From positions 152,487 through 216,486 of the forward strand of contig LQBI01000032.1 of NCBI GenBank assembly GCA_002030045.1: a stretch of DNA of 64,000 bases, read 5' to 3'. Below the pieces are notes generated by a model. The model had not been told where the DNA came from. It saw only the letters and a program-made list of their open reading frames with translations, and did no database searches. The position numbers and the translations under genes were made by a program. Below, piece by piece: positions 1 through 64,000 of this stretch. The stretch comes from Candidatus Aegiribacteria sp. MLS_C (lineage in GTDB: Bacteria > Fermentibacterota > Fermentibacteria > Fermentibacterales > JCC-6). Each line of letters opens with the position of its first letter. The stretch's first letter is position 1.

Positions 1-104
1 TAAACGGAAGGGCATCTCGATGTCCATACTTGCACCGGGAACGCCTCTTGTGAATATTCATCTTTTACAGGTCTATTTCCATCACAGGACGGGGGATTCA
101 CCCT

Positions 105-647
105 ATGAGGACCGGAATAGAACAGCTGGAAAGCTCTGACATAGCCAGGATCACCAGGGCATGCGTACCTGTGAGGGTCATGGCAGGGGACGAGCTGATC
201 GAGAAGGGAGAGGGTTCCGACGACCTGTATATTGTCGCGGAGGGGTCCTTCAAGGTTTACGACGACACGCTGGGGGAGGATTTCGTACACGCCATCCTCG
301 AGCAGGGGGACATCTTCGGAGAGATGTCCTTCATCGACGGGATCACCAGGTCCGCTTCCGTCAAGGCCCTTTCAGACGGAACGGTCCTGAGAATGGGCAA
401 GAGAGAGTTCGACTCGCTTCTCGCAGCCAGTCCGGACACGGCGATGCTGTTCATCTTCTCCCTGGCCAGGGTCATCACCAGGCGCCTCAGGGACGTGAAC
501 ATAGCCCTTCGCAACATAACCTTCAACGAGAGCGAACGGGACACCGAGACGGTCATTAGGGAGGTCATATCGCAGATGCGCCAGGCTGTGCACATCGAAC
601 TGATCTCCGATGACGAAACGGATGATGAGGCGGGAGGTGTGCCATAA
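105..647 (+). CDS. Stand-alone cyclic nucleotide-binding domain protein (CRP-like sensor without HTH)
   Basis: The 180-residue product has one cNMP-binding beta-roll (about residues 15-130). The phosphate-binding cassette is visible as FGEMSFIDGITRSASVKA, with the Glu and the Arg-Ser pair that contact cyclic nucleotide in CRP. The rest is a helical tail with an acidic end (SDDETDDEAGG). There is no helix-turn-helix, so it is probably a soluble sensor or adaptor rather than a DNA-binding regulator. A class III nucleotidyl cyclase at 36496 could supply the ligand. The ATG follows a purine-rich GACGGGGG stretch. The stop overlaps the region where the next gene probably begins, so the two are likely co-transcribed. 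The ligand and partner cannot be told from sequence. The 104 bases upstream show no gene. Confidence 0.85.
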   Translation: MRTGIEQLESSDIARITRACVPVRVMAGDELIEKGEGSDDLYIVAEGSFKVYDDTLGEDFVHAILEQGDIFGEMSFIDGITRSASVKALSDGTVLRMGKREFDSLLAASPDTAMLFIFSLARVITRRLRDVNIALRNITFNESERDTETVIREVISQMRQAVHIELISDDETDDEAGGVP

Positions 648-679
648 GATCCCTCCGAATACCGGTCCCGCCTGTACTG

Positions 680-1246
680 GTGATCGGAGTGCTGGTCTCC
701 CGGACTGTCAGCGCCGAAATCCTCTGGGAATGGGACATGGGAGAGCTGCCTTCGGGCTGGTGGGCAAATGAATACTGGGACTTCCCCGATACGGGAGCGC
801 TGTCCTTCGTCCATGCCCAGACCTCGGGATCATACTCCGTGTCGGAGCTGGCCGAGATGCGGTCGGACACGATGACCGTGCCTGCCGGAGTGGATACAAT
901 GGTGGTGACCGTTTTCGACACATGGGAATGGGACGGGTGGTACACCACCGGTGAGTCAAACTGCTGCATCTGGCTCAGGGTGATGGTGCCCGGGGGAGAC
1001 TACTACACCATCGAGTTCGACAGCCACGGATGGGGCTTCAAGGAATCCGGGCAACCGATGAACGCCGCGGTTGAAGTGCCTCTTGCCGCCGGCCAGCAGT
1101 TCTACCTCTACTTCTACTCCTACGCCGGCGCCAGCTACGGGGCCATGGCGGAAATGCTGTGGACGGTGGACCATCTGGTGATAACCGACACCGGGGGGAC
1201 CTCCCTTCAGCGGAGCACCTGGGGATCCATCAAGTCGGTCTTCTGA
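680..1246 (+). CDS. Small secreted beta-rich protein with C-terminal LQxSTWGxIK tail
   Basis: The mature part (after the VSA/E site) is rich in Trp, Tyr and Gly and looks like a beta-sandwich or lectin-like fold. It ends in SLQRSTWGSIKSVF, a tail that recurs in the genes at 57304 and 33226. No catalytic motif is seen. The listed start is the first conventional codon in frame (GTG), but it leaves a signal peptide of only about 12 residues. The frame stays open upstream to 629. An ATA codon at 644-646 sits 7 bases after a GGGAGG ribosome site, overlaps the upstream stop as ATAA, and would add RSLRIPVPPVL to give a complete signal peptide. I therefore suspect the real start is ATA at 644, or an ATG mutated to ATA. 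The function is unknown. Confidence 0.75.
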   Translation: MIGVLVSRTVSAEILWEWDMGELPSGWWANEYWDFPDTGALSFVHAQTSGSYSVSELAEMRSDTMTVPAGVDTMVVTVFDTWEWDGWYTTGESNCCIWLRVMVPGGDYYTIEFDSHGWGFKESGQPMNAAVEVPLAAGQQFYLYFYSYAGASYGAMAEMLWTVDHLVITDTGGTSLQRSTWGSIKSVF

Positions 1247-1253
1247 CAGACAG

Positions 1254-3110
1254 CTAGGTAAGAAGTCCGGCCACCATCCTTGCGAACTCCGCCGGGTTCT
1301 CCGGCCTTCCTCCGGCTATCACGGTTCCCAGGTCGTAGAGTATCCTGACGCCGTCCTTCAGCCGCTGACCGGACCTGTCCACTTCGAAAAGCTCCTGGAG
1401 CCTTACGATGACGGGATGCCCCGGGTTCAGCTCGAGTATTCTCCTTGTCTCGGGCATCTCCTGATTCAGCGACCTCATTACCCTTCGCATCATCTCCCCG
1501 GGGTCTCCGCGATCGCTTACGAGGATGCAGGGATTCTCCCTGAGCCTGGGTGAGAACCTCACCGCCGCAACCCTGTCCCCCAGCTGGTCCTTCACGTACT
1601 CCAGCAACCCGGCGAAGGTCTCCTCGGCATGTTTCTTCTCGGCCTTCTCGGCCTCTGTGAGTTCCTCCTCCGCCACCTCGCTGGACAGAGGCACGAGCTT
1701 CCTGCCCCTGTACTCACCCAGTACCTGCAGCATGAACTCGTCAACAGGGCTGTCGAACAGGAGGACCTCCTCGCCGCCGGCGGACTCGAGGTAGGGAGAG
1801 TTCGACAGCTCGCGCCAGTCGGTGCCGGTGAGGTAATAGACCCTGTCGCTTCCTTCGGGCAGCTCCTCGATAAACTCCCTCAGGCCGATCCTGCGGTCGC
1901 CTTTCCCGGAGGTCCGGACCAGCAGGAGGTCTGCGAGACGCTCCCTGTTCTGCTCGTCGGAGTAGACTCCCTCCTTTAGGAGATCTCCGAAGTTGTCGAA
2001 GAACCTGCCGTACCTCTCCCGGTCCTGCCCCATCATCTCTTCCAGCCGGCCGATAACCCTGCCGGTGAGGGCCTTGCGTATGACCCTGACCGTTCTGTTC
2101 TCCTGAAGGGTCTCCCTGGAGATGTTCAGCGGCAGGTCCGAGGACTCCACCACTCCCTTCACGAATCGCAGGTATCTGGGCAGGAGTTCGTCGGCCTCCT
2201 CCTCTATCAGCACCTTCCTAATGAAGAGCCTGACCCCGGTCCTGTAGTCGGGCATCAGCATCTCGATGGTCCGCGAAGACGGTATGTAGAGCAGGGAGTA
2301 GAACTCCGTGGTGCCCTCGGCGTGAAAGACCATCCTGGAGAGAGGTTCACCGGGGTCGTAGCTCAGGTGCCTGTAGAACTCCGCGTACTCCTCGTCGGTC
2401 ACCTCCTCCTCGGGCCTGGTCCATATGGGCTTCTGGCTGTTGACGGGTTCCTTCTCCCGGTCCTCGCCCTCTTCCGTGGATACGTACACAGGATAGGCGA
2501 TGAAGTCGGAGTACTTCCTTACCAGCTCCCTCAGGCGCCAGCTGTCGAGGTACTCGTCCATGTCCTCCTTCAGATGGAGGATAACACTGGTCCCCTCAGG
2601 AACCTCCTCCTCCTCCTTCACCGTGAAGGTGTCGTGCCCGGTGGACGTCCATCGATTACCCTGCTGCTCCGAACCCGATCGCCTTGAGAGGACCTCGACC
2701 ATGTCCGCAACCATGAATGCCGAATAGAAGCCCACTCCGAACTGCCCGATGAGTTCGGGTGCGGACCGTTCCCCCTCCGAGGAGAGTTTCTCGAGGAAAC
2801 CCCGTGTCCCGGAGCCGGCGATGATGCCCAGCTCCCGGGCCATCTCGTCACCGGTCATACCTATGCCGTTGTCGCGTACCGTGAGCGTTCCGGCTTCCCT
2901 GTCCGGGACCACGTCTATCCTCAGCTCCCTGTCCCTGTCCAGTTCAGGGTCGGTCAGCATTCTGAAGCGCAGCTTGTCAAGCGCGTCGGATGCGTTGGAG
3001 ATCAGCTCCCGGAGGAAGATGTCCGGGTGCGAGTAAAGGCTGTTGATGACTATGTCCAGGACTTTCCTCGTCTCCGCCCTGAACTTGAGCTTCCTTGTGC
3101 TGCGTGTCAT
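1254..3110 (-). CDS. htpG: Hsp90-family chaperone HtpG
   Basis: The 618-residue protein has the standard HtpG length. The N-terminal GHKL ATPase domain shows LRELISNASDALDKLR, DNGIGMTGDEMA and the lid/ATP motif GQFGVGFYSAFMV. Middle and C-terminal dimerisation domains follow, with no internal linker or MEEVD tail, as expected for bacteria. It is a cytosolic ATP-dependent chaperone dimer. The ATG at 3110 is preceded by GGAGGAAGC, so the 24 in-frame residues upstream are not used. It lies 25 bases after the sulfatase-like gene on the same strand and is probably read from the mla transcript or an internal promoter. Convergent with the secreted-protein gene, with only 7 bases between stops. Confidence 0.97.
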   Translation of the reverse strand: MTRSTRKLKFRAETRKVLDIVINSLYSHPDIFLRELISNASDALDKLRFRMLTDPELDRDRELRIDVVPDREAGTLTVRDNGIGMTGDEMARELGIIAGSGTRGFLEKLSSEGERSAPELIGQFGVGFYSAFMVADMVEVLSRRSGSEQQGNRWTSTGHDTFTVKEEEEVPEGTSVILHLKEDMDEYLDSWRLRELVRKYSDFIAYPVYVSTEEGEDREKEPVNSQKPIWTRPEEEVTDEEYAEFYRHLSYDPGEPLSRMVFHAEGTTEFYSLLYIPSSRTIEMLMPDYRTGVRLFIRKVLIEEEADELLPRYLRFVKGVVESSDLPLNISRETLQENRTVRVIRKALTGRVIGRLEEMMGQDRERYGRFFDNFGDLLKEGVYSDEQNRERLADLLLVRTSGKGDRRIGLREFIEELPEGSDRVYYLTGTDWRELSNSPYLESAGGEEVLLFDSPVDEFMLQVLGEYRGRKLVPLSSEVAEEELTEAEKAEKKHAEETFAGLLEYVKDQLGDRVAAVRFSPRLRENPCILVSDRGDPGEMMRRVMRSLNQEMPETRRILELNPGHPVIVRLQELFEVDRSGQRLKDGVRILYDLGTVIAGGRPENPAEFARMVAGLLT

Positions 3111-3135
3111 GCTTCCTCCTTCCTTCTCCTGCGGT

Positions 3136-4059
3136 TCAGCGGATCCGCCCCTCCAGGAAAGGTACCTCGAACACCTTTTCATGGAAGACCGGACCGTGAC
3201 CGAAATACCCGTCCTCCCCGAAGAGTTCGCCGTGGTCGGAGGTAACGGTTATGTACGTGTTCTTAGGCACCAGGTCGAATAGTTTCTCGAAGACGCCGTC
3301 CAGGTATCGGACAGTTTCGACCTGCCTTGCCCTGAGCCGGTCCAGCTGGTCCTGGTCGAAGAACCTGGGGGGACCCTCGTCCTCTACCAGCCTGCCTCCC
3401 ACCACATGGTCGTCCAGGTGCTTGAACACTCCGTGCACGCCGCTGATCCTTGGCCACTGGTTCTTCGGCTCGCTGGGAAGCGCGTAGGGGTAGTGGGTCT
3501 CGCCTACGTTCAGGAGGTAGAAGCTGGGTCTGTCCGGGCTGAATCTCATCTCGTCCAGCATGGCCGCCATGTCGTTGTGGTCCGGCATCAGCTTCCAAGA
3601 ATCGAACCCGCAGTTCACCGGAGTGTAGCTGTTCAGGACCGGCAGGGATACCATTGCCCTCGTTATGTATCCGAGGCCGCTGCGAAGGTAGTCGGGCAGA
3701 TAGAGCCTGGGGACCAGGCTCCTGAATGAGATGCCCTCCGCCCCAAGCCTCTCGTTGAACTTCAGAAAATCCTTCTTGTAGTACTCGGAGGCGAAAACGT
3801 TCCTGGGACTCGAATGCGGCATGAGGCCCATGAGAAGGTTGTAGTGCGAGGGCGCCGTCCAGGAGGCATATGAATACCTGCATTCCGTCTCGCCGAGCTT
3901 CATGATGGTACGGGGCGCGGCCTCCATGAAGGTGTCGTACCTGCAGCTGTCCAGGATGACTATTATGTAGTTCAGGAGTCCGTCGAACTCCGGCTGCCGC
4001 CGGGGCTCCGGGCCACCATTATCCGTGTTCCTCACCCTTTTTCTTCCGAAGACTGTCAT
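3136..4059 (-). CDS. Sulfatase-superfamily (alkaline phosphatase-like) hydrolase
   Basis: Product of 307 residues. The metal-site Asp is in IIVILDSCRYDTF (near residue 37), a likely Thr nucleophile is in SYASWTAPSHYNLLMG, and the distal metal ligands are in TVTSDHGELFGEDGYFGHG. These are the family's Asp, Thr/Ser/Cys, Asp-His and His positions. There is no CxPxR formylglycine signature, so it is not a classical sulfatase and is more like phosphoglycerol or phosphoethanolamine transferases. No signal peptide or membrane segments are seen, so it appears cytosolic. It sits between the mla operon and htpG on the same strand, 102 bases after the auxiliary lipoprotein gene. The ATG has GGAGG just upstream. 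The substrate is unknown. Confidence 0.8.
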   Translation of the reverse strand: MTVFGRKRVRNTDNGGPEPRRQPEFDGLLNYIIVILDSCRYDTFMEAAPRTIMKLGETECRYSYASWTAPSHYNLLMGLMPHSSPRNVFASEYYKKDFLKFNERLGAEGISFRSLVPRLYLPDYLRSGLGYITRAMVSLPVLNSYTPVNCGFDSWKLMPDHNDMAAMLDEMRFSPDRPSFYLLNVGETHYPYALPSEPKNQWPRISGVHGVFKHLDDHVVGGRLVEDEGPPRFFDQDQLDRLRARQVETVRYLDGVFEKLFDLVPKNTYITVTSDHGELFGEDGYFGHGPVFHEKVFEVPFLEGRIR

Positions 4060-4161
4060 TCTGCCTCCATGGGCTATTCGCCGAAAAGTCTCACTCTCAC
4101 AGATATTTCTGCCCGCTGCTCGAAGTTCCCGCCGGTCGGCCGGAAGGACCGGGCCTTCGGA

Positions 4162-4788
4162 TCAGCGGATCGGGAGTGTCGAGGACCAGATGTCGCTCAT
4201 GACCTCTTCGGTCCATATGCCGACCAGTATGTCCATAGCGGAGGCCAGGGAAGCGTAGCTCGGAGAATCGAGTTCCCAGTGAAAGCGGTAGTTCTCCTGG
4301 AATAGAAGCTGGTAGCTGTCGCCGTCCAGCATTGTGACGTCCACGTCCAGGACCGCCTCCCACCGGTCTCCGCTGGTCCTCCCCCCGAACTCCCTGACGT
4401 AGCCCTCTATGATCAGGTCTTCCGGAAGCATCGTGGACTTCCTGAGCACGGCACCCCACGCACCGGCACTGATCATGTCCCTCAGCAGGATGTCCGGCAG
4501 CATCTCCATGGGTCTGCCGCTCCAGACGTCAGTGGAGGATCTGTTTACGGTCCCGTCCTCGCCCACCACGGTCATCTGCACTCCCTGCACCGACTGGCAG
4601 GCGGAGAAATCCTTGATATGGACCACGTGTCCGGAACATCCCGTCCAGGGATCCCGAGTGTCGGGCTCGATCATCCACACGGTGGCCGCTGACTCGGCAT
4701 CACCACCAATGGGGACGTTGACCGTTATACATGAAGATGTTGCTATCACAACAGCAGTCAATACGATGACAAACGGCCTGTGCATCAC
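4162..4788 (-). CDS. ABC-transport auxiliary lipoprotein (PqiC/DUF330-like) of the Mla system
   Basis: A 208-residue lipoprotein: the hydrophobic leader ends in a lipobox-type TSSC, followed by a polar domain with alternating hydrophobic residues. It begins 4 bases inside the mlaD gene (overlap 4785-4788), so translation is coupled. In Mce/Mla/Pqi operons the gene after the MCE protein commonly encodes a small lipoprotein that links the MCE assembly to the outer membrane. Position and lipobox support that role. Sequence similarity to PqiC is too weak to judge by eye. Confidence 0.7.
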   Translation of the reverse strand: MMHRPFVIVLTAVVIATSSCITVNVPIGGDAESAATVWMIEPDTRDPWTGCSGHVVHIKDFSACQSVQGVQMTVVGEDGTVNRSSTDVWSGRPMEMLPDILLRDMISAGAWGAVLRKSTMLPEDLIIEGYVREFGGRTSGDRWEAVLDVDVTMLDGDSYQLLFQENYRFHWELDSPSYASLASAMDILVGIWTEEVMSDIWSSTLPIR

Positions 4789-5654
4789 TGCCAGACCCCC
4801 TCTCCCGAAGTTCGTACCAGAAATCCCGCAGGATCGTTCCTTAACATCTCGAGGAGTCCGGAGAGGTTCCTGAGGGTTTCCGAACTCTCAACAATGAATT
4901 CGTCAAGTTCCACCGCCAGCCGTCCCAGGGGTCCTGTAAGGGAACTGATCTCCGTTACAAGGGAATCGAGTCCGGCGGCAAGGTCAGGGGCTGCGGTCTC
5001 CAGTCTCAGCACGAGCCTGTCAAGGTCCGCACCAAGCCTGGAGTATATCACCAGCAGCTCATCGAGGTTCTGCGAATTGCTGAGCAGGGCAGTCTCAAGC
5101 CTCTCCACCCTCTCCTTCGAGAGTATGGCATTGGTGTTCTCCAGCAGCTCCATCAGCTGGTCGTTCAAAGCCTTGAAATCCATCTCGTTAAGCATCCTGG
5201 TCAAGCCGAGGATCGTGGAGGTGGCGGTCTGGATTGTACCCTCCTCCACGGGTATCACTGTGAATTCAGGATCGAAGCTGTACTCCGGTTCAACGTACCC
5301 GCCGGCTGATTCGGCACTGAGGTTTATCACCTGCAGGCCCGTAATTCCTATGAGCTGCATCGTAGCCCTGATGGTGGAGTCGATTCCGAAGTCCGACCTA
5401 ATCTCCATCCTGACCTCCACCAGCCTTCCGTCCGGGGCTATATCGACGCCGGCCACACGGCCCACCGGTACTCCGTTGTACATCACGTTGCTGCCGCGGT
5501 TCAGCCCCTGTACGGACCATGGGAAATAGCTGACGTACATGGTGTTGTTCTGCTCGCGGAAACCGCCGCTGAGCCATACTGTCAGCACCACGGTCCCCAT
5601 TATTCCGAAGAAGAAGAAGAGTCCGAGCTTGAACTTGTTCCCTGTCATGGACAT
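4785..5654 (-). CDS. mlaD: MCE-domain lipid transport protein (MlaD-like)
   Basis: Product of 289 residues. One N-terminal membrane helix (residues about 8-30) is followed by an MCE domain with the expected GLNRGSNVMYNGVPVGRVAGV core. After the domain comes a long amphipathic helical tail (residues about 140-285, NEMDFKALNDQLMELLENTNA and similar), typical of single-MCE proteins that form a ring plus a helical tube. It would span the periplasm from the MlaE/F transporter towards the outer membrane, passing phospholipid. It lies 1 base after mlaF and overlaps the lipoprotein gene by 4 bases. A second ATG two codons later could also be used. Confidence 0.92.
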   Translation of the reverse strand: MSMTGNKFKLGLFFFFGIMGTVVLTVWLSGGFREQNNTMYVSYFPWSVQGLNRGSNVMYNGVPVGRVAGVDIAPDGRLVEVRMEIRSDFGIDSTIRATMQLIGITGLQVINLSAESAGGYVEPEYSFDPEFTVIPVEEGTIQTATSTILGLTRMLNEMDFKALNDQLMELLENTNAILSKERVERLETALLSNSQNLDELLVIYSRLGADLDRLVLRLETAAPDLAAGLDSLVTEISSLTGPLGRLAVELDEFIVESSETLRNLSGLLEMLRNDPAGFLVRTSGEGVWQ

Positions 5655-5655
5655 G

Positions 5656-6417
5656 TCAGCTGCTTCCCTCCTCCTCTGCAGCGTTCCTCCTGAAGAAGGC
5701 CCTCACCCTCGGGTCACCGCTCCGGTCCCGGAGTTCCTGTGCCGTACCGGATGCGATTATTCCCCTTGCGTCTTCATCCAGCATGACCACCCTGTCCGAG
5801 ATAGCAAATATACTGGCCAGTTCGTGGGTAACAATGACCACGGTGGTCCCAAGTGACCTGTTTATGGACCTTATCAGGTCGTCCAGATGGGATGAGGTCA
5901 CGGGATCCAGGCCCGCCGACGGCTCGTCGAAGAACAGGACCTCGGGATCAAGTGCCATGGCCCTGGCCAGTCCCGCCCTCTTCTGCATCCCCCCGGAGAC
6001 CTCCAGGGGGTTGGAATCAGCGAAGTCGGCAAGACCCACGGTATCAAGCTTGCTGCATGCCACCGTCTCGATCTGCCTGTCGGTGAGGTCGGTGTATTCC
6101 TTCAGCGGGAGCATCACGTTCTCGATAATGGACAGGTTCCCGAGCAGGGCCCCGGACTGGAAGGTCACTCCCCATCTCCTCCTGGCCTTCTGCAGAGCTT
6201 CGGGACTGGACCAGATATCAATGCCGTGGAACAGTATACGGCCCTTCCAGGGTTTCACCAGGCCAAGCAGGTGGTGCATCAGGGTGCTCTTGCCGCAGCC
6301 GCTCTTGCCCACCACCGCAAGTATCTCCCCCTCCTCCACCTCCAGGGAGACGCCGTCCAGCACCATCTGACGGCCCCAGCCCCCCTGCAGGTCCTCCACG
6401 GTCATCACGGTTCCCAT
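5656..6417 (-). CDS. mlaF: Phospholipid ABC transporter ATP-binding protein MlaF
   Basis: A 253-residue ABC ATPase. Walker A is GKSGCGKSTLMHHLLGL, the Q-loop FQSGALLGNLS, the signature VSGGMQKRAGLARAMALDP (the MlaF/Ttg2A-type SGGM-K-R form) and Walker B VLFFDEPSAGLDP, with the switch His in VIVTHELAS. The lack of membrane segments and the gene order fix it as the cytosolic motor for the permease upstream and the MCE protein downstream. It starts 1 base after the end of the permease gene, in one tight operon. Confidence 0.95.
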   Translation of the reverse strand: MGTVMTVEDLQGGWGRQMVLDGVSLEVEEGEILAVVGKSGCGKSTLMHHLLGLVKPWKGRILFHGIDIWSSPEALQKARRRWGVTFQSGALLGNLSIIENVMLPLKEYTDLTDRQIETVACSKLDTVGLADFADSNPLEVSGGMQKRAGLARAMALDPEVLFFDEPSAGLDPVTSSHLDDLIRSINRSLGTTVVIVTHELASIFAISDRVVMLDEDARGIIASGTAQELRDRSGDPRVRAFFRRNAAEEEGSS

Positions 6418-6418
6418 G

Positions 6419-7546
6419 CTACATGTTCAATCCCGGCCTGATGTGCACGAAGAGGAGCGACATGAGAGCATCGGACAGGATGACCATGAAAATGCTCATC
6501 ACCACAGCCGACGTGGTGGCCTGTCCCACCGCCGAGGCGCCTCCCCTGACCCTCATTCCCATGAAGCTGCCCACGGTGGCTATTATCACCGCGAAGACCA
6601 CGCTCTTCAGCATTCCCCACAGGATGTCCAGCGGTATAAGGGCCTTCCCCAGCTCCGACATGAAGGTCCTGGCCGGGAGTCCCAGGAACATGGTCCCGGC
6701 GAGGAGGCCTCCGAAGAGCCCGGAGATGTTCGCCAGGAGGACGAGGAAGGGCATCACGAACAGCAGGGCCATCATCTTGGGAGTGACGAGGTAGCTGAAG
6801 GTGTCGAAACCCATCACCCTCAGGGCGCTGACCTCCTCCCGGACCTGCATCGTGCCTATCTCCGCCGCGTAGGCGGAACCGGACCTTCCAGCGACCAGGA
6901 CGGCGGCCAGCATGGGGCCGATCTCCCAGGTGATGGAGTAACCGAGCAGCGCGGGCATGAAGGTCTCGGCGCCGAAGACCCTCATCTGGTAGCCGGCCTG
7001 GTAGCCAAGGACCACTCCAAGCAGCCAGTTGAGGGTGACGACTATGGGAATGGCCTTCCAGCCGGATTCCTCCATGTAGTAGAAGACCATCTGCCATCTT
7101 ATCCTGAGCGGGGTCAGGAGTATCTGGAAGAAAGAACCCACCGTCTCGAAGAGGAACTCGCCGAATGTCACCACCAGGCTCAGGAACTCGTAACCGTCCC
7201 TGCCCAGGGATTCGAATACCTCCCTGAAGGATGACGGGCGTTGTTCCTTCCTGGACCTGGACTCGAACTTTGCCAGGGTATCGAAGAGCCTGCTTACCGT
7301 TTCCGGGGCGTTCTCGATACCGACCCGCACCCCGGCCCTTTTCATCTCCCGGCAGAAGTCGAAAACAATCACGGCCGTCACGGTGTCTATGCCGGTACTT
7401 CCTGCGAAGTCCACCACCAGCCTGCCGTCGTCCAGGATCTCGCGCCGGTGGAGTCCGATGAATTCCCTTACCTGATCGATGTCCTCGTCCACCAGAACAC
7501 CGTGCACCCTCATCGAGGGGGAGTCGAAAGTGAGCTTTTCGAACAA
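6419..7546 (-). CDS. mlaE: MlaE-type permease with fused N-terminal STAS (MlaB-like) domain
   Basis: Product of 375 residues. Residues about 1-95 form a STAS domain with VVDFAGSTGIDTVTAV, like MlaB, which in proteobacteria is a separate subunit. Residues about 120-375 are an MlaE permease of about five helices, with GYQMRVFGAETFMP, SGSAYAAEIGTMQVREEVSAL (the conserved cytoplasmic coupling region) and MRVRGGASAVGQATTSAVV. It is the first gene of the mlaE-mlaF-mlaD-lipoprotein operon. The promoter should lie in the 130-base divergent gap shared with tonB at 7677. STAS-MlaE fusions are known in other phyla, so the architecture is notable but not unique. Confidence 0.93.
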   Translation of the reverse strand: MFEKLTFDSPSMRVHGVLVDEDIDQVREFIGLHRREILDDGRLVVDFAGSTGIDTVTAVIVFDFCREMKRAGVRVGIENAPETVSRLFDTLAKFESRSRKEQRPSSFREVFESLGRDGYEFLSLVVTFGEFLFETVGSFFQILLTPLRIRWQMVFYYMEESGWKAIPIVVTLNWLLGVVLGYQAGYQMRVFGAETFMPALLGYSITWEIGPMLAAVLVAGRSGSAYAAEIGTMQVREEVSALRVMGFDTFSYLVTPKMMALLFVMPFLVLLANISGLFGGLLAGTMFLGLPARTFMSELGKALIPLDILWGMLKSVVFAVIIATVGSFMGMRVRGGASAVGQATTSAVVMSIFMVILSDALMSLLFVHIRPGLNM

Positions 7547-7676
7547 AGGCGAACGTACCTCCGGAGTTGTGAGTTCGGTTCTCCTGTCAGGACCTAATTT
7601 AATCCATGGTCTTACGGGACGCTACAGCGGAATAATGACCGTCGTCCCGTGTATCATTGTCGAAGGAGGTGCTGGA

Positions 7677-8333
7677 ATGAGACATTCGGAGAACGGCAGC
7701 AGGGCCGGTACCATGGACTACGGGATGCTCTTCGGCGTGGCCGCGATCATCCTGATGTTCGAACTCGTGCCGGGAGCGTCCGTGGGAAGGCTGTCCACGA
7801 GAACGGTCAGCGAGGAGATGAGGGGGTTCGATCCCGGGGAACTGTACGAGGTCCCTCCCGAAATGCCGGAGGAGGACCCGGTGGATGTGGAGAGCATAAT
7901 AAGCAGCGAGATCCCCGAAGTAGTGCAGCCGGACCAGGTAATAAGCCTGGACCCTGACGCACAGGGGCTCGACACCGTTGCGACCGTGGACCCCAATGTC
8001 CTCGAGCCCGGCGTACCAGAGGATGAACGCATACCGGAGCCCGGGACCTTCGTACCTCACAGCGTTCACCCTGTATGCACCTACAGGCCCACGCCGGATT
8101 ATCCCGAGATGGCCCGTCAGGCCGGCGTGGAGGGAAGGGTGACGCTCCAGGTCTTCGTCTCGGCCGAGGGAGTGCCGCTGGAAGTCGTGGTGGTACAGAG
8201 CTCGGGACTCGCCAGCATGGACGAGGCGGCGAAGGAATCGATAATGAGGAGCAGCTGGTCGCCTGCGAAAAGGGACGACGGTGTCGCAGTGGGAGTGTGG
8301 ACCTCCGTGATCTACGATTTCGTGCTCGACTGA
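7677..8333 (+). CDS. tonB: TonB-family energy transducer
   Basis: Product of 218 residues. One N-terminal membrane helix (GMLFGVAAIILMFELVPG) leads into an acidic, Pro/Glu/Val-rich periplasmic linker (residues about 50-135). The C-terminal TonB domain carries YPEMARQAGVEGRVTLQVFV and EAAKESIMRSSWSPAKRDDG. The ATG has an ideal AAGGAGGT site 7 bases upstream, so the longer in-frame reading back to 7479 is not used. No exbB/exbD is adjacent. Its last 22 bases overlap the end of the convergent ABC ATPase gene. It likely couples inner-membrane energy to outer-membrane transport; the partner receptors are not in the window. Confidence 0.9.
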   Translation: MRHSENGSRAGTMDYGMLFGVAAIILMFELVPGASVGRLSTRTVSEEMRGFDPGELYEVPPEMPEEDPVDVESIISSEIPEVVQPDQVISLDPDAQGLDTVATVDPNVLEPGVPEDERIPEPGTFVPHSVHPVCTYRPTPDYPEMARQAGVEGRVTLQVFVSAEGVPLEVVVVQSSGLASMDEAAKESIMRSSWSPAKRDDGVAVGVWTSVIYDFVLD

Positions 8334-9088
8334 TGCTCGCCGAGGACGAGGGATTCGAAGGTCCGTCGGAGGGAGACCAGGCAGTCCGTGAAGGGTCCGG
8401 AGAGCCGGGACCTGGGATCGGGCAGGTGGATGGTCTCCCTCCTCACAACCGTTCCCGGCCGGTGCCCCAGTACTATTACCTTCTCAGCCAGGTATACCGC
8501 TTCCTCGATGTTATGGGTGACGAAGATCACTGTGGTTGAGGATTCCTTCCAGAGTTCTCTGAGGCTGTTCTGAAGCTCCTGGCTGGTCCTGGTGTCCAGT
8601 GAGCTGAAGGGCTCGTCCAGCAGGAGCAGGTCCGGTCCCATGACCAGGGCCCGGGCAAGGGCGACCCTCTGTTGCATCCCTCCGGAGAGCTGGTGCGGGT
8701 ATGACCCCGCAAAGGATGAGAGACCCACCATGTCCAGCATGCGGGCGACCTCCCCGTGTCTCCTGTCCCTGTCCATACCCGCCGCCCGCAGCGGGAACTC
8801 CAGGTTCGAGCGGACGGTCATCCAGGGGAAGAGAGCTCCCTGCTGGAAGACGTACCCCACCACCGGGACGCCCCCTCCGCGCCCGGTCATCATGGTTACA
8901 GTTCCGGAATCCGGCACCTCCAGTCCCGCCAGAGTCCTCAGCAGAGTGGTCTTGCCGCACCCGGTGGGTCCCAGGACGCAGAGGAAGTCACCCCTGTCCA
9001 CCTGGAAGCTCACCGGGCCAAGGGCGTGCAGTTCCCCATCCTGTTCCCTGTAGGTCACTGACAGGCCTGTCACGCTCAGCGCCTCCAT
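8312..9088 (-). CDS. NitT/TauT-family ABC importer ATP-binding protein
   Basis: A 258-residue ABC ATPase: Walker A GPTGCGKTTLLRTLAG, Q-loop VFQQGALFPWMTV, signature LSGGMQQRVALARALVMGP, Walker B LLLLDEPFSSLD and switch FVTHNIEEAVYLA. The last motif and the permease/lipoprotein partners place it with SsuB/TauB/ThiZ-type importers. It starts 1 base after the permease stop and its end overlaps tonB by 22 bases. The substrate of this family cannot be read from the ATPase. Confidence 0.93.
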   Translation of the reverse strand: MEALSVTGLSVTYREQDGELHALGPVSFQVDRGDFLCVLGPTGCGKTTLLRTLAGLEVPDSGTVTMMTGRGGGVPVVGYVFQQGALFPWMTVRSNLEFPLRAAGMDRDRRHGEVARMLDMVGLSSFAGSYPHQLSGGMQQRVALARALVMGPDLLLLDEPFSSLDTRTSQELQNSLRELWKESSTTVIFVTHNIEEAVYLAEKVIVLGHRPGTVVRRETIHLPDPRSRLSGPFTDCLVSLRRTFESLVLGEHQSSTKS

Positions 9089-9089
9089 C

Positions 9090-9974
9090 TCACCTCTCCC
9101 TGCTCCGGAGTACCAGCGATCCCTCCCCCAGCGCTTCCAGGCCCCTGGAGAACAGAGCTCCGATCAGGGCCACCACCATGATGCTGGCCAGCATCACGTC
9201 GTACCTGGAGAGCTGGTAGGAGTACCTTATCATGTAGCCGATCCCGGAATTGGCGCCGGGCAGCATCTCGGCGGCCACTATCACCATCCAGCACCTTCCT
9301 ATCCCCATTCTCAGGCCGTGGAATATATCGGGCAGGGCCGACGGCACTACCACCCGGGTGAAGGTCAGGAGTTTCCCCGCGCCAAGTATGCGGGCGGCCT
9401 CCAGGTGGAGTTTCCGTACGCTCCGCACTCCCTGCATGGTGCCCAGGATGATGGGGAAGACGCCTCCCCAGAACAGTATGAATACCATGCCCAGCTGCAG
9501 TTCGTTCAGTATGTGCCTCCGGTAGACCAGTTCCTCCAGGCCCAGGACCTGGGTCAGTGTCCTGGCCCTGAAGACCATTATGGACAGCGGAAGCAGTGCA
9601 ATGGCGGAGAGGGGCCGGGCCATCTCCACTATCAGGGAGAGGAACCTTCGGAAGCAGCCGTAGGCTCCCATGAGAAGACCCAGGGGTATGCCCGCCAGTA
9701 CGGCGATCGAGAAACCGACCATGACCCGTGAAACACTCACGAATGCGCTCCACGCGATGGATCCCTGGGACAGCAGATCCGTGGCGGGGTGAGCCAGGAC
9801 CGAGAATACCCTTCCCGGAGAGGGGAAAAGGGTTTCCCTCCCCCCTCCGGTGGAAAGGGTCCATACCAGGAGGAGAAGGGCCGGCAGCAGGAGACCCTGC
9901 AGGACACCCGCAAAGCCGCCGGAAAGCCCCCTGCTGAGCAGGCTCCCCTTCGTGGCTGCCGCTGTTCTCTTCAC
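9090..9974 (-). CDS. NitT/TauT-family ABC importer permease
   Basis: A 294-residue membrane protein with about six helices and a BPD-type permease coupling motif near EAARILGAGKLLTFTRVVVPSA split across the cytoplasmic loop (EAA...G...P pattern). GIGRCWMVIVAAEMLPG is the usual SsuC-like segment before the last helices. It overlaps the binding-protein gene by 4 bases and is followed 1 base later by the ATPase, forming a compact three-gene importer operon. Confidence 0.92.
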   Translation of the reverse strand: MKRTAAATKGSLLSRGLSGGFAGVLQGLLLPALLLLVWTLSTGGGRETLFPSPGRVFSVLAHPATDLLSQGSIAWSAFVSVSRVMVGFSIAVLAGIPLGLLMGAYGCFRRFLSLIVEMARPLSAIALLPLSIMVFRARTLTQVLGLEELVYRRHILNELQLGMVFILFWGGVFPIILGTMQGVRSVRKLHLEAARILGAGKLLTFTRVVVPSALPDIFHGLRMGIGRCWMVIVAAEMLPGANSGIGYMIRYSYQLSRYDVMLASIMVVALIGALFSRGLEALGEGSLVLRSRER

Positions 9975-11155
9975 TCAGCCTGGGGCAGCAGGGTGAAGTC
10001 GCAGAGGAAGGACATGTTCGCTACGTCGTCCTTCTCCGCCAGAGGGCCTGTGAGGGAATTCAGGGCCCTCATCTGGTCCAGTATCGCCGCCATGTCGCCC
10101 ATCCATTCTTCCGTGACCTCGGTACTGTATCCGCTGGTGGCCATTGAGACCAGTTCAACTTCCAGCGGGTTGCCTATCCACTCCGCCGCGGCTTCGGCGG
10201 CGTCCTCCGGATTCCGGTTGATGTAGTCGGTGGCGGCGACGAAGAGTCTGAGGGCGGCCGCCACATCTTCCGGCCTGCCCGTGATGGCGGCTCCGGTGGC
10301 GGCTATGGCGCAGCAGGGATGGTTCGCCAGGTCCCCGGGAGGAAGGTCCGAGAGTTCGGCCACGCACTTCCCGATCCCGCTGTGCTCCGCCAGGGCGCAG
10401 GCCGGGTTGTTGGAGACGTAGCCGTGTACAGTTCCGTTCTGAAGGGCCGGATTGAGGTTAGGCTCTCCCTGGGCGTTGAAGAGGAGCACCTGTGAACCGG
10501 GCTGCGGATTGCCCTGCATGCTCCAGGCCACACCCTCCTCGTTGAGGGCCGACTGGAAAATGACCAGCGCCACCGCCATGGGGCTCTTGAATCCGATGAC
10601 AACGGGTTCTCCGCTTCCGCGGACCCATTCCAGGAAGCTGGCCCAGTCCGTGACCTCCCCGTTGTCCGCAGATACCACCAGCATGTCGCCCCTCGTGTGA
10701 AGCGGGCTCACTATCCTGATCCCGCTGCCCTGGTCAGCGCTTGACACAAAGGAGTTCACGCCTCCGAAACCGATGTCGAAAAGGCCTGCCACCATGTTGT
10801 TCGGCACGTTTATGGCCCCCTGTGACTGCACGAGTTCTATCTCGAGGACCTTCTCGCCGTTCTCCACCAGTGCGTAGTAGCTTTCTCCCAGGGGCTCCAG
10901 GTAAATACCGTAGGCGTCCCTCATAGCCTCGCCGCGGAGAGCGGACACGAATACCGCGGAATGATGGTCGTGGTTGCAGTAGCCGATCTTCAGGAGCGGC
11001 ACCTCGGTGGAGAGATCGGGAGCGGGAAGAGTATCCGCAACGGTCGATGCGGTGTCGGGAACTGTCTCGTCGGACCCGCCGCCGCAACCCGGAACTGTCA
11101 TTACGAAGGTAAGCGAGAGGAAGAGAAGGAAAAGGGGGAACGTTGTCCTGGACAT
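9971..11155 (-). CDS. ABC importer substrate-binding lipoprotein (NMT1/SsuA-like)
   Basis: The leader ends in a VPGC lipobox followed by GGGSDE, so this is a membrane-anchored periplasmic lipoprotein of about 394 residues. The fold signals (LLKIGYCNHDHHSA, then a two-lobed type II binding protein) match NMT1/SsuA/TauA relatives. The start GYCNHDHHSA, with several His and a Cys, is unusual and could suggest a metal or metal-complex ligand; this is speculation. The ATG at 11155 has GGAG 7 bases upstream and is preferred over the in-frame TTG at 11167. First gene of the importer operon, divergent from the HAD-EIIA gene. Confidence 0.85.
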   Translation of the reverse strand: MSRTTFPLFLLFLSLTFVMTVPGCGGGSDETVPDTASTVADTLPAPDLSTEVPLLKIGYCNHDHHSAVFVSALRGEAMRDAYGIYLEPLGESYYALVENGEKVLEIELVQSQGAINVPNNMVAGLFDIGFGGVNSFVSSADQGSGIRIVSPLHTRGDMLVVSADNGEVTDWASFLEWVRGSGEPVVIGFKSPMAVALVIFQSALNEEGVAWSMQGNPQPGSQVLLFNAQGEPNLNPALQNGTVHGYVSNNPACALAEHSGIGKCVAELSDLPPGDLANHPCCAIAATGAAITGRPEDVAAALRLFVAATDYINRNPEDAAEAAAEWIGNPLEVELVSMATSGYSTEVTEEWMGDMAAILDQMRALNSLTGPLAEKDDVANMSFLCDFTLLPQAE

Positions 11156-11330
11156 ATGATTCTCCAATTCGGTGGGTGCTCGAACTACAACCTGCAGTCG
11201 ACGGATCAGGGCCTCACATTTCGAATCACCTCCCCGGATAATGGATACGAGTCGATCGGCAGAATCTGCATACGCATCGCTTCAGGGTCAACCTCAGGTC
11301 ACACATCGGTTTTGCGGGTTCCGGAAACCC

Positions 11331-11430
11331 GGTTAACGCATCGATGCCGTTTCTGTTAACGGGCACGGTGCGGAACGGGAAAAGGATCAGGGGAATGCTC
11401 CGTCCCCTTTTTCGTGAAGGTGCGTTAACC
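11331..11430. promoter_or_regulatory. Inverted 10-bp GTTAAC-centred repeat in a divergent leader
   Basis: GGTTAACGCA at 11331-11340 is repeated exactly as its reverse complement TGCGTTAACC at 11421-11430, 80 bases away, with a third GTTAAC at 11355-11360. They lie between the divergent importer operon and the HAD-EIIA gene. Paired palindromic hexamers in such a gap fit a dimeric repressor or activator binding both ends, but no regulator is identified. Confidence 0.4.
11390..11412 (+). terminator. Intrinsic terminator with no assigned upstream gene
   Basis: GGGGA / TCCCC pair around an 8-base loop, followed by five T on the plus strand. No plus-strand gene lies upstream (the importer operon runs the other way), so it would end a short transcript starting between 11168 and 11390, or act as a leader terminator for the HAD-EIIA gene. 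Confidence 0.5.
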
Positions 11431-11498
11431 CTGCGAGCTGCGGAAATGTGACCGGCCCTTCCCTTTCGCTATATTCGTACTTCGAACACTTTCCAAGA

Positions 11499-13121
11499 AT
11501 GGATGGTCTCTTGAACAAGGACTTTCTGCTTCTGATCGACGCCGACGACACGCTCTGGGAGAGCGCGCTCTTCTTCGTGCGCGCCGAGGAGGATTTTCTC
11601 GGTCTAATGACTGCCCTGGGCGCCCCGTTGGAGGAGGTCAGGCGAACGGTCCACAGGAAGGACATCGAGAGGCTATCCGTGACAGGTTACGGTGCCGGGC
11701 CTTACATGAACACCCTCTCGTCGGTCATGCATGAATTCGTTCCCGCACCTCCCGAGTGGTCCCTGGTGGCACTGGAGGACATACGGCGGTGCCTCATCGG
11801 ACATCCGGTGGTGGTCGCCCCCGGCGTTCATGATACGCTTGCCGAGATATCGGCCATGTCCTTCCGCTCGGTGGTCTACACCATGGGAGAGGAGGGCCAC
11901 CAGAAGGACAAGTTCCTTCGATCGGGTCTCGGGTCTGAGGTGGACGAACTTGCCATCGTACCGGAGAAGACCGTTGATTCCCTGATAGAACTGCTGCATC
12001 GTACAGGATACGGTCCCGAAAGAACGGTCCTGGTCGGCAACAGTCCCAGGTCCGACATCAATCCCGCCACCAGTCTCGGTCTCTTCGCCGTTTATCTGAG
12101 GAGGGACCTCACCTGGGCTGCCGAGCACCAGGAGCTGGCCCATCCTGAACTTGTGGCCGAGATAAGGAGGTTCGATGAACTCCCGGGACTGCTGAGAAAG
12201 TTCTCAGGAAGACTGGGTGTGGAAATGGTCCCGGCGGAGCCGGGAATGGTCCCGGCTGAGCCGGGAATTGTTCGAATGAGTGAAGAACAAGACGGGATGC
12301 CGCAGGTGAACCTGCTCGACGCGCTGGACCCAGGGCTCATAGAGTACAGGACCGACCTGTCAGGCAAGGAGGGGGTCCTGAGAAGGATAGCGGTCCTTGC
12401 CGCCGGCAGCGGAAAGACCGGCGCAGCCGTCGAGGACAGGATCTTCGATGCGCTCATGGAAAGGGAATCCCTGGGTTCGACGGGATTCGGCCACGGAGTG
12501 GCCATACCCCACTGCCGTACAGGAAGCATGGAGACATTCATGGCAGGGCTCCTGGTATCCTCCGAGGGTATCGATTTCGATTCCATCGACGGGGAGAGGG
12601 TCAGGATATTCCCCTTCGTAATAGGTCCCGAATCGGAGCCCCGGGTGTACCTGAGGCTCCTTGCCTCGATAGCGCAGATCTTCAGGCACGAGGACACCAG
12701 GAAGGCGATACTGTCCCTTCGCGACCCGGAGGAGGTCCGGCGGCTGCTCCGGGAACAGGCCAGTCCGAAGGACGAGACCCCTCCCAGAAGACCCGGAATG
12801 AAGATGATGCACGTCTTCGTACAGAACGAGGAGATCTTCGATGACATCCTTCAGGTATTCACCGGGTCGGACTCGATCTCTGCCATGGTCCTGGAGGCCC
12901 GCGAATCCACGGACTACCTGATGAAGGGTCCCTTCTTCGACGGGTTCTGGGATTCCAAGGTCCAGCGCTTCAGCAGGCTGATAGTGGCGGTGGTCCGTGA
13001 CGAACTCGTGAATTCAGCGGTAAGGAGTATCGAGTACGTATGCGGCAGGCTTTCCGACAGGGACGACATAATGGTCACGGTCACCGATCTCCGCTGCACG
13101 CTCGGCTCACTGGGACTCTAG
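11499..13121 (+). CDS. HAD-family phosphatase fused to a PTS EIIA (Ntr/Fru-type) domain and a C-terminal PII-like domain
   Basis: Three parts are visible. An N-terminal HAD hydrolase (motif I DADDTLW, about 220 residues, with VLVGNSPRSDINPA as motif IV) is followed by a linker with a duplicated MVPAEPG unit (12227-12268, a 21-bp tandem repeat). The EIIA type-2 domain (about residues 265-425) carries the phospho-accepting His in HGVAIPHCRTG. The last 110 residues (KMMHVFVQNEEIFDDILQVF onward) resemble the small ferredoxin-like domain seen after antiporter EIIA domains. Downstream lies the eroded end of an Na+/H+ antiporter, which often carries EIIA-like partners. The start is uncertain: an in-frame GTG at 11448 would precede a TATATT -10-like box at 11470, while ATG 11499 or TTG 11511 place the HAD motif at the usual distance. 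I know of no described protein with this exact domain order. Confidence 0.8.
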   Translation: MDGLLNKDFLLLIDADDTLWESALFFVRAEEDFLGLMTALGAPLEEVRRTVHRKDIERLSVTGYGAGPYMNTLSSVMHEFVPAPPEWSLVALEDIRRCLIGHPVVVAPGVHDTLAEISAMSFRSVVYTMGEEGHQKDKFLRSGLGSEVDELAIVPEKTVDSLIELLHRTGYGPERTVLVGNSPRSDINPATSLGLFAVYLRRDLTWAAEHQELAHPELVAEIRRFDELPGLLRKFSGRLGVEMVPAEPGMVPAEPGIVRMSEEQDGMPQVNLLDALDPGLIEYRTDLSGKEGVLRRIAVLAAGSGKTGAAVEDRIFDALMERESLGSTGFGHGVAIPHCRTGSMETFMAGLLVSSEGIDFDSIDGERVRIFPFVIGPESEPRVYLRLLASIAQIFRHEDTRKAILSLRDPEEVRRLLREQASPKDETPPRRPGMKMMHVFVQNEEIFDDILQVFTGSDSISAMVLEARESTDYLMKGPFFDGFWDSKVQRFSRLIVAVVRDELVNSAVRSIEYVCGRLSDRDDIMVTVTDLRCTLGSLGL

Positions 13122-13154
13122 ACTGCTGGCCTTTACATTGACTACACCGGCATC

Positions 13155-13357
13155 ATGCAGGAGACAGCGGGACCGGTCTGCGCGAAGTACTCGCTCACGC
13201 GGTCCGGCGGGATCCATGGTTCCATTCCCGTGAGAATGACTGACCCCACCGTGTCACGGAGCTTCGAATGACCACCATCATAGTCTTCGAGATCATCGGT
13301 CCCATCATGGCCAAGGTCGCACTGAGAAGAGCCGGGGAGATAAGGGATTCCGAGTGA
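13155..13357 (+). pseudogene. Eroded C-terminal pieces of a Kef/Nha-type cation:proton antiporter
   Basis: Two short overlapping reading frames (13155-13271 and 13268-13357, joined by ATGA) each read like the last transmembrane segment plus exit of a CPA-type antiporter: QETAGPVCAKYSLTRSGGI in the first and FEIIGPIMAKVALRRAGEI in the second. The two are about half identical to each other. Neither has the rest of the antiporter. Together with the EIIA-type protein just upstream, this suggests an antiporter locus that has been deleted down to fragments, possibly from two tandem copies. They could be two genuine tiny peptides, but that is less likely. Confidence 0.5.
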
Positions 13358-13364
13358 ACTCCGA

Positions 13365-13385
13365 CCGACCCGCTAGCGGGGTCGG
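13365..13385. terminator. Hairpin at the end of the glycosyltransferase gene
   Basis: CCGACCC / GGGTCGG arms of 7 bases around a 7-base loop overlap the stop codon of the minus-strand glycosyltransferase gene. There is no T tract on either strand, so it may be a processing or weak bidirectional termination structure. Confidence 0.35.
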
Positions 13386-14488
13386 GAAGACCCCTTGTTC
13401 ATGATCTCCTCCACCGCCTCCGCCAGCCTTTCAGCTGCGGCGTCCCAGGTGTAGCCCGCAGCGCGGGCGAGGCATCTTCCGGACATTCCGGCCCTTAACC
13501 CGCCGTCGGAGACCAGCAGGGCGATACCGCGCATCATGTCGGCAACGGAGAGGGGATCCACCAGGATTCCCGCCTCCCCAGCCAGCTCCTCCAGGGCTGT
13601 CCCCGCGGAGACCACAACCGGGGTTCCCGCCGACATGGCTTCGAGCACGGGAAAACCGAATCCCTCCTTGAGCGATGGCATGAGCAGCCCCGCCGCTCCT
13701 GCGTAGAGTTCCCTCAGCCTGTCGTCCTCCACCGACGACACCACGGTGACGGCCTCCCTGGCAGGGCTGTCCTCCAGCTCCCTCATGAAACCCCGGTATG
13801 CCCTGTCCCTTCGGACCACCATCACCAGCGGCGGCACCCCGGCTCCCGTGGCCCGGAGCCGGGCATAGGCGACCAGCAGGCGGGACAGGTTCTTGTATGC
13901 ACGGGCGTTCCCTACATAGAGGAGATACCCGGCCTCACCTGTCCAGGCCGGGCGACCTCCCGGGGGGAAGAGGTCCTGACCCTCGCCGGTGACCCTGATC
14001 CTGTCCCTGCAGCCCGGAAAGACCGTCTCAAACTCGTCCCGGGTCGCCAGGGAGGGTACTGCTATCAGCGCTGCATGGGCGGCCGACCGGAAGATCATAC
14101 GCCGGAAAACCATGCGGGCAAGGATGTTGCGGATCCACAGCGGACCGAAGTATCCGGGAAGGTTCAGAACCATCATATCGTAGACGGATATGCCTGTGGG
14201 TATTCCCGGGCAGGGTCCCGCCATGGAGAAGTTCATGTAGAAATCAGCCCCCGAGGATTCCACCAGGGGTGTGACCCTCCGGCGCTCCTCCCGGCGGAAA
14301 CGGGGGACCGGGCAATGGATCGTTCTTACGGGAATCCGGTCCAGATGGCGGACCGCATCGGGCAGGACCAGCGCCTCCAGCTCCCAGCCCGGCCTTACCC
14401 TTGCAAGCCCGCCCAGGATCCCGAGAATGTGCCGTCCGATCCCGTCCACGTGTTCCTGAAGTGCTCTGGCATCGGCCAGCAGCTTCAT
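13373..14488 (-). CDS. GT4-type glycosyltransferase (GT-B fold)
   Basis: Product of about 371 residues. The C-terminal GT-B lobe shows LLYVGNARAYKNLSRLLVAY and MPSLKEGFGFPVLEAMSAGT, the E-x7-E nucleotide-sugar-binding motif of family GT4. The N-terminal acceptor lobe has DGIGRHI (glycine-rich loop). The ATG at 14488 is chosen because the gene's usual GT4 start (MKLLADARALQEHVDG) is there and GGGAAGCG precedes it; 18 more residues are in frame upstream. It would add a hexose-type sugar to a cell-surface glycan. Solitary, followed by a secreted-protein gene upstream on the same strand. Confidence 0.88.
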   Translation of the reverse strand: MKLLADARALQEHVDGIGRHILGILGGLARVRPGWELEALVLPDAVRHLDRIPVRTIHCPVPRFRREERRRVTPLVESSGADFYMNFSMAGPCPGIPTGISVYDMMVLNLPGYFGPLWIRNILARMVFRRMIFRSAAHAALIAVPSLATRDEFETVFPGCRDRIRVTGEGQDLFPPGGRPAWTGEAGYLLYVGNARAYKNLSRLLVAYARLRATGAGVPPLVMVVRRDRAYRGFMRELEDSPAREAVTVVSSVEDDRLRELYAGAAGLLMPSLKEGFGFPVLEAMSAGTPVVVSAGTALEELAGEAGILVDPLSVADMMRGIALLVSDGGLRAGMSGRCLARAAGYTWDAAAERLAEAVEEIMNKGSSRPR

Positions 14489-14582
14489 GGCGACGCTTCC
14501 CAGACGCCTGCCGCCATACTGCACCGTGGACGACTCTCGCATGCCCGGTCATTCCCGGGTCTGATTGAATACAGGGACAGGA

Positions 14583-17114
14583 CTAGAGCCTCACCAGCCT
14601 GCAGGTGTCCGTTGTCTCCCCGTCGGCGGCCACTGCGAAGTAGACCCCGGCAGGCGCCAAGGGCCCTCCGTCCTCCCTTCCGTCCCATGTGAACGGTCCG
14701 GGTAACACGCTGCGGTCCAGCAGCACCCTTCCGCTCATGTCGTATATCCTGAGGCTGACCTCGGACTCCGCGCCGACCATCAGTGTAACCGAGGCAGAGA
14801 AGGGATTGCGTCCCGCGAGAGAAAGAGAGACATCCTGCATCGATTCGCTAACACTCCCGCCGGTCCCCAGAGGGTCGGGCGTGCAGGCCCAGAGGTCCCA
14901 CTGCAGGTCAACGTCCCGTCTTCCGTAAACGGCCCAGGGCGTACCGTCCATGAAGGCCAGGGAGGCGTCGTCCAGAGCATCCTCGGACAGTGCTGCGTAA
15001 TAGCCCTGCCAGGCACCCCCCGAGAAGGTGTTCGTGTGGAGCTGCGAACTGTCCCATGTCCATGTTACAGTCACCTCCCCCGTCCCCGGCGACGAAATGG
15101 ATGGCCTGGTGCAGCCGGCGTCGGAAGAGACCTGTTCGGGAGGCGTCCATGAAGACCCCGAGCCGTGGCTGACCAGTATGCACCCGGAGTCGTCCTGCCA
15201 GGCGAGCCAGTACTGGCCGTCGCAGTACGTCAGGTCGGCGTACCTTCCCCCTGAGGACGGCGAGGACACCGCGGTCTCAGCGCCGAACGGTCCAGAGTCC
15301 GGGGCGTCCCGGAAGCAGACTACCCAAGCTCCGTCCCTCCTGGCGTGGTAGGCGAGCCCGAACCCGTCATCGCCCCTGGCCACGTCGGGATAGCGTTCGG
15401 CGCCGTCCTCGCAGGATACATCCTGTATGGACGACCATGACGACCCGGTCCAGAAGACACCCTCGATGTCGGTCGAACCGTTCTGCCACTTCTGCCAGAC
15501 CAGCCAGGCCCGGCCTCCGCCCCCGTCGAGGGAGGGTTCGACTTCGTAAGGGTCGCCGTCGGTGAGTATGGTCTCATCGACCCATGCTCCGCCGCTCCAT
15601 CTCGAGATGTAGATGTCGTAGCCCTCGTGGTTGTTGTCCATGCTCTGCCAGGCGCACCATACGTTCCCCTGGCCGTCGCCTCCCACAGTGGGGTGCCAGT
15701 CCCAGTACTCGTGGTCGGAGACCTGGACAGGAGCAGCCCAGGAATCCCCGTCGAAGCAGGTGGACATGACGTTGGCCCTCACGGGGTCCGAAGTGCCGCA
15801 TACGGCGAAGATCATACCGGAGCCCGGGTCGTAGTAGGTGTCCACCCTTCCCTGGGTATGCAGACCGTCGGTGATGTCGAAGGAGAGCCAGCTGTCTGCG
15901 CCTGTCCCGGATGGGGCTCCACCGCCCAGTCCAGAGTGGCGAAGACCGCCGAGCCTGGGCCTGAGGGTGGGATCCCCCAGGAGAACGGCCCCGTCCTCCA
16001 TGTACATGTTGTTCCCCAGCCAGACCCGGAATGCCTCCCCCAGACAGTTTCCGCCGGCAAGGGACTGGTAGTACTCCTGGAAGTCATTCGTATAGTCCAC
16101 CTTGGCCTGGGCCAGGACCGCCAGGCCGTAGGAATCGCACCAGATGTAGCTGTTGGCCAGGTTGTCCACCTCGGTCCATCTGCCGTTCGAGCAGCAGTTG
16201 AGGACGTAGAACGAGGCATGGGGATCCAGCGGAGGGACCTCCAGGTTGTTAAGGGTGCCCGCCCCGGCTGGAGGGGCGCCTGTGTGGAAGCTGCTGCCCC
16301 AGGGGCTGGAGTGGGAAATGAGGTGCACCCACTCGTAGCCGTTCAGCAGTTCGGCCTTGAAATCGTCGGCACAGGTTCCCACCGGATCGCTCTTGGTCAC
16401 CACGGTGGTGTACAGCAGGTCGAGGTATCCGGTCAGTCCCGTGAAGGCCTCCTCGTATGCCAGGGCCCGGTCGGGCAGGACCAGTCCGCCGGTCCTGTAG
16501 GCGTGGTTCCTGGCGAAATAACCGTTGAGCAGGTTCGCCGGGCCGTCGATGGTCATGTACGTGGGTGTGAGCCGTCCCACCCATATCTCCGGAGCTCCGC
16601 CGCTGTAGGATTCGAAAAGACCGTCGGAATCGCTGTCCGTCCAGGTGCCGTTCATGTCCATCAGGTAGACGTCCACCGGATACTCGCCGTACCCGCAGTC
16701 CATCCATCCTGTGGGGATGTCCCCGATGCAGACCGCCCCTGAGAGCCCCTGCGCGTACTCGGCGACAAGGTCGTTCCGAATGTCCGTCGCCGTCCCGCCG
16801 TCGATGAGCCACAACTCCACCGCCCAGCCCTCGTTCTCGAGGTCAGCCTGGTAGGTGGCGAGGGCGTCGGCGATGTCGCCGCTGACGCCTTCCTCCACCA
16901 GGAGTACCACCCTGTCGGACTCGGGGCCGGCCGCTTCCCGGACCACGGTCCTTTCGTAGGGACCCCTCTCCCCCGTGGTCTCCAGTCTGGCGCGGGTGGT
17001 CATGGGCGTCCGTCCTCTGGGATCCATGTACTGGAGCGGCACTCCCTCCGGGGTGGCCGGCAGGGAGGACGCCGAAAGGAGGACGGCGGCGAAAAGCATC
17101 ATCGGACGGTTCAT
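14583..17114 (-). CDS. Secreted C25 (gingipain-like) protein with beta-propeller-like repeats and FlgD-type C-terminal domain
   Basis: About 843 residues. A signal peptide (LFAAVLLSASSLPA) precedes a C25-like caspase-fold domain: the putative catalytic His is in HLISHSSPWG and the Cys in FYVLNCCSNGRW. Residues about 430-760 hold repeated W-rich units (AWQSMDNNHEGYDIY, LVWQKWQNGSTDIEG, LAWQDDSGC) that look like sialidase/propeller blades. The last about 85 residues are a FlgD-like Ig domain (VSLRIYDMSGRVLLDRS...PAGVYFAV) like T9SS or related sorting domains. The ATG at 17114 has GGAG 7 bases upstream. It is probably an exported protease or adhesin anchored or secreted through its C-terminus. 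Whether it is active is uncertain. Confidence 0.8.
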   Translation of the reverse strand: MNRPMMLFAAVLLSASSLPATPEGVPLQYMDPRGRTPMTTRARLETTGERGPYERTVVREAAGPESDRVVLLVEEGVSGDIADALATYQADLENEGWAVELWLIDGGTATDIRNDLVAEYAQGLSGAVCIGDIPTGWMDCGYGEYPVDVYLMDMNGTWTDSDSDGLFESYSGGAPEIWVGRLTPTYMTIDGPANLLNGYFARNHAYRTGGLVLPDRALAYEEAFTGLTGYLDLLYTTVVTKSDPVGTCADDFKAELLNGYEWVHLISHSSPWGSSFHTGAPPAGAGTLNNLEVPPLDPHASFYVLNCCSNGRWTEVDNLANSYIWCDSYGLAVLAQAKVDYTNDFQEYYQSLAGGNCLGEAFRVWLGNNMYMEDGAVLLGDPTLRPRLGGLRHSGLGGGAPSGTGADSWLSFDITDGLHTQGRVDTYYDPGSGMIFAVCGTSDPVRANVMSTCFDGDSWAAPVQVSDHEYWDWHPTVGGDGQGNVWCAWQSMDNNHEGYDIYISRWSGGAWVDETILTDGDPYEVEPSLDGGGGRAWLVWQKWQNGSTDIEGVFWTGSSWSSIQDVSCEDGAERYPDVARGDDGFGLAYHARRDGAWVVCFRDAPDSGPFGAETAVSSPSSGGRYADLTYCDGQYWLAWQDDSGCILVSHGSGSSWTPPEQVSSDAGCTRPSISSPGTGEVTVTWTWDSSQLHTNTFSGGAWQGYYAALSEDALDDASLAFMDGTPWAVYGRRDVDLQWDLWACTPDPLGTGGSVSESMQDVSLSLAGRNPFSASVTLMVGAESEVSLRIYDMSGRVLLDRSVLPGPFTWDGREDGGPLAPAGVYFAVAADGETTDTCRLVRL

Positions 17115-17124
17115 GACGGTTCTC

Positions 17125-18645
17125 CTACTCCAGCGATCCAACCTCGGCCTCGACGGCCTCGAGTATCTCGCATGACCTTACGACCTCGGCCATCTTCGTG
17201 TGGTCGGGGTACAGAGGTCTGTCTTCGCCCAGATGGGTTATGTGCTTCCTTATCACTTCGTAAGCCGCGCGGACTCCCCTGCCCGGCCTGTGGTCCCTCT
17301 GGTCCAGACCGTCCGCGGCGGCGATCATCTCGATACCCAGTATCCCGTAGGCGTTATCGAGTATCTGGTGGTTCTGTATGGCTGTGTTCATGCCCATGCT
17401 GACGAAATCCTCCTGGTCCGCGGCTGCGGGTATGGACGCGCAGGCCGATGGGAGCGATAGGGCCCTCTGCTCCACTATGAGCATTCCGGCGGTGTACTGG
17501 CTGAGCATGTGGCCGCTGTACAGACCGGGCTTTTCCGCCAGGAATGGCGTCAGGCCAACTGAAAGGGCCGGGTTGAGTATCCTGTTGAGCCTTCTCTCGG
17601 ACATCACGCAGACCATGGTTATCGCGGCGCCCATCATGTCCATTGGGAGGGAAACCGGGGTTCCCTGGAAGTTGGCTCCGGTGAGCACCAGGTCCTCCTC
17701 GGGGAAGAACACCGGATTGTCGCCCACTCCGTTGAGTTCGGTCTCCACCTGGCTCCTGGCGTAGGCCAGGGCGTCATGGGCCGCTCCTATGACCTGAGGA
17801 GTGCTCCGCATGGAGTAGGCGTCCTGCACCTTCTTCTTGCCGCCCTTCAGGAGTTCGCTGCCATCTATGCACTTCATCAGCGCGCGGGCAGTGCGGACCG
17901 CTCCCGAAAATCCTCTGGCATGGTGGAGCTTCTCGTCGTAGGGCTTGAAATTCGCTATGAGGGCCTCCAGGCTCATGGCAGCGGCTATCTCCGCCTGCTT
18001 GAGCCACCTGTTCATGTCGTGGAGGTGTAGGGTGTTCATGGCGTTCAGGACGTTGGAACCGTTGATTGTGGCGAGACCGTCCCTGGCGTGGAACACCTCG
18101 GGTTCCAGTCCCGCCCTCCTGAGAGCCTCGGCGCCGGACAGCAGTTCGCCATTGTAGTAGGCGCTTCCCTCGCCGATGACCACCAGGGCTATCTGGGACA
18201 TTGGGGCCAGGTCGCCGCACGCACCCACGGAACCCTTCTGACAGACGTAGGGTGTCACTCCCCTGTTGAGCAGTTCCACCAGCATGCGGGTTATCTCCGG
18301 TCTCACGGCGGAGTGACCCTTGGCGTGGACATTGATCCGGGATGCCATGGCCCCCCGGACGTACTCCAACGGGGCCGGGTCGCCTATGCCGGCGGCGTGG
18401 TTGTAGACCAGGTACTTCTGGAACTGCTTCACTTCCTCGTCGGTGAGGAGTGTCTCGGAGAATTCGCCTATACCGGTATTGACACCGTACATTATCTCCT
18501 TCTGGTCAAGCTTCTTCTGGATCATGCCCCTGCAGAACCTGATCCTGTCCTCGGCTTCCTTCGAGAGCTCCACCTTCTCGCCGTGCCTGGCAATTCTGAC
18601 GAGCTTCTCGACCGTGAGTCCGGTACCATCCAGTACGACAGCCAT
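17125..18645 (-). CDS. hutH: Histidine ammonia-lyase-like MIO enzyme with an Ala-Cys-Gly triad
   Basis: 506 residues, class I aromatic amino acid lyase fold. With the ATG at 18645 (GGAG site 6 bases upstream) numbering matches Pseudomonas HAL: Tyr53 in MYGVNTGIG, His83 in YNHAAG, and the prosthetic-group triad at 142-144. The triad reads GACGDLAP (Ala142-Cys143-Gly144), where nearly all family members have Ala-Ser-Gly. QDAYSMRSTPQVIG and QEDFVSMG are the further active-site motifs; HAL usually has QEDHVSM. HAL-type His83 favours L-histidine to urocanate, but other aromatic substrates or an aminomutase are possible. No hutU, hutI or hutG is nearby. Divergent from the MutL-like gene. Confidence 0.85.
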   Translation of the reverse strand: MAVVLDGTGLTVEKLVRIARHGEKVELSKEAEDRIRFCRGMIQKKLDQKEIMYGVNTGIGEFSETLLTDEEVKQFQKYLVYNHAAGIGDPAPLEYVRGAMASRINVHAKGHSAVRPEITRMLVELLNRGVTPYVCQKGSVGACGDLAPMSQIALVVIGEGSAYYNGELLSGAEALRRAGLEPEVFHARDGLATINGSNVLNAMNTLHLHDMNRWLKQAEIAAAMSLEALIANFKPYDEKLHHARGFSGAVRTARALMKCIDGSELLKGGKKKVQDAYSMRSTPQVIGAAHDALAYARSQVETELNGVGDNPVFFPEEDLVLTGANFQGTPVSLPMDMMGAAITMVCVMSERRLNRILNPALSVGLTPFLAEKPGLYSGHMLSQYTAGMLIVEQRALSLPSACASIPAAADQEDFVSMGMNTAIQNHQILDNAYGILGIEMIAAADGLDQRDHRPGRGVRAAYEVIRKHITHLGEDRPLYPDHTKMAEVVRSCEILEAVEAEVGSLE

Positions 18646-18694
18646 TTGGTCTCCTTCTGGGGATGTTCGATAACTGAGTGCGGTATTCCGTACG

Positions 18695-18723
18695 AACATA
18701 AGGGACGCACCTGAGTTAATCAA
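18695..18723 (-). promoter_or_regulatory. Sigma-70-like promoter of the ammonia-lyase gene
   Basis: On the minus strand TTGATT (18718-18723) and TATGTT (18695-18700) are spaced by 17 bases, about 50 bases before the ATG at 18645. Confidence 0.5.
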
Positions 18724-18834
18724 GTTGCTGCGAGGGCCGGGTGACAGCGCCCGGAGTTTGACGGAGGTTCACTTGGTGAGTAATAGTGATGGGCATGTTC
18801 GATCGCGGGAGGCACCGGGACTGAAGGGGCACCA

Positions 18835-21684
18835 ATGGATGAATACGGGCGGAGAACGGGATACCTGATAATCACCGATGTCGGGAGCACCACCACAAAG
18901 GCCATGCTGCTCAGAAGAGGGAATGGGGGCCGTCTAGAGCCGGCGGCCGAAAGCAGGGTGCCCACCACCGTTGAGAAACCCTTCGAGGACGTCTGCATAG
19001 GCGTAGGGAGGGCGGTGGAACGACTGGAAGCCGCTACCGGGGAGAAACTCTCCAGGGGAGGTGGCATGCCGGCGGTCCCCTACCTTTCAACAAGCTCCGC
19101 CGGAGGGGGCCTTCAGATGATAGTCTTCGGGCTTACCTCCGTGGAGACCGGCAGAATAGCCGAGAACACTGCGAGCAACGCGGGAGGTGTCGTTCTGAGG
19201 ACCATCTCGATCGACGACGATCTGCAGGCGGTGGAACAGATGATGATCATACAGGACCTGCATCCGGACATGATCATGCTGGCCGGGGGCACCGACGGCG
19301 GCGCGATAGCCGGTGTGGTCAGGCTGGCTGAAATCCTTGCCCTCTCGAACCCCCGGCCCAAGTTCAGACAGGACATGAAGATTCCCCTGGTCTACTGCGG
19401 GAACAGTGAAGCCAGGTCCTTCGTTGGTGAGATACTGGAGGAGGTTTTCGAGGTCCACGCGGTCGACAACGTCAGACCCTCACTGGAGGAAACGAACATG
19501 GAACCGGCCAGGCGGGAGGTCCACCGGCTCTTCATGGAGAACGTCATGGAACGGGCTCCCGGTTACTCGAAGCTCAAGCCCTACGTGATATCCGACATAC
19601 TCCCGACACCGGCGGGAGTCGAGAACATCATGCGTCTGTACAGCGAACGGACCGGCGAGAACGTCCTGATGATCGACATGGGAGGCGCGACCACCGACGT
19701 CTTCTCCTGCATCACGGGCGAGTACAACCGGACCGTGGCTGCCAATACCGGCATGAGCTACTCCATCTCGAACATCCTCAGGAGATCTGGTATGGAGAGG
19801 GTGACGGGGCATCTTCCGGGAACGTTCACGGAGGACGCCGTAAGGGACTACATCTACAACAAGACCATATGCCCCACCTACGTCCCCTCCACTCCCGGCG
19901 AGGTTCTTACCGAACAGGCCGTCGCCATATGCGGTATCGAGACCTCATGGCGGGAACACCTGGATGCCAGCTGCAGTACCGTGAGGGCAGGCTTCATGGA
20001 CCGCATGAGGGCCAGGGTGAGGAAGGAGTTCGAGGAGACGTTCAGCACTTCGAAGAACTCAACGTTCAGCCTGTCGGACATCGACATCATAATAGGCTCC
20101 GGAGGAGTGATCTCACATGCCGCCCGTGACCGGGCGTTCTGGATGCTGGCCGAGGGCTTCAGGCCCTACGGCGTTACCTGCCTCGCCGTGGACAGGGATT
20201 TCAGGGCCCCGCATCTCGGCATCCTTTCGGAGATAGACGGGGATGAGGCTCTCAGGATCTTCCAGGACCGGTGCATGGAGAGGACGGGATGGGTGGTGGC
20301 ACCCTTCGGTGATTTCGATGAGGGGGACAGGGTGCTGTCCGTCCGCGACCTGGACACCGGCGGGGTTACCGTGCTCGACTACGGCGGACTGCTATACCTG
20401 CCCCGCGGAGGCAACCTGGAATTCCGGCCGGAGAGCGATGCGTCACTGGGGAATTCCGATGACAGGCTCCTCACTGAGCTTCCGGTCCTGGTGGACTGCC
20501 GCAACAGGGGAGAGAAAGCTTCCGGAGTGACGCTGGCAGGCGCCGGCGCCGGCGCATTTTCCCACGGAGAGGTGCGGGAATTCAGCAGTTCCATGGATCC
20601 CGGGCACGGTGGACTGGAAACCGGGGAATGGGAGAGGGAGTACCGCCTTCCCTACAGCGGATCGATAATGGTGGAAACCGGCGACCGGGTGGAACCGGGC
20701 AGCGTACTCGGTGAGAACAGGTACTCGCCTCCCAGGCTGTACATCATCGACCTCAACAGGATACCGGGATACGACCGTCACCTGTCACCGGAGGAAATAA
20801 GGGACGGGCTTCTGGTCAGCGAGGGGGACAGGATACGGATGGACCAGCCACTCTACGAGGTCCACAGGAAGGGCCTGACAGGTTTCGACTTCACGTTCCG
20901 GTCAACGGTCGGAGGAATGGTGACCCGAATAGAGAAGAACGGTATTATCATAGTAAGGGAGATACAGGACTACGATGGAAAGCCCCACGAGGTGGACATA
21001 GCGGGTCCGCTGGGAATAAGACCCGGGCATATCGGGGCATACCTCAAGAGAAAGGAGGGGGACTTCGTGGAATCAGACCAGGTCCTGGCATCGGACATTT
21101 CCGCAGGCAGGGCGGTCATGGTGAAGTCCCCGACAACCGGGCTCATCAGGAAGGTTGACAGGAGGAACGGGACCGTGACCGTGCAGTACGAACTGAAACC
21201 GGTAAGGATGGTATCACATGTCAGCGGAGAGGTGGCCGAGATCTTTCCCGAACAAGGTGTCAGGCTTCGGGGAAGCGGACCCAGGCTCACCGGAAGGATA
21301 GGCTTCGGCGGCGAGACCAGCGGCACTCTTGCTGAAATGATCGAGGGAGCGTCATCCCCTTCTGACAGGGGCAGGATCCTTTTCACTGCGAAACCGGTGG
21401 ACCTCGACACGCTCAGATCAGCATCCGACGCAGGCGTCGCTGGGATGATAGCTCCGACCATACCCGCTTCTGACTGGTACCGGTACCTCGGCAGTGAGCT
21501 GGGAGTGGCGGTCACCGGAGACGAGGGCACGCCCTTCACCCTGGTCCTGACCGCGGGTTTCGGCCTCAGGGAGATGGACGGGGAATGCTCGGGACTGCTG
21601 AGGGGCTCGGTGGGCAAACGGGTCTGCATATCCGGCAGGACGCAGATACGGGCCGGTGTTACAAGACCATGGGTGATGCTGTGA
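18835..21684 (+). CDS. MutL/GlmL-type ASKHA protein with a long lipoyl-like C-terminal extension
   Basis: Product of 949 residues. The first about 450 match the glutamate-mutase MutL/GlmL family (an actin/HSP70-like ATPase, not mismatch-repair MutL): ITDVGSTTTKAMLL (phosphate 1 loop), MLAGGTDGGAIAG and VLMIDMGGATTDVFS (phosphate 2 loop). Family members are usually about half this length. The extra part (residues about 540-949) contains repeated barrel-sandwich-like units such as VETGDRVEPGSVLGE, VSEGDRIRMDQPLYE and KEGDFVESDQVLASD, with no lysine at the usual lipoyl or biotin position. No mutS/mutE/glmS genes are adjacent. AAGGGG precedes the ATG. It may act as a chaperone or reactivase for a B12 or acyl-carrier enzyme; this is inference. 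Confidence 0.8.
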   Translation: MDEYGRRTGYLIITDVGSTTTKAMLLRRGNGGRLEPAAESRVPTTVEKPFEDVCIGVGRAVERLEAATGEKLSRGGGMPAVPYLSTSSAGGGLQMIVFGLTSVETGRIAENTASNAGGVVLRTISIDDDLQAVEQMMIIQDLHPDMIMLAGGTDGGAIAGVVRLAEILALSNPRPKFRQDMKIPLVYCGNSEARSFVGEILEEVFEVHAVDNVRPSLEETNMEPARREVHRLFMENVMERAPGYSKLKPYVISDILPTPAGVENIMRLYSERTGENVLMIDMGGATTDVFSCITGEYNRTVAANTGMSYSISNILRRSGMERVTGHLPGTFTEDAVRDYIYNKTICPTYVPSTPGEVLTEQAVAICGIETSWREHLDASCSTVRAGFMDRMRARVRKEFEETFSTSKNSTFSLSDIDIIIGSGGVISHAARDRAFWMLAEGFRPYGVTCLAVDRDFRAPHLGILSEIDGDEALRIFQDRCMERTGWVVAPFGDFDEGDRVLSVRDLDTGGVTVLDYGGLLYLPRGGNLEFRPESDASLGNSDDRLLTELPVLVDCRNRGEKASGVTLAGAGAGAFSHGEVREFSSSMDPGHGGLETGEWEREYRLPYSGSIMVETGDRVEPGSVLGENRYSPPRLYIIDLNRIPGYDRHLSPEEIRDGLLVSEGDRIRMDQPLYEVHRKGLTGFDFTFRSTVGGMVTRIEKNGIIIVREIQDYDGKPHEVDIAGPLGIRPGHIGAYLKRKEGDFVESDQVLASDISAGRAVMVKSPTTGLIRKVDRRNGTVTVQYELKPVRMVSHVSGEVAEIFPEQGVRLRGSGPRLTGRIGFGGETSGTLAEMIEGASSPSDRGRILFTAKPVDLDTLRSASDAGVAGMIAPTIPASDWYRYLGSELGVAVTGDEGTPFTLVLTAGFGLREMDGECSGLLRGSVGKRVCISGRTQIRAGVTRPWVML

Positions 21685-22667
21685 CCGGCGCCGGCGGTAC
21701 CCCTCCATCGGTGGTCTTCGGGCCCGTACCCTCCCGCAGACTCGGGAGGAGCATGGGCATCAACAATATACCCTCAAAACACTGCAGCTACAGCTGTGTC
21801 TACTGCCAGGTGGGCAGGACGACGAACATGTCCGTCACCAGGAGAGTGTTCTACGACCCCGACAGTATCCTGCGTGAGTTGACGGAAAAGCTCGATGAAG
21901 TGAGGGCAGGCGGGGATGCCGTCGACTACGTCACTGTGGTACCTGACGGAGAACCCACCCTAGACATTAACCTGGGCCGCCTTCTGGACGGTATCAATTC
22001 AACGGGCGTACCCTCGGCCGTCATATCCAATTCCTCGCTGATCACGTACCCTGATGTGAGAGAGGAACTCATGAGATCCTCATGGGTATCCCTGAAGGCG
22101 GACGGTGTCCGTACGGAGGTCTGGAAGGCCGTGGACAGACCCCATGGAGCACTCCGCCTGGAAAACATACTCGAAGGCATAATGGAGTTCTCCCGGGACC
22201 ATTCCGGTAGACTGGTCACCGAGACGATGCTGGTGGAGGGGATGAACACCGGTACACGGGACCTGGAGGCTCTGGCGGACTTCCTCGCGAAAGTCGGACC
22301 GGCGACGGTATACCTGTCCGTGCCCTCTCGACCCCCGGCCGAGCCGGGGATAGGCCCTCCCTCCACGGAGACCCTGAACCGGGCGTACCAGATACTGGCG
22401 TCCAGGCTCGAGAATGTCGAGTACCTGACCGGCTACGAGGGTGAGGATTTCTCCAGGAGCGGCGAGCTGGTCGCCGGCCTGCTGTCCATACTGGCGGTCC
22501 ATCCGATGAGGGAGAGCGCCGTCCTGCGCTACCTGTCCGACGTGAAGGACCCGGAGGCGAAGCTCGGTGAACTGGTGAGAGATGGACTGGTCGGCCGTGA
22601 GGTGCATCTCGGGGAGGTCTACTACCTGCTCAGGCCCCCGGCGTCTTCCGACGGATCCGGGGGCTGA
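21681..22667 (+). CDS. Radical SAM protein of the Tyw1-like COG0731 group
   Basis: About 328 residues. The FGPVPSRRLGRSMGINNIP start is characteristic of this group. CSYSCVYCQ supplies the CxxxCxxC cysteines for the 4Fe-4S cluster that cleaves S-adenosylmethionine, and VPDGEPTLDINL contains the GEPTL motif. The C-terminal about 90 residues resemble a winged-helix segment (ILAVHPMRESAVLRYLSD). Members are annotated as Fe-S oxidoreductases of unknown substrate. The start shares GTGA with the stop of the MutL-like gene, so translation is coupled; an ATG at 21669 in the same frame is the alternative. Confidence 0.88.
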   Translation: MTGAGGTPPSVVFGPVPSRRLGRSMGINNIPSKHCSYSCVYCQVGRTTNMSVTRRVFYDPDSILRELTEKLDEVRAGGDAVDYVTVVPDGEPTLDINLGRLLDGINSTGVPSAVISNSSLITYPDVREELMRSSWVSLKADGVRTEVWKAVDRPHGALRLENILEGIMEFSRDHSGRLVTETMLVEGMNTGTRDLEALADFLAKVGPATVYLSVPSRPPAEPGIGPPSTETLNRAYQILASRLENVEYLTGYEGEDFSRSGELVAGLLSILAVHPMRESAVLRYLSDVKDPEAKLGELVRDGLVGREVHLGEVYYLLRPPASSDGSGG

Positions 22668-22684
22668 GCAGGAGCTGAGGCGCG

Positions 22685-25600
22685 CTAGCCGCAGCTGGGT
22701 TTGCTGTTCCTCCTGAAGTGCTTGTAGCACCCGAAGATGACGTATATGCAGGGCTCCACCACCAGTGTCAGGAGCGTTGCAACCACCATTCCGCCTATGA
22801 CGGTGATCGCCATGGGCGACCAGTTCTCGGCGCCCTCGCCGAGACCCAGAGCAAGGGGCAGCATGGCCAGGATGGTGGTCAGCGCCGTCATCAGGATGGG
22901 CCGCATCCTTGTTGTTGCCGCCGCCACGATGGCCTCGGCTATCTCCATCCCCCTCCTTCTGAGCTGGTTAGCGTAGTCTACCATCACTATGCCGTTGTTC
23001 ACCACGATGCCCGCCAGCATGAGCATGCCCACGATGGCCATCACCGAGAGGGGGGTCGAAGTCACGAAGAGACCCAGGGCCACGCCGATGAAGGCAAGGG
23101 GCAGGGTGAAGATGATGATGAAGGGCTCGAGGAAGGACTCGAACTGGCCCGCCATGACCATGTAGACCAGGAAGGCGGCAACGATGATGGCTATGCCGAG
23201 GTACATGAAGGTCTCCCTCTGGTCCTCCATCTCGCCACCCATCTCGTACCTGAAGCCGGTTGTGTCCATTCCCCTCAGAGCGGACATGACCCTGGAAGCG
23301 ACCGCCCCCAGGGAGGCTCCCCTGGCGACATCGCACGATATGGTCACCATCCTCGTCTGGTCGGTCCTGGTGATCACGTTGGAGATCATGCGCTGTTCCA
23401 GCCTGCCGAAGAAGATCAGGGGCCTGCCCAGTACCGAAGCGTACTCCAGGTCCTCCCTGGAGTCCCTCATCTCCTCGGGAAGCCTTACATGTATGCCGAA
23501 CTCCTCGTCGTCCTCCCGGTATACGCTGGCCTCGGTCCCCTGGAACGAGTACCTGACATCCATGGCTACCTGCCGGCTGGTGACTCCGGACAGGCCCATC
23601 CTCACGGGGTCGGGGACAAAGGAGTATTCCGGAATACGGTCCTCCATGGAGGTAGTCGGATCCACGACTCCGTCTATGGCGGACAGTCCGTCCCTGATCT
23701 CCTCCGCCTTCTCGTAGAGGCTCTCGAGGTTGTCGCCGTAGAGGGATATCTCGATGGCGGCCCCGCCCATCATGGCCATGCCGCCCTCGGTCGAGTAATC
23801 CACCCCCGGCATGCTCCTGAGCGCTTCCCTTATCCTGTCCCGGTATTCGAACATCGAGGTGCTCCGGCGGCTTGAAGGAGTGAGCCTGATCCTCATCATC
23901 GCCGCGTTGGAGCCGCTGGAACCGAATATTGCCATCACTCCCTCGGATTCTCCAACCGTGCTGAACACCGCCATGAGGTCCTCCGGGGCAACGATGGCCT
24001 GCACGGAGTCCTCCAGCGAACTCACGACCCGGTCGGTGACCTCCAGGCTGGTGCCGATGGGCAGCTCAATGTCCAGCATGAGGAAACCGTCGTCGGACTC
24101 GGGAAAGAATTCCGAGGGGAGCCTGCCCATGAGGAGCACGGCAAGTACGAAGGCCCCGGCTGTGGACAAGAGCACCAGCTTCTTGTGACTTATCGCCCAC
24201 GACGCCAGCCGGCCGTACCTGCCCTCCAGTCTCTCCACCGACGACTGGAGCCTGGCGGGAACCGTCCCGGGCCTGTGACTCGGGACGAGCCTCCTGACCC
24301 ATGAGGAGACCAGCGGTACAAGGCTCAGCGCAACGAAGAGGGATACGGTCAGACTGAAGGTGATGGTCAGCACCATCTCCTTGAAGAGCTGACCCGCCAG
24401 GCCGGGCACGAATAGTATGGGCACGAACACCGCCAGGGTGGTCATGGTGGATGCCGTTATGGCGTTGGATACCTCCAGGGCTCCGTTCACAGCTGCATCG
24501 ATCGGGGACTCACCACTCTCCCTGTGCCTGAAGATGTTCTCCAGCACGACTATGGAGTTGTCCACCAGCAGGCCGATGGCCAGGGCCAGTCCCGCAAGGG
24601 AGATGAGGTTCAGCTGTACGCCGGTGAAGTGCATCACCGCGAAGGTCACGAAGACGGATATGGGTATCGCCAGTCCCGCGATGGATGATCCCCTCCAGGA
24701 ACGGAGGAAGAAGAGCAGCACCAGGAACGCCAGTATACTGGCCTCCACCGCGGTGTTGCCCAGGTTTCCGATGGCCATCTCGATGAATTCCGACTGGTCG
24801 AAGAGTATCACGGGTGTGAGCACTCCGCGATAGTCCCGCTCGATCTCGTCCAGCTGGTTCCGTATACTGGCGCACACGTTCACCGTGTTCGCATCGGAGC
24901 GCTTGTTCATGTACATGGAGATAGAGGGCTCGCCGTTGAACCTCACGTACTGCAGCACCTCGGCCTCTCCGTCCTCCACCGTGGCTATGTCCCTCAGCAG
25001 CACCGGGGTTGTGCCGTTCATTCCCACCACCAGCTGCTCGATCTCCTCGATGCTGTGGAAGGCCGACTCGATCCTGATGCTCATGTTGAGCCCGCCGGAA
25101 TCGATCCTGCCCGCAGGGGTGTTGTTCCTTACTGCGGAGAGGACGCCCACCACCTGGGAGACCGTGATCCCGGTGTCCATCATGGCCTCCGGCCTTACGG
25201 TGACGTTGATCTGGCGCTCCCGTCCGCCCACCGTCACCGCGGAACCGACACCGTCGAGCCTGCTGAACAGCGGCTCTATCTCTTCGTGTATCAGCGTCCT
25301 GAGATCGAAATCGTTCAGTACCTCGCTGCTGAATCCCACGTACAGGACCGGCTGCATGCTGGGGTCCAGGGCGAATATCAGGGGTTCGCTGGCATCTTCG
25401 GGCAGCGCCGCCTCGAACATGTCCAGCTGTCTCCGGACGTCGGTCTCCGCCTGTTCCAGGCTGTGCCCCCAGTTGAACTCGGCGGTTACGACGCTTATGC
25501 CGGGACGGGAGGTGGAGGTTATCTTCTTCACGTTCGACACCCTGGCCAGAGCCTGCTCCAGTGGATCGGTGACCAGGTTCTCTATCTCCTCCGGTCCGGC

Positions 25601-25759
25601 ACCCTCCATGGTGCTGAGGACCATTATCATCGGGAACTCCATGTCGGGATACATGTCCACTCCCAGCTGGGTCAAGCCGAATACCCCGGCTCCGAACACC
25701 CCGATGAAGAGCATCAGGAAGGTGACCCGGCGGCGGACCGAGAGTTCCGGAAGCCTCAT
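22685..25759 (-). CDS. RND-family efflux transporter (AcrB/MdtB-like)
   Basis: 1,024 residues, the usual length. The 12-helix layout with two large periplasmic loops is clear from the sequence. Helix 4-type motifs GLALAIGLLVDNSIVVLENIF (Asp pair for proton relay) and TSTPLSVMAIVGMLMLAGIVV NNGIVMVDYANQL (given here in two parts) are of HAE-1 type. It is the inner-membrane proton-driven pump of the tripartite system and is encoded 4 bases overlapping the adaptor gene. Substrates are likely drugs, bile salts or dyes, but cannot be specified. Confidence 0.95.
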   Translation of the reverse strand: MRLPELSVRRRVTFLMLFIGVFGAGVFGLTQLGVDMYPDMEFPMIMVLSTMEGAGPEEIENLVTDPLEQALARVSNVKKITSTSRPGISVVTAEFNWGHSLEQAETDVRRQLDMFEAALPEDASEPLIFALDPSMQPVLYVGFSSEVLNDFDLRTLIHEEIEPLFSRLDGVGSAVTVGGRERQINVTVRPEAMMDTGITVSQVVGVLSAVRNNTPAGRIDSGGLNMSIRIESAFHSIEEIEQLVVGMNGTTPVLLRDIATVEDGEAEVLQYVRFNGEPSISMYMNKRSDANTVNVCASIRNQLDEIERDYRGVLTPVILFDQSEFIEMAIGNLGNTAVEASILAFLVLLFFLRSWRGSSIAGLAIPISVFVTFAVMHFTGVQLNLISLAGLALAIGLLVDNSIVVLENIFRHRESGESPIDAAVNGALEVSNAITASTMTTLAVFVPILFVPGLAGQLFKEMVLTITFSLTVSLFVALSLVPLVSSWVRRLVPSHRPGTVPARLQSSVERLEGRYGRLASWAISHKKLVLLSTAGAFVLAVLLMGRLPSEFFPESDDGFLMLDIELPIGTSLEVTDRVVSSLEDSVQAIVAPEDLMAVFSTVGESEGVMAIFGSSGSNAAMMRIRLTPSSRRSTSMFEYRDRIREALRSMPGVDYSTEGGMAMMGGAAIEISLYGDNLESLYEKAEEIRDGLSAIDGVVDPTTSMEDRIPEYSFVPDPVRMGLSGVTSRQVAMDVRYSFQGTEASVYREDDEEFGIHVRLPEEMRDSREDLEYASVLGRPLIFFGRLEQRMISNVITRTDQTRMVTISCDVARGASLGAVASRVMSALRGMDTTGFRYEMGGEMEDQRETFMYLGIAIIVAAFLVYMVMAGQFESFLEPFIIIFTLPLAFIGVALGLFVTSTPLSVMAIVGMLMLAGIVVNNGIVMVDYANQLRRRGMEIAEAIVAAATTRMRPILMTALTTILAMLPLALGLGEGAENWSPMAITVIGGMVVATLLTLVVEPCIYVIFGCYKHFRRNSKPSCG

Positions 25760-26847
25760 CGTTCCACCACTTCAACCTTCGCCCCGTCCTGAAGCATCGA
25801 CTGACCGCGGACCACCAGAGAATCACCGAAGGAAAGACCTCCGGTCACCTCAACACTGCCGTCGCTGGATATTCCCACCTCGACGTCCCTTATGACGGCG
25901 ACCCCGTTCTCGATCACCGCAACCTGGAAACCCCTCTGGGTCCTTCTGAGCACCGACTCCTCCACTACCACGGTGTTTTCCCGGGTCTCGGTGAGGACGG
26001 CCACCCTTCCGGCCATGCCGGGCCTCAGACGGCCCCTGGTCTCGTCGAACCTCACCTCGACAGGTACAAGGCCGCTCGTTCGGTCAACGGTGCCCGAGGC
26101 TGATGTCACGATGCCGGGGAACGACTCGTTGTCCAGGGCGCCCACGGTGATGTAGGCAGGAAGACCGGGGCTGAGCTTCAGAAGGTCCTCCTCCGGAAGC
26201 AGTATTCTCGCCACGATGGCCGAATTGCTGGATATGGAGACAAGGGGCGTATTCGCGGAGGAATTGCCCTCCCTGGCCCATATCCTTCCGATGCGTCCAT
26301 CGAAGGGTGCCGTTATCCAGGAATTCTCCCTCGCTGTCCTGGCCTGGGCGTATCCGGCCCTGGCCTGGCTCAGCTGGGCCTGGGCCGCTTCCAGGGCCGC
26401 TCCGGCGGACTCCACCTGCTGCGCGCTGGCCCCTCCGGCCTCGTACAGTGACTGCAGACGCTGGTAGTTGCTCTCGGCGTTGTCCACATTTGCCTGGGCA
26501 GCGCCAATGCTTGCCACGGCGCTGGCGGTGCCGGCGCTGGCCTGCTGGTCGGTGTTGAGCCGCACGAGCCTCTCCCCCGCCGTCACGCTGTCACCCTCGG
26601 AGACCATCACTTCCTCGACCTTTCCCGGGGTCATGGCGTAGATGAGGGCTTCCTCGATACCCTCTACCCTGGCGCTGGCGTACGCCACACTGGATATCTC
26701 CCCGGGCTGCACCACCTCCGCCGAAACCCTTACCGGGGGCCTCTCCTCGGACTGACTTTCCGGGCGCCTGCCGCAGAGGACCATGGATGCCGCCGCCACG
26801 ACGAAAACAACAGCAAGTACTATCCCGACGGGTTTCTTACTACTCAT
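25756..26847 (-). CDS. RND efflux periplasmic adaptor (membrane fusion protein)
   Basis: 363 residues. The N-terminal leader ends in SMVLCGRR, a probable lipobox, so it may be a lipoprotein. The core has the two half-lipoyl motifs (YAMTPGKVEEVMVSEGDSV and ITAPFDGRIGRIWAREGNS) flanking an Ala/Gln-rich helical hairpin (residues about 95-180), then beta-barrel and membrane-proximal domains. It links the RND pump to the TolC-type channel. Overlaps the pump gene by 4 bases and the TolC gene by 8 bases. Confidence 0.95.
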   Translation of the reverse strand: MSSKKPVGIVLAVVFVVAAASMVLCGRRPESQSEERPPVRVSAEVVQPGEISSVAYASARVEGIEEALIYAMTPGKVEEVMVSEGDSVTAGERLVRLNTDQQASAGTASAVASIGAAQANVDNAESNYQRLQSLYEAGGASAQQVESAGAALEAAQAQLSQARAGYAQARTARENSWITAPFDGRIGRIWAREGNSSANTPLVSISSNSAIVARILLPEEDLLKLSPGLPAYITVGALDNESFPGIVTSASGTVDRTSGLVPVEVRFDETRGRLRPGMAGRVAVLTETRENTVVVEESVLRRTQRGFQVAVIENGVAVIRDVEVGISSDGSVEVTGGLSFGDSLVVRGQSMLQDGAKVEVVER

Positions 26848-28150
26848 CCGTATATCCTTCCATCAGGCCGACGGCCCTCATCAGTTCCGCCTCGGTGGTC
26901 CTGAGGTCGAAGAGTGCCATGGCGTGGTTGGTCCTGGCACTGGTGAGGGCCAGGAAAGCCTGGTCCATGTCCAGCCTGGTGATCATTCCGCCCTCGTAGG
27001 ACACCCTGGCTATTTCCGCTCCCTCCGCTGCCTGTTCCACGGTGGAACAGGTGGCCTCGGCGCTCTCCCTGGCAGCCCGGAGGTCGTTCCAGGCGGATAT
27101 GAGAGATAGTTCGGCCGCCTGCCTGAGACTCCTCGCGGAGACTTCGGAAGCGGTCCTCTCAGCCCTGGCGGAGTTGAAGCCGGCTATGTCCGAAAAACCA
27201 TTGAAGAGGGGCACCTGCAGGGCTATGGAAGCCGTCAGGTCCCTCTCGTAGTCATCAAGCCCGAATTCCATGTCGCTCCTGGCGGCCTGATAGTTCAGAC
27301 TGGTCTGGAAGACAAGCTGCGGTGCGAAGGATGATCTTGCCATGTCCACTCCAGCCTCCCCCACGAGCTCGAGCTGCTCCGCCACCCGGAGGTCCGGGCT
27401 GTTGGCCAGCATCATTCCCCTTGCTTCGTCCAGGCTTGCGGGCAGGCCCGGTACAGGCTCTGAATCAAGGCTGCCCTCAACCTGGAAGACGTCACCCGGG
27501 TCCCGGCCAAGAGCAACGGCTAAACCTGCCACTGCGTTCTCCAGAGCGTTCTCCGCCGCGATGAGGTCCGGGTTCCTGTTCTCCCAGGCAACCCTGCTCT
27601 GCAGAAGCTCGAACCTCGATATCGTTCCCGCCTCGTGCTTGAGCCGGGCCAGCCTGTATCCCTCCTCGGCTATTCCCATCGCTTCCCTGGAGACATCCAT
27701 CATCTCCTGCGCAAGGAGCACCCCGTAGAAAGCCTGTACGACCTGTACCACAGCATCCATCTCCGAGACCCTGGCGAGGTTCAGGGAGAGGTCCTCGGCC
27801 CTGGAGGCGAGCCTGGACCCTGCCGGGCCCTGGGCGACGAACACGGGGACGCTGACGGACAGACCCGCCAGGGAAGCGTACTCCGAACCCATCGGTATGG
27901 AGCCCATTCCGGGAATGGTCATCTCCTGGACGTCCCAGTCCCTCGAGAAGACCAGCTGCCCGGTCACACGGGGAAGGAACCATAGGTCGGCGCTTCGGCT
28001 GTCCCAGACGGCGCTCTCGTAATCCATCCGCGCCGACTGCAGGTCGCCCCTGTTCTGCAGCGCGGTATCAACGGCCTCCTGCAGCGTAATGGCCCATACG
28101 GGGGCTGCGGCCAGCAGCATAAGGGATATTGACTTCATAATGTCGATCAT
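26840..28150 (-). CDS. TolC-type outer-membrane efflux channel
   Basis: 436 residues with a signal peptide (SISLMLLAAAPVWA). Two OEP repeats are visible: long amphipathic helices, the VALGRDPGDVFQV turn, and GVDMARSSFAPQL as the conserved strand before the second half. The start ATGA overlaps the tetR stop (4 bases), so it is coupled to the regulator. It forms the trimeric channel of the tripartite pump. Confidence 0.94.
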   Translation of the reverse strand: MIDIMKSISLMLLAAAPVWAITLQEAVDTALQNRGDLQSARMDYESAVWDSRSADLWFLPRVTGQLVFSRDWDVQEMTIPGMGSIPMGSEYASLAGLSVSVPVFVAQGPAGSRLASRAEDLSLNLARVSEMDAVVQVVQAFYGVLLAQEMMDVSREAMGIAEEGYRLARLKHEAGTISRFELLQSRVAWENRNPDLIAAENALENAVAGLAVALGRDPGDVFQVEGSLDSEPVPGLPASLDEARGMMLANSPDLRVAEQLELVGEAGVDMARSSFAPQLVFQTSLNYQAARSDMEFGLDDYERDLTASIALQVPLFNGFSDIAGFNSARAERTASEVSARSLRQAAELSLISAWNDLRAARESAEATCSTVEQAAEGAEIARVSYEGGMITRLDMDQAFLALTSARTNHAMALFDLRTTEAELMRAVGLMEGYTDE

Positions 28151-28737
28151 TCCTCTCTGATCGCGGAGATGCCACTGAAGATTATGTCCACTACCTCCGC
28201 CGGGTCCAGCTCCTCCTGGTCGCAGAGCCGGTTGGTCCTCTTGACCGTATAGGAGACAAGAAGGGAGTTCAGCATCATCATGACTATCTGCCTGTTGACA
28301 CCCGGGACCACCTCACCCCTCTCCTCGGCCCGGTCGAACATGGGGTCCACGAACTCCATCCTCATCACGTCGAATTCCTCCTGGATCTCGTTTATCAGCA
28401 TTCCGATGTTGGGATCCGTGATAATGGACATGAACGCGCTGGTTATGCCGGGATTCTCCTCTATGAACCGGATCCTGAAGTCTACGTACTTCACCAGGTT
28501 CTCCCTGAGACTGCGTTCAGGGTCGTAGAGCCTCCGGGTCATCTCCCTGGCCATCTTCAGGAGGTGCTCGGCCAGGGCCCTGTAGTAACCCTCCTTGTTG
28601 CTGAAATAGTAGTAGATCATGGGTTTCGATACCCCGGACCTGTCGGCCACCTGGTCCATGGATATCTCGGAGAAGGTCTTCTCCGATAGAAGCTGGATCC
28701 CGGCTTCCAGCAGCCTGTCCCTGTTGTCACCGATCAA
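28147..28737 (-). CDS. TetR-family repressor of the efflux operon
   Basis: 196 residues. The N-terminal HTH (FSEISMDQVADRSGVSKPMIYYYFSNKEGYYRAL) is a textbook TetR DNA-binding domain; the rest is an all-helical ligand-binding and dimerisation domain. First gene of the tetR-tolC-adaptor-pump operon, so it should autoregulate. The start codon is TTG with GGAGG 8 bases upstream. A palindromic operator lies inside the promoter just ahead (28774-28801). The inducer is unknown. Confidence 0.93.
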   Translation of the reverse strand: MIGDNRDRLLEAGIQLLSEKTFSEISMDQVADRSGVSKPMIYYYFSNKEGYYRALAEHLLKMAREMTRRLYDPERSLRENLVKYVDFRIRFIEENPGITSAFMSIITDPNIGMLINEIQEEFDVMRMEFVDPMFDRAEERGEVVPGVNRQIVMMMLNSLLVSYTVKRTNRLCDQEELDPAEVVDIIFSGISAIREE

Positions 28738-28773
28738 ATCTGGACCTCCAGTTACGCTTCATTGTGAGAGAGT

Positions 28774-28801
28774 ATTCTACCTACTGGTAAGTAAAAGTCA
28801 A
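28774..28801 (-). promoter_or_regulatory. Promoter with TetR operator in its spacer
   Basis: On the minus strand TTGACT (28796-28801) and TAGAAT (28774-28779) are 16 bases apart. The spacer and -10 edge carry the inverted repeat TACC-4-GGTA within TTACTTACCAGTAGGTAG, so repressor bound there would block RNA polymerase. It lies 37 bases before the TTG start of tetR. Confidence 0.6.
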
Positions 28802-29136
28802 GGGAGCAGGCTCTCAATACACTCCATATATTTGAATTGCATATATTTACCTTGAAGGAGCCTGAATAATCAGCATCTAGGACCGGAATCCCGAAGAACC
28901 GTCAGCCGAGTACCGGCCGGAGTGCGCATTCCAGATCCGGAAGCCGGTGCGCGGACAAGGTACCTGACGGGTCGAGTCCTTCAGGGATCGAATCGAAATG
29001 GTCCGATCCGTGACATCGGACACCTTTGGGGACATGTTCCCGTATGGTGCGCGACGGGAAATGCAGGTCATCGGCCGCAATCTTCAGCCGGCCGAAAATT
29101 CCGGTCGTTGGATCCACCGGTGGAGAAGGGCAACAA
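28802..29136. other. Intergenic region without a recognised gene
   Basis: This region between tetR and the next plus-strand gene contains a direct repeat CATATATTT-9-CATATATTT-like A/T stretch (28824-28848), unusual in this GC-rich neighbourhood and a plausible promoter or binding site. No supported coding frame, RNA gene or terminator is seen. Confidence 0.4.
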
Positions 29137-29712
29137 GTGACAGTTTACGGGGACAGGGCCAGGTTCCTCAGGATCGTGGGCAGTCATTTGCAGAGGTACC
29201 CCATGATGCAGCGGTGCGACCTGTACAAGCTCCTCCACCAGGCGGTCACGGGCAGCGGACACGCCATAATCGATGAGTATGAAGCAGGCAACAGTTTTTA
29301 CAGGGAGATCGACGGACTTCCGGCAGGTCCTCCCGAACCCATTCTCGACATCATCTCCGACGACGGTTCCATGGCAAGGATCAACCTGAGGCCCTACATC
29401 GCTGCCGAAGGAGACACGGACAGCCTGCTCAGGGCCTTCCTTAAGACCTCGGAAGTTTTCGAGGAAAGGAAGGAAAAGCTTGGGATGTACCGGGACTGGC
29501 TGAGTGACATGTCCAGGAACGGCCAGCTGCCCGGATCGCTTGCCGGCATGGAGGATCACATCCGGTCGATGGAGCGGGACGGTTATCCGGCGGTTCACCA
29601 TTCCCGGGTCTACAGGGAAAGGTATGCCCCCGCCTACCGTATCATTCTGTCAGAACTGACAGGAACGCTCTCCATATTCCCCGGCGAGCCACTTTCTCCA
29701 GGTCTCCGCTGA
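29137..29712 (+). CDS. Conserved hypothetical protein, no recognised domain
   Basis: About 191 residues, soluble, no signal peptide. Distinct short motifs look conserved by their regularity: MMQRCDLYKLLHQA near the start, INLRPYIAAEGD in the middle, and GYPAVHHSRVYRERYAPAYR near the end, rich in His, Tyr and Arg. I do not recognise a function. The GTG at 29137 is preceded by GAGAAGGGC; an ATG at 29026 lies further upstream but adds low-complexity sequence unlike a protein start. The last 71 bases overlap the convergent minus-strand gene. Confidence 0.65.
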   Translation: MTVYGDRARFLRIVGSHLQRYPMMQRCDLYKLLHQAVTGSGHAIIDEYEAGNSFYREIDGLPAGPPEPILDIISDDGSMARINLRPYIAAEGDTDSLLRAFLKTSEVFEERKEKLGMYRDWLSDMSRNGQLPGSLAGMEDHIRSMERDGYPAVHHSRVYRERYAPAYRIILSELTGTLSIFPGEPLSPGLR

Positions 29713-30241
29713 CGGAAACCTCCACTGCACTGATCCAGCCGACGCAGGACCGCGGGGCGGGTCCCCGGGCCAGGTCCACCAGGTACCATTCCCCGGTTCG
29801 GAAGACAATCGCTGCTGCTGACGTCTGCGGCATCGTCCCGGTAACCGGGGACATGATGTCCGGAAGGCTGTGGACCTCCACCGGATAGAAGGACTGTGCG
29901 TAGGTGACCCCGGCCTCGGGAGCCCATACCACGGGCAGCAGGGAGGTATCGACCTCCGTGGTGAACCGGGTGCCCGGAGGGATCCACCTGTAACGGAAAC
30001 TCCCCGCGTTGCCCGCCTGTGCGGTTCCGGGGTCGAAACCCGTCCATCCGGAGGAGGTCCTGGCGCAGGCCTGTACACTGTCACCGCCCTCCACCGGGGC
30101 AAAGACATCGGAGAGGGTGTCCGGTCTCGAGTACGTGACCGAAGGCCCCTGGAAGACCAGCACGGTGGAGGATGAGGATCCCGGACCGTCCGGTGCCGAA
30201 GACACGTTCAGCAGAACGACGAGCACATATGCGGTAACCAT
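29642..30241 (-). CDS. Secreted SH3-like hypothetical protein
   Basis: 199 residues. A short signal peptide (YVLVVLLNVSSA) is followed by a Ser-rich stretch and a small beta domain with alternating hydrophobics (VEGGDSVQACARTSSGWTGF), resembling a bacterial SH3 domain. No catalytic motif. The 3' end overlaps the plus-strand gene by 71 bases, which is unusual; either both genes are real and share this segment or one is shorter than drawn. Confidence 0.55.
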   Translation of the reverse strand: MVTAYVLVVLLNVSSAPDGPGSSSSTVLVFQGPSVTYSRPDTLSDVFAPVEGGDSVQACARTSSGWTGFDPGTAQAGNAGSFRYRWIPPGTRFTTEVDTSLLPVVWAPEAGVTYAQSFYPVEVHSLPDIMSPVTGTMPQTSAAAIVFRTGEWYLVDLARGPAPRSCVGWISAVEVSVSGDLEKVARRGIWRAFLSVLTE

Positions 30242-30316
30242 CGCTGCCTGTCCTTCACTTTTGTGTTCAGAGCCGAACGATGATAAGCAGGGTCCACCGA
30301 AGCCGCAACTTCCGGT

Positions 30317-31240
30317 TCAGCTGACGCTCTCGCACCTTTCCACGAATTCCTCCCACGCTTCCCTGAATTCGCTCAGAGGCCTGCTGTCCGGCGTCCTCAG
30401 CTCCAGAGTGCCGCCCTTGACGTTCACCCGCACGTCGGTGAACATCGTCGTGAGATGGTCCAGGAAATCATCGAAGTCCCAACCGGGGACGGTCCCGAAG
30501 ACCCTTCCGCTGGTGAACTCAACCGCCTTCATGGCCTGTTCCACTATGCAGCGGATTATGGAGCCAGCATCCCTTGGTCTCCGTCCTGAGGGCAGACCGC
30601 ACCTGCAGCTGTCGGTCCCGCTCCAGACTTCCCTCCTGGCGGAGGACATGCCCAGTGTCTCACCGGAGGCCATCCTGCAGAACTCTGCGTAGAGCGACTC
30701 CAGGTCCTCCGGCGAGGTTATCGCCGCATGCATGTGGATCGCCGCCGTGCCCTTCATCATGTCCGGACCCCTATCGTCCACCGACATGAACCTCTCGTGC
30801 ATCAGAGAATACCTCGAAGATGAAAGCAGCAGGGGGGCGCCGTGGCGTCCGGGAATGAAATCGGTGCCAAGATACCTTATTCCCGTGGTCTTCTCTATGT
30901 CCTCGTTCATCGAGGATATCCAGGCCAGCACCTCCTCCAGCATCCGGCGGTCGGCTGCCCTGATGGGAGGGCTCAGGTACTCGATCTGGCCGCCCGGCTC
31001 GAAGGCCACCTGTCTCCGGCCCATCGTGAAACCTGCTCCGGATGCCACGTAGCCGCGATCCAGCAGGAACGCCCGGAGAAGGTCCATGTCCTCGGGAAAC
31101 AGTATCCTGTGGGGCAGGAACTCGTACTCGAATCCGTAGCTCCTGGGAGGGCGGTTCCCCCTGGACAGGAGCAGTTCCAGCAGCCTGTCGGCGTACTGCG
31201 CTGTCATTCTTTCCGGAAAGTCTCCACGGGCAGTGTTCAT
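30317..31240 (-). CDS. GCS2-type glutamate-cysteine ligase-like enzyme
   Basis: 307 residues. YGFEYEFLP and QVAFEPGGQIEYLSPP are the ATP/metal and substrate motifs of the plant-type/GCS2 family (glutamate-cysteine ligases, EgtA and YbdK relatives), with IHMHAAI as a later metal-binding segment. Shorter than most family members (about 370-450), lacking part of the C-terminal region. It would form a gamma-glutamyl amide bond using ATP. It overlaps the upstream asparagine synthetase gene by 4 bases (ATGA), so the two are co-translated. The true substrate amine is unknown. Confidence 0.8.
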   Translation of the reverse strand: MNTARGDFPERMTAQYADRLLELLLSRGNRPPRSYGFEYEFLPHRILFPEDMDLLRAFLLDRGYVASGAGFTMGRRQVAFEPGGQIEYLSPPIRAADRRMLEEVLAWISSMNEDIEKTTGIRYLGTDFIPGRHGAPLLLSSSRYSLMHERFMSVDDRGPDMMKGTAAIHMHAAITSPEDLESLYAEFCRMASGETLGMSSARREVWSGTDSCRCGLPSGRRPRDAGSIIRCIVEQAMKAVEFTSGRVFGTVPGWDFDDFLDHLTTMFTDVRVNVKGGTLELRTPDSRPLSEFREAWEEFVERCESVS

Positions 31241-33141
31241 GACATGAACTCCTCAAGCCACAGACCGAAGGTGACTACTGCGAAGATCCTGTCCGCATCC
31301 GACACGAGGGTATCCGGGCCTATGCCCTCGGCGGTGAGTCGTTCCCATATCCCCCGGACCATGTCCATGTCTAGATATCCCTCCAGGGGACTGCCGGGAC
31401 CGAAAAGCAGGTCCTCGACGAAGACCGGGAGCTCGCCCCGCCTGAGGAGCCAGGCCGCCGTGGGTATGGTGAAGGGTTTCTTCCCCCTTCGCGCGGTGGT
31501 CCCGTCTACTATGCCGCCCCGTTCCAGGGACCTCCTGCAGATGTACTTGCCGGTCCTTCCCGCCAGGTCCACCTTCATCTCCGCCGGCAGCCCTGCGGCG
31601 AAGAGAGCCAGGCGGTAGTCGAGGTAGGGTGTCCGGGTTTCCAGCGAATGTCTCATGGAGAGCTTGTCCAGGCGGAGTACAACGTAGTCGGGCAGCCTGG
31701 ACCTGCACTCCATGGCCAGGAGCTGGTCCAGCGGATGCATCCCCTCGGTCAGGGCCGGCATTGCGTCCTCCGGGAAGGGGACTTCCCTCTCCGCCGTACC
31801 CAGGAGCCGGGCAAGCTCACCGGGTTCGAAGAGGAGTTCGCTCCGTATGAACCTCCGGGACGGGTCAGGGTCCCTTCTGTCCAGGTATGCCCGAAGTTCG
31901 GGAAAATCCCTCTCGAGCAGCCTCCTGCCTTCGGACGGAAGATGCACCGCTTCTTCCGCAGCCATCTCAAGGAGGAACTTCCTGTAGCCGGCGAAGACCT
32001 CGTCGGCGCCCTCGCCGGTGAGCACCACCTTCACGTGTTCAGATGCGAGTTCGCAGACCTGGTCCGTGGGGATCACAGTCCCAAGGGATATGCAGTCCTC
32101 CACCGACCTCACCAGCGCCGGCAGGAGGTCCATCGATCCGGGTCCGCAGCGGCGGCTCAACAGCCGGGCGCCGCCGAACACCCCGGGGAGGGAGGACATC
32201 AGCGACCTTACCTGGCCCAGCTCGTCGTACTCCGGTTCATCGAAGGAGACGGTAAAGAGCTTCAGTCCGGGCTGACGGGAGGCGGCCAGGGATGCCACGG
32301 AAGAGGAGTCTATCCCGCCGCTGACCAGGCTGCCCACCTCCACGTCGGACCGCATCCTTATCCTCACCGCGTCCCTGAAAAGCTCGAGGAAGCACTCCTC
32401 TGCGTCTTCCGGGGACGTGACCGGCGGACCGGGACCTGGAATGTGACCGGAACCCGGGAGGTACTCCCAGTACCTGTGGATGCTGCCGGACCCGTCGGTC
32501 AGGTCGAGCACCATGAAGGAGCCGGGAGGAAGGCGCCTGATGTTGCGGAACATGGTTTTCTCACCGGGCACGTAGCGGTATGAGAAGTAGACCGGCAGGG
32601 CTTCAGTGTTGAGTTCGGGCCTGATGCCGCTCCCCGCGAGGAGAGCCCCTATCTCCGACGAGAAGAAGAAACCCTCCTCCGTGGAGGTGTAGTAAAGTGG
32701 CTTGATGCCGAACCTGTCCCGAAAGAGCACCAGCCGATTCCTGACCGGATCGAAGACGGCCCCGGCGTACATGCCGTTCAGAAGCTCCAGGAAATCCAGT
32801 CCGACGGTCCGGTAGAGGTGCAGCGCCGCCTCCACGTCACCCCTGGTGTCGAACTCCTCCGAGGCCAGCCGCTGCCTCAGCTCGACGTAATTGTAGATCT
32901 GGCCGTTGCAGATGATGGCGCAGCCGTCCCGCCGGGATACTATCGGCTGCATGCCGGTCTCCAGGTCGAGTATGGAGAGCCTGACGAACCCAAGTCCCAC
33001 CGAATGGCCCCCGGAGGAGAGCACCATCTCCGCCGAATCGTCGGGTCCCCTGTGGCGCTGCCGGCATCCCATCGCCCGAAGCCTGCATGTCATCTCGGGT
33101 CCCTCCAGGTCCCTGGATACGATCCCGCTGACTCCGCACAT
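31237..33141 (-). CDS. asnB: Glutamine-hydrolysing asparagine synthetase
   Basis: 634 residues. Residue 2 is the catalytic Cys of the N-terminal class II glutaminase domain (MCGVSGIVSRD). The C-terminal ATP-pyrophosphatase domain has VSGGIDSSSVASLA and GEGADEVFAGYRK. Similar length to Bacillus-type AsnB/AsnO. The ATG at 33141 has GGGAG 6 bases upstream; a longer frame to 33207 exists but would bury the N-terminal Cys and is rejected. Coupled to the GCS2 gene, which suggests the pair may make an amidated or gamma-glutamyl metabolite rather than only asparagine. Confidence 0.93.
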   Translation of the reverse strand: MCGVSGIVSRDLEGPEMTCRLRAMGCRQRHRGPDDSAEMVLSSGGHSVGLGFVRLSILDLETGMQPIVSRRDGCAIICNGQIYNYVELRQRLASEEFDTRGDVEAALHLYRTVGLDFLELLNGMYAGAVFDPVRNRLVLFRDRFGIKPLYYTSTEEGFFFSSEIGALLAGSGIRPELNTEALPVYFSYRYVPGEKTMFRNIRRLPPGSFMVLDLTDGSGSIHRYWEYLPGSGHIPGPGPPVTSPEDAEECFLELFRDAVRIRMRSDVEVGSLVSGGIDSSSVASLAASRQPGLKLFTVSFDEPEYDELGQVRSLMSSLPGVFGGARLLSRRCGPGSMDLLPALVRSVEDCISLGTVIPTDQVCELASEHVKVVLTGEGADEVFAGYRKFLLEMAAEEAVHLPSEGRRLLERDFPELRAYLDRRDPDPSRRFIRSELLFEPGELARLLGTAEREVPFPEDAMPALTEGMHPLDQLLAMECRSRLPDYVVLRLDKLSMRHSLETRTPYLDYRLALFAAGLPAEMKVDLAGRTGKYICRRSLERGGIVDGTTARRGKKPFTIPTAAWLLRRGELPVFVEDLLFGPGSPLEGYLDMDMVRGIWERLTAEGIGPDTLVSDADRIFAVVTFGLWLEEFMS

Positions 33142-33225
33142 GGTCCGCTCCCCTGTCGAAGGTGTAATGCCGGCATCCGTCAGGTCTGGAATATAATCCC
33201 TTGTCACGGAGTAGGGATTGAGCAG

Positions 33226-34010
33226 TCACCTAACATGAATAGGGAGCCCGGCTCGAAAAGCCGGACTCCCTTGCCAGAGAGCGGCAGGATCAGCCTGGAA
33301 AGCCGACTTGATGGCTCCCCGGGTCTCCTGCTGAAGGGCGGTACCGAAGTCCACCGAGAACTCGGATACCATGTAACCGACGCTGGAGTTGCAGCTCCAG
33401 AACATGGTGTCCGTGTTGTAGCTGCAGGCCAGACCAGGGGAGGAGGTGCAGCTTGCGGGGATGGGCGCCTCACCCAGGCAGGTCAGGTCGACGCCGGGCT
33501 GGAACCTCCGGAGTCCTCCGCCTGTACCGTTGGTTGTCCAGTAATCGCTGCCGTCGAAGTCCATTCCCCTGGCATTCGGTCCGGCGGGATTGGAAAAGGT
33601 GGTTCAGCTGGTCCCCAAGTCATCGGTATGGAAAATGAAGCTGTTGACGTAATCGTCAACGTAGTGGGCGTCGTTCACGGAATCGTTGTTCCAGGCTATG
33701 CCCAGGGGGTTCGAGTTGCCGGCGTCAAGGATCAGCGTCCCCAGCGGTGCACCGGTGGCGGCTTCGTAGGTCTGCACCAGGTCGTCATCGTTGCTGAAGC
33801 CCAGTACGTAGGTGTCGGTGGCGCTCTCGAAAACGTCGAGCCCACCGCCTTTACCTCGGGGTCCCGGGTGTTGAGAAGTGTAAATGCGATGTCGTCGGTT
33901 CCTGCAGTCGGCGTACCGCAGATCGAGACATGGGCGCCGTTGAATCCGTCATCGGCCGATGCCGGGGATGAAACCAGTATCAGAACGGAAATACTTCTCA
34001 CTGCCGCCAT
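33226..34010 (-). pseudogene. Decayed secreted beta-propeller-like protein with a degenerate STWGxIK tail
   Basis: The reading starts at 34010 with a signal peptide (SISVLILVSSPASA) and continues as FNGAHVSICGTP. At about 33845 a one-base loss breaks the frame: the sequence would otherwise read VKGGGLDVFESATDTYVLGF. After that, LVQTYEAATGAPLGTL and GNSNPLGIAWNND look like propeller blades. A TGA at 33604-33606 then interrupts it where a one-base change from TGG gives GTSWTTFSNPAG. The remainder ends in ALQQETRGAIKSAF, a worn version of the STWGxIK tail (Trp changed to Arg), and runs past the probable original stop. Two or three inactivating changes or sequencing errors are needed. It belongs to the same family of secreted proteins as those at 680 and 57304. 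Confidence 0.75.
33242..33270 (-). terminator. Terminator hairpin of the decayed secreted-protein gene
   Basis: A long stem (GGGAG and CCGGCT pairing with AGCCGG and CTCCC, one mismatch) around a 5-base loop. It lies at the end of the pseudogene, whose frame reads through it, which suggests the original stop codon was upstream and has been lost. Confidence 0.55.
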
Positions 34011-34096
34011 ATATTGAGTAAACGAACATTAGATCATAGCACTAGAATCACGACCTGTCAGAATCCGAACATGCATGGCGGGCCCTGCAGCCGGCA

Positions 34097-35125
34097 TCAG
34101 TCCATGACCAGGACCTTGGCCCCCCTGACCCCTCCCCTTCGCAGTTCGCCCAGGACCCGGTTGGCTTCTTCAAGTGAGTACCGGGAAGTATCGGGCTTCA
34201 GCCCCTCCTCGCCAGCCACCCGGAGGAACTCCCTTATGTCCCGCGGGCTGACGTTGGCCACGCTCTTGATCTCCCTCTCCATCCACAGGTGACCGGCGTA
34301 GTCCAGCTCGAGCAGCCGGGAGCGGTCGGTATCCTCCTTGCGTATTGCGTTAATGACGAGCCTGCCCTTCGGCGCAAGGTTCCTCATGGCCTCCACCACC
34401 GGCTTCCATGCCGGCGTCGTGTCGATCACCGCCCGAAGGGGGACCGGTGATGTGTCGGATGTGTCCCCGGCCCATGCCGCTCCCAGCTCCATGGCGAAAT
34501 CCCTCTCTCCCGGGTCCCGGGCGAAGACGAAGACCTCCGTGGCCGGATACATTGCTCGGACCATCTTCAGGACCAGGTGTGCGGAGCCTCCGAAACCCGT
34601 CAGCCCCAGGGGGTCGCCGTCCCTGATACCTGTCAGGCGGAGGGAGCGGTATCCTATGGCGCCGGCGCAAAGCAGAGGAGCGGCGGACACTTCGTCCAGG
34701 GTTTCGGGGATCGGGAAGGCGGACCCCTCGGGCACCTTCATGTACCGGGCGTAGCCGCCGTCCGCGTCCCTGCCCGTGGCCCTGAATTCGCTGCACAGGT
34801 TCTCGTTGCCCTCCCTGCAGTACTCGCAGGAACCGCAGGAGGAGAAGAACCATCCCACACCTACACGCTGACCTGTCCTGGAACCGTCGGCGCCCGGGCC
34901 GGCGGCCTCCACCAGTCCAACCACCTCGTGCCCGGGTATCACAGGATACGCGGGGGGAGGGGTCCTGCCCTCGATCTCGTCCAGCTCGGTATGGCAGACA
35001 CCGCACGCAAGTACCCTCAGGAGAAGCTCTCCGGGTCCTGGTTCCGGGACGGGCACCTCCCTCAGGACCAGGGGCTCCGGTTCCCGCAGGAGATCGTGGA
35101 TCCCCTCGAGCATCATGGCTCTCAC
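34097..35125 (-). CDS. Zinc-dependent alcohol dehydrogenase (MDR family)
   Basis: 342 residues. Catalytic zinc ligands: Cys in ACGVCHTEL and His in PGHEVVG. The structural zinc is held by CGSCEYCREGNENLC. The coenzyme-binding Rossmann stretch is GLTGFGGSAHLVLKM. The length and layout resemble AdhA/propanol-type alcohol dehydrogenases. The likely start is GTG at 35125 (GGGAGG 12 bases upstream), with ATG three codons later as alternative. It lies 52 bases after the YARHG-protein gene on the same strand. Confidence 0.9.
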   Translation of the reverse strand: MRAMMLEGIHDLLREPEPLVLREVPVPEPGPGELLLRVLACGVCHTELDEIEGRTPPPAYPVIPGHEVVGLVEAAGPGADGSRTGQRVGVGWFFSSCGSCEYCREGNENLCSEFRATGRDADGGYARYMKVPEGSAFPIPETLDEVSAAPLLCAGAIGYRSLRLTGIRDGDPLGLTGFGGSAHLVLKMVRAMYPATEVFVFARDPGERDFAMELGAAWAGDTSDTSPVPLRAVIDTTPAWKPVVEAMRNLAPKGRLVINAIRKEDTDRSRLLELDYAGHLWMEREIKSVANVSPRDIREFLRVAGEEGLKPDTSRYSLEEANRVLGELRRGGVRGAKVLVMD

Positions 35126-35177
35126 CGGTCCTGCAGACCTCCCTTCCGCGGATCATCGCCTGCCCGGGCGGGTGTGG

Positions 35178-36032
35178 TCATTCCAGCCACCCCATGGAGG
35201 GGTCGGCGTGCATCCGCCAGAACCCGCCCGTGCCTATCATCATGTAGGGTACGGTCAGGTGGTCGAATCCATCCTCCCCGGTGGAGGAAGCGTAGTCCGG
35301 CGTGTACCCGTCCACGGGAAGTCTCAGGGTAAGCGCCGGGTCCAGAGCAGCCGGACATTCCCTTCCGCCCTCTATCACGTAGTCCGATCCCCATGAGGCG
35401 TAGGGTTCGACTATCTCCCCCCCTTCCAGGTACACCGCGGAGTCGGCCTCCAGTACCAGATGGCCGGCTTCGGCATGCCATGCTCCGGAAAGCTCCAGCA
35501 GCCTCGCCGAACCGTCCATTGAGTTTTCGCGGTACACGAAGTCCCCTTCCGGGAAGAGCAGGTACCTCTCGGAGTAACCGGAACCCACGCTGGCACTCCC
35601 GTGCCAGAACCCCGCGAGTTCTTCCATGCCGGGAAGTCCGGGGCCCGGGTCCTCCACGCGGTCCTCGAAATGACGTATATACGCTATGTTCAGCCGGTCG
35701 GTCTCGCTGAGCATGGAGGAGACGTCCTCGAGGGAAGGGTCGTACCAGTCGAAGCTTTCGAAGTGGGAGGCTATGGAAGCGTTCCGGAAGCGGTAGCCAA
35801 GCCTGGCGAAGATGGAATTCCTGAGAAGCATGAGCTCCCCTGCGTCAAGCAGTGCCAGCTGGAAGTCGGTGAGCCGGAAGTCAAGGTATTCCACTGAACC
35901 CTGCCACACTATGGACCGGCCGGCGAGGAGGTCGCCCCTTGTGTCCGAGCGCCTCAGGAGTTCTTCCGATCCGGTTGCCGACAGGCCCGGGGTCACCGCG
36001 AAGGCAAGGATCACCAATAAAGCTGCATTCAT
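35178..36032 (-). CDS. Exported YARHG-domain protein
   Basis: 284 residues with a signal peptide (LLVILAFAVTPGLSA). The YARHG domain is visible at about residues 75-105: LRNSIFARLGYRFRNASIAS and then HFESFDWYDP, where the family's His (ARHGY) is a Leu here. The C-terminal half is beta-rich with no known motif. YARHG proteins are extracellular and of unknown role. Eight bases follow the next small gene, so they are co-transcribed. Confidence 0.7.
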   Translation of the reverse strand: MNAALLVILAFAVTPGLSATGSEELLRRSDTRGDLLAGRSIVWQGSVEYLDFRLTDFQLALLDAGELMLLRNSIFARLGYRFRNASIASHFESFDWYDPSLEDVSSMLSETDRLNIAYIRHFEDRVEDPGPGLPGMEELAGFWHGSASVGSGYSERYLLFPEGDFVYRENSMDGSARLLELSGAWHAEAGHLVLEADSAVYLEGGEIVEPYASWGSDYVIEGGRECPAALDPALTLRLPVDGYTPDYASSTGEDGFDHLTVPYMMIGTGGFWRMHADPSMGWLE

Positions 36033-36040
36033 GCCGGAGC

Positions 36041-36328
36041 CTAGTCTATCTCCGCGGCGAGCGGACCGTCGGGCCTTATCCTGACCTTGTAGATGCCGTT
36101 TATCCAGTCACGCCTGAACTCCATCAGGGGTTTCAGGGGTCCGGTCTCCGGCCTCATGGGGAATACCCAGAAATACCTGCGTTCCTCGAAGGTACCCGAG
36201 ACGGTGCCGCCTTCCACCGGTTCGAACCTTACCCTGAAGGCCTTCGGCATGCCCGTGCCGAAATTGGAGATGATCGTCGTCCACTCACCCGCCTGACAGT
36301 GAACCGGCTTCCTCCCGAAAAGCCCCAT
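36041..36328 (-). CDS. Small hypothetical protein
   Basis: 95 residues, no signal peptide or membrane helix. It is beta-rich (ISNFGTGMPKAFRVRFEP, GTVSGTFEERRYFWVFPM) with a probable FG-loop. No recognised family. The ATG at 36328 has a GGGAGGAG site 8 bases upstream, favoured over the 19-residue longer frame. It heads the run YARHG-protein, alcohol dehydrogenase on the minus strand. Confidence 0.6.
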   Translation of the reverse strand: MGLFGRKPVHCQAGEWTTIISNFGTGMPKAFRVRFEPVEGGTVSGTFEERRYFWVFPMRPETGPLKPLMEFRRDWINGIYKVRIRPDGPLAAEID

Positions 36329-36495
36329 TCGTTCTCCTCCCTTGTTCGAGGCCATCACGTCAGCAAAATAAGTACGCGGAAGCATCCTGAAAAGGGTCCG
36401 GACACGGCAGAGGACGGTACCGGCTGCCGAAGAAGTCCCTATCTCCTATATTCGGTTCGGATCAGGCACCCTGCAACCCAGGCGAAGGAGTCTCT

Positions 36496-38934
36496 TTGAG
36501 CAATCCGGACAGGGCGGCCCTTGCGGTGATGTTCACCGACGTGGTCGGTTTCACCTCCCTGATGGAGATGAGCGAGGAAAGAGCCCTGGAGGTCCTGAGA
36601 TCGGTGAGGGAAGTCCAGTCCCGGCTTCTCGAGGAGCACGGAGGCAGGCTGGTGAAGGAGCTGGGCGACGGCAGCCTCTGCACCTTCCCTTCGGCATCTG
36701 CAGCGGTGAGATGCGCCAGAAGCATCCAGGAGAAGCTTTCCGGAAGGGATTTCATCCTGCGCATCGGAATACACTGGGGCGAGGTGATCCTCGATGAGCA
36801 CGATGTGCTGGGAGATCCGGTGAACGTAGCCTCAAGGATACAGGGGCTGGCCCCGCCGGGGGGAGTCTGCGTATCCGGTGAGCTCCTGCAGTCGTACGGA
36901 CCGGGAAGGAGACCCGGTACCAGGCCCCTCGGACTGAGGAAGCTGAAGGGCCTGGGCAGGCTGGTAGAACTCTTCGCCGTGCTCGGTACCGGAAGAAGAC
37001 CCCTTCCGGTGATCAGCCCCCGACTTAAGGAGGGGACGGAGAGCTTCGTTCGCTCCCACGAGTTGCCATCGGTAGCGGTGATGCCCCTTTCCAACCTCGG
37101 CCCCTCGAATGACGACTTCTACGCTTACAGCATCTCCGCCGACCTGGTCAGCGACCTCTCGAGGGCGGGAAGGATACTCGTGTCCCCCCTCAGCGACGTG
37201 CTCAGGCTGAAGAGGGTGGTGGGTTCCGCCGAACTGGTGGCGGAAAGGCTAAGGGTCGGTTTCCTCGTCAAGGGCACTCTCTGGAGGAAAGGACAGGAAT
37301 TCCAGCTCTCGATCGAACTCCTGGAACTCCCGGCAGGGAAGCTCATCTGGACCGATAACTGGATGGAGGACTGGTACGAACTCCCCGCGATCAAGGGGAA
37401 GATGGCCGACGGCCTCCTCAAGGTGCTGGGGCTGGAGCGCGGCGCGATTACGGGCATCACCGACAGCGAGACTGCGCGTTCCGGAGCCTACGAGGACTAC
37501 CTGAGAGCCAGCGAACTGTACTGGAGGAAGAGGGACTCGGCTGATACCGGCAGGGCCCTCCAGCTTCTGGAGAGGGCACTTGAGTCCGATCCCAGGATGC
37601 TGCCCGCCAGAATACTCCTCGGTACCATCTACAGCGAGACGGGATTTCACGGCAGGGCCGCGGATACGCTGTCCGCGGCCTGTGACATGGCCCTGGAAAA
37701 GGGCGATCGCGCTGCTCATCTCAACGCTCTCAACTGGATCGGTATAAACCTCTGGAGGCAGTCCAGGTACAGGGAGGCGAGGAACACCTTCCTCAGGACC
37801 CTCAGACTGGCCAGGTCCATGAACGATATGGCCGGAGAGGCCAGGTCACTGAGCAATATCGGGCTCATGGACAGCAACATGTGCAACTACGAACGGGCGC
37901 TGGACTACCTGGAGCAGGCCCTCTCTATCTCTGGCACCGAGGATGTCAGCAGCCTGAGGGCCAACACCCTCTGCAACATCGGGCTGACCCGCTGGCACAT
38001 GGGTGACAACTCGCTGGCGCTGGAGTTTTACGGCAAGGCAATGGAGCTGTACGAGGTTCTGGAGGACAGGAACGGCATGGCGTACATGATGAGGAACCTG
38101 GGAATCATCAAGAGGAACCTGGGACTGTACGGCGAAGCCTTAGACCTCACGTGGAAGGCAGCCGGCATATACGAGGAACTGGGCGACAGGCTGGGACGCT
38201 GCCATTCCCTGAACAGCATGGGGAACATCAGCATGTTCCTGGGGAAGTATGGCGAGGCCTCCGAATACTACGGCGAGGCATTCGTGATGGCAAAGGAACT
38301 GGACGACAAATGGACCCTCGGAATAGTAAGGACGAACCTTGGCAACCTGGCGGCAGCCAGGGGAGAATACCGGGAAGCTCTGGACCTGCACCAGGAAGCA
38401 CTGGAGTACTGCAGGCTACTGGGTGACATCGAGGGGGAGGCGGAGAACCTGGAGCTGATCGGCGCAGACCATCAAAAACTGGGGCACCTCAATGACGCCA
38501 GATCCGCCCTGGAGGAATCGATATCGCTGATGGAGGAGATAGGCGCCGGCTCGAGGACCGTTCTTCCCAGGACCAGGCTGGCCGGGGTCCTTCTCGACTC
38601 CGGGAATTCGGAGGACTCTACAGCCGCGGCCCTGGAGCAGGCCTCCCTGGCGGAGGGTCTGCTCACCGCTGACACCAGCGAGAGGACCGTTATCCTGTGT
38701 ATGCTCTCGAAGGTCTACGCGGAACTCGCCGGAAGGTCACCCGAAGAAGCCGAGGGAAGCGGGCTGGCCGGCAGGAGCGAGAGCTTTCTCCGCGAAGCCC
38801 ACCGGTGTCTCATGGAGACCGTCGCCACCATCTCCGGAGCGGAATCCAGGCGCACCTTCCTGGAGGGAATAGAGAGCCACAGGGAGATCATCGCCGCATA
38901 CATGGTCCTGGGGACGGAGGAAACACATCCATGA
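36496..38934 (+). CDS. Class III nucleotidyl cyclase with TolB-like and TPR domains
   Basis: 812 residues, soluble. The N-terminal cyclase domain has both metal Asp (FTDVVGFTS and LGDGSLC) and the DPVNVASRI transition-state residues, so it should be catalytic. A TolB-like middle domain follows (VAVMPLSNLGPSNDDFYAYSI), then about twelve TPRs (residues about 350-750, for example ALDYLEQALSISG and ALEFYGKAMELYE). This is the common cyclase-TolB-TPR architecture for scaffolded cyclic nucleotide production. The TTG start has AAGGAG 6 bases upstream. A TATATT box (36447-36452) precedes it. It may feed the cNMP-binding protein at 105. Cyclic AMP or GMP cannot be assigned. Confidence 0.92.
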   Translation: MSNPDRAALAVMFTDVVGFTSLMEMSEERALEVLRSVREVQSRLLEEHGGRLVKELGDGSLCTFPSASAAVRCARSIQEKLSGRDFILRIGIHWGEVILDEHDVLGDPVNVASRIQGLAPPGGVCVSGELLQSYGPGRRPGTRPLGLRKLKGLGRLVELFAVLGTGRRPLPVISPRLKEGTESFVRSHELPSVAVMPLSNLGPSNDDFYAYSISADLVSDLSRAGRILVSPLSDVLRLKRVVGSAELVAERLRVGFLVKGTLWRKGQEFQLSIELLELPAGKLIWTDNWMEDWYELPAIKGKMADGLLKVLGLERGAITGITDSETARSGAYEDYLRASELYWRKRDSADTGRALQLLERALESDPRMLPARILLGTIYSETGFHGRAADTLSAACDMALEKGDRAAHLNALNWIGINLWRQSRYREARNTFLRTLRLARSMNDMAGEARSLSNIGLMDSNMCNYERALDYLEQALSISGTEDVSSLRANTLCNIGLTRWHMGDNSLALEFYGKAMELYEVLEDRNGMAYMMRNLGIIKRNLGLYGEALDLTWKAAGIYEELGDRLGRCHSLNSMGNISMFLGKYGEASEYYGEAFVMAKELDDKWTLGIVRTNLGNLAAARGEYREALDLHQEALEYCRLLGDIEGEAENLELIGADHQKLGHLNDARSALEESISLMEEIGAGSRTVLPRTRLAGVLLDSGNSEDSTAAALEQASLAEGLLTADTSERTVILCMLSKVYAELAGRSPEEAEGSGLAGRSESFLREAHRCLMETVATISGAESRRTFLEGIESHREIIAAYMVLGTEETHP

Positions 38935-38938
38935 AAAA

Positions 38939-38965
38939 GGGGACGGAGGTGCTTCCTCCGTCCCC
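38939..38965 (-). terminator. Terminator of the tRNA-Arg gene
   Basis: An 11-base GC-rich stem (GGGGACGGAGG with CCTCCGTCCCC) around a 5-base loop, followed by five T on the minus strand, just downstream of the tRNA-Arg. It also lies immediately after the plus-strand cyclase gene and could stop transcripts from that side. Confidence 0.7.
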
Positions 38966-38973
38966 TGTCCTTA

Positions 38974-39050
<77 letters not shown>

Positions 39051-39115
39051 GCCGGAAAAGCTTCCGCCGGAACAGCAATTATGTGTCCTCGGCGGGTGCC
39101 GGTCAAATCCGGAGT

Positions 39116-40240
39116 TCAGTCGGCCATGAGGTTCAAGGAATCCCCGTCTGCAAAAAGCTTCCCGTAGGCAGTGGGAACGATCCTGGAATCGACCTCCACC
39201 ACTCTTCCGTGTTCCAGCATTATCCTCAGGTAATCCCTGTCTATGGTGACTCCGGTCTCCCTCTCCAGAGCGTCGAGGTCGACACCGCCGCAGCACCTCA
39301 GGCCCAGCATGATGCGCTCTATGGCCGTCTGCCTCTCCGTCAGTATCTCGCTGCCGGCCAGGGGAAGCCTTCCAGACAGCAGACGGCGGTTGTATTCGTC
39401 CACGTCCTTCAGGTTCCAGCTCCTGGTGTCGATGCCGTCGAAACTGTGGGCCGAGGGCCCAAGGCCGATATAGGGAGACCTCCTCCAGTAGCTGCAGTTG
39501 TGAAGCGAGGAATACCTGTTTCCCCTGGCGTAGTTGGATACCTCGTAATGGGCATATTCCGCCGAGGTGAGTATCTCGTCCGCGAGGAAGTACATCTCGG
39601 TACAGCTGTCCTCGCCGGGCATGGTGATGCTTCCGCTCCGGACGGATTCCAACATTGGCGTTCCCTCCTCCAGGGTGAGCTCGTAGCAGGATATGTGCTC
39701 CGGTCCCAGTTCCAGCGTCCTGCGCAGGTCTTCCTTCCAGATTTCCAGGGTCTGGCCGGGAATACCGTAGATGAGGTCCACCGATATGTTCCTGAAGCCC
39801 GCGCTCCTGGCCTCCGAGAAACAGGTGACCGACTGGATCGCATCGTGTATTCGGCCGAGCGTGCCAAGGATATCCCCGTTGAAGGACTGGACCCCTATGC
39901 TCAGCCTGTCGAACCCGGAATTCCTCAACTCCTCCAGCTCATGCCCGGACACGGTCCCCGGATTGGTCTCGATTGTGGATTCGGAGATTCCCGAGACGAA
40001 GGCCAGCCTCGCCAGCTCCTCGTGGAAGGTCTTCCAGAAGGAGGCCGGGAGGATGGTGGGCGTGCCGCCACCGACGTACAGAGTACAGGTCCTGACGCCG
40101 CCGAGTCGCATCTCCATCTCCTTCAGGAGGGCTTTCCTGAAGTCGTTGGCCGTGTCCTGGCGGTAGGGTATCGAACAGAAGCTGCAGTAGGGACACTTGC
40201 TGACGCAGAAGGGTACGTGAACGTAAAGACTGGTGGGCAT
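39116..40240 (-). CDS. hemW: HemW-like radical SAM protein
   Basis: 374 residues. The opening SLYVHVPFCVSKCPYCSFCS has the CxxxCxxC cluster motif plus the extra Cys of the HemN/HemW family. GGGTPT and the later VDLIYGIPGQTLEIW are family signatures. The length and the lack of the HemN-specific N-terminal region favour HemW, a heme-handling protein, over coproporphyrinogen dehydrogenase. It lies just 4 bases after the VOC gene in a minus-strand run with lepA upstream. Confidence 0.9.
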   Translation of the reverse strand: MPTSLYVHVPFCVSKCPYCSFCSIPYRQDTANDFRKALLKEMEMRLGGVRTCTLYVGGGTPTILPASFWKTFHEELARLAFVSGISESTIETNPGTVSGHELEELRNSGFDRLSIGVQSFNGDILGTLGRIHDAIQSVTCFSEARSAGFRNISVDLIYGIPGQTLEIWKEDLRRTLELGPEHISCYELTLEEGTPMLESVRSGSITMPGEDSCTEMYFLADEILTSAEYAHYEVSNYARGNRYSSLHNCSYWRRSPYIGLGPSAHSFDGIDTRSWNLKDVDEYNRRLLSGRLPLAGSEILTERQTAIERIMLGLRCCGGVDLDALERETGVTIDRDYLRIMLEHGRVVEVDSRIVPTAYGKLFADGDSLNLMAD

Positions 40241-40244
40241 TACC

Positions 40245-40625
40245 TCAGTTTTTCCAGCGAGGGTCCTCGAATCTCTGTATTTCTATGACGTAGCCGTTGG
40301 GATCCCTCAGGAAGCAGTGGTAGATGTGGTAATCGCGATTCGAAGCCGGCTCCTTCTCGAAGACGCCCCCCCTGGCCGAAAGCTCCTCGAACCATCCGTC
40401 CACATCCTCGGTCACAAGGGTCAGGACCACCCCGTCCGAAGAGCCGGCATCCACACTGCCGCAGAAACCCAGGAAAGAGCTGCCGGTAGTCCTGAATATG
40501 CGGCATCCTCCCTGGTCCAGCACCATCTCCAGGCCTATGACGTCCTCGTAGAAGCGGGAGGTCGCTTCCAGGTCACGGGTGTAGAAGAACACTATCTGAG
40601 AGTCGAGATCAGTCCTCATCCTCAT
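40245..40625 (-). CDS. VOC (glyoxalase/bleomycin-resistance) family protein
   Basis: About 126 residues, one VOC fold with paired beta-alpha-beta-beta-beta units: IVFFYTRDLEATSRFYEDVI and DPNGYVIEIQRF. Metal ligand positions are partly present, so activity is uncertain. The start region encodes repeated ATGAGG units, so three ATGs (40631, 40625, 40619) are possible; 40625 has GGGG at a good distance. It overlaps the end of the Mut7-C gene (DEDEDED stop), so translation is coupled. Confidence 0.75.
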   Translation of the reverse strand: MRMRTDLDSQIVFFYTRDLEATSRFYEDVIGLEMVLDQGGCRIFRTTGSSFLGFCGSVDAGSSDGVVLTLVTEDVDGWFEELSARGGVFEKEPASNRDYHIYHCFLRDPNGYVIEIQRFEDPRWKN

Positions 40626-41370
40626 CCTCATCCCCGTTCACGGTCACAGGAATATTCAATCTATTCAGAAGCTCCAGCAAGGGTCCGTAATGGCTCCCCT
40701 TCCAGTAGACCTTGCCGCATTCGGTGCATACGCTGAACTCGTCGTAGTACTTCCGCGTCAGCGGCTCCAGCAGGTGCAGCACCGACTCCTTTGAGGCAGG
40801 CTTCAGCTCGGCGCCGCAGTCCAGGCACCTGGAGAAGGGCCTGACGCTCCCCCTGAGGTCAAGCCGGTCCAGTATCTCCGCCGCCTGCTCCTCCGGGTCC
40901 TGGCTGTGAAGGTAGCACCCATGGGTCACCGTGTTCCTCTTGAGCAGCATTGTGTCCCTGGTGAGGAGTATCCTGTTCTCCTCCGACGATATCCTGGCAA
41001 GTTCGTCGTCGGGTACGTCCCCGGGAAATGCGACATCGAAACCCAGCAGCCTGAATATCAGCGCAAGCTTGCCAAGGTGAACGTCCATCACGAACCTGGT
41101 CCTCCTGAGAGGTTCGGGACGCAGCCTGACCGCGCTGCCTACGTCCATACTCTCGAAAACCGGGTAAATGCTAATCAGGTCGCCGTCCCTCACGGTGGCG
41201 TCAAGCCCTACGGACTCGCCGTTCACGAGTATCAGCTCTATCTCCGTGTGGGGAATGCCAGCCGATTCCACCAGGTGCTTCAGGGAGTTGCCCCCCGTCA
41301 TGGGATACTCGAAGCTCCTCTGGCGCCAGCCCCTGGGAAGGAAGTCGTTCAGCTCAGCGTAGGCCCTCAT
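40609..41370 (-). CDS. Mut7-C RNase-domain protein with N-terminal ubiquitin-like (ThiS-type) domain
   Basis: About 253 residues. Residues 1-80 are a ThiS/MoaD-like beta-grasp domain (AELNDFLPRGW to DGDLISIYPVFE). Residues about 85-240 are the Mut7-C PIN-like domain (RFVMDVHLGKLALIFRLLGF, ILLTRD) with a Zn ribbon (CLDCG and CTECGKVYWKGSHY). This two-domain arrangement is known but its substrate is not. The acidic tail DEDEDED overlaps the VOC gene. The ATG at 41370 begins at the beta-grasp domain; the longer in-frame reading is low-complexity and overlaps lepA. Confidence 0.85.
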   Translation of the reverse strand: MRAYAELNDFLPRGWRQRSFEYPMTGGNSLKHLVESAGIPHTEIELILVNGESVGLDATVRDGDLISIYPVFESMDVGSAVRLRPEPLRRTRFVMDVHLGKLALIFRLLGFDVAFPGDVPDDELARISSEENRILLTRDTMLLKRNTVTHGCYLHSQDPEEQAAEILDRLDLRGSVRPFSRCLDCGAELKPASKESVLHLLEPLTRKYYDEFSVCTECGKVYWKGSHYGPLLELLNRLNIPVTVNGDEDEDED

Positions 41371-41474
41371 GACAACGGTGCCGGGCCCCTCACCGGCCCC
41401 GCCCCGGTCAACTGCAGGTCGCCGTTCCTCCTCCAGGATCTTCACCTCCTCGGGACCCGGACCGTCCCCTGGTC

Positions 41475-43271
41475 TCAGTCCTCCCTGCGGAGAACCGCAA
41501 GGAAGGCCTTCTGGGGAATGGCGACACTTCCCACCATCTTCATCCGCTTCTTGCCCGCCTTCTGCTTCTCCAGCAGTTTCCTCTTCCTGGTTATGTCCCC
41601 CCCGTAGCACTTGGCGGTGACGTCCTTCCGCAGCGCAGTTATGGTCTCCCTGGATATTATCTGGCCCCCTATGGCGCCCTGTATGGGTATCTTGAACTGG
41701 TGCCTGGGTATCTCCTCCCTGAGGTTCCTGCAGGCGGCGACGGCCCAGGGTCTGGCCCTGTCCCTGTGGACAAGCATGGAGAGAGCCTCCACCTTCTCGT
41801 GGTTCACCAGTATGTCCACCTTGACCAGGTCCGAGGGACGGTAGCCTATCAGCTCGTAGTCGAAGGAGCCGTATCCCTGGGTGACCGACTTAAGCTTGTC
41901 GTAGAAGTCGTACACCACCTCGCTCAGAGGCAAGTCGGCGGTTATCTCAACCCGCTTCTTCCCGACGTAGATGTTCTTGTAGTTGTTCCCCCGCCTGTCG
42001 AGTATCAGCTTGGTTACAGGACCTATATATCTGTCGGGCATGATTATCGAAGCCCTGATGAACGGCTCCTCCGTGAGCTGGATGCTTCCGGGGTCAGGGT
42101 AGTCCACCGGGTTGTCCACGGTGATCAGGCTGCCGTCGGCGAGAGTAACCCGGTACCTCACCGTAGGGGCGGTAAGGACCAGGGAGAGGTCGAACTCCCT
42201 CTCCAGCCTCTCCTGTACAACCTCCAGGTGCAACAGGCCCAGGAAACCGCACCGGAAACCGAAGCCCAGGCCGGTGGATGATACCTTCTCGTAGATCAGT
42301 GATGCGTCGTTCAGACTGAGCCTTTCAAGCGCCGCTGCAAGGTCCTCGTAATCCTCCGATGACACCGGGTAGATGGAGGAGAACACCACCGGCTTGACCT
42401 CCTCATAGCCTGATAGAGGCCTTTCCGCCGGCTCCGCGGAGGAGGTCACGGTGTCGCCGGAACGCACGTCCCCCACGGTCTTGATGCCGGCTATCATATA
42501 GCCCACCTCGCCGGCCGACAGCTCCCTGCACGGCTCCCTCCGTATTCCGAAGCGGCCCACCTCCTCCACGGTGTGCACCTCTCCGGCGGCCATGAGAAGC
42601 ACGTCCTGACCGGAAGCGATGCGGCCCTCCACTATCCTTAAGTACACCACGACCCCCCTGTAGGGATCGTAGAGGCTGTCGAACACCCTGGCGCGCAGCG
42701 GGAGGTCGTCCCTTCCGGAGGACGCCGGTATCTTCCTAACGATGGCCTCCAGGAGTTCGGGTATCCCCTCCCCGGTCTTGGCGGATATGCACACCGCATC
42801 GTCGGCGTCCAGGCCCAGTTCCCCCTCGATCTCCCCCATGACCTCCAGGACGTTGGCCGAGGGCAGGTCGATCTTGTTTATGACCGGGATCACCGTCAGG
42901 TCCTGTTCCATGGCCTTGTAGAGGTTGGCCAGGGTCTGGGCCTCGACCCCCTGGGCGGCGTCTATCACCAGGAGGGCGCCCTCGCACGATGCCAGGGCCC
43001 TGGATACTTCGTAGGAGAAATCCACGTGGCCCGGGGTGTCGATGAGGTTCAGCTCGTAAACCTTGCCGTCGGATGAGGGGTAGGACATGGTGACCGCCGT
43101 GCTCTTGATGGTGATCCCCCTCTCCTGCTCAATCTCCATCGTGTCCAGCATCAGATCGTGGAACTCCCTCTCGCTGACCGTGCCCGTCGCCTGGAGCAGC
43201 CTGTCGGCCAGGGTCGACTTGCCGTGGTCGATGTGGGCGATGATGCAGAAGTTCCTTATGTGAAGGGTCAC
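41475..43271 (-). CDS. lepA: Elongation factor 4 (LepA)
   Basis: 598 residues, the family length. GTPase motifs are AHIDHGKSTL, GITIKS, DTPGHVDF and NKIDLPSA. The C-terminal LepA-specific domain is present (DYELIGYRPSDLVKVDILVN). It catalyses ribosome back-translocation or related quality control. The GTG start at 43271 has GGAGG 5 bases upstream; the 217 residues upstream in frame are non-protein-like and are not used. Divergent from the acyltransferase gene. Confidence 0.97.
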   Translation of the reverse strand: MTLHIRNFCIIAHIDHGKSTLADRLLQATGTVSEREFHDLMLDTMEIEQERGITIKSTAVTMSYPSSDGKVYELNLIDTPGHVDFSYEVSRALASCEGALLVIDAAQGVEAQTLANLYKAMEQDLTVIPVINKIDLPSANVLEVMGEIEGELGLDADDAVCISAKTGEGIPELLEAIVRKIPASSGRDDLPLRARVFDSLYDPYRGVVVYLRIVEGRIASGQDVLLMAAGEVHTVEEVGRFGIRREPCRELSAGEVGYMIAGIKTVGDVRSGDTVTSSAEPAERPLSGYEEVKPVVFSSIYPVSSEDYEDLAAALERLSLNDASLIYEKVSSTGLGFGFRCGFLGLLHLEVVQERLEREFDLSLVLTAPTVRYRVTLADGSLITVDNPVDYPDPGSIQLTEEPFIRASIIMPDRYIGPVTKLILDRRGNNYKNIYVGKKRVEITADLPLSEVVYDFYDKLKSVTQGYGSFDYELIGYRPSDLVKVDILVNHEKVEALSMLVHRDRARPWAVAACRNLREEIPRHQFKIPIQGAIGGQIISRETITALRKDVTAKCYGGDITRKRKLLEKQKAGKKRMKMVGSVAIPQKAFLAVLRRED

Positions 43272-43343
43272 TTTCTCCTCCTTTTCCGGAATTGCTAATA
43301 TGATTGGGGAAAGGCTCGGGGCCAAAGAACGGAAGGAGAACGA

Positions 43344-43799
43344 TTGGATTTCGAACCGAACGGAATGCAGCTGGTGAGTGACTGCTCCGTAGGCGAGGGG
43401 ACCAGGATATGGAACTTCGTCAACCTCTACGGCTGCACCATAGGCCGGGACTGCATGGTAGGCTGCTTCACGGAGATACAGAAGGGTGTGGTCATAGGGG
43501 ACAGGACCAGGGTGCAGAGCCACAGCTTCATATGCGAGATGGTGGAGGTGGGCAGCGACTGCTTCATCGCCCACGGGGTGATGTTCATAAACGACGTCTA
43601 CCCTCCGCAGCCGGACCCGGCCGACTGGAAGGGAACCGTGGTGGAGGACGGTGTCAGCATAGGCTCCAACGCCACGATACTTCCGGTAAGGATAGGAAAG
43701 GGCGCCATTGTAGGCGCAGGGGCGGTTGTTACGAAGGACGTGCCCCCGGGGGCCGTGGTGGCCGGCAACCCCGCCAGGGTACTCAGGTACCGGCAGTAG
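43344..43799 (+). CDS. Left-handed beta-helix acyltransferase (PglD/WlbB-like)
   Basis: 151 residues, repeated hexapeptide units (VSDCSVGEGTRIWNFVNLYG, GVSIGSNATILPVRIGKGAI, GAGAVVTKDVPPG, AVVAGNPARVL) forming a left-handed beta-helix. The His pair for catalysis is plausibly in VQSHSFICE and FIAHGVMF. Similar to sugar N-acetyltransferases of surface polysaccharide synthesis, which fits its position at the edge of the polysaccharide island. The TTG start has GAAGGAG 6 bases upstream. A repeated terminator element follows the stop at 43820. Confidence 0.85.
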   Translation: MDFEPNGMQLVSDCSVGEGTRIWNFVNLYGCTIGRDCMVGCFTEIQKGVVIGDRTRVQSHSFICEMVEVGSDCFIAHGVMFINDVYPPQPDPADWKGTVVEDGVSIGSNATILPVRIGKGAIVGAGAVVTKDVPPGAVVAGNPARVLRYRQ

Positions 43800-43819
43800 C
43801 CCCGAACTCCACGGTAACT

Positions 43820-43860
43820 GAAGAGGGCGGGGTCCATCCCCGCCCTCGAACCTTTTCCAG
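43820..43860 (+). terminator. 41-bp repeated terminator element, copy 1
   Basis: A GAGGGCGGGG / CCCCGCCCTC stem around TCCAT, followed by a T-rich tail. All 41 bases recur exactly, inverted, at 49907-49947. Here it lies 20 bases after the acyltransferase stop. Confidence 0.85.
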
Positions 43861-44305
43861 CATCGACAACTGTCAAGGGACATCCATTTCCCCGCACAAC
43901 ACAGAGGTCCCCTTTGTTCCATGATGTGCTTTCAAATTGGATTATTCCTTTGCCGGGATTCTCTGTTCGATGTATCTCAGCCTGAATGACCTGCCATCGA
44001 TGCTTGCCACATTGCAGCAACCTGGGATCGCAACCTGGGGTCGCAACCTGGGGTCGCAACCTGGGGTCGTACGTTACTTATGTACACTTATCCAATTGCA
44101 CCCCTGTCCGACAGCATACTGTGGAGCTTGTTTAACGAGAGCACCTTCCGGTGTAAACTGATGACAGGCTGCATGTATGCTATAAAAGAACACAGTTGTT
44201 ATGGATCGGTGCATCAGAGAAATGCGTTGATCAGGATAGTCAGAAACCCGGAAAGCACCATAGCTCGGAAGACCTGTTTCCGCTTGCAGATTCTCTATGA
44301 GCAGA
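43861..44305. other. Gene-free A/T-richer spacer of the island's left end
   Basis: No supported coding frame. It contains the tandem array at 44017-44068, and TATAAA- and TATGCTATAA-type stretches around 44175-44190 that could be promoters. Composition is less GC-rich than the surroundings. Confidence 0.5.
44017..44068. repeat. Tandem array, four 13-bp units
   Basis: Four back-to-back copies of GCAACCTGGGGTC (the first with A for the second-last G). No spacers, so not CRISPR. Just inside the left end of the polysaccharide block. Confidence 0.9.
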
Positions 44306-46723
44306 TCAGACCGCAGCCATCTCTCCGCCGGCGAAGAGGCTTTCGTAAACTCTGTCCCAGTCGTAGTTGCTGATGACCCTCTCCCTGGCCCGTTTTCGCA
44401 TGTGGCCGTAGGCATCGGGATCCCTGATGATGAGCTCAGTCATCTCCATCATCTTCTGTGCCCAGTCCTCGACGTCACCGGCCCTGGCTATGAGGCCGGT
44501 GATCCCGTCCTCTATTATCTCGCTGGGACCGCCTACGGAAGAGACAAGAGCGGGAACGCCGCTGGCCTGTGCCTCGAGGACTGACATGCCGAATGTATCG
44601 GATTCGCTGGGGAAGACGAATATGTCAGCGATCGAATAGAGCCCGGGAAGCTCCTTGTTGGGCACCTTCCCCAGAAACACCACGTTTTTGCATTCCGACC
44701 ATCTTGAACGCAGTTCTTCCAGGTAGGGCCCCTCACCTGCGATAATGAAACGTGATCCGGGGTATTCCTCAAGCAGCCTCCTGTTGTATCCATCCAGTGC
44801 CACATCCAGGTCCTTGTCGCGGGACACCCTTCCGGTATAGACCAGTACCGGGAAGGCTCCCGAGACTATGCTGGCGTCCAGGGGCGGCTCAGCGCTTGAT
44901 TCAGGCGAGAAGACCCTTGTATCTATTCCTCGGTTGAACTTGGCCACTTTCTTGAACTCGTACCCTCTATGATCCAGGATTCCCATGTACTCGTAGGTGG
45001 GCACACGGACTTCGTCGAAGCAGCTGTAGAACCACTTGATGAAACCCTCTATTATGTCGTTGACCGATTCGTCGGAGACGATCTTGGTGACCTGCTTCGC
45101 ATAGTCGGTATGGTAGATGCCCACCGCCTCGATGTTCATCAGCCTGGCAATCAGTAGACCGGTAAGACCGACGGGTCCGGGTGTGGAGATATAGACACGG
45201 TCAGGTTCGAATTTCGATATGAGGTCGAGGGATTTCAGTATGGAGGGGACTTTGAGGACATACTTCTCGTAACCGGGGATAGTGAAGGAGTCGATGAAGG
45301 GAAGCGATACTACGTTGTCGTTTTGGGTATGCACCCGCTCCTCACCGGTCAGGGCCGTGACTATCCTGAAGCCTGGATTCTCCCTGGAAGCTATCCTGGA
45401 GACCTTGTCCAGGGTCACTGAGACTCCGTTCATGTCCGTGAATGTGTCCGTGAACCAGAGCAGCCGCATATCCTTCCTGTCCGTGCAGGGACCCAGGTAT
45501 TCCCTCGAGAGGCCGTCGAGCAGGTTCTTGTTCGAGAACATGTCCCTGACCGCGGTGAAGAATGGCAGCAGCAGGAATACACCGGGTATGGAGGCGGAGG
45601 CGTTGGTGATGAAACCGACGAGGTCCCCGTCGTTAACGTCCTTCTTGACGGAATGGACAAGGGCAAGCACGAACTCGTCCGAAAGCTCCGCGATCCTGGT
45701 GTATAGAAGGTCCAGCTTCTTCTGCATCGGCTGGTCCCTGTGGACTTTCATGTCCTCTATGAGGTTGTTGATAATACGGTAGAGCCTTGCCTGCCTACCC
45801 CTTGAGCTGGCCAATCGCCTCAGGAACAGCTTCTCCTTCAGTCTGAAGTCCCTCTTCTCGAAAATGTACTCGGTCAGCGAACTGAACAGGTTCCTCGACG
45901 AATTGCTGGGTTTCTCCCGGGAGAACTCATAGGCGATCTTGTAGACGGTGAACACCAGGGACTGGTAGTCATTGCTGCGGCCCTGGCACTGGCCCTGGCC
46001 ACTCCTTATCTCCTCGAGGAACTCCTTCGGAGAGGAGGCTTCCGCAAGGGTGCAGGTCTGCCCTATGAAAAGGCCTGCATGGTCGTCTGATCCGCCGGTC
46101 AGCGATTTTATCCAGGGAGTGGAACCCCATGGTTCCAGGCGGTGTTTCCTTCGCAGATCCTCCAGCCTGGTCTCGTCGAGTGACTCGAGGACCCTTGTCC
46201 AGGTGCTGTTATTCACCTTGTTCCTGCCTCCGTTGAGCCCCTCGAAGCTGTTGAACATCAGCATCAGTTTCTCGAGATGATGTATCTCCAGCATTCCGTT
46301 GACCGGATAGGTCGCATGAGCCACCGAGTGGGCGAGGCGTCTCTCTCCTATGTAGCTGCGGAGGTGGTAGATGTTGTTCCTTATGCGCTGGATCTCGTCG
46401 AACTCGTCCTGATCAAGGCCGTAGACGAGAAGGTGGATCTTGCAGCCGTCTTCCGGGAAGTACGTGGTGAACTCCACTCCGGTGAAAGTGTCGTCGGGAT
46501 GGTTCTCCGCAAGCATCAGCGCACCCTGGATGCGATTGTGGTCGGTGATGGTGACGAAGTCCATTCCCCGGTCCTTCGCCATGCTGTATACGGTCTCGGG
46601 GTCGGTATAGGATTCCTTTGCGCCGAGTCTCTTGAGGAACCATTCCGAAGGGTGTTCGGAGTACTTCGAGTGGACATGCATATCGACCCTGGCAGGTCTT
46701 GTCAGCTTCCTGGACTGCAGCAT
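44306..46723 (-). CDS. PHP-domain/GT4 glycosyltransferase fusion
   Basis: 805 residues. Residues about 1-240 are a PHP phosphoesterase-like domain with metal ligands in RVDMHVHSKYSEHPSE, TITDHNR and GGSDDHAG. A helical linker (residues about 240-410) with a hydrophobic stretch (IPGVFLLLPFFTAVRDMF) follows, and residues about 425-800 are a GT4 glycosyltransferase (FTDTFTDMNGVSVTLDKV, FPSESDTFGMSVLEAQASGVP for the E-x7-E motif). It may make or trim glycan precursors at the membrane. AAGGAG precedes the ATG. First downstream gene of the island, about 100 bases before the flippase gene. Confidence 0.88.
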   Translation of the reverse strand: MLQSRKLTRPARVDMHVHSKYSEHPSEWFLKRLGAKESYTDPETVYSMAKDRGMDFVTITDHNRIQGALMLAENHPDDTFTGVEFTTYFPEDGCKIHLLVYGLDQDEFDEIQRIRNNIYHLRSYIGERRLAHSVAHATYPVNGMLEIHHLEKLMLMFNSFEGLNGGRNKVNNSTWTRVLESLDETRLEDLRRKHRLEPWGSTPWIKSLTGGSDDHAGLFIGQTCTLAEASSPKEFLEEIRSGQGQCQGRSNDYQSLVFTVYKIAYEFSREKPSNSSRNLFSSLTEYIFEKRDFRLKEKLFLRRLASSRGRQARLYRIINNLIEDMKVHRDQPMQKKLDLLYTRIAELSDEFVLALVHSVKKDVNDGDLVGFITNASASIPGVFLLLPFFTAVRDMFSNKNLLDGLSREYLGPCTDRKDMRLLWFTDTFTDMNGVSVTLDKVSRIASRENPGFRIVTALTGEERVHTQNDNVVSLPFIDSFTIPGYEKYVLKVPSILKSLDLISKFEPDRVYISTPGPVGLTGLLIARLMNIEAVGIYHTDYAKQVTKIVSDESVNDIIEGFIKWFYSCFDEVRVPTYEYMGILDHRGYEFKKVAKFNRGIDTRVFSPESSAEPPLDASIVSGAFPVLVYTGRVSRDKDLDVALDGYNRRLLEEYPGSRFIIAGEGPYLEELRSRWSECKNVVFLGKVPNKELPGLYSIADIFVFPSESDTFGMSVLEAQASGVPALVSSVGGPSEIIEDGITGLIARAGDVEDWAQKMMEMTELIIRDPDAYGHMRKRARERVISNYDWDRVYESLFAGGEMAAV

Positions 46724-46826
46724 TGCTCCTTCCCTTCCGGTCAGTGTCTGGCATGTGGAGTACCAGCGATTAAGGACCGCCAGGAGAAAATATTGAGCAA
46801 GTGTTAATTAAATGTGAAGATAGCGT

Positions 46827-47987
46827 TTAAGGATGGTCAACCTTACTGGAGGTGGCATGTCCTGTACTCCCTTCCCGGCTCTCATCGGAGACGCGGGAGA
46901 AAACCCTGATCTCGTGGAAGATGACGAAGGCACCCAGGATCATCGGAAGGTACAGCAGGAATGACCGCTGCAGAAGCGAGAAGACCACGAGCCTGGATTC
47001 CGGGAGTATCACCGACATCAGCGCCGCGATGCTGAACTCGGCTATGCCGCTTCCGCCGGGGCTTGGAGAGAAGTACAGGATGCACATGAGAACGGCCTGT
47101 ATGGAGATCACAGTCATGAAGTCGCTCCGAATGCACATTCCCAGGAGGATCGTATAGGCTATCGAGTACTTGTTCAGATAGAGAGCGAGAGTCAGGACAA
47201 GGCTCAGGGGTATCATCATCCTGTTGTGGCTGAAGAAATTCCTGGACGAATCGCTGAACGTTTCGACCTCCAGCGAGATCCTGTCGGTAAGCCGTCCGAG
47301 CATTCTTCCCAACCTTGGGAAGTGTGCTTTCGTCCGGCCCGTTATCCTGCTCATCAGACTGATGAAAAGCTGTGGTCTTGAAAAGGCCACCACCAGAAGC
47401 AGGAACTCCACCGAGAACACGATGAAAGAGATCAGGACGACGCCTGTGAAGCCACTTCCCAGACGCTCGGACAGAACTGCGTATGAAACTGCCGCTCCGC
47501 ATATGAAGACGACAATGGTCGACAGGTAGTTGAAGGCGGCCACGAACACGGCCTGGCCGATGGATCCGCCCTTGCGATGGTACACGTAGAACTGGGCGGG
47601 GCCCCCTCCCCCCTGGGAAGGGGTTATGGCACCGACGAAGGTATTGGCCAGGTTCGCCCTGACGCTGGTCATGAACTCCACCGAGGGATCGAGGCGCTTC
47701 ATGAACACATGGTTGCGGTAGCTCCCGAGGACCACATCAAGAAGCATTAGGAATACTGTAAATCCAAACCATGCAGTATCATAATGCTGGAAGGCTTCAA
47801 GTATCCCCTCGGATCTCGTCAGGACAAAGAGGGCGGCCAGAGAGACGATGGTGATGCTGCAGAACAGCGCCAGACCTCTGCGCAGCCTTCTCCGGCTGAT
47901 CGTTCCCAGGATGCGGGAGGAAGACTGTGGACCGCTCCCTTCGGGATCATCAGCTCCCCTTATACCGGTCTCCTCCTCCGGGGACAC
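46827..47987 (-). CDS. YbhN/AglD-type flippase-like membrane protein
   Basis: About 386 residues, with around eight hydrophobic segments after a polar N-terminus, of the lysylphosphatidylglycerol synthetase TM/UPF0104 type. Motifs NTFVGAITPSQGGGGPAQFY and FSPSPGGSGIAEFSIAALM are characteristic. Likely flips or transports a polysaccharide lipid intermediate across the inner membrane. The GTG start at 47987 lies just after the methyltransferase stop with GGAG at good spacing; an ATG at 48035 in frame would overlap that gene by 40 bases. Confidence 0.85.
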   Translation of the reverse strand: MSPEEETGIRGADDPEGSGPQSSSRILGTISRRRLRRGLALFCSITIVSLAALFVLTRSEGILEAFQHYDTAWFGFTVFLMLLDVVLGSYRNHVFMKRLDPSVEFMTSVRANLANTFVGAITPSQGGGGPAQFYVYHRKGGSIGQAVFVAAFNYLSTIVVFICGAAVSYAVLSERLGSGFTGVVLISFIVFSVEFLLLVVAFSRPQLFISLMSRITGRTKAHFPRLGRMLGRLTDRISLEVETFSDSSRNFFSHNRMMIPLSLVLTLALYLNKYSIAYTILLGMCIRSDFMTVISIQAVLMCILYFSPSPGGSGIAEFSIAALMSVILPESRLVVFSLLQRSFLLYLPMILGAFVIFHEIRVFSRVSDESREGSTGHATSSKVDHP

Positions 47988-47995
47988 TCCCACTC

Positions 47996-48754
47996 CTAGC
48001 AGTCTGACTGCAGGGAGGTTACCGCCGGAATCCATACCACCAGTGTTTCCTGTCTGTTTACTGATGAACCTGTATCCGGGCCGTAAGAGTAGTGTCTCAA
48101 GCGCCCGACCTGGCCCAGGAAGGCACCGTTCCCGAGATATCTCTCGCTGTATGCCATCTCCACCGGCCTGTTGCAGTCGTGGACGAACACGTCGGAATCA
48201 TCAGCCCTCAGGACCGATGCGATGAAGATGCTCTTCATCCTTCCCGGACTTGACTGGCGCATGCCATTCGGGGCGTCCACGAGAACGACGTCCCATTCGT
48301 CTTCAAGGATTCCGCTCGGGAGAAGGACAGGGAGCGAAGCCGGTCTGTCCAGCAGCTCCCGCCACTGGTGCCTTTCAGTCCCGTACTCCACCAGGTATGC
48401 CTCCATAATAGGGTCCTCGCCGGTCACCCTCTGCAGCCAGACCGGATCGTCCTCGATGAAGACCGTCCTGCCTCCCCGGTTGACCTTCCTCCAGTAGGTG
48501 CTGTCGTTGCCCAGACCGAAGACCAGAAACCTGCATGGCCCCCTTTTCTTCAGAATGCGGGTAATGAGCCGTATCTCAGAGGGTCTCATGCAGATGTTGT
48601 AGAGGAGCTTCATGGTGGTTGTCCTGGGTCTGTCGGGCCTCCGTACGCATGATTCCATCACCGGTACGAAGACCGTCCGCCTGAGCAGGTCCATGAACTT
48701 CGTGAAACCGCTCTTCCATATCAGAGTCTCTCGGATGGACCAGACTAAACCCAT
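47996..48754 (-). CDS. DUF579/GXM-like (glucuronoxylan 4-O-methyltransferase-related) protein
   Basis: 252 residues, soluble. Two long motifs match those I know from plant IRX15/GXM (DUF579) proteins: FLVFGLGNDSTYW with GGRTVFIEDDPVWLQRV (cofactor-side loop and acidic EED-type site), and VVLVDAPNGMRQSSPGRM followed by SDVFVHDCNRPVEMAYSERY (plant DAPRG, PGRM and D-V-F-x-H-D motifs). GXM enzymes methylate glucuronic acid using S-adenosylmethionine. In this island with two glycan enzymes it could methylate a uronic acid in a surface polysaccharide. GGAGG lies 5 bases before the ATG. The family assignment is from memory of motifs, not a search. Confidence 0.65.
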   Translation of the reverse strand: MGLVWSIRETLIWKSGFTKFMDLLRRTVFVPVMESCVRRPDRPRTTTMKLLYNICMRPSEIRLITRILKKRGPCRFLVFGLGNDSTYWRKVNRGGRTVFIEDDPVWLQRVTGEDPIMEAYLVEYGTERHQWRELLDRPASLPVLLPSGILEDEWDVVLVDAPNGMRQSSPGRMKSIFIASVLRADDSDVFVHDCNRPVEMAYSERYLGNGAFLGQVGRLRHYSYGPDTGSSVNRQETLVVWIPAVTSLQSDC

Positions 48755-49132
48755 AGGAGCCTCCGTACTTCCTGAATACCATATCGGTAAACTGCAGGCC
48801 AGCCTTTGGTGTGAAGATAGGCAGCCAGTGTTAAACAGGAGTTAACATCCGATCATCAATCACGCGGTGTTCTTTGGCCGTCCGGTTAGAACCCTGGCCG
48901 GCGGTTGCCGCGGCACTGCTCAGTGTCGCCCTCCGGAACCGAGAGACCACACTGGCGAGTGCAATTATGCCGGTTGACCCTTTCGGATACGGAAGGAGAG
49001 AGTGAAAGGGCCGGGGTCATCATGACACCCGCCTCCGAGATCTACGCAATGCCCTCGACCTTCTCGAGGACCGCATTCTAAACCCCTAGACATAATGGTT
49101 GGACCACCACTTCTGATTAGGGGGCCTTACCC
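48755..49132. other. Gene-free spacer between the methyltransferase gene and the transposase relic
   Basis: No coding frame supported. It holds an imperfect inverted repeat GTTAAACAGGAGTTAAC (48829-48845) near the start of the methyltransferase transcript and otherwise nothing recognisable. Confidence 0.4.
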
Positions 49133-49620
49133 TTGTCAGAAAACCTCAACCGGAAGAGTGGTCCATTGTGTGATGTCCATAAGGACAGCATCAAGATTGC
49201 GGTTGCCGAGGAAGGTCGTGAGCCAGCGAAGCTTCTGGCTTCCATTCCCGGGGATAATGGTAAGCTTATCAAGCAGACAAGCAAGCTCGGGCCGAACAGG
49301 AGCATCAGGTGCTGTGACGAGGCGGGTCCTGGAGGCTACACGGTCTACCGCGCATTGACTGAGGCGGGGATTCACTGTAAAGTGGTCGCTCCCTCCATGA
49401 TTCCCTAACAGAGTGGCAAGCGGGTCAAGACCGACAGGCTCGATGCAGAGAATCTTACCTCCGTTCCGGTGACCTCACTGAGGTCTGTGTACCTGATGAG
49501 ACCACCGAGAGCATCAGGAACCTGGTCAGGCTCAGGGAGGATGCCTGGATTGCCCGGCATAAGACAAGGCGGCAGTTGAATCAGTTCCTGCTTCGCAAGG
49601 GTCGAATATATCCAGGATAA
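49133..49620 (+). pseudogene. IS110-family transposase relic
   Basis: N-terminal half of an IS110-type (DEDD) transposase. Asp is in DVHKDSIKIAV, Glu in CDEAGPGGYTVYRALTEAGI (shown in 20), and the two Asp in VKTDRLDAENL. An in-frame TAA (49406-49408) interrupts KVVAPSMIP-QSGKRVKTDR where a Lys is expected. A frameshift near 49458 moves reading to LRSGDLTEVCVPDETTESIR and ends at RIYPG with TAA at 49620. The Tnp_2-type C-terminal half is absent. An inactive remnant marking past insertion at the edge of the polysaccharide block. Confidence 0.85.
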
Positions 49621-49906
49621 TATAATAATGCTATCCAGGAGGTTAGGTCAAAAGTCAATCTGATGAGTGCCTTCCTGTCAGTTCTGTGGTTTCTGTCGGT
49701 ATGCTTGATCGAAATACCTCATACGAGACATTCCAACCAATAGCTTCAACCATATATGGCGCACTTTCAGTGCAGAACAGTGTTCGGAAGGTGTCATGGA
49801 AGTGTAGCGGATGTGGAACCCGGAGCGGATTCGTTCACAGGATAAATTGAAGATGTGCATGGATCTGTAGTGATCGTGCAGAGTAATCGTAGAAGATCTC
49901 TTGATA
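49621..49906. other. Gene-free spacer after the transposase relic
   Basis: A/T-rich start (TATAATAATGCTATCC) where the transposase C-terminus would lie; the rest shows no coding frame. It may contain further degraded insertion-sequence DNA. Confidence 0.4.
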
Positions 49907-49947
49907 CTGGAAAAGGTTCGAGGGCGGGGATGGACCCCGCCCTCTTC
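49907..49947 (-). terminator. 41-bp repeated terminator element, copy 2 (inverted)
   Basis: Identical over all 41 bases to 43820-43860 in reverse orientation. It lies 18 bases after the stop of the minus-strand vWA gene and should terminate it. Confidence 0.85.
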
Positions 49948-49965
49948 CGCTTCGCCCGGGGTGTT

Positions 49966-52398
49966 CTACCAGGTCTTCTGGAAGCTGTACTGCAGCCTGA
50001 TGATGCCGGCCCCGTCCGGTGGCGCCGGCAGGTCCAGGCCCGTCAGGATGTCGCAGAGTTCGCCGTCCAGGCCGTCGTCCAGACCCTGGCCGGACACGGA
50101 CACCGAGGTGATGGCACCCGATCCGTTCACCGTCACCTCGAAGGTCACGGTGCCGGTGGGCCAGTCGTCTGCGTTATCCAGTCCCTCCACGAAGGCGCCG
50201 TATGCTTCCTCAAGCTCCTCCGCCATCTCCCTGGCGGCGGAACGCACCACCGAGGGGAGCAGACCCAATGTGGGGGATGCCGACACGTGGGTCACGGAAG
50301 GCAACCAGCTGGTCTCCCAGCCGTCGCCGTCGTAGTAGTCCAGGGAGGGCTCGTTGCACTCCTCGCCGGAAACCAGGCCTGCCCCGCCGAAGCCCAGGGA
50401 CTGGGAGACCGAGGGAGAGGCAGCGTATGAAGACCTGTTCATGGCGCCTCCCCTTCCTCCGCTCTCTCCGAAGACGCCCTCGTAGGAGACGCCTTCGGGC
50501 ATGTTCACGGGGACCTGCACGGTGATCGGCTCGCCGCTGTCCGGGTCGGTGCGCACCTCCTCCGAGACCGCCACGAATGCGGTGTACTCGCTCATTATCT
50601 GGTAGTCCAGCGCGGTGTCGGTTATCTCGTCGATTATGTCCTGGCTGGCATTCACGTAGCCGTAGCTGTCGTACATCTGACGGTTGAGCTCGTGGATCCT
50701 CTTCCTGGCCCAGAGGGTGGCTACGACGTCGTTTGCCTCCTGGTCGGCGGGAAGGGCCACGTCCATCTCCTGGGACCATCTCCGGCCGGCCACTGTGCCG
50801 GTGATGCGGACCCGGTCGGTGCCGGAACCGTCGTACTGTCCGACTATGACAAGGGGTTCTCCGGCGTAGAGGTCCGGTATCCTGGAGGGGTAGACGTCGT
50901 GCACCTGAAGGTCTCCCCAGTCGATGCCGATGCCCACCAGGTAGGGGTCGTTTATCTTGTTGTAGATGTCGCCCACCGCCTCCTCGGGGTCCTCGTTGAG
51001 GCCCACGTAGTAGGCGTGTCCCCTGCCCTCCTCGGCCAGGCCCTCTATTAGGTACCTGTTGGTGCTGGAGCCGACGCCGATGCTGAAGAGCCTGGTGTTC
51101 TCGCCCAGGGTGGACTGGAGCTCGCCCAGTATCTCCGCCTCGTTGCCTATGTAGCCGTCGGTGAGGAAGATGACGAACCTCATCCTCTCCGGGTCCTCGG
51201 GGTAACCGATGGCGGCCCTGACGCCCTCGATCATCATGGTTCCGCCCATGCCGCTCATTGTGTTGATATAGGCGATGCCCTGCCGGACGTTCTCCGGGGT
51301 GTTGGGAAGGGGCGTCCTGGACATGCTGCTGGCGGTCTCGCTGAACCTCATGATCTGGAATGTGTCATCGGGGTTCATGCCGGCGACGAACTGTCTGACC
51401 GTCTCCTTGGCCACCTCCATGGGCTGGCCGCTCATGGATCCCGAGCAGTCCACCACGAAGAACATCTCCTTGGGAGTTATCTCGTCCACGGAGATGTCGG
51501 CGTCGGGCTGCAGTATGAGCATGAAGTGTCCGCCCATGGCCCCGTTGTGAGCGATGACGCCGCTCTGTATCCTGTCGGAGGCCGTGGTGTACCTGAATAC
51601 GAAGTCCCTGTTGGGTATCTCCTCTGCGTTCTCCAGCTCGATGGTCAGAATGCCGTTCAGGCCGACCCGCATATCGACCTCGTGGTTGACGGACTCGTAG
51701 TCCTGGATGGCGACACCGGTATTGAGGTTGAGCTGAAGTTCGATGTCGTAGCCGGCCCTGGTCCCCTCTGGGACCACCGGCGGAGTGATCCTGTCCGCGT
51801 CCTCCACTGAGGTGGCTATCTGGTAGATACCGAATACGTTCATTATGTGCTCACCTGGAGGCAGGAACCTGGGACCCACCACCATGGGGAAGACTATCTC
51901 GTATTCGCCGTCGTCGTACTCGACCGGCGCCACGTAGCTTATCTCTATGACGATGCTGTCCCCGGGAAGGATGTTGCCCACGCTCTGGGTGAATATGTTC
52001 GGCCTCTCCTGCTCCAGGAGGCTGGCCGTCTGCCCGGCGGCGATGGCGTCGTCGTAGATCTGCCTGGCCAGCTGCCTCTCGTGGATCTTGCCCTCGATGA
52101 GCCTGTCCCCTATCCACATGTTCATTCGGTCAACGGCCCCGCTCTGAGGCAGCGGGAAGGTGTAGACAGCCTCTATCACCTGGTCGTAGGGGTTGCCGTA
52201 GACCTGCCTGACGGTGGCCCTCTGCAGGTTGCCGCTGACGTCGATGACGACGGCGGTGTGTTCCAGCGGAAGGTCCCCCACCACGCCTTCCTCGCCTGTT
52301 ACCTGCATCCTTCCGCTGCCGCTCTCGTCCAGGGGCTGCGCGGTGGATACAGCGGCGACCGTGAGGATGACCGCCGCGGTCAGGATACTTCTTAACAT
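49966..52398 (-). CDS. Exported VIT/vWA protein with AgmX/PglI-type C-terminus
   Basis: 810 residues with a signal peptide (LTAAVILTVAAVSTA). VIT domain (residues about 50-170), vWA domain with an intact MIDAS (FVVDCSGSMSGQP) at about residues 260-440, a Gly/Ser-rich linker, and a C-terminal about 100-residue TonB-like AgmX/PglI domain (VTFEVTVNGSGAITSVSVSG). The combination resembles Myxococcus motility/adhesion-type proteins and inter-alpha-trypsin-inhibitor-like secreted proteins. GGAGG precedes the ATG. Divergent from nothing; same strand as the C25 gene upstream. Confidence 0.85.
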   Translation of the reverse strand: MLRSILTAAVILTVAAVSTAQPLDESGSGRMQVTGEEGVVGDLPLEHTAVVIDVSGNLQRATVRQVYGNPYDQVIEAVYTFPLPQSGAVDRMNMWIGDRLIEGKIHERQLARQIYDDAIAAGQTASLLEQERPNIFTQSVGNILPGDSIVIEISYVAPVEYDDGEYEIVFPMVVGPRFLPPGEHIMNVFGIYQIATSVEDADRITPPVVPEGTRAGYDIELQLNLNTGVAIQDYESVNHEVDMRVGLNGILTIELENAEEIPNRDFVFRYTTASDRIQSGVIAHNGAMGGHFMLILQPDADISVDEITPKEMFFVVDCSGSMSGQPMEVAKETVRQFVAGMNPDDTFQIMRFSETASSMSRTPLPNTPENVRQGIAYINTMSGMGGTMMIEGVRAAIGYPEDPERMRFVIFLTDGYIGNEAEILGELQSTLGENTRLFSIGVGSSTNRYLIEGLAEEGRGHAYYVGLNEDPEEAVGDIYNKINDPYLVGIGIDWGDLQVHDVYPSRIPDLYAGEPLVIVGQYDGSGTDRVRITGTVAGRRWSQEMDVALPADQEANDVVATLWARKRIHELNRQMYDSYGYVNASQDIIDEITDTALDYQIMSEYTAFVAVSEEVRTDPDSGEPITVQVPVNMPEGVSYEGVFGESGGRGGAMNRSSYAASPSVSQSLGFGGAGLVSGEECNEPSLDYYDGDGWETSWLPSVTHVSASPTLGLLPSVVRSAAREMAEELEEAYGAFVEGLDNADDWPTGTVTFEVTVNGSGAITSVSVSGQGLDDGLDGELCDILTGLDLPAPPDGAGIIRLQYSFQKTW

Positions 52399-52505
52399 TT
52401 CACTACCTCCATGGTGAGTTGTTCTCCGTTTCCGGTCCTGATACATTCGGCGGGTCCGGAGTATTCCATGCCGTGAGGAAAGAAGTGTGCGGAAGGGGTC
52501 CCGGA

Positions 52506-54539
52506 TCAGTCCAGGACGGTTACCAGGCGGCCCCTTACGAGGTCTCCCCGCCTGGCGGTGACGAGATATACACCTGCGGGTACCCTCCTGCCCGAGTCGT
52601 CGGTGCCGCTCCAGCCGACCCTGCCCGGCGAGCCTATGGTGGTCTCCCAAAGCAGCCTTCCGGCCATATCGTGGACGGAGACCTCCGCCGATCCCTCCTC
52701 GAAGCCGACCATGAAGGCGACGGGCGCGTCCCTTTGGGCCGGATTGGGCCATGGAGCAGACAGAGTGAAGGGAGCTGGAGGCACCGGCGAGACCCCGGCT
52801 GTCCTCATGACCCTGAGTGCCGGGTCCATGAAGGCGGAGAAGGAGAGCAGGCTCTGGAAGGTCCTGTCGTAGCCGCCCTCCATGAAGGGTATCCTCAGGT
52901 CCTTCGCCGTGGAGAAGGCCAGACCGAGGCTCGGGGCGTGGTGGCGGAACACCTCCCTTGCCAGGTCGATGCACATCCATTCGCTGGCTCCAAGCGAGGG
53001 CCAGTATCCCTCCCAGCCGTAGCTGACGTTGAACATGACGGCGGTTCCGCCTCCCAGGGGGTTCTGAAGGAGGGCCTCCGCGCAGCTGGCGTGACCGATG
53101 TAGTTCCCGGGATGGCAGGCTATACTTGTGTGGATACCGGACATATCCCCGTTCCGGAGGCTGTCCGTGGCGATCCAGCTGGTCATCATCGCGAGGGGTT
53201 CCGCGCTCCACCAGATGCCTGTGTTGCTCCCGTGCCCGGCGTAGTGGTTCCACGCTGTTCCTCCGTCGATGACGGGGATGTGTTCGATGAAGCCACCGCC
53301 TGGGAGTTCCTCGTAGAACCTGTGCACCTGCCAGTAGGAAGGGAGTTCCACGGCTATGGAGTCGCATCCCCTGTCCGCCGTGTAACCTGTCTCCTCGAAG
53401 AGCACCGCTCCGCACAGGACGGCGGTGCTCCTCCAGTCCCCCTGAGGCGGGGAGGACTGGTAGGTCAGGCACTTGTCGACGAAGACCTGTGCGCCTTCGG
53501 GCGTCGAGAAGAGCCCCCTGCCGAGGAGCACGTCCGCGTAGAGGTCCAGGCTGTCATCAGGCTGACCGTAATCCCCGTCGCCGTTCCCGTCCCAGGTCCC
53601 GTCCAGGTCGGCGAAATAGAGGTCCACCGGCGCGGTGTCGGCGTATCCCTCGCAGTAGAGGTAGACCATCCTCACCGGGACAAGGGACTCGTCGCCGGCG
53701 AGAAGAACGAAGACTGTGCCGCGGTTGATGTACCTGTCCCGAATGAAGTTCCTGAGCCTCTCGGCGTCGTCCCTGCCGGGAAAAGCAGACAGTATGCCCT
53801 GGACCGTCGCCGTTTCGACCGTGAGGCCCCTGCTAACGTGGAAAAGGGCCAGTTGTTCCATGATTCCGGAATAGGCGCTGTCGCATATTATCAGGTACTG
53901 GGAGTCGCCGCCCTGAAGGGGAAGACCGGCCTGGGGGAATCGAGCGGTTTCACCGGAGAGACGGCCTGTACGGGCGAGGGCCATGTCCCTCTGACCCGGC
54001 ATCAGAGGGGAGGACGGGCCGTCCTCCCACGTAACGGTAATACGCAGCCTGTTCAGCAGCGTGAGAGAGCCGGTTGCAGGGATGTACTCCCAGGGCTGGA
54101 CCAGGCAGGATGCCACGGTGATGCCGGAGAGGCTTCCGGTATGGGAGGATATGAGCGGGGCTTCCGGCCATGGAGTTGCAAGGGAATAGATATCGGGGTC
54201 ACCGATCCTGGCTCCAGGATGACCGTGTCCGATTGGCCGCAGCTCCGCCGAGGGAAGCAGTGACAGCCCTCCGCCGGCGATCTCGGTCCTTTCCAGCACC
54301 TCGAGGCCGAAGGAGACTCCGTGAGCGCCCTCGGGAAGCAGGAATACCTCGGGAGCCGCAGGAAGGAGAGGCGTGCCTGGAGCCCCCCTCTGCTCGAATC
54401 CCGGGGCCTCGACCACCGTACCCCCCCGTGTCTGGAGGAAGTCGAGGTCCAGCGGATCGTACATTACCTCCCGCACCATAGTGCCCGCGGCGAGAGGCAG
54501 GCTCAGGGCCAGGGCCAGGGCAGCTGCTGTTCGGGTCAA
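52506..54539 (-). CDS. Secreted C25 (gingipain-like) peptidase with FlgD-type C-terminal domain
   Basis: About 677 residues. Signal peptide (AAALALALSLPLAAG), a beta-rich pro-domain (residues about 25-220), then a C25 caspase-fold domain with putative catalytic His in WNHYAGHGSNTG and Cys in HTSIACHPGNYIG. The last about 85 residues are a FlgD-like domain (AEVSVHDMAGRLLWETTIGS, PAGVYLVTARRGD), as in the protein at 14583. The start is uncertain between GTG 54548 and TTG 54539; the TTG has GGAG 8 bases upstream. It lies back to back with glgP. Confidence 0.85.
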   Translation of the reverse strand: MTRTAAALALALSLPLAAGTMVREVMYDPLDLDFLQTRGGTVVEAPGFEQRGAPGTPLLPAAPEVFLLPEGAHGVSFGLEVLERTEIAGGGLSLLPSAELRPIGHGHPGARIGDPDIYSLATPWPEAPLISSHTGSLSGITVASCLVQPWEYIPATGSLTLLNRLRITVTWEDGPSSPLMPGQRDMALARTGRLSGETARFPQAGLPLQGGDSQYLIICDSAYSGIMEQLALFHVSRGLTVETATVQGILSAFPGRDDAERLRNFIRDRYINRGTVFVLLAGDESLVPVRMVYLYCEGYADTAPVDLYFADLDGTWDGNGDGDYGQPDDSLDLYADVLLGRGLFSTPEGAQVFVDKCLTYQSSPPQGDWRSTAVLCGAVLFEETGYTADRGCDSIAVELPSYWQVHRFYEELPGGGFIEHIPVIDGGTAWNHYAGHGSNTGIWWSAEPLAMMTSWIATDSLRNGDMSGIHTSIACHPGNYIGHASCAEALLQNPLGGGTAVMFNVSYGWEGYWPSLGASEWMCIDLAREVFRHHAPSLGLAFSTAKDLRIPFMEGGYDRTFQSLLSFSAFMDPALRVMRTAGVSPVPPAPFTLSAPWPNPAQRDAPVAFMVGFEEGSAEVSVHDMAGRLLWETTIGSPGRVGWSGTDDSGRRVPAGVYLVTARRGDLVRGRLVTVLD

Positions 54540-54552
54540 GGACCTCACTCCC

Positions 54553-54579
54553 TTGCAGTGTTTTCGTAGTGAATATATT
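54553..54579 (+). promoter_or_regulatory. Possible divergent promoter between the C25 gene and glgP
   Basis: TTGCAG and the self-complementary AATATATT core (54572-54579) lie between divergent genes. Spacing on the plus strand is 15 bases, below optimum, so this is a weak call. Confidence 0.3.
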
Positions 54580-54603
54580 ACATCTCTGTAGTATTCGTTC
54601 CCG

Positions 54604-57189
54604 ATGAGTGAAGGCCAAGACCGGAAGGTGTTTCCATTGAAGACCATGGATTTCAGGGTCGTGCCCAGGATACCGGAACAGCTGGATGCCCTAAAGAAGA
54701 TAGCCTACAACACATGGTGGACCTGGAATTCCCAGGCCATCGAACTCTTCAGGTGGATAGACTCGGACCTCTGGGAGAGCACCTACCACAACCCGGTCCG
54801 ACTCCTGGGTCGCGTAAGCCAGGAGAGGCTGGAGGAGCTTTCGGCGGACACCGTCTACCTCTCCCACCTGGAGAAGACCGCGGAGAGGCTGGAGGACTAC
54901 CTCCAGAGGAAGACCTGGTTCGACATACAGAGGCAGCAGAACGACCTCCAGGAGAGGGACTTCCTGGTGGCGACCTTCTCCGCCGAGTTCGGGCTCCATG
55001 AGAGCATACCCATATACTCCGGGGGCCTGGGTGTTCTTGCCGGGGACGTCATCAAGAGCTGCAGCGAACTGGGCCTGCCTTCGGTGGGAGTATCGCTCCT
55101 CTACAGGCACGGCTACTTCAGCCAGTACCTTAACAGCGACGGCTGGCAGCAGGAGAGGTACTTCGTCAACGACTACTCGAACATGCCCGTGGACCCGGTA
55201 TACGGGGAGGACGGTAAGCAGGTCTCCGTGGAGGTCCCCATGGCGGACAGGGCCGTCACGGCGGCCGTCTGGAAGGTCAAGGTGGGCAGGACCGCCCTTT
55301 TCCTGCTGGACACAAACCTTTCGAAGAACAGCAGCGGCGACCGGGGAATAACCGGCCAGCTCTACGGCGGCGACAGGGAGATGCGCATCAAGCAGGAGAT
55401 AATACTCGGCGTAGGCGGTCTCCGCGCACTGGACGCCATGGGCATGAGACCCGACGTGAGACACATAAACGAGGGGCACTCCGCCTTTCTGGTCGTAGAG
55501 AGGATAAGGCAGCTCATGGAGGAGGGTCTCAGCTTCCCGGAGGCCAGGGAGCTGACCGTGGCGGGGAACGTGTTCACCACCCATACACCGGTCCCGGCGG
55601 GCAACGAGGAGTTCGCCACGGACCTTGTGGCAAAGTACCTCAAACCCATGATATCCGCCATAGGGCTTACCGAGAAGCAGTTCCTGGAGTTCGGCCATTA
55701 CGACGACAACCCGAATTTCTCCATGACGGTCTTCGGCCTGAGGTTCTCCAGGTTCAGGAACGGTGTAAGCAAACTCCATGGAAGGATATCCAGGGAGATA
55801 TGGAAGGACGTCTGGCCCAGGCTGCCCGCGGCGGACACTCCCCTCACACACGTTACCAACGGCATACATCCGGAATCCTGGATCTCCGACGAGATGGAGA
55901 AGCTCCTCACCCGGTACGTGGGGCCCAGATGGTCAAGCAACCGGACCGATGCCGCGGAGTGGGAAAAGGTGGACAAAATACCGGATTCCGAACTCTGGCC
56001 CGCTCACATCAGGATGAGGGAAAGGCTGGTCTCCTGGGCCAGGGAGAGGTGGGAGCATCAGATTTCCAGGATGGGCCTGATGAAGCCCCACCTGGAGGAC
56101 ATGCCCGTGCTCGATCCCGAGACCCCCACCATAGGCTTCGCCAGGAGGTTCGCCACCTACAAGAGGGCGACTCTGCTGCTCCGCGACAGGGAGCGGCTGG
56201 CCGGACTGGTCAACGACCCCGCCCACCCCGTGCAGTTCATCTTCGCCGGCAAAGCACACCCGCATGACTCAGCCGGCAAGGAACTCATAAGGGAAATAGT
56301 CCACCTCTGCATGGAGGAGGATTTCTACGGCAGGGTGGTCTTCCTGGAGGACTACAGCATGGACATGGCCAGGCACATGGTCCAGGGGGTTGACGTGTGG
56401 CTGAACACCCCCAGGCTTCCCATGGAGGCCTGCGGTACCAGCGGAATGAAGGCGAGCTTCAACGGCGTGCTTCACTGCAGCGTCCCCGACGGCTGGTGGG
56501 CAGAAGCCTACCGGCCGGGCATCGGCTGGTCCATCGGGTCCGGGGAGGAGTACGAGGACCAGGAACTGCAGGACAGGCTGGAGGCCAAGACACTCTACAA
56601 CATCATAGAGAACCAGATAATACCCATCTTCTACGACCGCGACCGGAACGACATACCGGTGAACTGGCTCAGGATAGTCAAGGATTCCATGAAGGCGATA
56701 TGCCCGGCGTTCAGCAGCAACAGGATGCTGGCGGAGTACGTCTCCAGGTTCTACATACCGGCCTTCGAGTACTCGGCCAAGCTCTCGAGGGACGGCTACG
56801 CCGGGGCCAGAGAGCTGGCGGCATGGATGGAGAAGGTCAGGCAGAACTGGTCTGCGGTGACCATACGGTCGGTGGACACAGAGATGACCAACGGAACCTG
56901 TTCCGTGGGCGACCCGCTTCCGGTCACCGTTGGCGTCAGCGCTCCGGGACTTTCGCCCGAGGATCTTATGGTGGAGGTGCAGCACGGCAGGATCGAGCAC
57001 GACGGATGGCTCACCCGCAGGGAATCCGTCGAGCTGGGCTTCCTGGAGGACAGGGAGGGGACGATGATCTTCGGCGGCTCCTTCCATTGCTCCCACTCGG
57101 GACACCAGGGGTTCACCGTGAGGATACTGGCCAGCCACAGGGACTTCGGCAGGATAATAGAGCCCGGCCTGGTCTGCTGGTGGGAGTAG
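54604..57189 (+). CDS. glgP: Alpha-glucan (glycogen/maltodextrin) phosphorylase
   Basis: 861 residues, GT35 family. An N-terminal DUF3417-type region (NTWWTWNSQAIELFRWID) marks the archaeal/bacterial subtype. Catalytic core: HTPVPAGNEEF, GFARRFATYKRATLLL, and the pyridoxal-phosphate site in EACGTSGMKASFNGVLHCSV. It releases glucose 1-phosphate from glycogen or maltodextrin. It starts with ATG at 54604, divergent from the C25 gene. No glg biosynthesis genes are adjacent. Confidence 0.95.
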   Translation: MSEGQDRKVFPLKTMDFRVVPRIPEQLDALKKIAYNTWWTWNSQAIELFRWIDSDLWESTYHNPVRLLGRVSQERLEELSADTVYLSHLEKTAERLEDYLQRKTWFDIQRQQNDLQERDFLVATFSAEFGLHESIPIYSGGLGVLAGDVIKSCSELGLPSVGVSLLYRHGYFSQYLNSDGWQQERYFVNDYSNMPVDPVYGEDGKQVSVEVPMADRAVTAAVWKVKVGRTALFLLDTNLSKNSSGDRGITGQLYGGDREMRIKQEIILGVGGLRALDAMGMRPDVRHINEGHSAFLVVERIRQLMEEGLSFPEARELTVAGNVFTTHTPVPAGNEEFATDLVAKYLKPMISAIGLTEKQFLEFGHYDDNPNFSMTVFGLRFSRFRNGVSKLHGRISREIWKDVWPRLPAADTPLTHVTNGIHPESWISDEMEKLLTRYVGPRWSSNRTDAAEWEKVDKIPDSELWPAHIRMRERLVSWARERWEHQISRMGLMKPHLEDMPVLDPETPTIGFARRFATYKRATLLLRDRERLAGLVNDPAHPVQFIFAGKAHPHDSAGKELIREIVHLCMEEDFYGRVVFLEDYSMDMARHMVQGVDVWLNTPRLPMEACGTSGMKASFNGVLHCSVPDGWWAEAYRPGIGWSIGSGEEYEDQELQDRLEAKTLYNIIENQIIPIFYDRDRNDIPVNWLRIVKDSMKAICPAFSSNRMLAEYVSRFYIPAFEYSAKLSRDGYAGARELAAWMEKVRQNWSAVTIRSVDTEMTNGTCSVGDPLPVTVGVSAPGLSPEDLMVEVQHGRIEHDGWLTRRESVELGFLEDREGTMIFGGSFHCSHSGHQGFTVRILASHRDFGRIIEPGLVCWWE

Positions 57190-57196
57190 TCAGTCC

Positions 57197-57228
57197 TCCG
57201 GTACCTGACCCGTCCGGTACTTGACCCG
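57197..57228. repeat. Tandem duplication of a 16-bp unit with a -35 box
   Basis: TCCGGTACCTGACCCG (57197-57212) is followed directly by TCCGGTACTTGACCCG (57213-57228), one mismatch. The second copy supplies the TTGACC -35 box of the downstream promoter. Confidence 0.85.
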
Positions 57229-57249
57229 GGAAGGGTCCAGGGGTATTCT
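57221..57249 (+). promoter_or_regulatory. Promoter of the STWGxIK secreted-protein gene
   Basis: TTGACC (57221-57226) and TATTCT (57244-57249) spaced by 17 bases, 55 bases before the ATG at 57304. Confidence 0.55.
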
Positions 57250-57303
57250 CACATTGTCAGACTGCAGACCGGAACAGTAGAGATTTCCAGATAAGGAGGA
57301 AAC

Positions 57304-57981
57304 ATGAAAAGTGCTCTTTTCACTGCATGCGCGGCGCTCCTGGTCCTTGCCCCCATGGCCGTCGCTGACTGGTCGGACAACTTCGACTCCTACGTCCTGG
57401 GCAGCGGACTGCACGGCCAGGGCGGCTGGGAGGGCTGGCAGGGGGATTCCACCTACGACGCCTACGTCTCCGACTTACAGGCCTGTTCCTCGCCCCATTC
57501 AGCCGCGATAACTCCCACTTCGGACATAGTCCATCCCTTCGCCGATTCGCTGGGCGAGTGGGAGATGACCGCATGGTGCTACATCCCAACCGGCTCAGCC
57601 GGCGATCAGTACTTCATCATGCTCAACCAGTACTACCCCGACCCCAACAACTGGTCCGTGCAGCTCCAGTTCGACTCCGACGCCGGCAACGTGATCGATT
57701 ACTACAGTTCCTCCACGACTCCGATCATCAACGACCAGTGGGTCGAGGTGAAGGTCGAGATCCATTTCAGCAACAGCACCTACGACCTCTACTACAACGG
57801 CGCGTTCCTGGCCTCCTGGAACTGGCAGACCGGCGGCTCCGACAAGATAGCGGCCCTGGACCTGTTCGCTGATCCGACCAGTAGTCCAACCACCATCTTC
57901 TGGGATGACCTCGAGCTGGTGCAGACCTCCATAGCCCTTCAGCAGAGCACCTGGGGAGGCATCAAGGCCATAATGCAGTAA
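57304..57981 (+). CDS. Secreted concanavalin-like protein with C-terminal LQxSTWGxIK tail
   Basis: 225 residues. Signal peptide (LFTACAALLVLAPMAVA), then a jelly-roll-like beta-rich domain (DNFDSYVLGSGLHGQGGWEG, NWSVQLQFDSDAGNV). It ends in IALQQSTWGGIKAIMQ, the same tail as the proteins at 680 and 33226. No catalytic residues are evident. AAGGAGG is 6 bases before the ATG. Terminator 58002 follows. Possibly a lectin-like surface protein sorted by the tail. Confidence 0.85.
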   Translation: MKSALFTACAALLVLAPMAVADWSDNFDSYVLGSGLHGQGGWEGWQGDSTYDAYVSDLQACSSPHSAAITPTSDIVHPFADSLGEWEMTAWCYIPTGSAGDQYFIMLNQYYPDPNNWSVQLQFDSDAGNVIDYYSSSTTPIINDQWVEVKVEIHFSNSTYDLYYNGAFLASWNWQTGGSDKIAALDLFADPTSSPTTIFWDDLELVQTSIALQQSTWGGIKAIMQ

Positions 57982-58001
57982 CGGCGCATCCGCGCTCATC
58001 G

Positions 58002-58026
58002 GGGGCCGGCCGATGCCGGCCCCTTT
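58002..58026 (+). terminator. Intrinsic terminator after the STWGxIK gene
   Basis: A 9-base stem GGGGCCGGC / GCCGGCCCC with a CGAT loop and a short T run; stem is self-complementary and strong. Confidence 0.8.
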
Positions 58027-58099
58027 GCTTATGTCCGGGGGTTGACAGCCGGCTGCTGCGGATGCAATTGTTCCGTGGCTGAGAAGCGGCCGGAAACGC

Positions 58100-58196
58100 G
58101 GGAGCGCAAGGGGACTGGTGTCCCTCCCGGACTTCAAATCCGGTGCTGGGTGCTAGAACCACCCTGGGTGGGTTCGATTCCCACACGTTCCCGCCA
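58100..58196 (+). tRNA. selC: Selenocysteine tRNA (anticodon TCA)
   Basis: 97 bases including encoded CCA. Anticodon stem CCGGA/TCCGG around loop CTTCAAA with TCA at 58134-58136; a long variable arm (GGGTG/CACCC stem); an extended 6-base D stem (GGGGAC/GTCCCT); T-loop TTCGATT; acceptor GGGAGCG with CGTTCCC. These features define tRNA-Sec. No selA/selB/selD or SECIS-bearing gene is in the window. Confidence 0.95.
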
Positions 58197-58200
58197 TCCT

Positions 58201-58950
58201 CTATTCGGCGGACCCTTCCGAGAGGTGGCCCAGGACCATTCCCGCGACTGCGTAGCCGAATATGCCCGGCATGGTTATGAGGCTGGGTATCCTGTTCCTG
58301 GTCCTTCCCCTCATCAGGGTCAGGTCCTCCAGGTCCGGAGGAAGGAAATGACCATTCGAGACCTCCATGGAATAGACACACGGTATCCCGGCCTCTATGC
58401 CTCTCTTGCGGAGGTACTTCCTGAGCTGCCTGGCAAGGGGACAGTTCCTGGTCTCCGATATGTCGCCGGTCCTCACCATGGAAGGGTCCCTCCTGCCGGA
58501 TGCCCCCATGCTGCTGAAGACCTTCAGTCCCCTTGCAAGGCACTGCTCGAGTAGGGATGCCTTCGGTCCGAGGCTGTCTATGGCGTCGACCACGGCGTCG
58601 GGACGGGGGGAGAGGAGCCGGTCCGCCGTTTCCTCGTGGAAGAACTCCCTGTCAGCGACCACCGAGGTCCCGGGACAGCTCTCCCCCAGGTACCGGGCCA
58701 GGACATCCACCTTGCTCCTGCCGCAGTCCGAAGGCGAGGCCAGGGGATTCCTGTTCAGGGAAGTCTCGGTGAGCGTGTCGAAATCCACCAGTCTCAGGAG
58801 GCCGATGCCGCTCCTTGCAAGTGCGATGGCGGCGTGGCATCCCACTCCGCCCAGTCCGAACACCGTGACCGATGCAGATCGGACCCTTCGGAAGCCCTCC
58901 TCCCCCAGGAAGTCCGCCACCCTGGCGAAACGCCTGTCAGCCGGGTCCAA
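58201..58950 (-). CDS. tcdA: TcdA-like E1 (ThiF/MoeB-family) enzyme
   Basis: About 249 residues. N-terminal Rossmann ATP site VTVFGLGGVGCHAAIALARS and DFDTLTETSLNRN, then the DAIDSLGPKASLLEQC adenylation segment. The tRNA threonylcarbamoyladenosine dehydratase (TcdA/CsdL) family fits by length and motifs; other ThiF relatives are possible. The TTG start at 58950 lies within the 3' end of tatD (14-base overlap); the ATG start at 59010 would overlap by 74 bases. It ends 5 bases after the tRNA-Sec gene on the opposite strand. Confidence 0.85.
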   Translation of the reverse strand: MDPADRRFARVADFLGEEGFRRVRSASVTVFGLGGVGCHAAIALARSGIGLLRLVDFDTLTETSLNRNPLASPSDCGRSKVDVLARYLGESCPGTSVVADREFFHEETADRLLSPRPDAVVDAIDSLGPKASLLEQCLARGLKVFSSMGASGRRDPSMVRTGDISETRNCPLARQLRKYLRKRGIEAGIPCVYSMEVSNGHFLPPDLEDLTLMRGRTRNRIPSLITMPGIFGYAVAGMVLGHLSEGSAE

Positions 58951-59704
58951 TACCGAACAGCCTTTCAGCGTTGCCGGTCGTGACCGAGGCCAGTTCATCC
59001 GTGGTGACATCCCTGAGCGAGGCGAGGGACTCGGCCACTCTCCTCACGTGGGCGGGTTCCACCTCATCGGGTTCCAGGCCTTCCATTCCTATGGAGGGAG
59101 CGTCGGTCTCCAGCAGGATCCTGTCCTGCGGGACCCCGGCAGCGGACCGCCTGGCCCTTCCGGCCCTGGGCCTGGTGACCGCGCCTCCGAAGGCCAGGTG
59201 AAGGCCCAGGTCAAGGAACCTGCCGGCCAGCTCCGGACCCCTGCTGAAGGCGTGCATGACGCCTCTCAGCCTTCCGCCGAACCGGCCGCTTCCCAGGACG
59301 GACGCCATCTCCTCGAAGGCCCCCCTGCAGTGGAGTATCACCGGAAGGTCCATTTCCAGGGCCAGCTCAAGCTGGCGGACGAATACTTCCATCTGTAAAT
59401 CCATTGAGGGTTCCCCGACCCTTGAGTCCAGGCCGATCTCCCCTATGGCAACCGAGCCGGTGCTCTCAAGCAGGTCCCGGAGCGCAAGGGGGTCCAGACC
59501 TTCGTCAGCCTTCCATGGATGAAGACCGAGGGCCGGAAAGACCGCGTCGAAATTTGAGAGGTCCGCCACCATGTCCCAGGAGGCCCTGTCATAGGCCGGC
59601 ACTACAACTTTGCCTACGCCGGCCTCGGCTGCCCTCTCAAGGACCCCCTCCACGTCCCGGAAGAGGGGGTCCATGAAGAGATGGCAGTGGGTGTCCACCA
59701 GCAT
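58937..59704 (-). CDS. tatD: TatD-family metal-dependent hydrolase
   Basis: 255 residues. VDTHCHLFMDP (first metal ligands), GEIGLDSR, HCRGAF, HAFSRG and ETDAPS are the TatD signatures. Amidohydrolase fold; members act as 3'-5' DNases or deacylases. Upstream is a lipoprotein gene 18 bases away; downstream it overlaps tcdA. Confidence 0.93.
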   Translation of the reverse strand: MLVDTHCHLFMDPLFRDVEGVLERAAEAGVGKVVVPAYDRASWDMVADLSNFDAVFPALGLHPWKADEGLDPLALRDLLESTGSVAIGEIGLDSRVGEPSMDLQMEVFVRQLELALEMDLPVILHCRGAFEEMASVLGSGRFGGRLRGVMHAFSRGPELAGRFLDLGLHLAFGGAVTRPRAGRARRSAAGVPQDRILLETDAPSIGMEGLEPDEVEPAHVRRVAESLASLRDVTTDELASVTTGNAERLFGIGPG

Positions 59705-59722
59705 CGGTGACTGCCGCCCGGG

Positions 59723-60394
59723 TCAGTAGAGGGTGTAGTCCACCAGGCTGTTGGTGATGCTTGTGACGTAGGTACCAACAGTGTTCACGAACTCGTTCCT
59801 CACCTCTCCCACGTTCCTTGCCAGATCGGCGGTGTTCGACACGGTCATGGCAGAGTCTATCCAGATGAGCTGCATCTCCACGCATTCGGTAAAGGTGCCG
59901 GCGGGAACGGTGACGGATTCCGAGACCGACAGTATCTCGCCTGTGGTTGGCGGTTCCTGCTGGAAGGTCCATATGTTCCCCGCCTGCAGCGGGAAGGGGA
60001 CCGTGAAGGACGAGTCCGTGTCCGTCAGGTGTCTGTATCCGTACAGGCCGGAATCGGTCAGCCTGAGATACTCGGTGAACGTGGAATCCATGTAGGTGCT
60101 CTGCCCGTAGACGGTCACGGTATCCGAGACCTGCACGTCCTGGACGTATACCTCGAAACCTTCCGAGTGAGTTGCGGTATCGCTTATCTCTATGGTAGCC
60201 TCACCGGAAACGGTACCTATCTGAACGTCGTTCAGCGATATCGATCCGTTGCGGTCGTAGTACCATGTGTTTCCCACCGACAGCGGGTAGAATTCGTGGT
60301 CGTCGCCGGAGGTGGGTCCAGACGGACCGCCGTCCCCGCAGGAAAAAGCCGCCATGATGACAGCGACGGTCATGAGCGTCAGAAGTTTCTTCAA
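59723..60394 (-). CDS. Putative lipoprotein, function unknown
   Basis: 223 residues with a lipobox (AAFSCGDGG). The mature part is beta-rich: FYPLSVGNTWYYDR begins a repeat-like half, continued around GYRHLTDTDSSFTVPFPLQA, suggesting a lipocalin- or LolA-like sheet. No further match. It precedes tatD on the same strand. Confidence 0.75.
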   Translation of the reverse strand: MKKLLTLMTVAVIMAAFSCGDGGPSGPTSGDDHEFYPLSVGNTWYYDRNGSISLNDVQIGTVSGEATIEISDTATHSEGFEVYVQDVQVSDTVTVYGQSTYMDSTFTEYLRLTDSGLYGYRHLTDTDSSFTVPFPLQAGNIWTFQQEPPTTGEILSVSESVTVPAGTFTECVEMQLIWIDSAMTVSNTADLARNVGEVRNEFVNTVGTYVTSITNSLVDYTLY

Positions 60395-60472
60395 ATCTTT
60401 ACCCCTTTCTGATCAGACAACTATTGTACTGTACTCGATAGTCACTTCAGCGTCATCCTTTACGGAAAACCA

Positions 60473-61411
60473 TCAGTATGTCAGCGTCCTCTGCTTGAAC
60501 CCGTAACCCATCACGTCGTGGGCGTCGTGGAGGACCATGAAGGCGTCGGGGTCTATCCTCCTGACCAGCTTGCGGAGCAGCATCACCTGCCTCCTGTGGA
60601 CGCAGACGTAGATAACGTCCTTCTCCTCCTGGGTGTACCCGCCCCTCGCCCTCAGGAATGTCACCCCCCTGTCCAGCTTGTCGAAGATGGCGTCCCTCAC
60701 CTCCTCGGGCCGGTCGGTCACTATCATCACCGCCTTGACGTAGGGCAGCCCCTCTGCGGCGAAGTCGGTCATCCTGCTGGTCAGGAAGAGGTTCAGGTAG
60801 GCCCATATCACCAGCACCGGGTCGCCGAAGGCGAAGCCCACCGCCAGTATGATGACGGACTCCACTATCCAGTACCCTGTGCTTATGGATACTCCGGTGT
60901 ACTTCTTCAGGATGGCGACGGGTATGTCCGTGCCGCCGGTGGAGCCCCGGAACTTGAATATGAGACCGAGACCGGCCCCCAGCATGGCGGACCCGGCCAC
61001 CGACGCAAGGAGTACGTCCATCTCCGAGCCGCCGGTGAGGAACACCGCCAGCCTGGGCAGCTGGCCCTCTGGAGCCACGTTGTGGACGAGGCTCCCGTAA
61101 CCCGACAGGAAGGAGAGGTGTGAAGGCTGGAACACCCAGCACATGGAGTTGGACATCATCATCCCGGCAAGGCTCCGAATGCCGAACTGCCTGCCCACCG
61201 CGAAGCAGCCCACGATGAAAAGCGGTATGTTGAAGCCGAACATCCATATGCTCTCCTGGACGCCGGTCCAGCTGTAGAGAACCTGCGCGAGACCCCCTAT
61301 CCCTCCCGGCGAGACCCTGAAGGGGAAGAGGAACCACGAGTAGGCCATTCCGAAGAGCATGGAGCCGGCCAGTATGCCGGTGTAGTCCTGTATCTCATCT
61401 CGAAAGCTCAC
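60473..61411 (-). CDS. YitT-family membrane protein (DUF161/DUF2179)
   Basis: 312 residues. Five to six membrane helices in the first two thirds (VSPGGIGGLAQVLYSW and GSTGGTDIPVAILKKYTG are DUF161 signatures), then the soluble DUF2179 domain ending in VMGYGFKQRTLTY. Role unknown; members are sometimes linked to cation homeostasis. GTG at 61411 has GGGAGG 7 bases upstream. Its leader carries an intrinsic terminator (61433-61461). Confidence 0.88.
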   Translation of the reverse strand: MSFRDEIQDYTGILAGSMLFGMAYSWFLFPFRVSPGGIGGLAQVLYSWTGVQESIWMFGFNIPLFIVGCFAVGRQFGIRSLAGMMMSNSMCWVFQPSHLSFLSGYGSLVHNVAPEGQLPRLAVFLTGGSEMDVLLASVAGSAMLGAGLGLIFKFRGSTGGTDIPVAILKKYTGVSISTGYWIVESVIILAVGFAFGDPVLVIWAYLNLFLTSRMTDFAAEGLPYVKAVMIVTDRPEEVRDAIFDKLDRGVTFLRARGGYTQEEKDVIYVCVHRRQVMLLRKLVRRIDPDAFMVLHDAHDVMGYGFKQRTLTY

Positions 61412-61432
61412 GGCAGCGCCTCCCGGACGGAA

Positions 61433-61461
61433 GAAAAAAGGCAAAGCCCCGAAGGCTTCGC
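61433..61461 (-). terminator. Leader terminator upstream of the yitT-type gene
   Basis: Minus-strand 8-base stem GCGAAGCC/GGCTTTGC with a 5-base loop and six T, only about 22 bases before the GTG start, and about 10 bases after a TTATATTA -10-like box (61471-61478). Confidence 0.55.
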
Positions 61462-61577
61462 AGACGGGTCTAATATAACCGATCCGGACCGCCCGCGCAC
61501 TTCGGCCAGCGGATTGCCGCGGAATGGAACAGGTCGAATATATGTACCATCTGAAAGAACACCGGAAGGAGAGGGTC

Positions 61578-63812
61578 ATGAGGATACTGGTCATCGTCGC
61601 GCTGGCGGCCATGGTTGCATCCCCGGGCTGCGGGGCGGGAAACGACTCGGAAGGCGGTGCGACGATGGGTGCTCTCGATGATCCGGGAGAGCAGCTGGTC
61701 TTTCCGGAAGGGTTCCGGACGGCGGGGGATTTCGCCGGCAGGTTCTACGAGGAGGTTCCGGTGACTGTCCGGCCCTCTATGGAACCGGTGGGGCTGCCGG
61801 CCGACCCGGGAGAAATAATCAACCTCGAGTCGATGCTGCTGTCCATCGGAGCGGGTTCCACGCCTTCTGGACTGCTGGAGAACGGGTTCGTGGTCTGGAA
61901 CGACGCCGAAGGGTCATGGATAAGGACCGATGACCCCCTCAGGGCGTTCGAGGTGGCCGATGGATGGGGCCAGCCTCTCTACGTGTCCTCGGGCATACCG
62001 CTTCACATGCTGCACATCTTCTTCGACCAGATACTCCAGAAGCTGGAGGAGGACCACTTCTACCGGGACATCAGGCTTATATGCAGCCACCTCTACGAAG
62101 CGAACCTTCGAAGGGGCTGCGCGCTGAACGCAGGATTCTACGCGGTGCCCCTCTCCTTCCTCGACCGCTCCTTCGTCCCGGACCCGTCGGTGGTCGACCT
62201 GGTCCAGGGGGAGCTGGCCCTCATAGCGGACCACGCGGGTTTCGCCGAGAGCCCCGTGATGGGGTACAGGGAGGACTATTCGCAGTACGTCCCCAGGGGC
62301 CACTACACAGCCTCTGAGCGGCTGGAGGACTACTTCAGGGCCATGATGTGGCTGGGAAGGCTGACCTTCCTGCTCAACGGCGGAGAGCCCTTCGGCCCCG
62401 ATGCCGCGTACATCGTCAGCGAGGACAGGGCCAGGGAGATGACCGCATGCGCGCTCCTCACCGTGTCCGACCTGGCGGGAACGGAGACCGGAGAGGGGGA
62501 TACGCTGCTTGACAGGTGGAGCCGGGTGTACGAGCTGACCGCCTTCTTCGCGGGTTTCGCCGACGACCTCTCGGTCCCGGAATACTCGGAAGCCGGCGTC
62601 ACGGTCGCAGGGACCGCCTCCGACGCGGGCACGGTCTTCCAGGATGGGTTCTACCGCCGGTTCAGGGACCACGTGAACGAGGCGTACGCGGGACCATCCA
62701 TATACAGCGGCACCGGCGGGCTGGTATCCATGCCCGACGACCAGGGGGAGTTCGACCCCTCGGACCTTGCCGCGGCCATGGCTAAGACCACCGGCTTCAG
62801 GTTCATGGGCCAGCGGTACACGCCGGACAGCGAGATACTGGGGAAACTCGTCTTCCCGGCGGTGGGGCCGGATCCCTCGGGGAACCAGCGGTTCATGCCC
62901 ACCGGCCTTGACGTGGCCGCCGCCTTCGGCAGCCCCGAGGCACTGGCGCTGCTGGAGGAGAGGGGCGACTTCAGTTACGCCAACTACGCCGACTCCCTGG
63001 AATCCCTTTCAGCCATGATAGCGGGCTACGGGCCGGAGGACTGGCACGCGACCCTCTACATGTCCTGGCTCCGCTGCCTCTACCTCCTGGTCCGGGAGAG
63101 GGGCGAGGGGTATCCTGACTTCATGAGGACCGACGCCTGGGGCACGCAGACCCTCACCGGTTTCCTGGCCTCCTGGGCGATGCTCAGGCACGACACGATA
63201 CTCTACGCCAAACAGAGCTACACTATGGAGGCCGGCTGCGCACCCGACGGCTTCGACGAACCGCAGCCCTCCGCCGGGTTCGTGGAGCCGGTGCCGGAGG
63301 TCTACGCGCAGCTGAACGCAACACTGGAAATGGCGAGGAGGGGCCTTGCGGAGTACGGTGTCCTGGAGGGGGAGATCGACGGCAGGTTCAGGAACGCGAT
63401 CTCTGTAATGACGCGGCTCCAGGAGATATCCGAGCGGGAGCTGTCGGGAGAGACCATGACCGCGGAGGACGCGGATTTCCTGGAGAACTTCGCCGCGTAC
63501 CTGGAATCCTCCATCTGCTGGGACGGGGAGACCACAGAGGGACTGGAGACCTCGCTGATAGCCGACGTACACACGGACCAGAACAGCAGTTCCGTCCTGG
63601 AGGTCGCCTCGGGGGGCCTGGACTACTGCATTGTAGTCTACAGGAGACCCGACGGCGCCGTTGAGGCGGCGGTGGGGCCTGTACTCAGCTACTACGAGTT
63701 CACATGGCCCGTGTCCGACAGGCTCACAGACGAGGCGTGGAGGGAAATGCTGGAGGGTCCGGAACCGCCGGCCAGGCCCTGGTGGGCCGAGGTCCACGTG
63801 GTGCGCAGGTAG
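61578..63812 (+). CDS. DUF3160 lipoprotein
   Basis: 744 residues. Lipobox ASPGCG after a short leader. The family core of DUF3160 (conserved large proteins of archaea and bacteria) is visible as PLYVSSGIPLHMLHIFFDQILQ, ALNAGFYAVPLSFLDRS and FRFMGQRYTPDSEI. Mostly alpha with a C-terminal beta stretch. Function unknown. ATG at 61578 with AAGGAGAGG just upstream is chosen over the 18-residue longer frame. Confidence 0.88.
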   Translation: MRILVIVALAAMVASPGCGAGNDSEGGATMGALDDPGEQLVFPEGFRTAGDFAGRFYEEVPVTVRPSMEPVGLPADPGEIINLESMLLSIGAGSTPSGLLENGFVVWNDAEGSWIRTDDPLRAFEVADGWGQPLYVSSGIPLHMLHIFFDQILQKLEEDHFYRDIRLICSHLYEANLRRGCALNAGFYAVPLSFLDRSFVPDPSVVDLVQGELALIADHAGFAESPVMGYREDYSQYVPRGHYTASERLEDYFRAMMWLGRLTFLLNGGEPFGPDAAYIVSEDRAREMTACALLTVSDLAGTETGEGDTLLDRWSRVYELTAFFAGFADDLSVPEYSEAGVTVAGTASDAGTVFQDGFYRRFRDHVNEAYAGPSIYSGTGGLVSMPDDQGEFDPSDLAAAMAKTTGFRFMGQRYTPDSEILGKLVFPAVGPDPSGNQRFMPTGLDVAAAFGSPEALALLEERGDFSYANYADSLESLSAMIAGYGPEDWHATLYMSWLRCLYLLVRERGEGYPDFMRTDAWGTQTLTGFLASWAMLRHDTILYAKQSYTMEAGCAPDGFDEPQPSAGFVEPVPEVYAQLNATLEMARRGLAEYGVLEGEIDGRFRNAISVMTRLQEISERELSGETMTAEDADFLENFAAYLESSICWDGETTEGLETSLIADVHTDQNSSSVLEVASGGLDYCIVVYRRPDGAVEAAVGPVLSYYEFTWPVSDRLTDEAWREMLEGPEPPARPWWAEVHVVRR

Positions 63813-63832
63813 CACCGGCCTGTACGATCGGT

Positions 63833-64000
63833 TCAGAAACCGATACCGCCTCCGGCGGAGAAGAGCCAGTCGTGCTCGTCGTCGGTCCCCGCCACGTGCC
63901 CGTACAGGCCGAAGGAGAGCACGAGAGGGACCGCCGTGGCCCTGAACTCCGTCCCCAGGTAGGTCTGGTCGTTCTCCAGGCCTCCCCACGGATCGTTCCA
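63833..64000 (-). CDS. Outer-membrane beta-barrel protein, C-terminal part (truncated by window)
   Basis: The last 55 codons of a minus-strand gene that continues beyond the window. Alternating polar/hydrophobic residues (YLGTEFRATAVPLVLSFGLY) and a terminal GGGIGF ending in Phe are typical of the last strand of an outer-membrane protein. Convergent with the DUF3160 gene. Confidence 0.65.
   Translation of the reverse strand, partial: WNDPWGGLENDQTYLGTEFRATAVPLVLSFGLYGHVAGTDDEHDWLFSAGGGIGF

Follow-up and report, generated by a model that had tools for sequence, protein, structure and literature searches.

A short C-terminal TWGxIK tail on exported proteins of Fermentibacterota and other FCB-group bacteria: a candidate sorting tag

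Introduction

The gene at 57304..57981 (+ strand) of the window, by which we mean the whole 64-kb stretch of DNA analysed here, raises the question of why an exported protein should share its last residues with proteins of a different body, and whether those residues could serve as a sorting signal. The ORF translation gives a protein of 225 aa that has a signal peptide and ends in the tail TSIALQQSTWGGIKAIMQ, which together with its stop codon occupies positions 57925..57981 (+). A sequence-only reading of the window had noticed nearly the same tail on three proteins and had proposed that it is a possible sorting or anchoring signal at the C-terminus of exported proteins, selected separately from bodies that differ. 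Export machines have repeatedly been discovered by way of C-terminal sorting tags, as with sortase, exosortase, rhombosortase and myxosortase, and a tail of this kind would single out, in uncultured groups, the proteins likely to be secreted or at the surface, and would provide a handle on the receptor.

Results

Inspection of the window bears out the three near-identical tails, two of them intact and the third worn, in what proves to be a true pseudogene. The body of the protein encoded at 57304..57981 gave no match in a Pfam scan, and homologues with the same tail are found at loci L087 and L023. The second intact copy is carried by a 188-aa protein at 680..1246 (+), which has a weak signal peptide, GTG as its first start codon and the ending TSLQRSTWGSIKSVF; here the tail LQRSTWGSIKSVF and its stop codon span 1205..1246 (+), and diverged homologues of this protein are likewise tailed. 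The pseudogene, at 33298..33861 (- strand), belongs to the beta-propeller family of tailed proteins. It shares 45% identity over 235 aligned residues with an intact beta-propeller protein encoded elsewhere in the genome, and has been damaged by an internal stop and a gap of about 46 residues. Its tail (33298..33339, -) has decayed to ALQQETRGAIKSAF, with the tryptophan changed to arginine and the stop codon lost from its usual place. A back-translated DNA pattern for TWGxIK matched twice in the window, against no match in 100 shuffles.

The TWGxIK tail is real, and it is broader in occurrence than these three copies. The source genome comprises 2.98 Mb in 35 contigs and is 97.7% complete. Across the whole of it the exact DNA pattern matched 18 times, where about 0.3 matches are expected from base composition, and the reversed pattern did not match at all. 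Each of the 18 matches is in frame and ORF-terminal, with a stop codon 3-4 residues downstream, and the ORFs that bear them are 173-320 residues long and almost always begin with a signal peptide. A profile search of this and related genomes had been proposed by the sequence-only reading as a check. Profile A1, built from the 18 tails, identified 30 places in the source genome up to an E value of 1.2. The additional matches are also ORF-terminal, the pseudogene being the clear exception, and include the variants SWGAIK, TWANIK, TFGGIK and TWGNLK. One adjacent pair of tailed genes (L012 688-2272) is kept both in this genome and in genome G004 (L246 1391-2921), where it makes up the whole remaining tailed set.

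The consensus from 180 non-redundant tailed proteins is [TV][AS][LV][EQ]xxTWGxIKxx[FY], about 15 residues, sometimes followed by R or Q; W and K are invariant in this set by the criterion of its collection, and the natural variants come from the profile and DNA searches. Conservation is slight more than six residues before the motif threonine. The protein ends exactly three residues past IK in 128 of the 180, and overall the ORFs end 2-8 residues past IK, mostly with a hydrophobic last residue, though some tails have R, Q or E there or run on into longer extensions. The codons for T, G, I and K of the tail vary at the third base, and selection therefore acts on the protein.

When the last 16 residues were cut off, single-linkage clustering by BLAST sorted the bodies of the 180 proteins into 41 families, of which 20 have a single member; the figure of 41 is rough, because the largest cluster (74 of the 180, with propellers among its members) was probably chained. 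A Pfam scan of 105 carriers returned 23 domain types, all but a few of them extracytoplasmic, including beta-helix, CBM9, CBM96, lamin-tail, DOMON, Ig-like and beta-propeller domains as well as redoxin, beta-lactamase fold and DUF4350. The carriers are mostly single-domain proteins with a median size of 241 aa, and 99% are shorter than 450 aa. By one crude hydrophobicity test, applied to tailed and other ORFs alike, a signal-peptide-like start is present in 95% of tailed ORFs compared with 53% of other ORFs at the same loci (p 1e-23). Lipobox-type signals occur in a few carriers (L167, L188 and L217), and periplasm-type domains (redoxin, LTXXQ) are present on some. Spread over 41 families of bodies and 23 types of Pfam domain, the tail is not the property of a single orthologous family. 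We conclude that it forms a C-terminal module of its own, attached to exported proteins whose bodies are unrelated. One short C-terminal motif on many unrelated proteins with signal peptides is the generic pattern of a sorting tag, and the tail shows this pattern.

A structural model was obtained for one carrier from the source genome (L007, 283 aa). AlphaFold, working from a 14-sequence alignment, predicts a beta-propeller with pLDDT values mostly of 92-96, and Foldseek matched its body to glutaminyl cyclases and other propellers. The tail is modelled as a helix at residues 273-282, outside the fold and with a pLDDT of about 52, so it is plausibly free for binding by another partner; that it is a free helix is a low-confidence prediction. 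The position in this model, and the C-terminal location in 18 of 18 matches, place the tail outside folded domains. The protein at 57304..57981 was itself modelled from three sequences, at a quality that makes the model unusable.

To follow the tail in other genomes a broader profile (A2, 67 tails) was used. It detected tails in every one of the 42 Fermentibacterota genomes searched, all from the order to which the window belongs, with 6-36 in each apart from G004, which has only 2. Among 28 other bacteria, 24 had no tails, three had one each and one (G085, a 100%-complete genome of a different lineage) had 16. A scan for the TWGxIK pattern covered one genome per GTDB species. Among the matches listed, Fermentibacteraceae are represented by Aegiribacteria, Sabulitectum and others, and the pattern also turns up in Gemmatimonadota/Latescibacterota, Eisenbacteria, Krumholzibacteriota and Coatesbacteria. 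Relatives of Halomonas and some others contributed a few loci that were rejected as chance matches, in which TGG is read in place of the intended stop. The named genomes of these FCB-group phyla outside Fermentibacterota hold 2-26 TWGxIK matches against 0-1 for the reversed pattern, and about 60 places inspected in them are mostly ORF-terminal, true exceptions lying mainly in G047 and G048. In a phylum studied mainly through metagenomes the tail is present on roughly 1% of the proteome, and it is found in several FCB-group phyla. The 1.8-Mb genome G052 has 26 matches, mostly of the form TWGQIKA[LM] at the extreme end (L122, L124, L210-L220).

The tail is apparently an undescribed C-terminal tag of FCB-group candidate phyla, falling outside every known tag family tested. 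When the carriers were scanned with Pfam and NCBIfam, no model matched the tail itself, and the tail profile had no match in the PDB (best E 8.8). Neither the motif nor C-terminal sorting in Fermentibacteria/Gemmatimonadota was found in the literature searched, with preprints and most subscription journals outside its scope. Among C-terminal export signals, those of type IX secretion are the best known in these lineages. The C-terminal domains (CTDs) of type IX substrates are beta-structured, span 40-108 residues and contain motifs B, D and E (PMC11285876, PMC11969387), and type IX genes have been suggested for several FCB phyla including Gemmatimonadetes (PMC11285876). Like these CTDs, the tail is a C-terminal signal on Sec-exported proteins of varied body in FCB-group bacteria, and a lysine near the C-terminus is conserved in both. 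However, at about 15 residues, predicted to be helical (in the low-confidence model of L007) and without motifs B, D and E, it is not the beta domain of at least 40 residues with these motifs that defines a type IX CTD. No FlgD_ig or other CTD model matched among the 105 carriers scanned.

LPXTG, PEP-CTERM, GlyGly-CTERM and MYXO-CTERM tags are tripartite, consisting of a motif, a transmembrane helix and a basic cluster (PMC11980579). The tail resembles the PEP-CTERM/exosortase, GlyGly-CTERM/rhombosortase and MYXO-CTERM/myxosortase systems in that a short stretch of C-terminal homology recurs on dozens of otherwise unrelated exported proteins in a genome, but the tail stops directly past the motif. 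None of the tails has a GlyGly-CTERM, MYXO-CTERM or LPXTG motif, a transmembrane helix or a basic cluster, and no NCBIfam tag model matched. The tripartite build of PEP-CTERM is missing, as the ORFs end 2-8 residues past IK. Nor does the pairing of PEP-CTERM with an exosortase gene in the genome hold here, as 10 of the 12 tail-bearing genomes examined, the source genome among them, lack this gene. The spacing E-x-x-T-W-[GA] in the tail may resemble the start of PEP-CTERM. Dockerins, too, are modular units of attachment at the C-terminus of varied extracellular bodies. They are, however, folds of about 60-70 residues that bind calcium, whereas the tail is a single short predicted helix.

The sequence-only reading had also set the tail apart from the FlgD-Ig type, which it assigned to two other proteins in the window, and had taken two tail types to indicate two routes. 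The distinction between the types stands. The FlgD-Ig ends of the two proteins are only weakly borne out (E 7e-4 for that at 14583 and 2.5e-4 for that at 52506, below the Pfam cut-off), and two tail types would suggest two separate routes. Pfam assigns both of these proteins to the C25 (gingipain-type) peptidases, weakly for the one at 14583-17141 (-) and with an E value of 5e-41 for the one at 52506-54647 (-). An aromatic amino acid lyase gene at 17125-18723 (-; PF00221, E 3e-157) adjoins the gene for the C25-like secreted protein. There are 22 C25 matches in the source genome; PorU belongs to the C25 peptidases.

The reading had further suggested looking for a protease or sortase family that accompanies the tail; of exosortase and the C25 peptidases, neither does. 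Exosortase is ruled out as a partner by its absence from most tail-rich genomes, and a C25 peptidase as specific partner is unsupported, since C25 counts do not track the tail. Clustering of the gene neighbours of tailed loci gave no convincing non-tailed partner, an ABC transporter and generic genes being the commonest.

Compared with the profile expected of a receptor, SprA partly follows the distribution of the tail, whereas exosortase and C25 do not. SprA_N (PF14349) scores over cut-off in the source genome and in nearly all tail-rich genomes, and no SprA match was found in G052, in G051 or in the incomplete Fermentibacterota genomes G013 and G014. G004, which is 98% complete, has no SprA and 2 tails, together with 21 FlgD-Ig and 12 C25 domains; FlgD-Ig tails therefore persist there without SprA. 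G023, of the same size as G004, has SprA and 9 tails, with 19 FlgD-Ig and 11 C25 domains. Since this size-matched genome keeps its tails, genome shrinkage alone does not readily explain their loss from G004. The deficit in G004 has a p value of 0.018 against same-genus genomes and of 0.08 against G023, and concerns one lineage, confounded by kinship. SprA is present without the tail in genomes G032, G035 and G038. The best counter-case to a SprA route is G052, a possibly incomplete MAG, in which the 26 matches go with no SprA match.

Discussion

We think it rather likely that the tail serves as a short sorting tag at the C-terminus, which comes into play once the protein has been exported by Sec and is read by a common envelope receptor. 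A carrier would be made with an N-terminal signal peptide, pass the inner membrane and fold, while its last 15 or so residues would form a short, free amphipathic helix that has the tryptophan, the isoleucine and the final aromatic residue on one face and in which the lysine is conserved. A single envelope receptor may bind this helix and direct many unrelated proteins to one destination, most likely the cell surface or the outside of the cell, for which a SprA-type outer-membrane translocon is a candidate route. The lipobox-bearing carriers and those with redoxin or LTXXQ domains would be unexpected if the tail were purely a surface tag.

Several features of the carriers would also suit a docking function, in which the helix, rather than being a transport signal, acts as a dockerin-like plug holding exported proteins on a shared scaffold or outer-membrane partner. 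The proteins are small and mostly single-domain, many have binding-type folds (CBM9, CBM96, DOMON, lamin-tail), and the tail is predicted to lie outside the fold, with no cleavage signal or membrane segment. We nevertheless consider docking unlikely, as neighbour clustering yielded no cohesin-like partner, the carriers are scattered and unlinked to a scaffold gene, and the smaller number of tails in the SprA-less genome is better explained by transport. The presence of one tail on many unrelated exported bodies is, in turn, typical of covalent processing signals such as PEP-CTERM and LPXTG, at which a sortase-type enzyme cuts the protein and joins it to an anchor. Such processing is improbable here: there is no transmembrane helix or basic cluster, the end comes 2-8 residues past IK, exosortase is lacking in ten of the 12 tail-bearing genomes, and C25 peptidases do not fall alongside the tails in G004.

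The extreme C-terminal position and mostly hydrophobic last residue could alternatively mark a quality-control or turnover tag, recognised by an envelope protease or chaperone of PDZ type (Prc- or Deg-like). Signals of that sort are usually short and loose, however, and T-W-G-x-I-K by contrast shows almost no variation across several phyla. Some tails also finish in R, Q or E or have longer extensions, and the spread of the tail is restricted, while envelope proteases of this kind are, to our knowledge, near universal. We would therefore put little weight on turnover. The chained cluster of 74 of the 180 carriers, propellers included, is what might be expected if the tail were a piece of one protein family, or an inserted repeat, spread by shared ancestry or mobile DNA. 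This is the least credible account, and very improbable, given the 41 body families, the 23 Pfam types and a position that is always C-terminal in the source genome. A DNA element in particular is ruled out by the variation at third codon positions, and by eye there is no DNA conservation past the stop.

For a sorting tag read after Sec export, the leading candidate route is a SprA-type (type IX-like) outer-membrane translocon, to which the distribution points weakly. We propose this link only tentatively, because it involves one lineage and modest statistics and because G052 is a counter-case. It is conceivable, if somewhat doubtful, that TWGxIK represents a type of signal for outer-membrane export that has not been described before, a helical 15-residue tag that SprA-type translocons of FCB-group candidate phyla would read beside or instead of the Ig-like CTD. 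If SprA does read the tail, type IX machinery would recognise more than such CTDs and the rules for its substrates would have to be revised. Where the SprA gene was inspected in Fermentibacterota (L245 10307-15919, L247, L248 and L251), it lies between PilB/PilT/PilC-like and LptF/LptG-like genes, the latter being followed by a SerC-like gene, with the neighbours named from reading their sequences.
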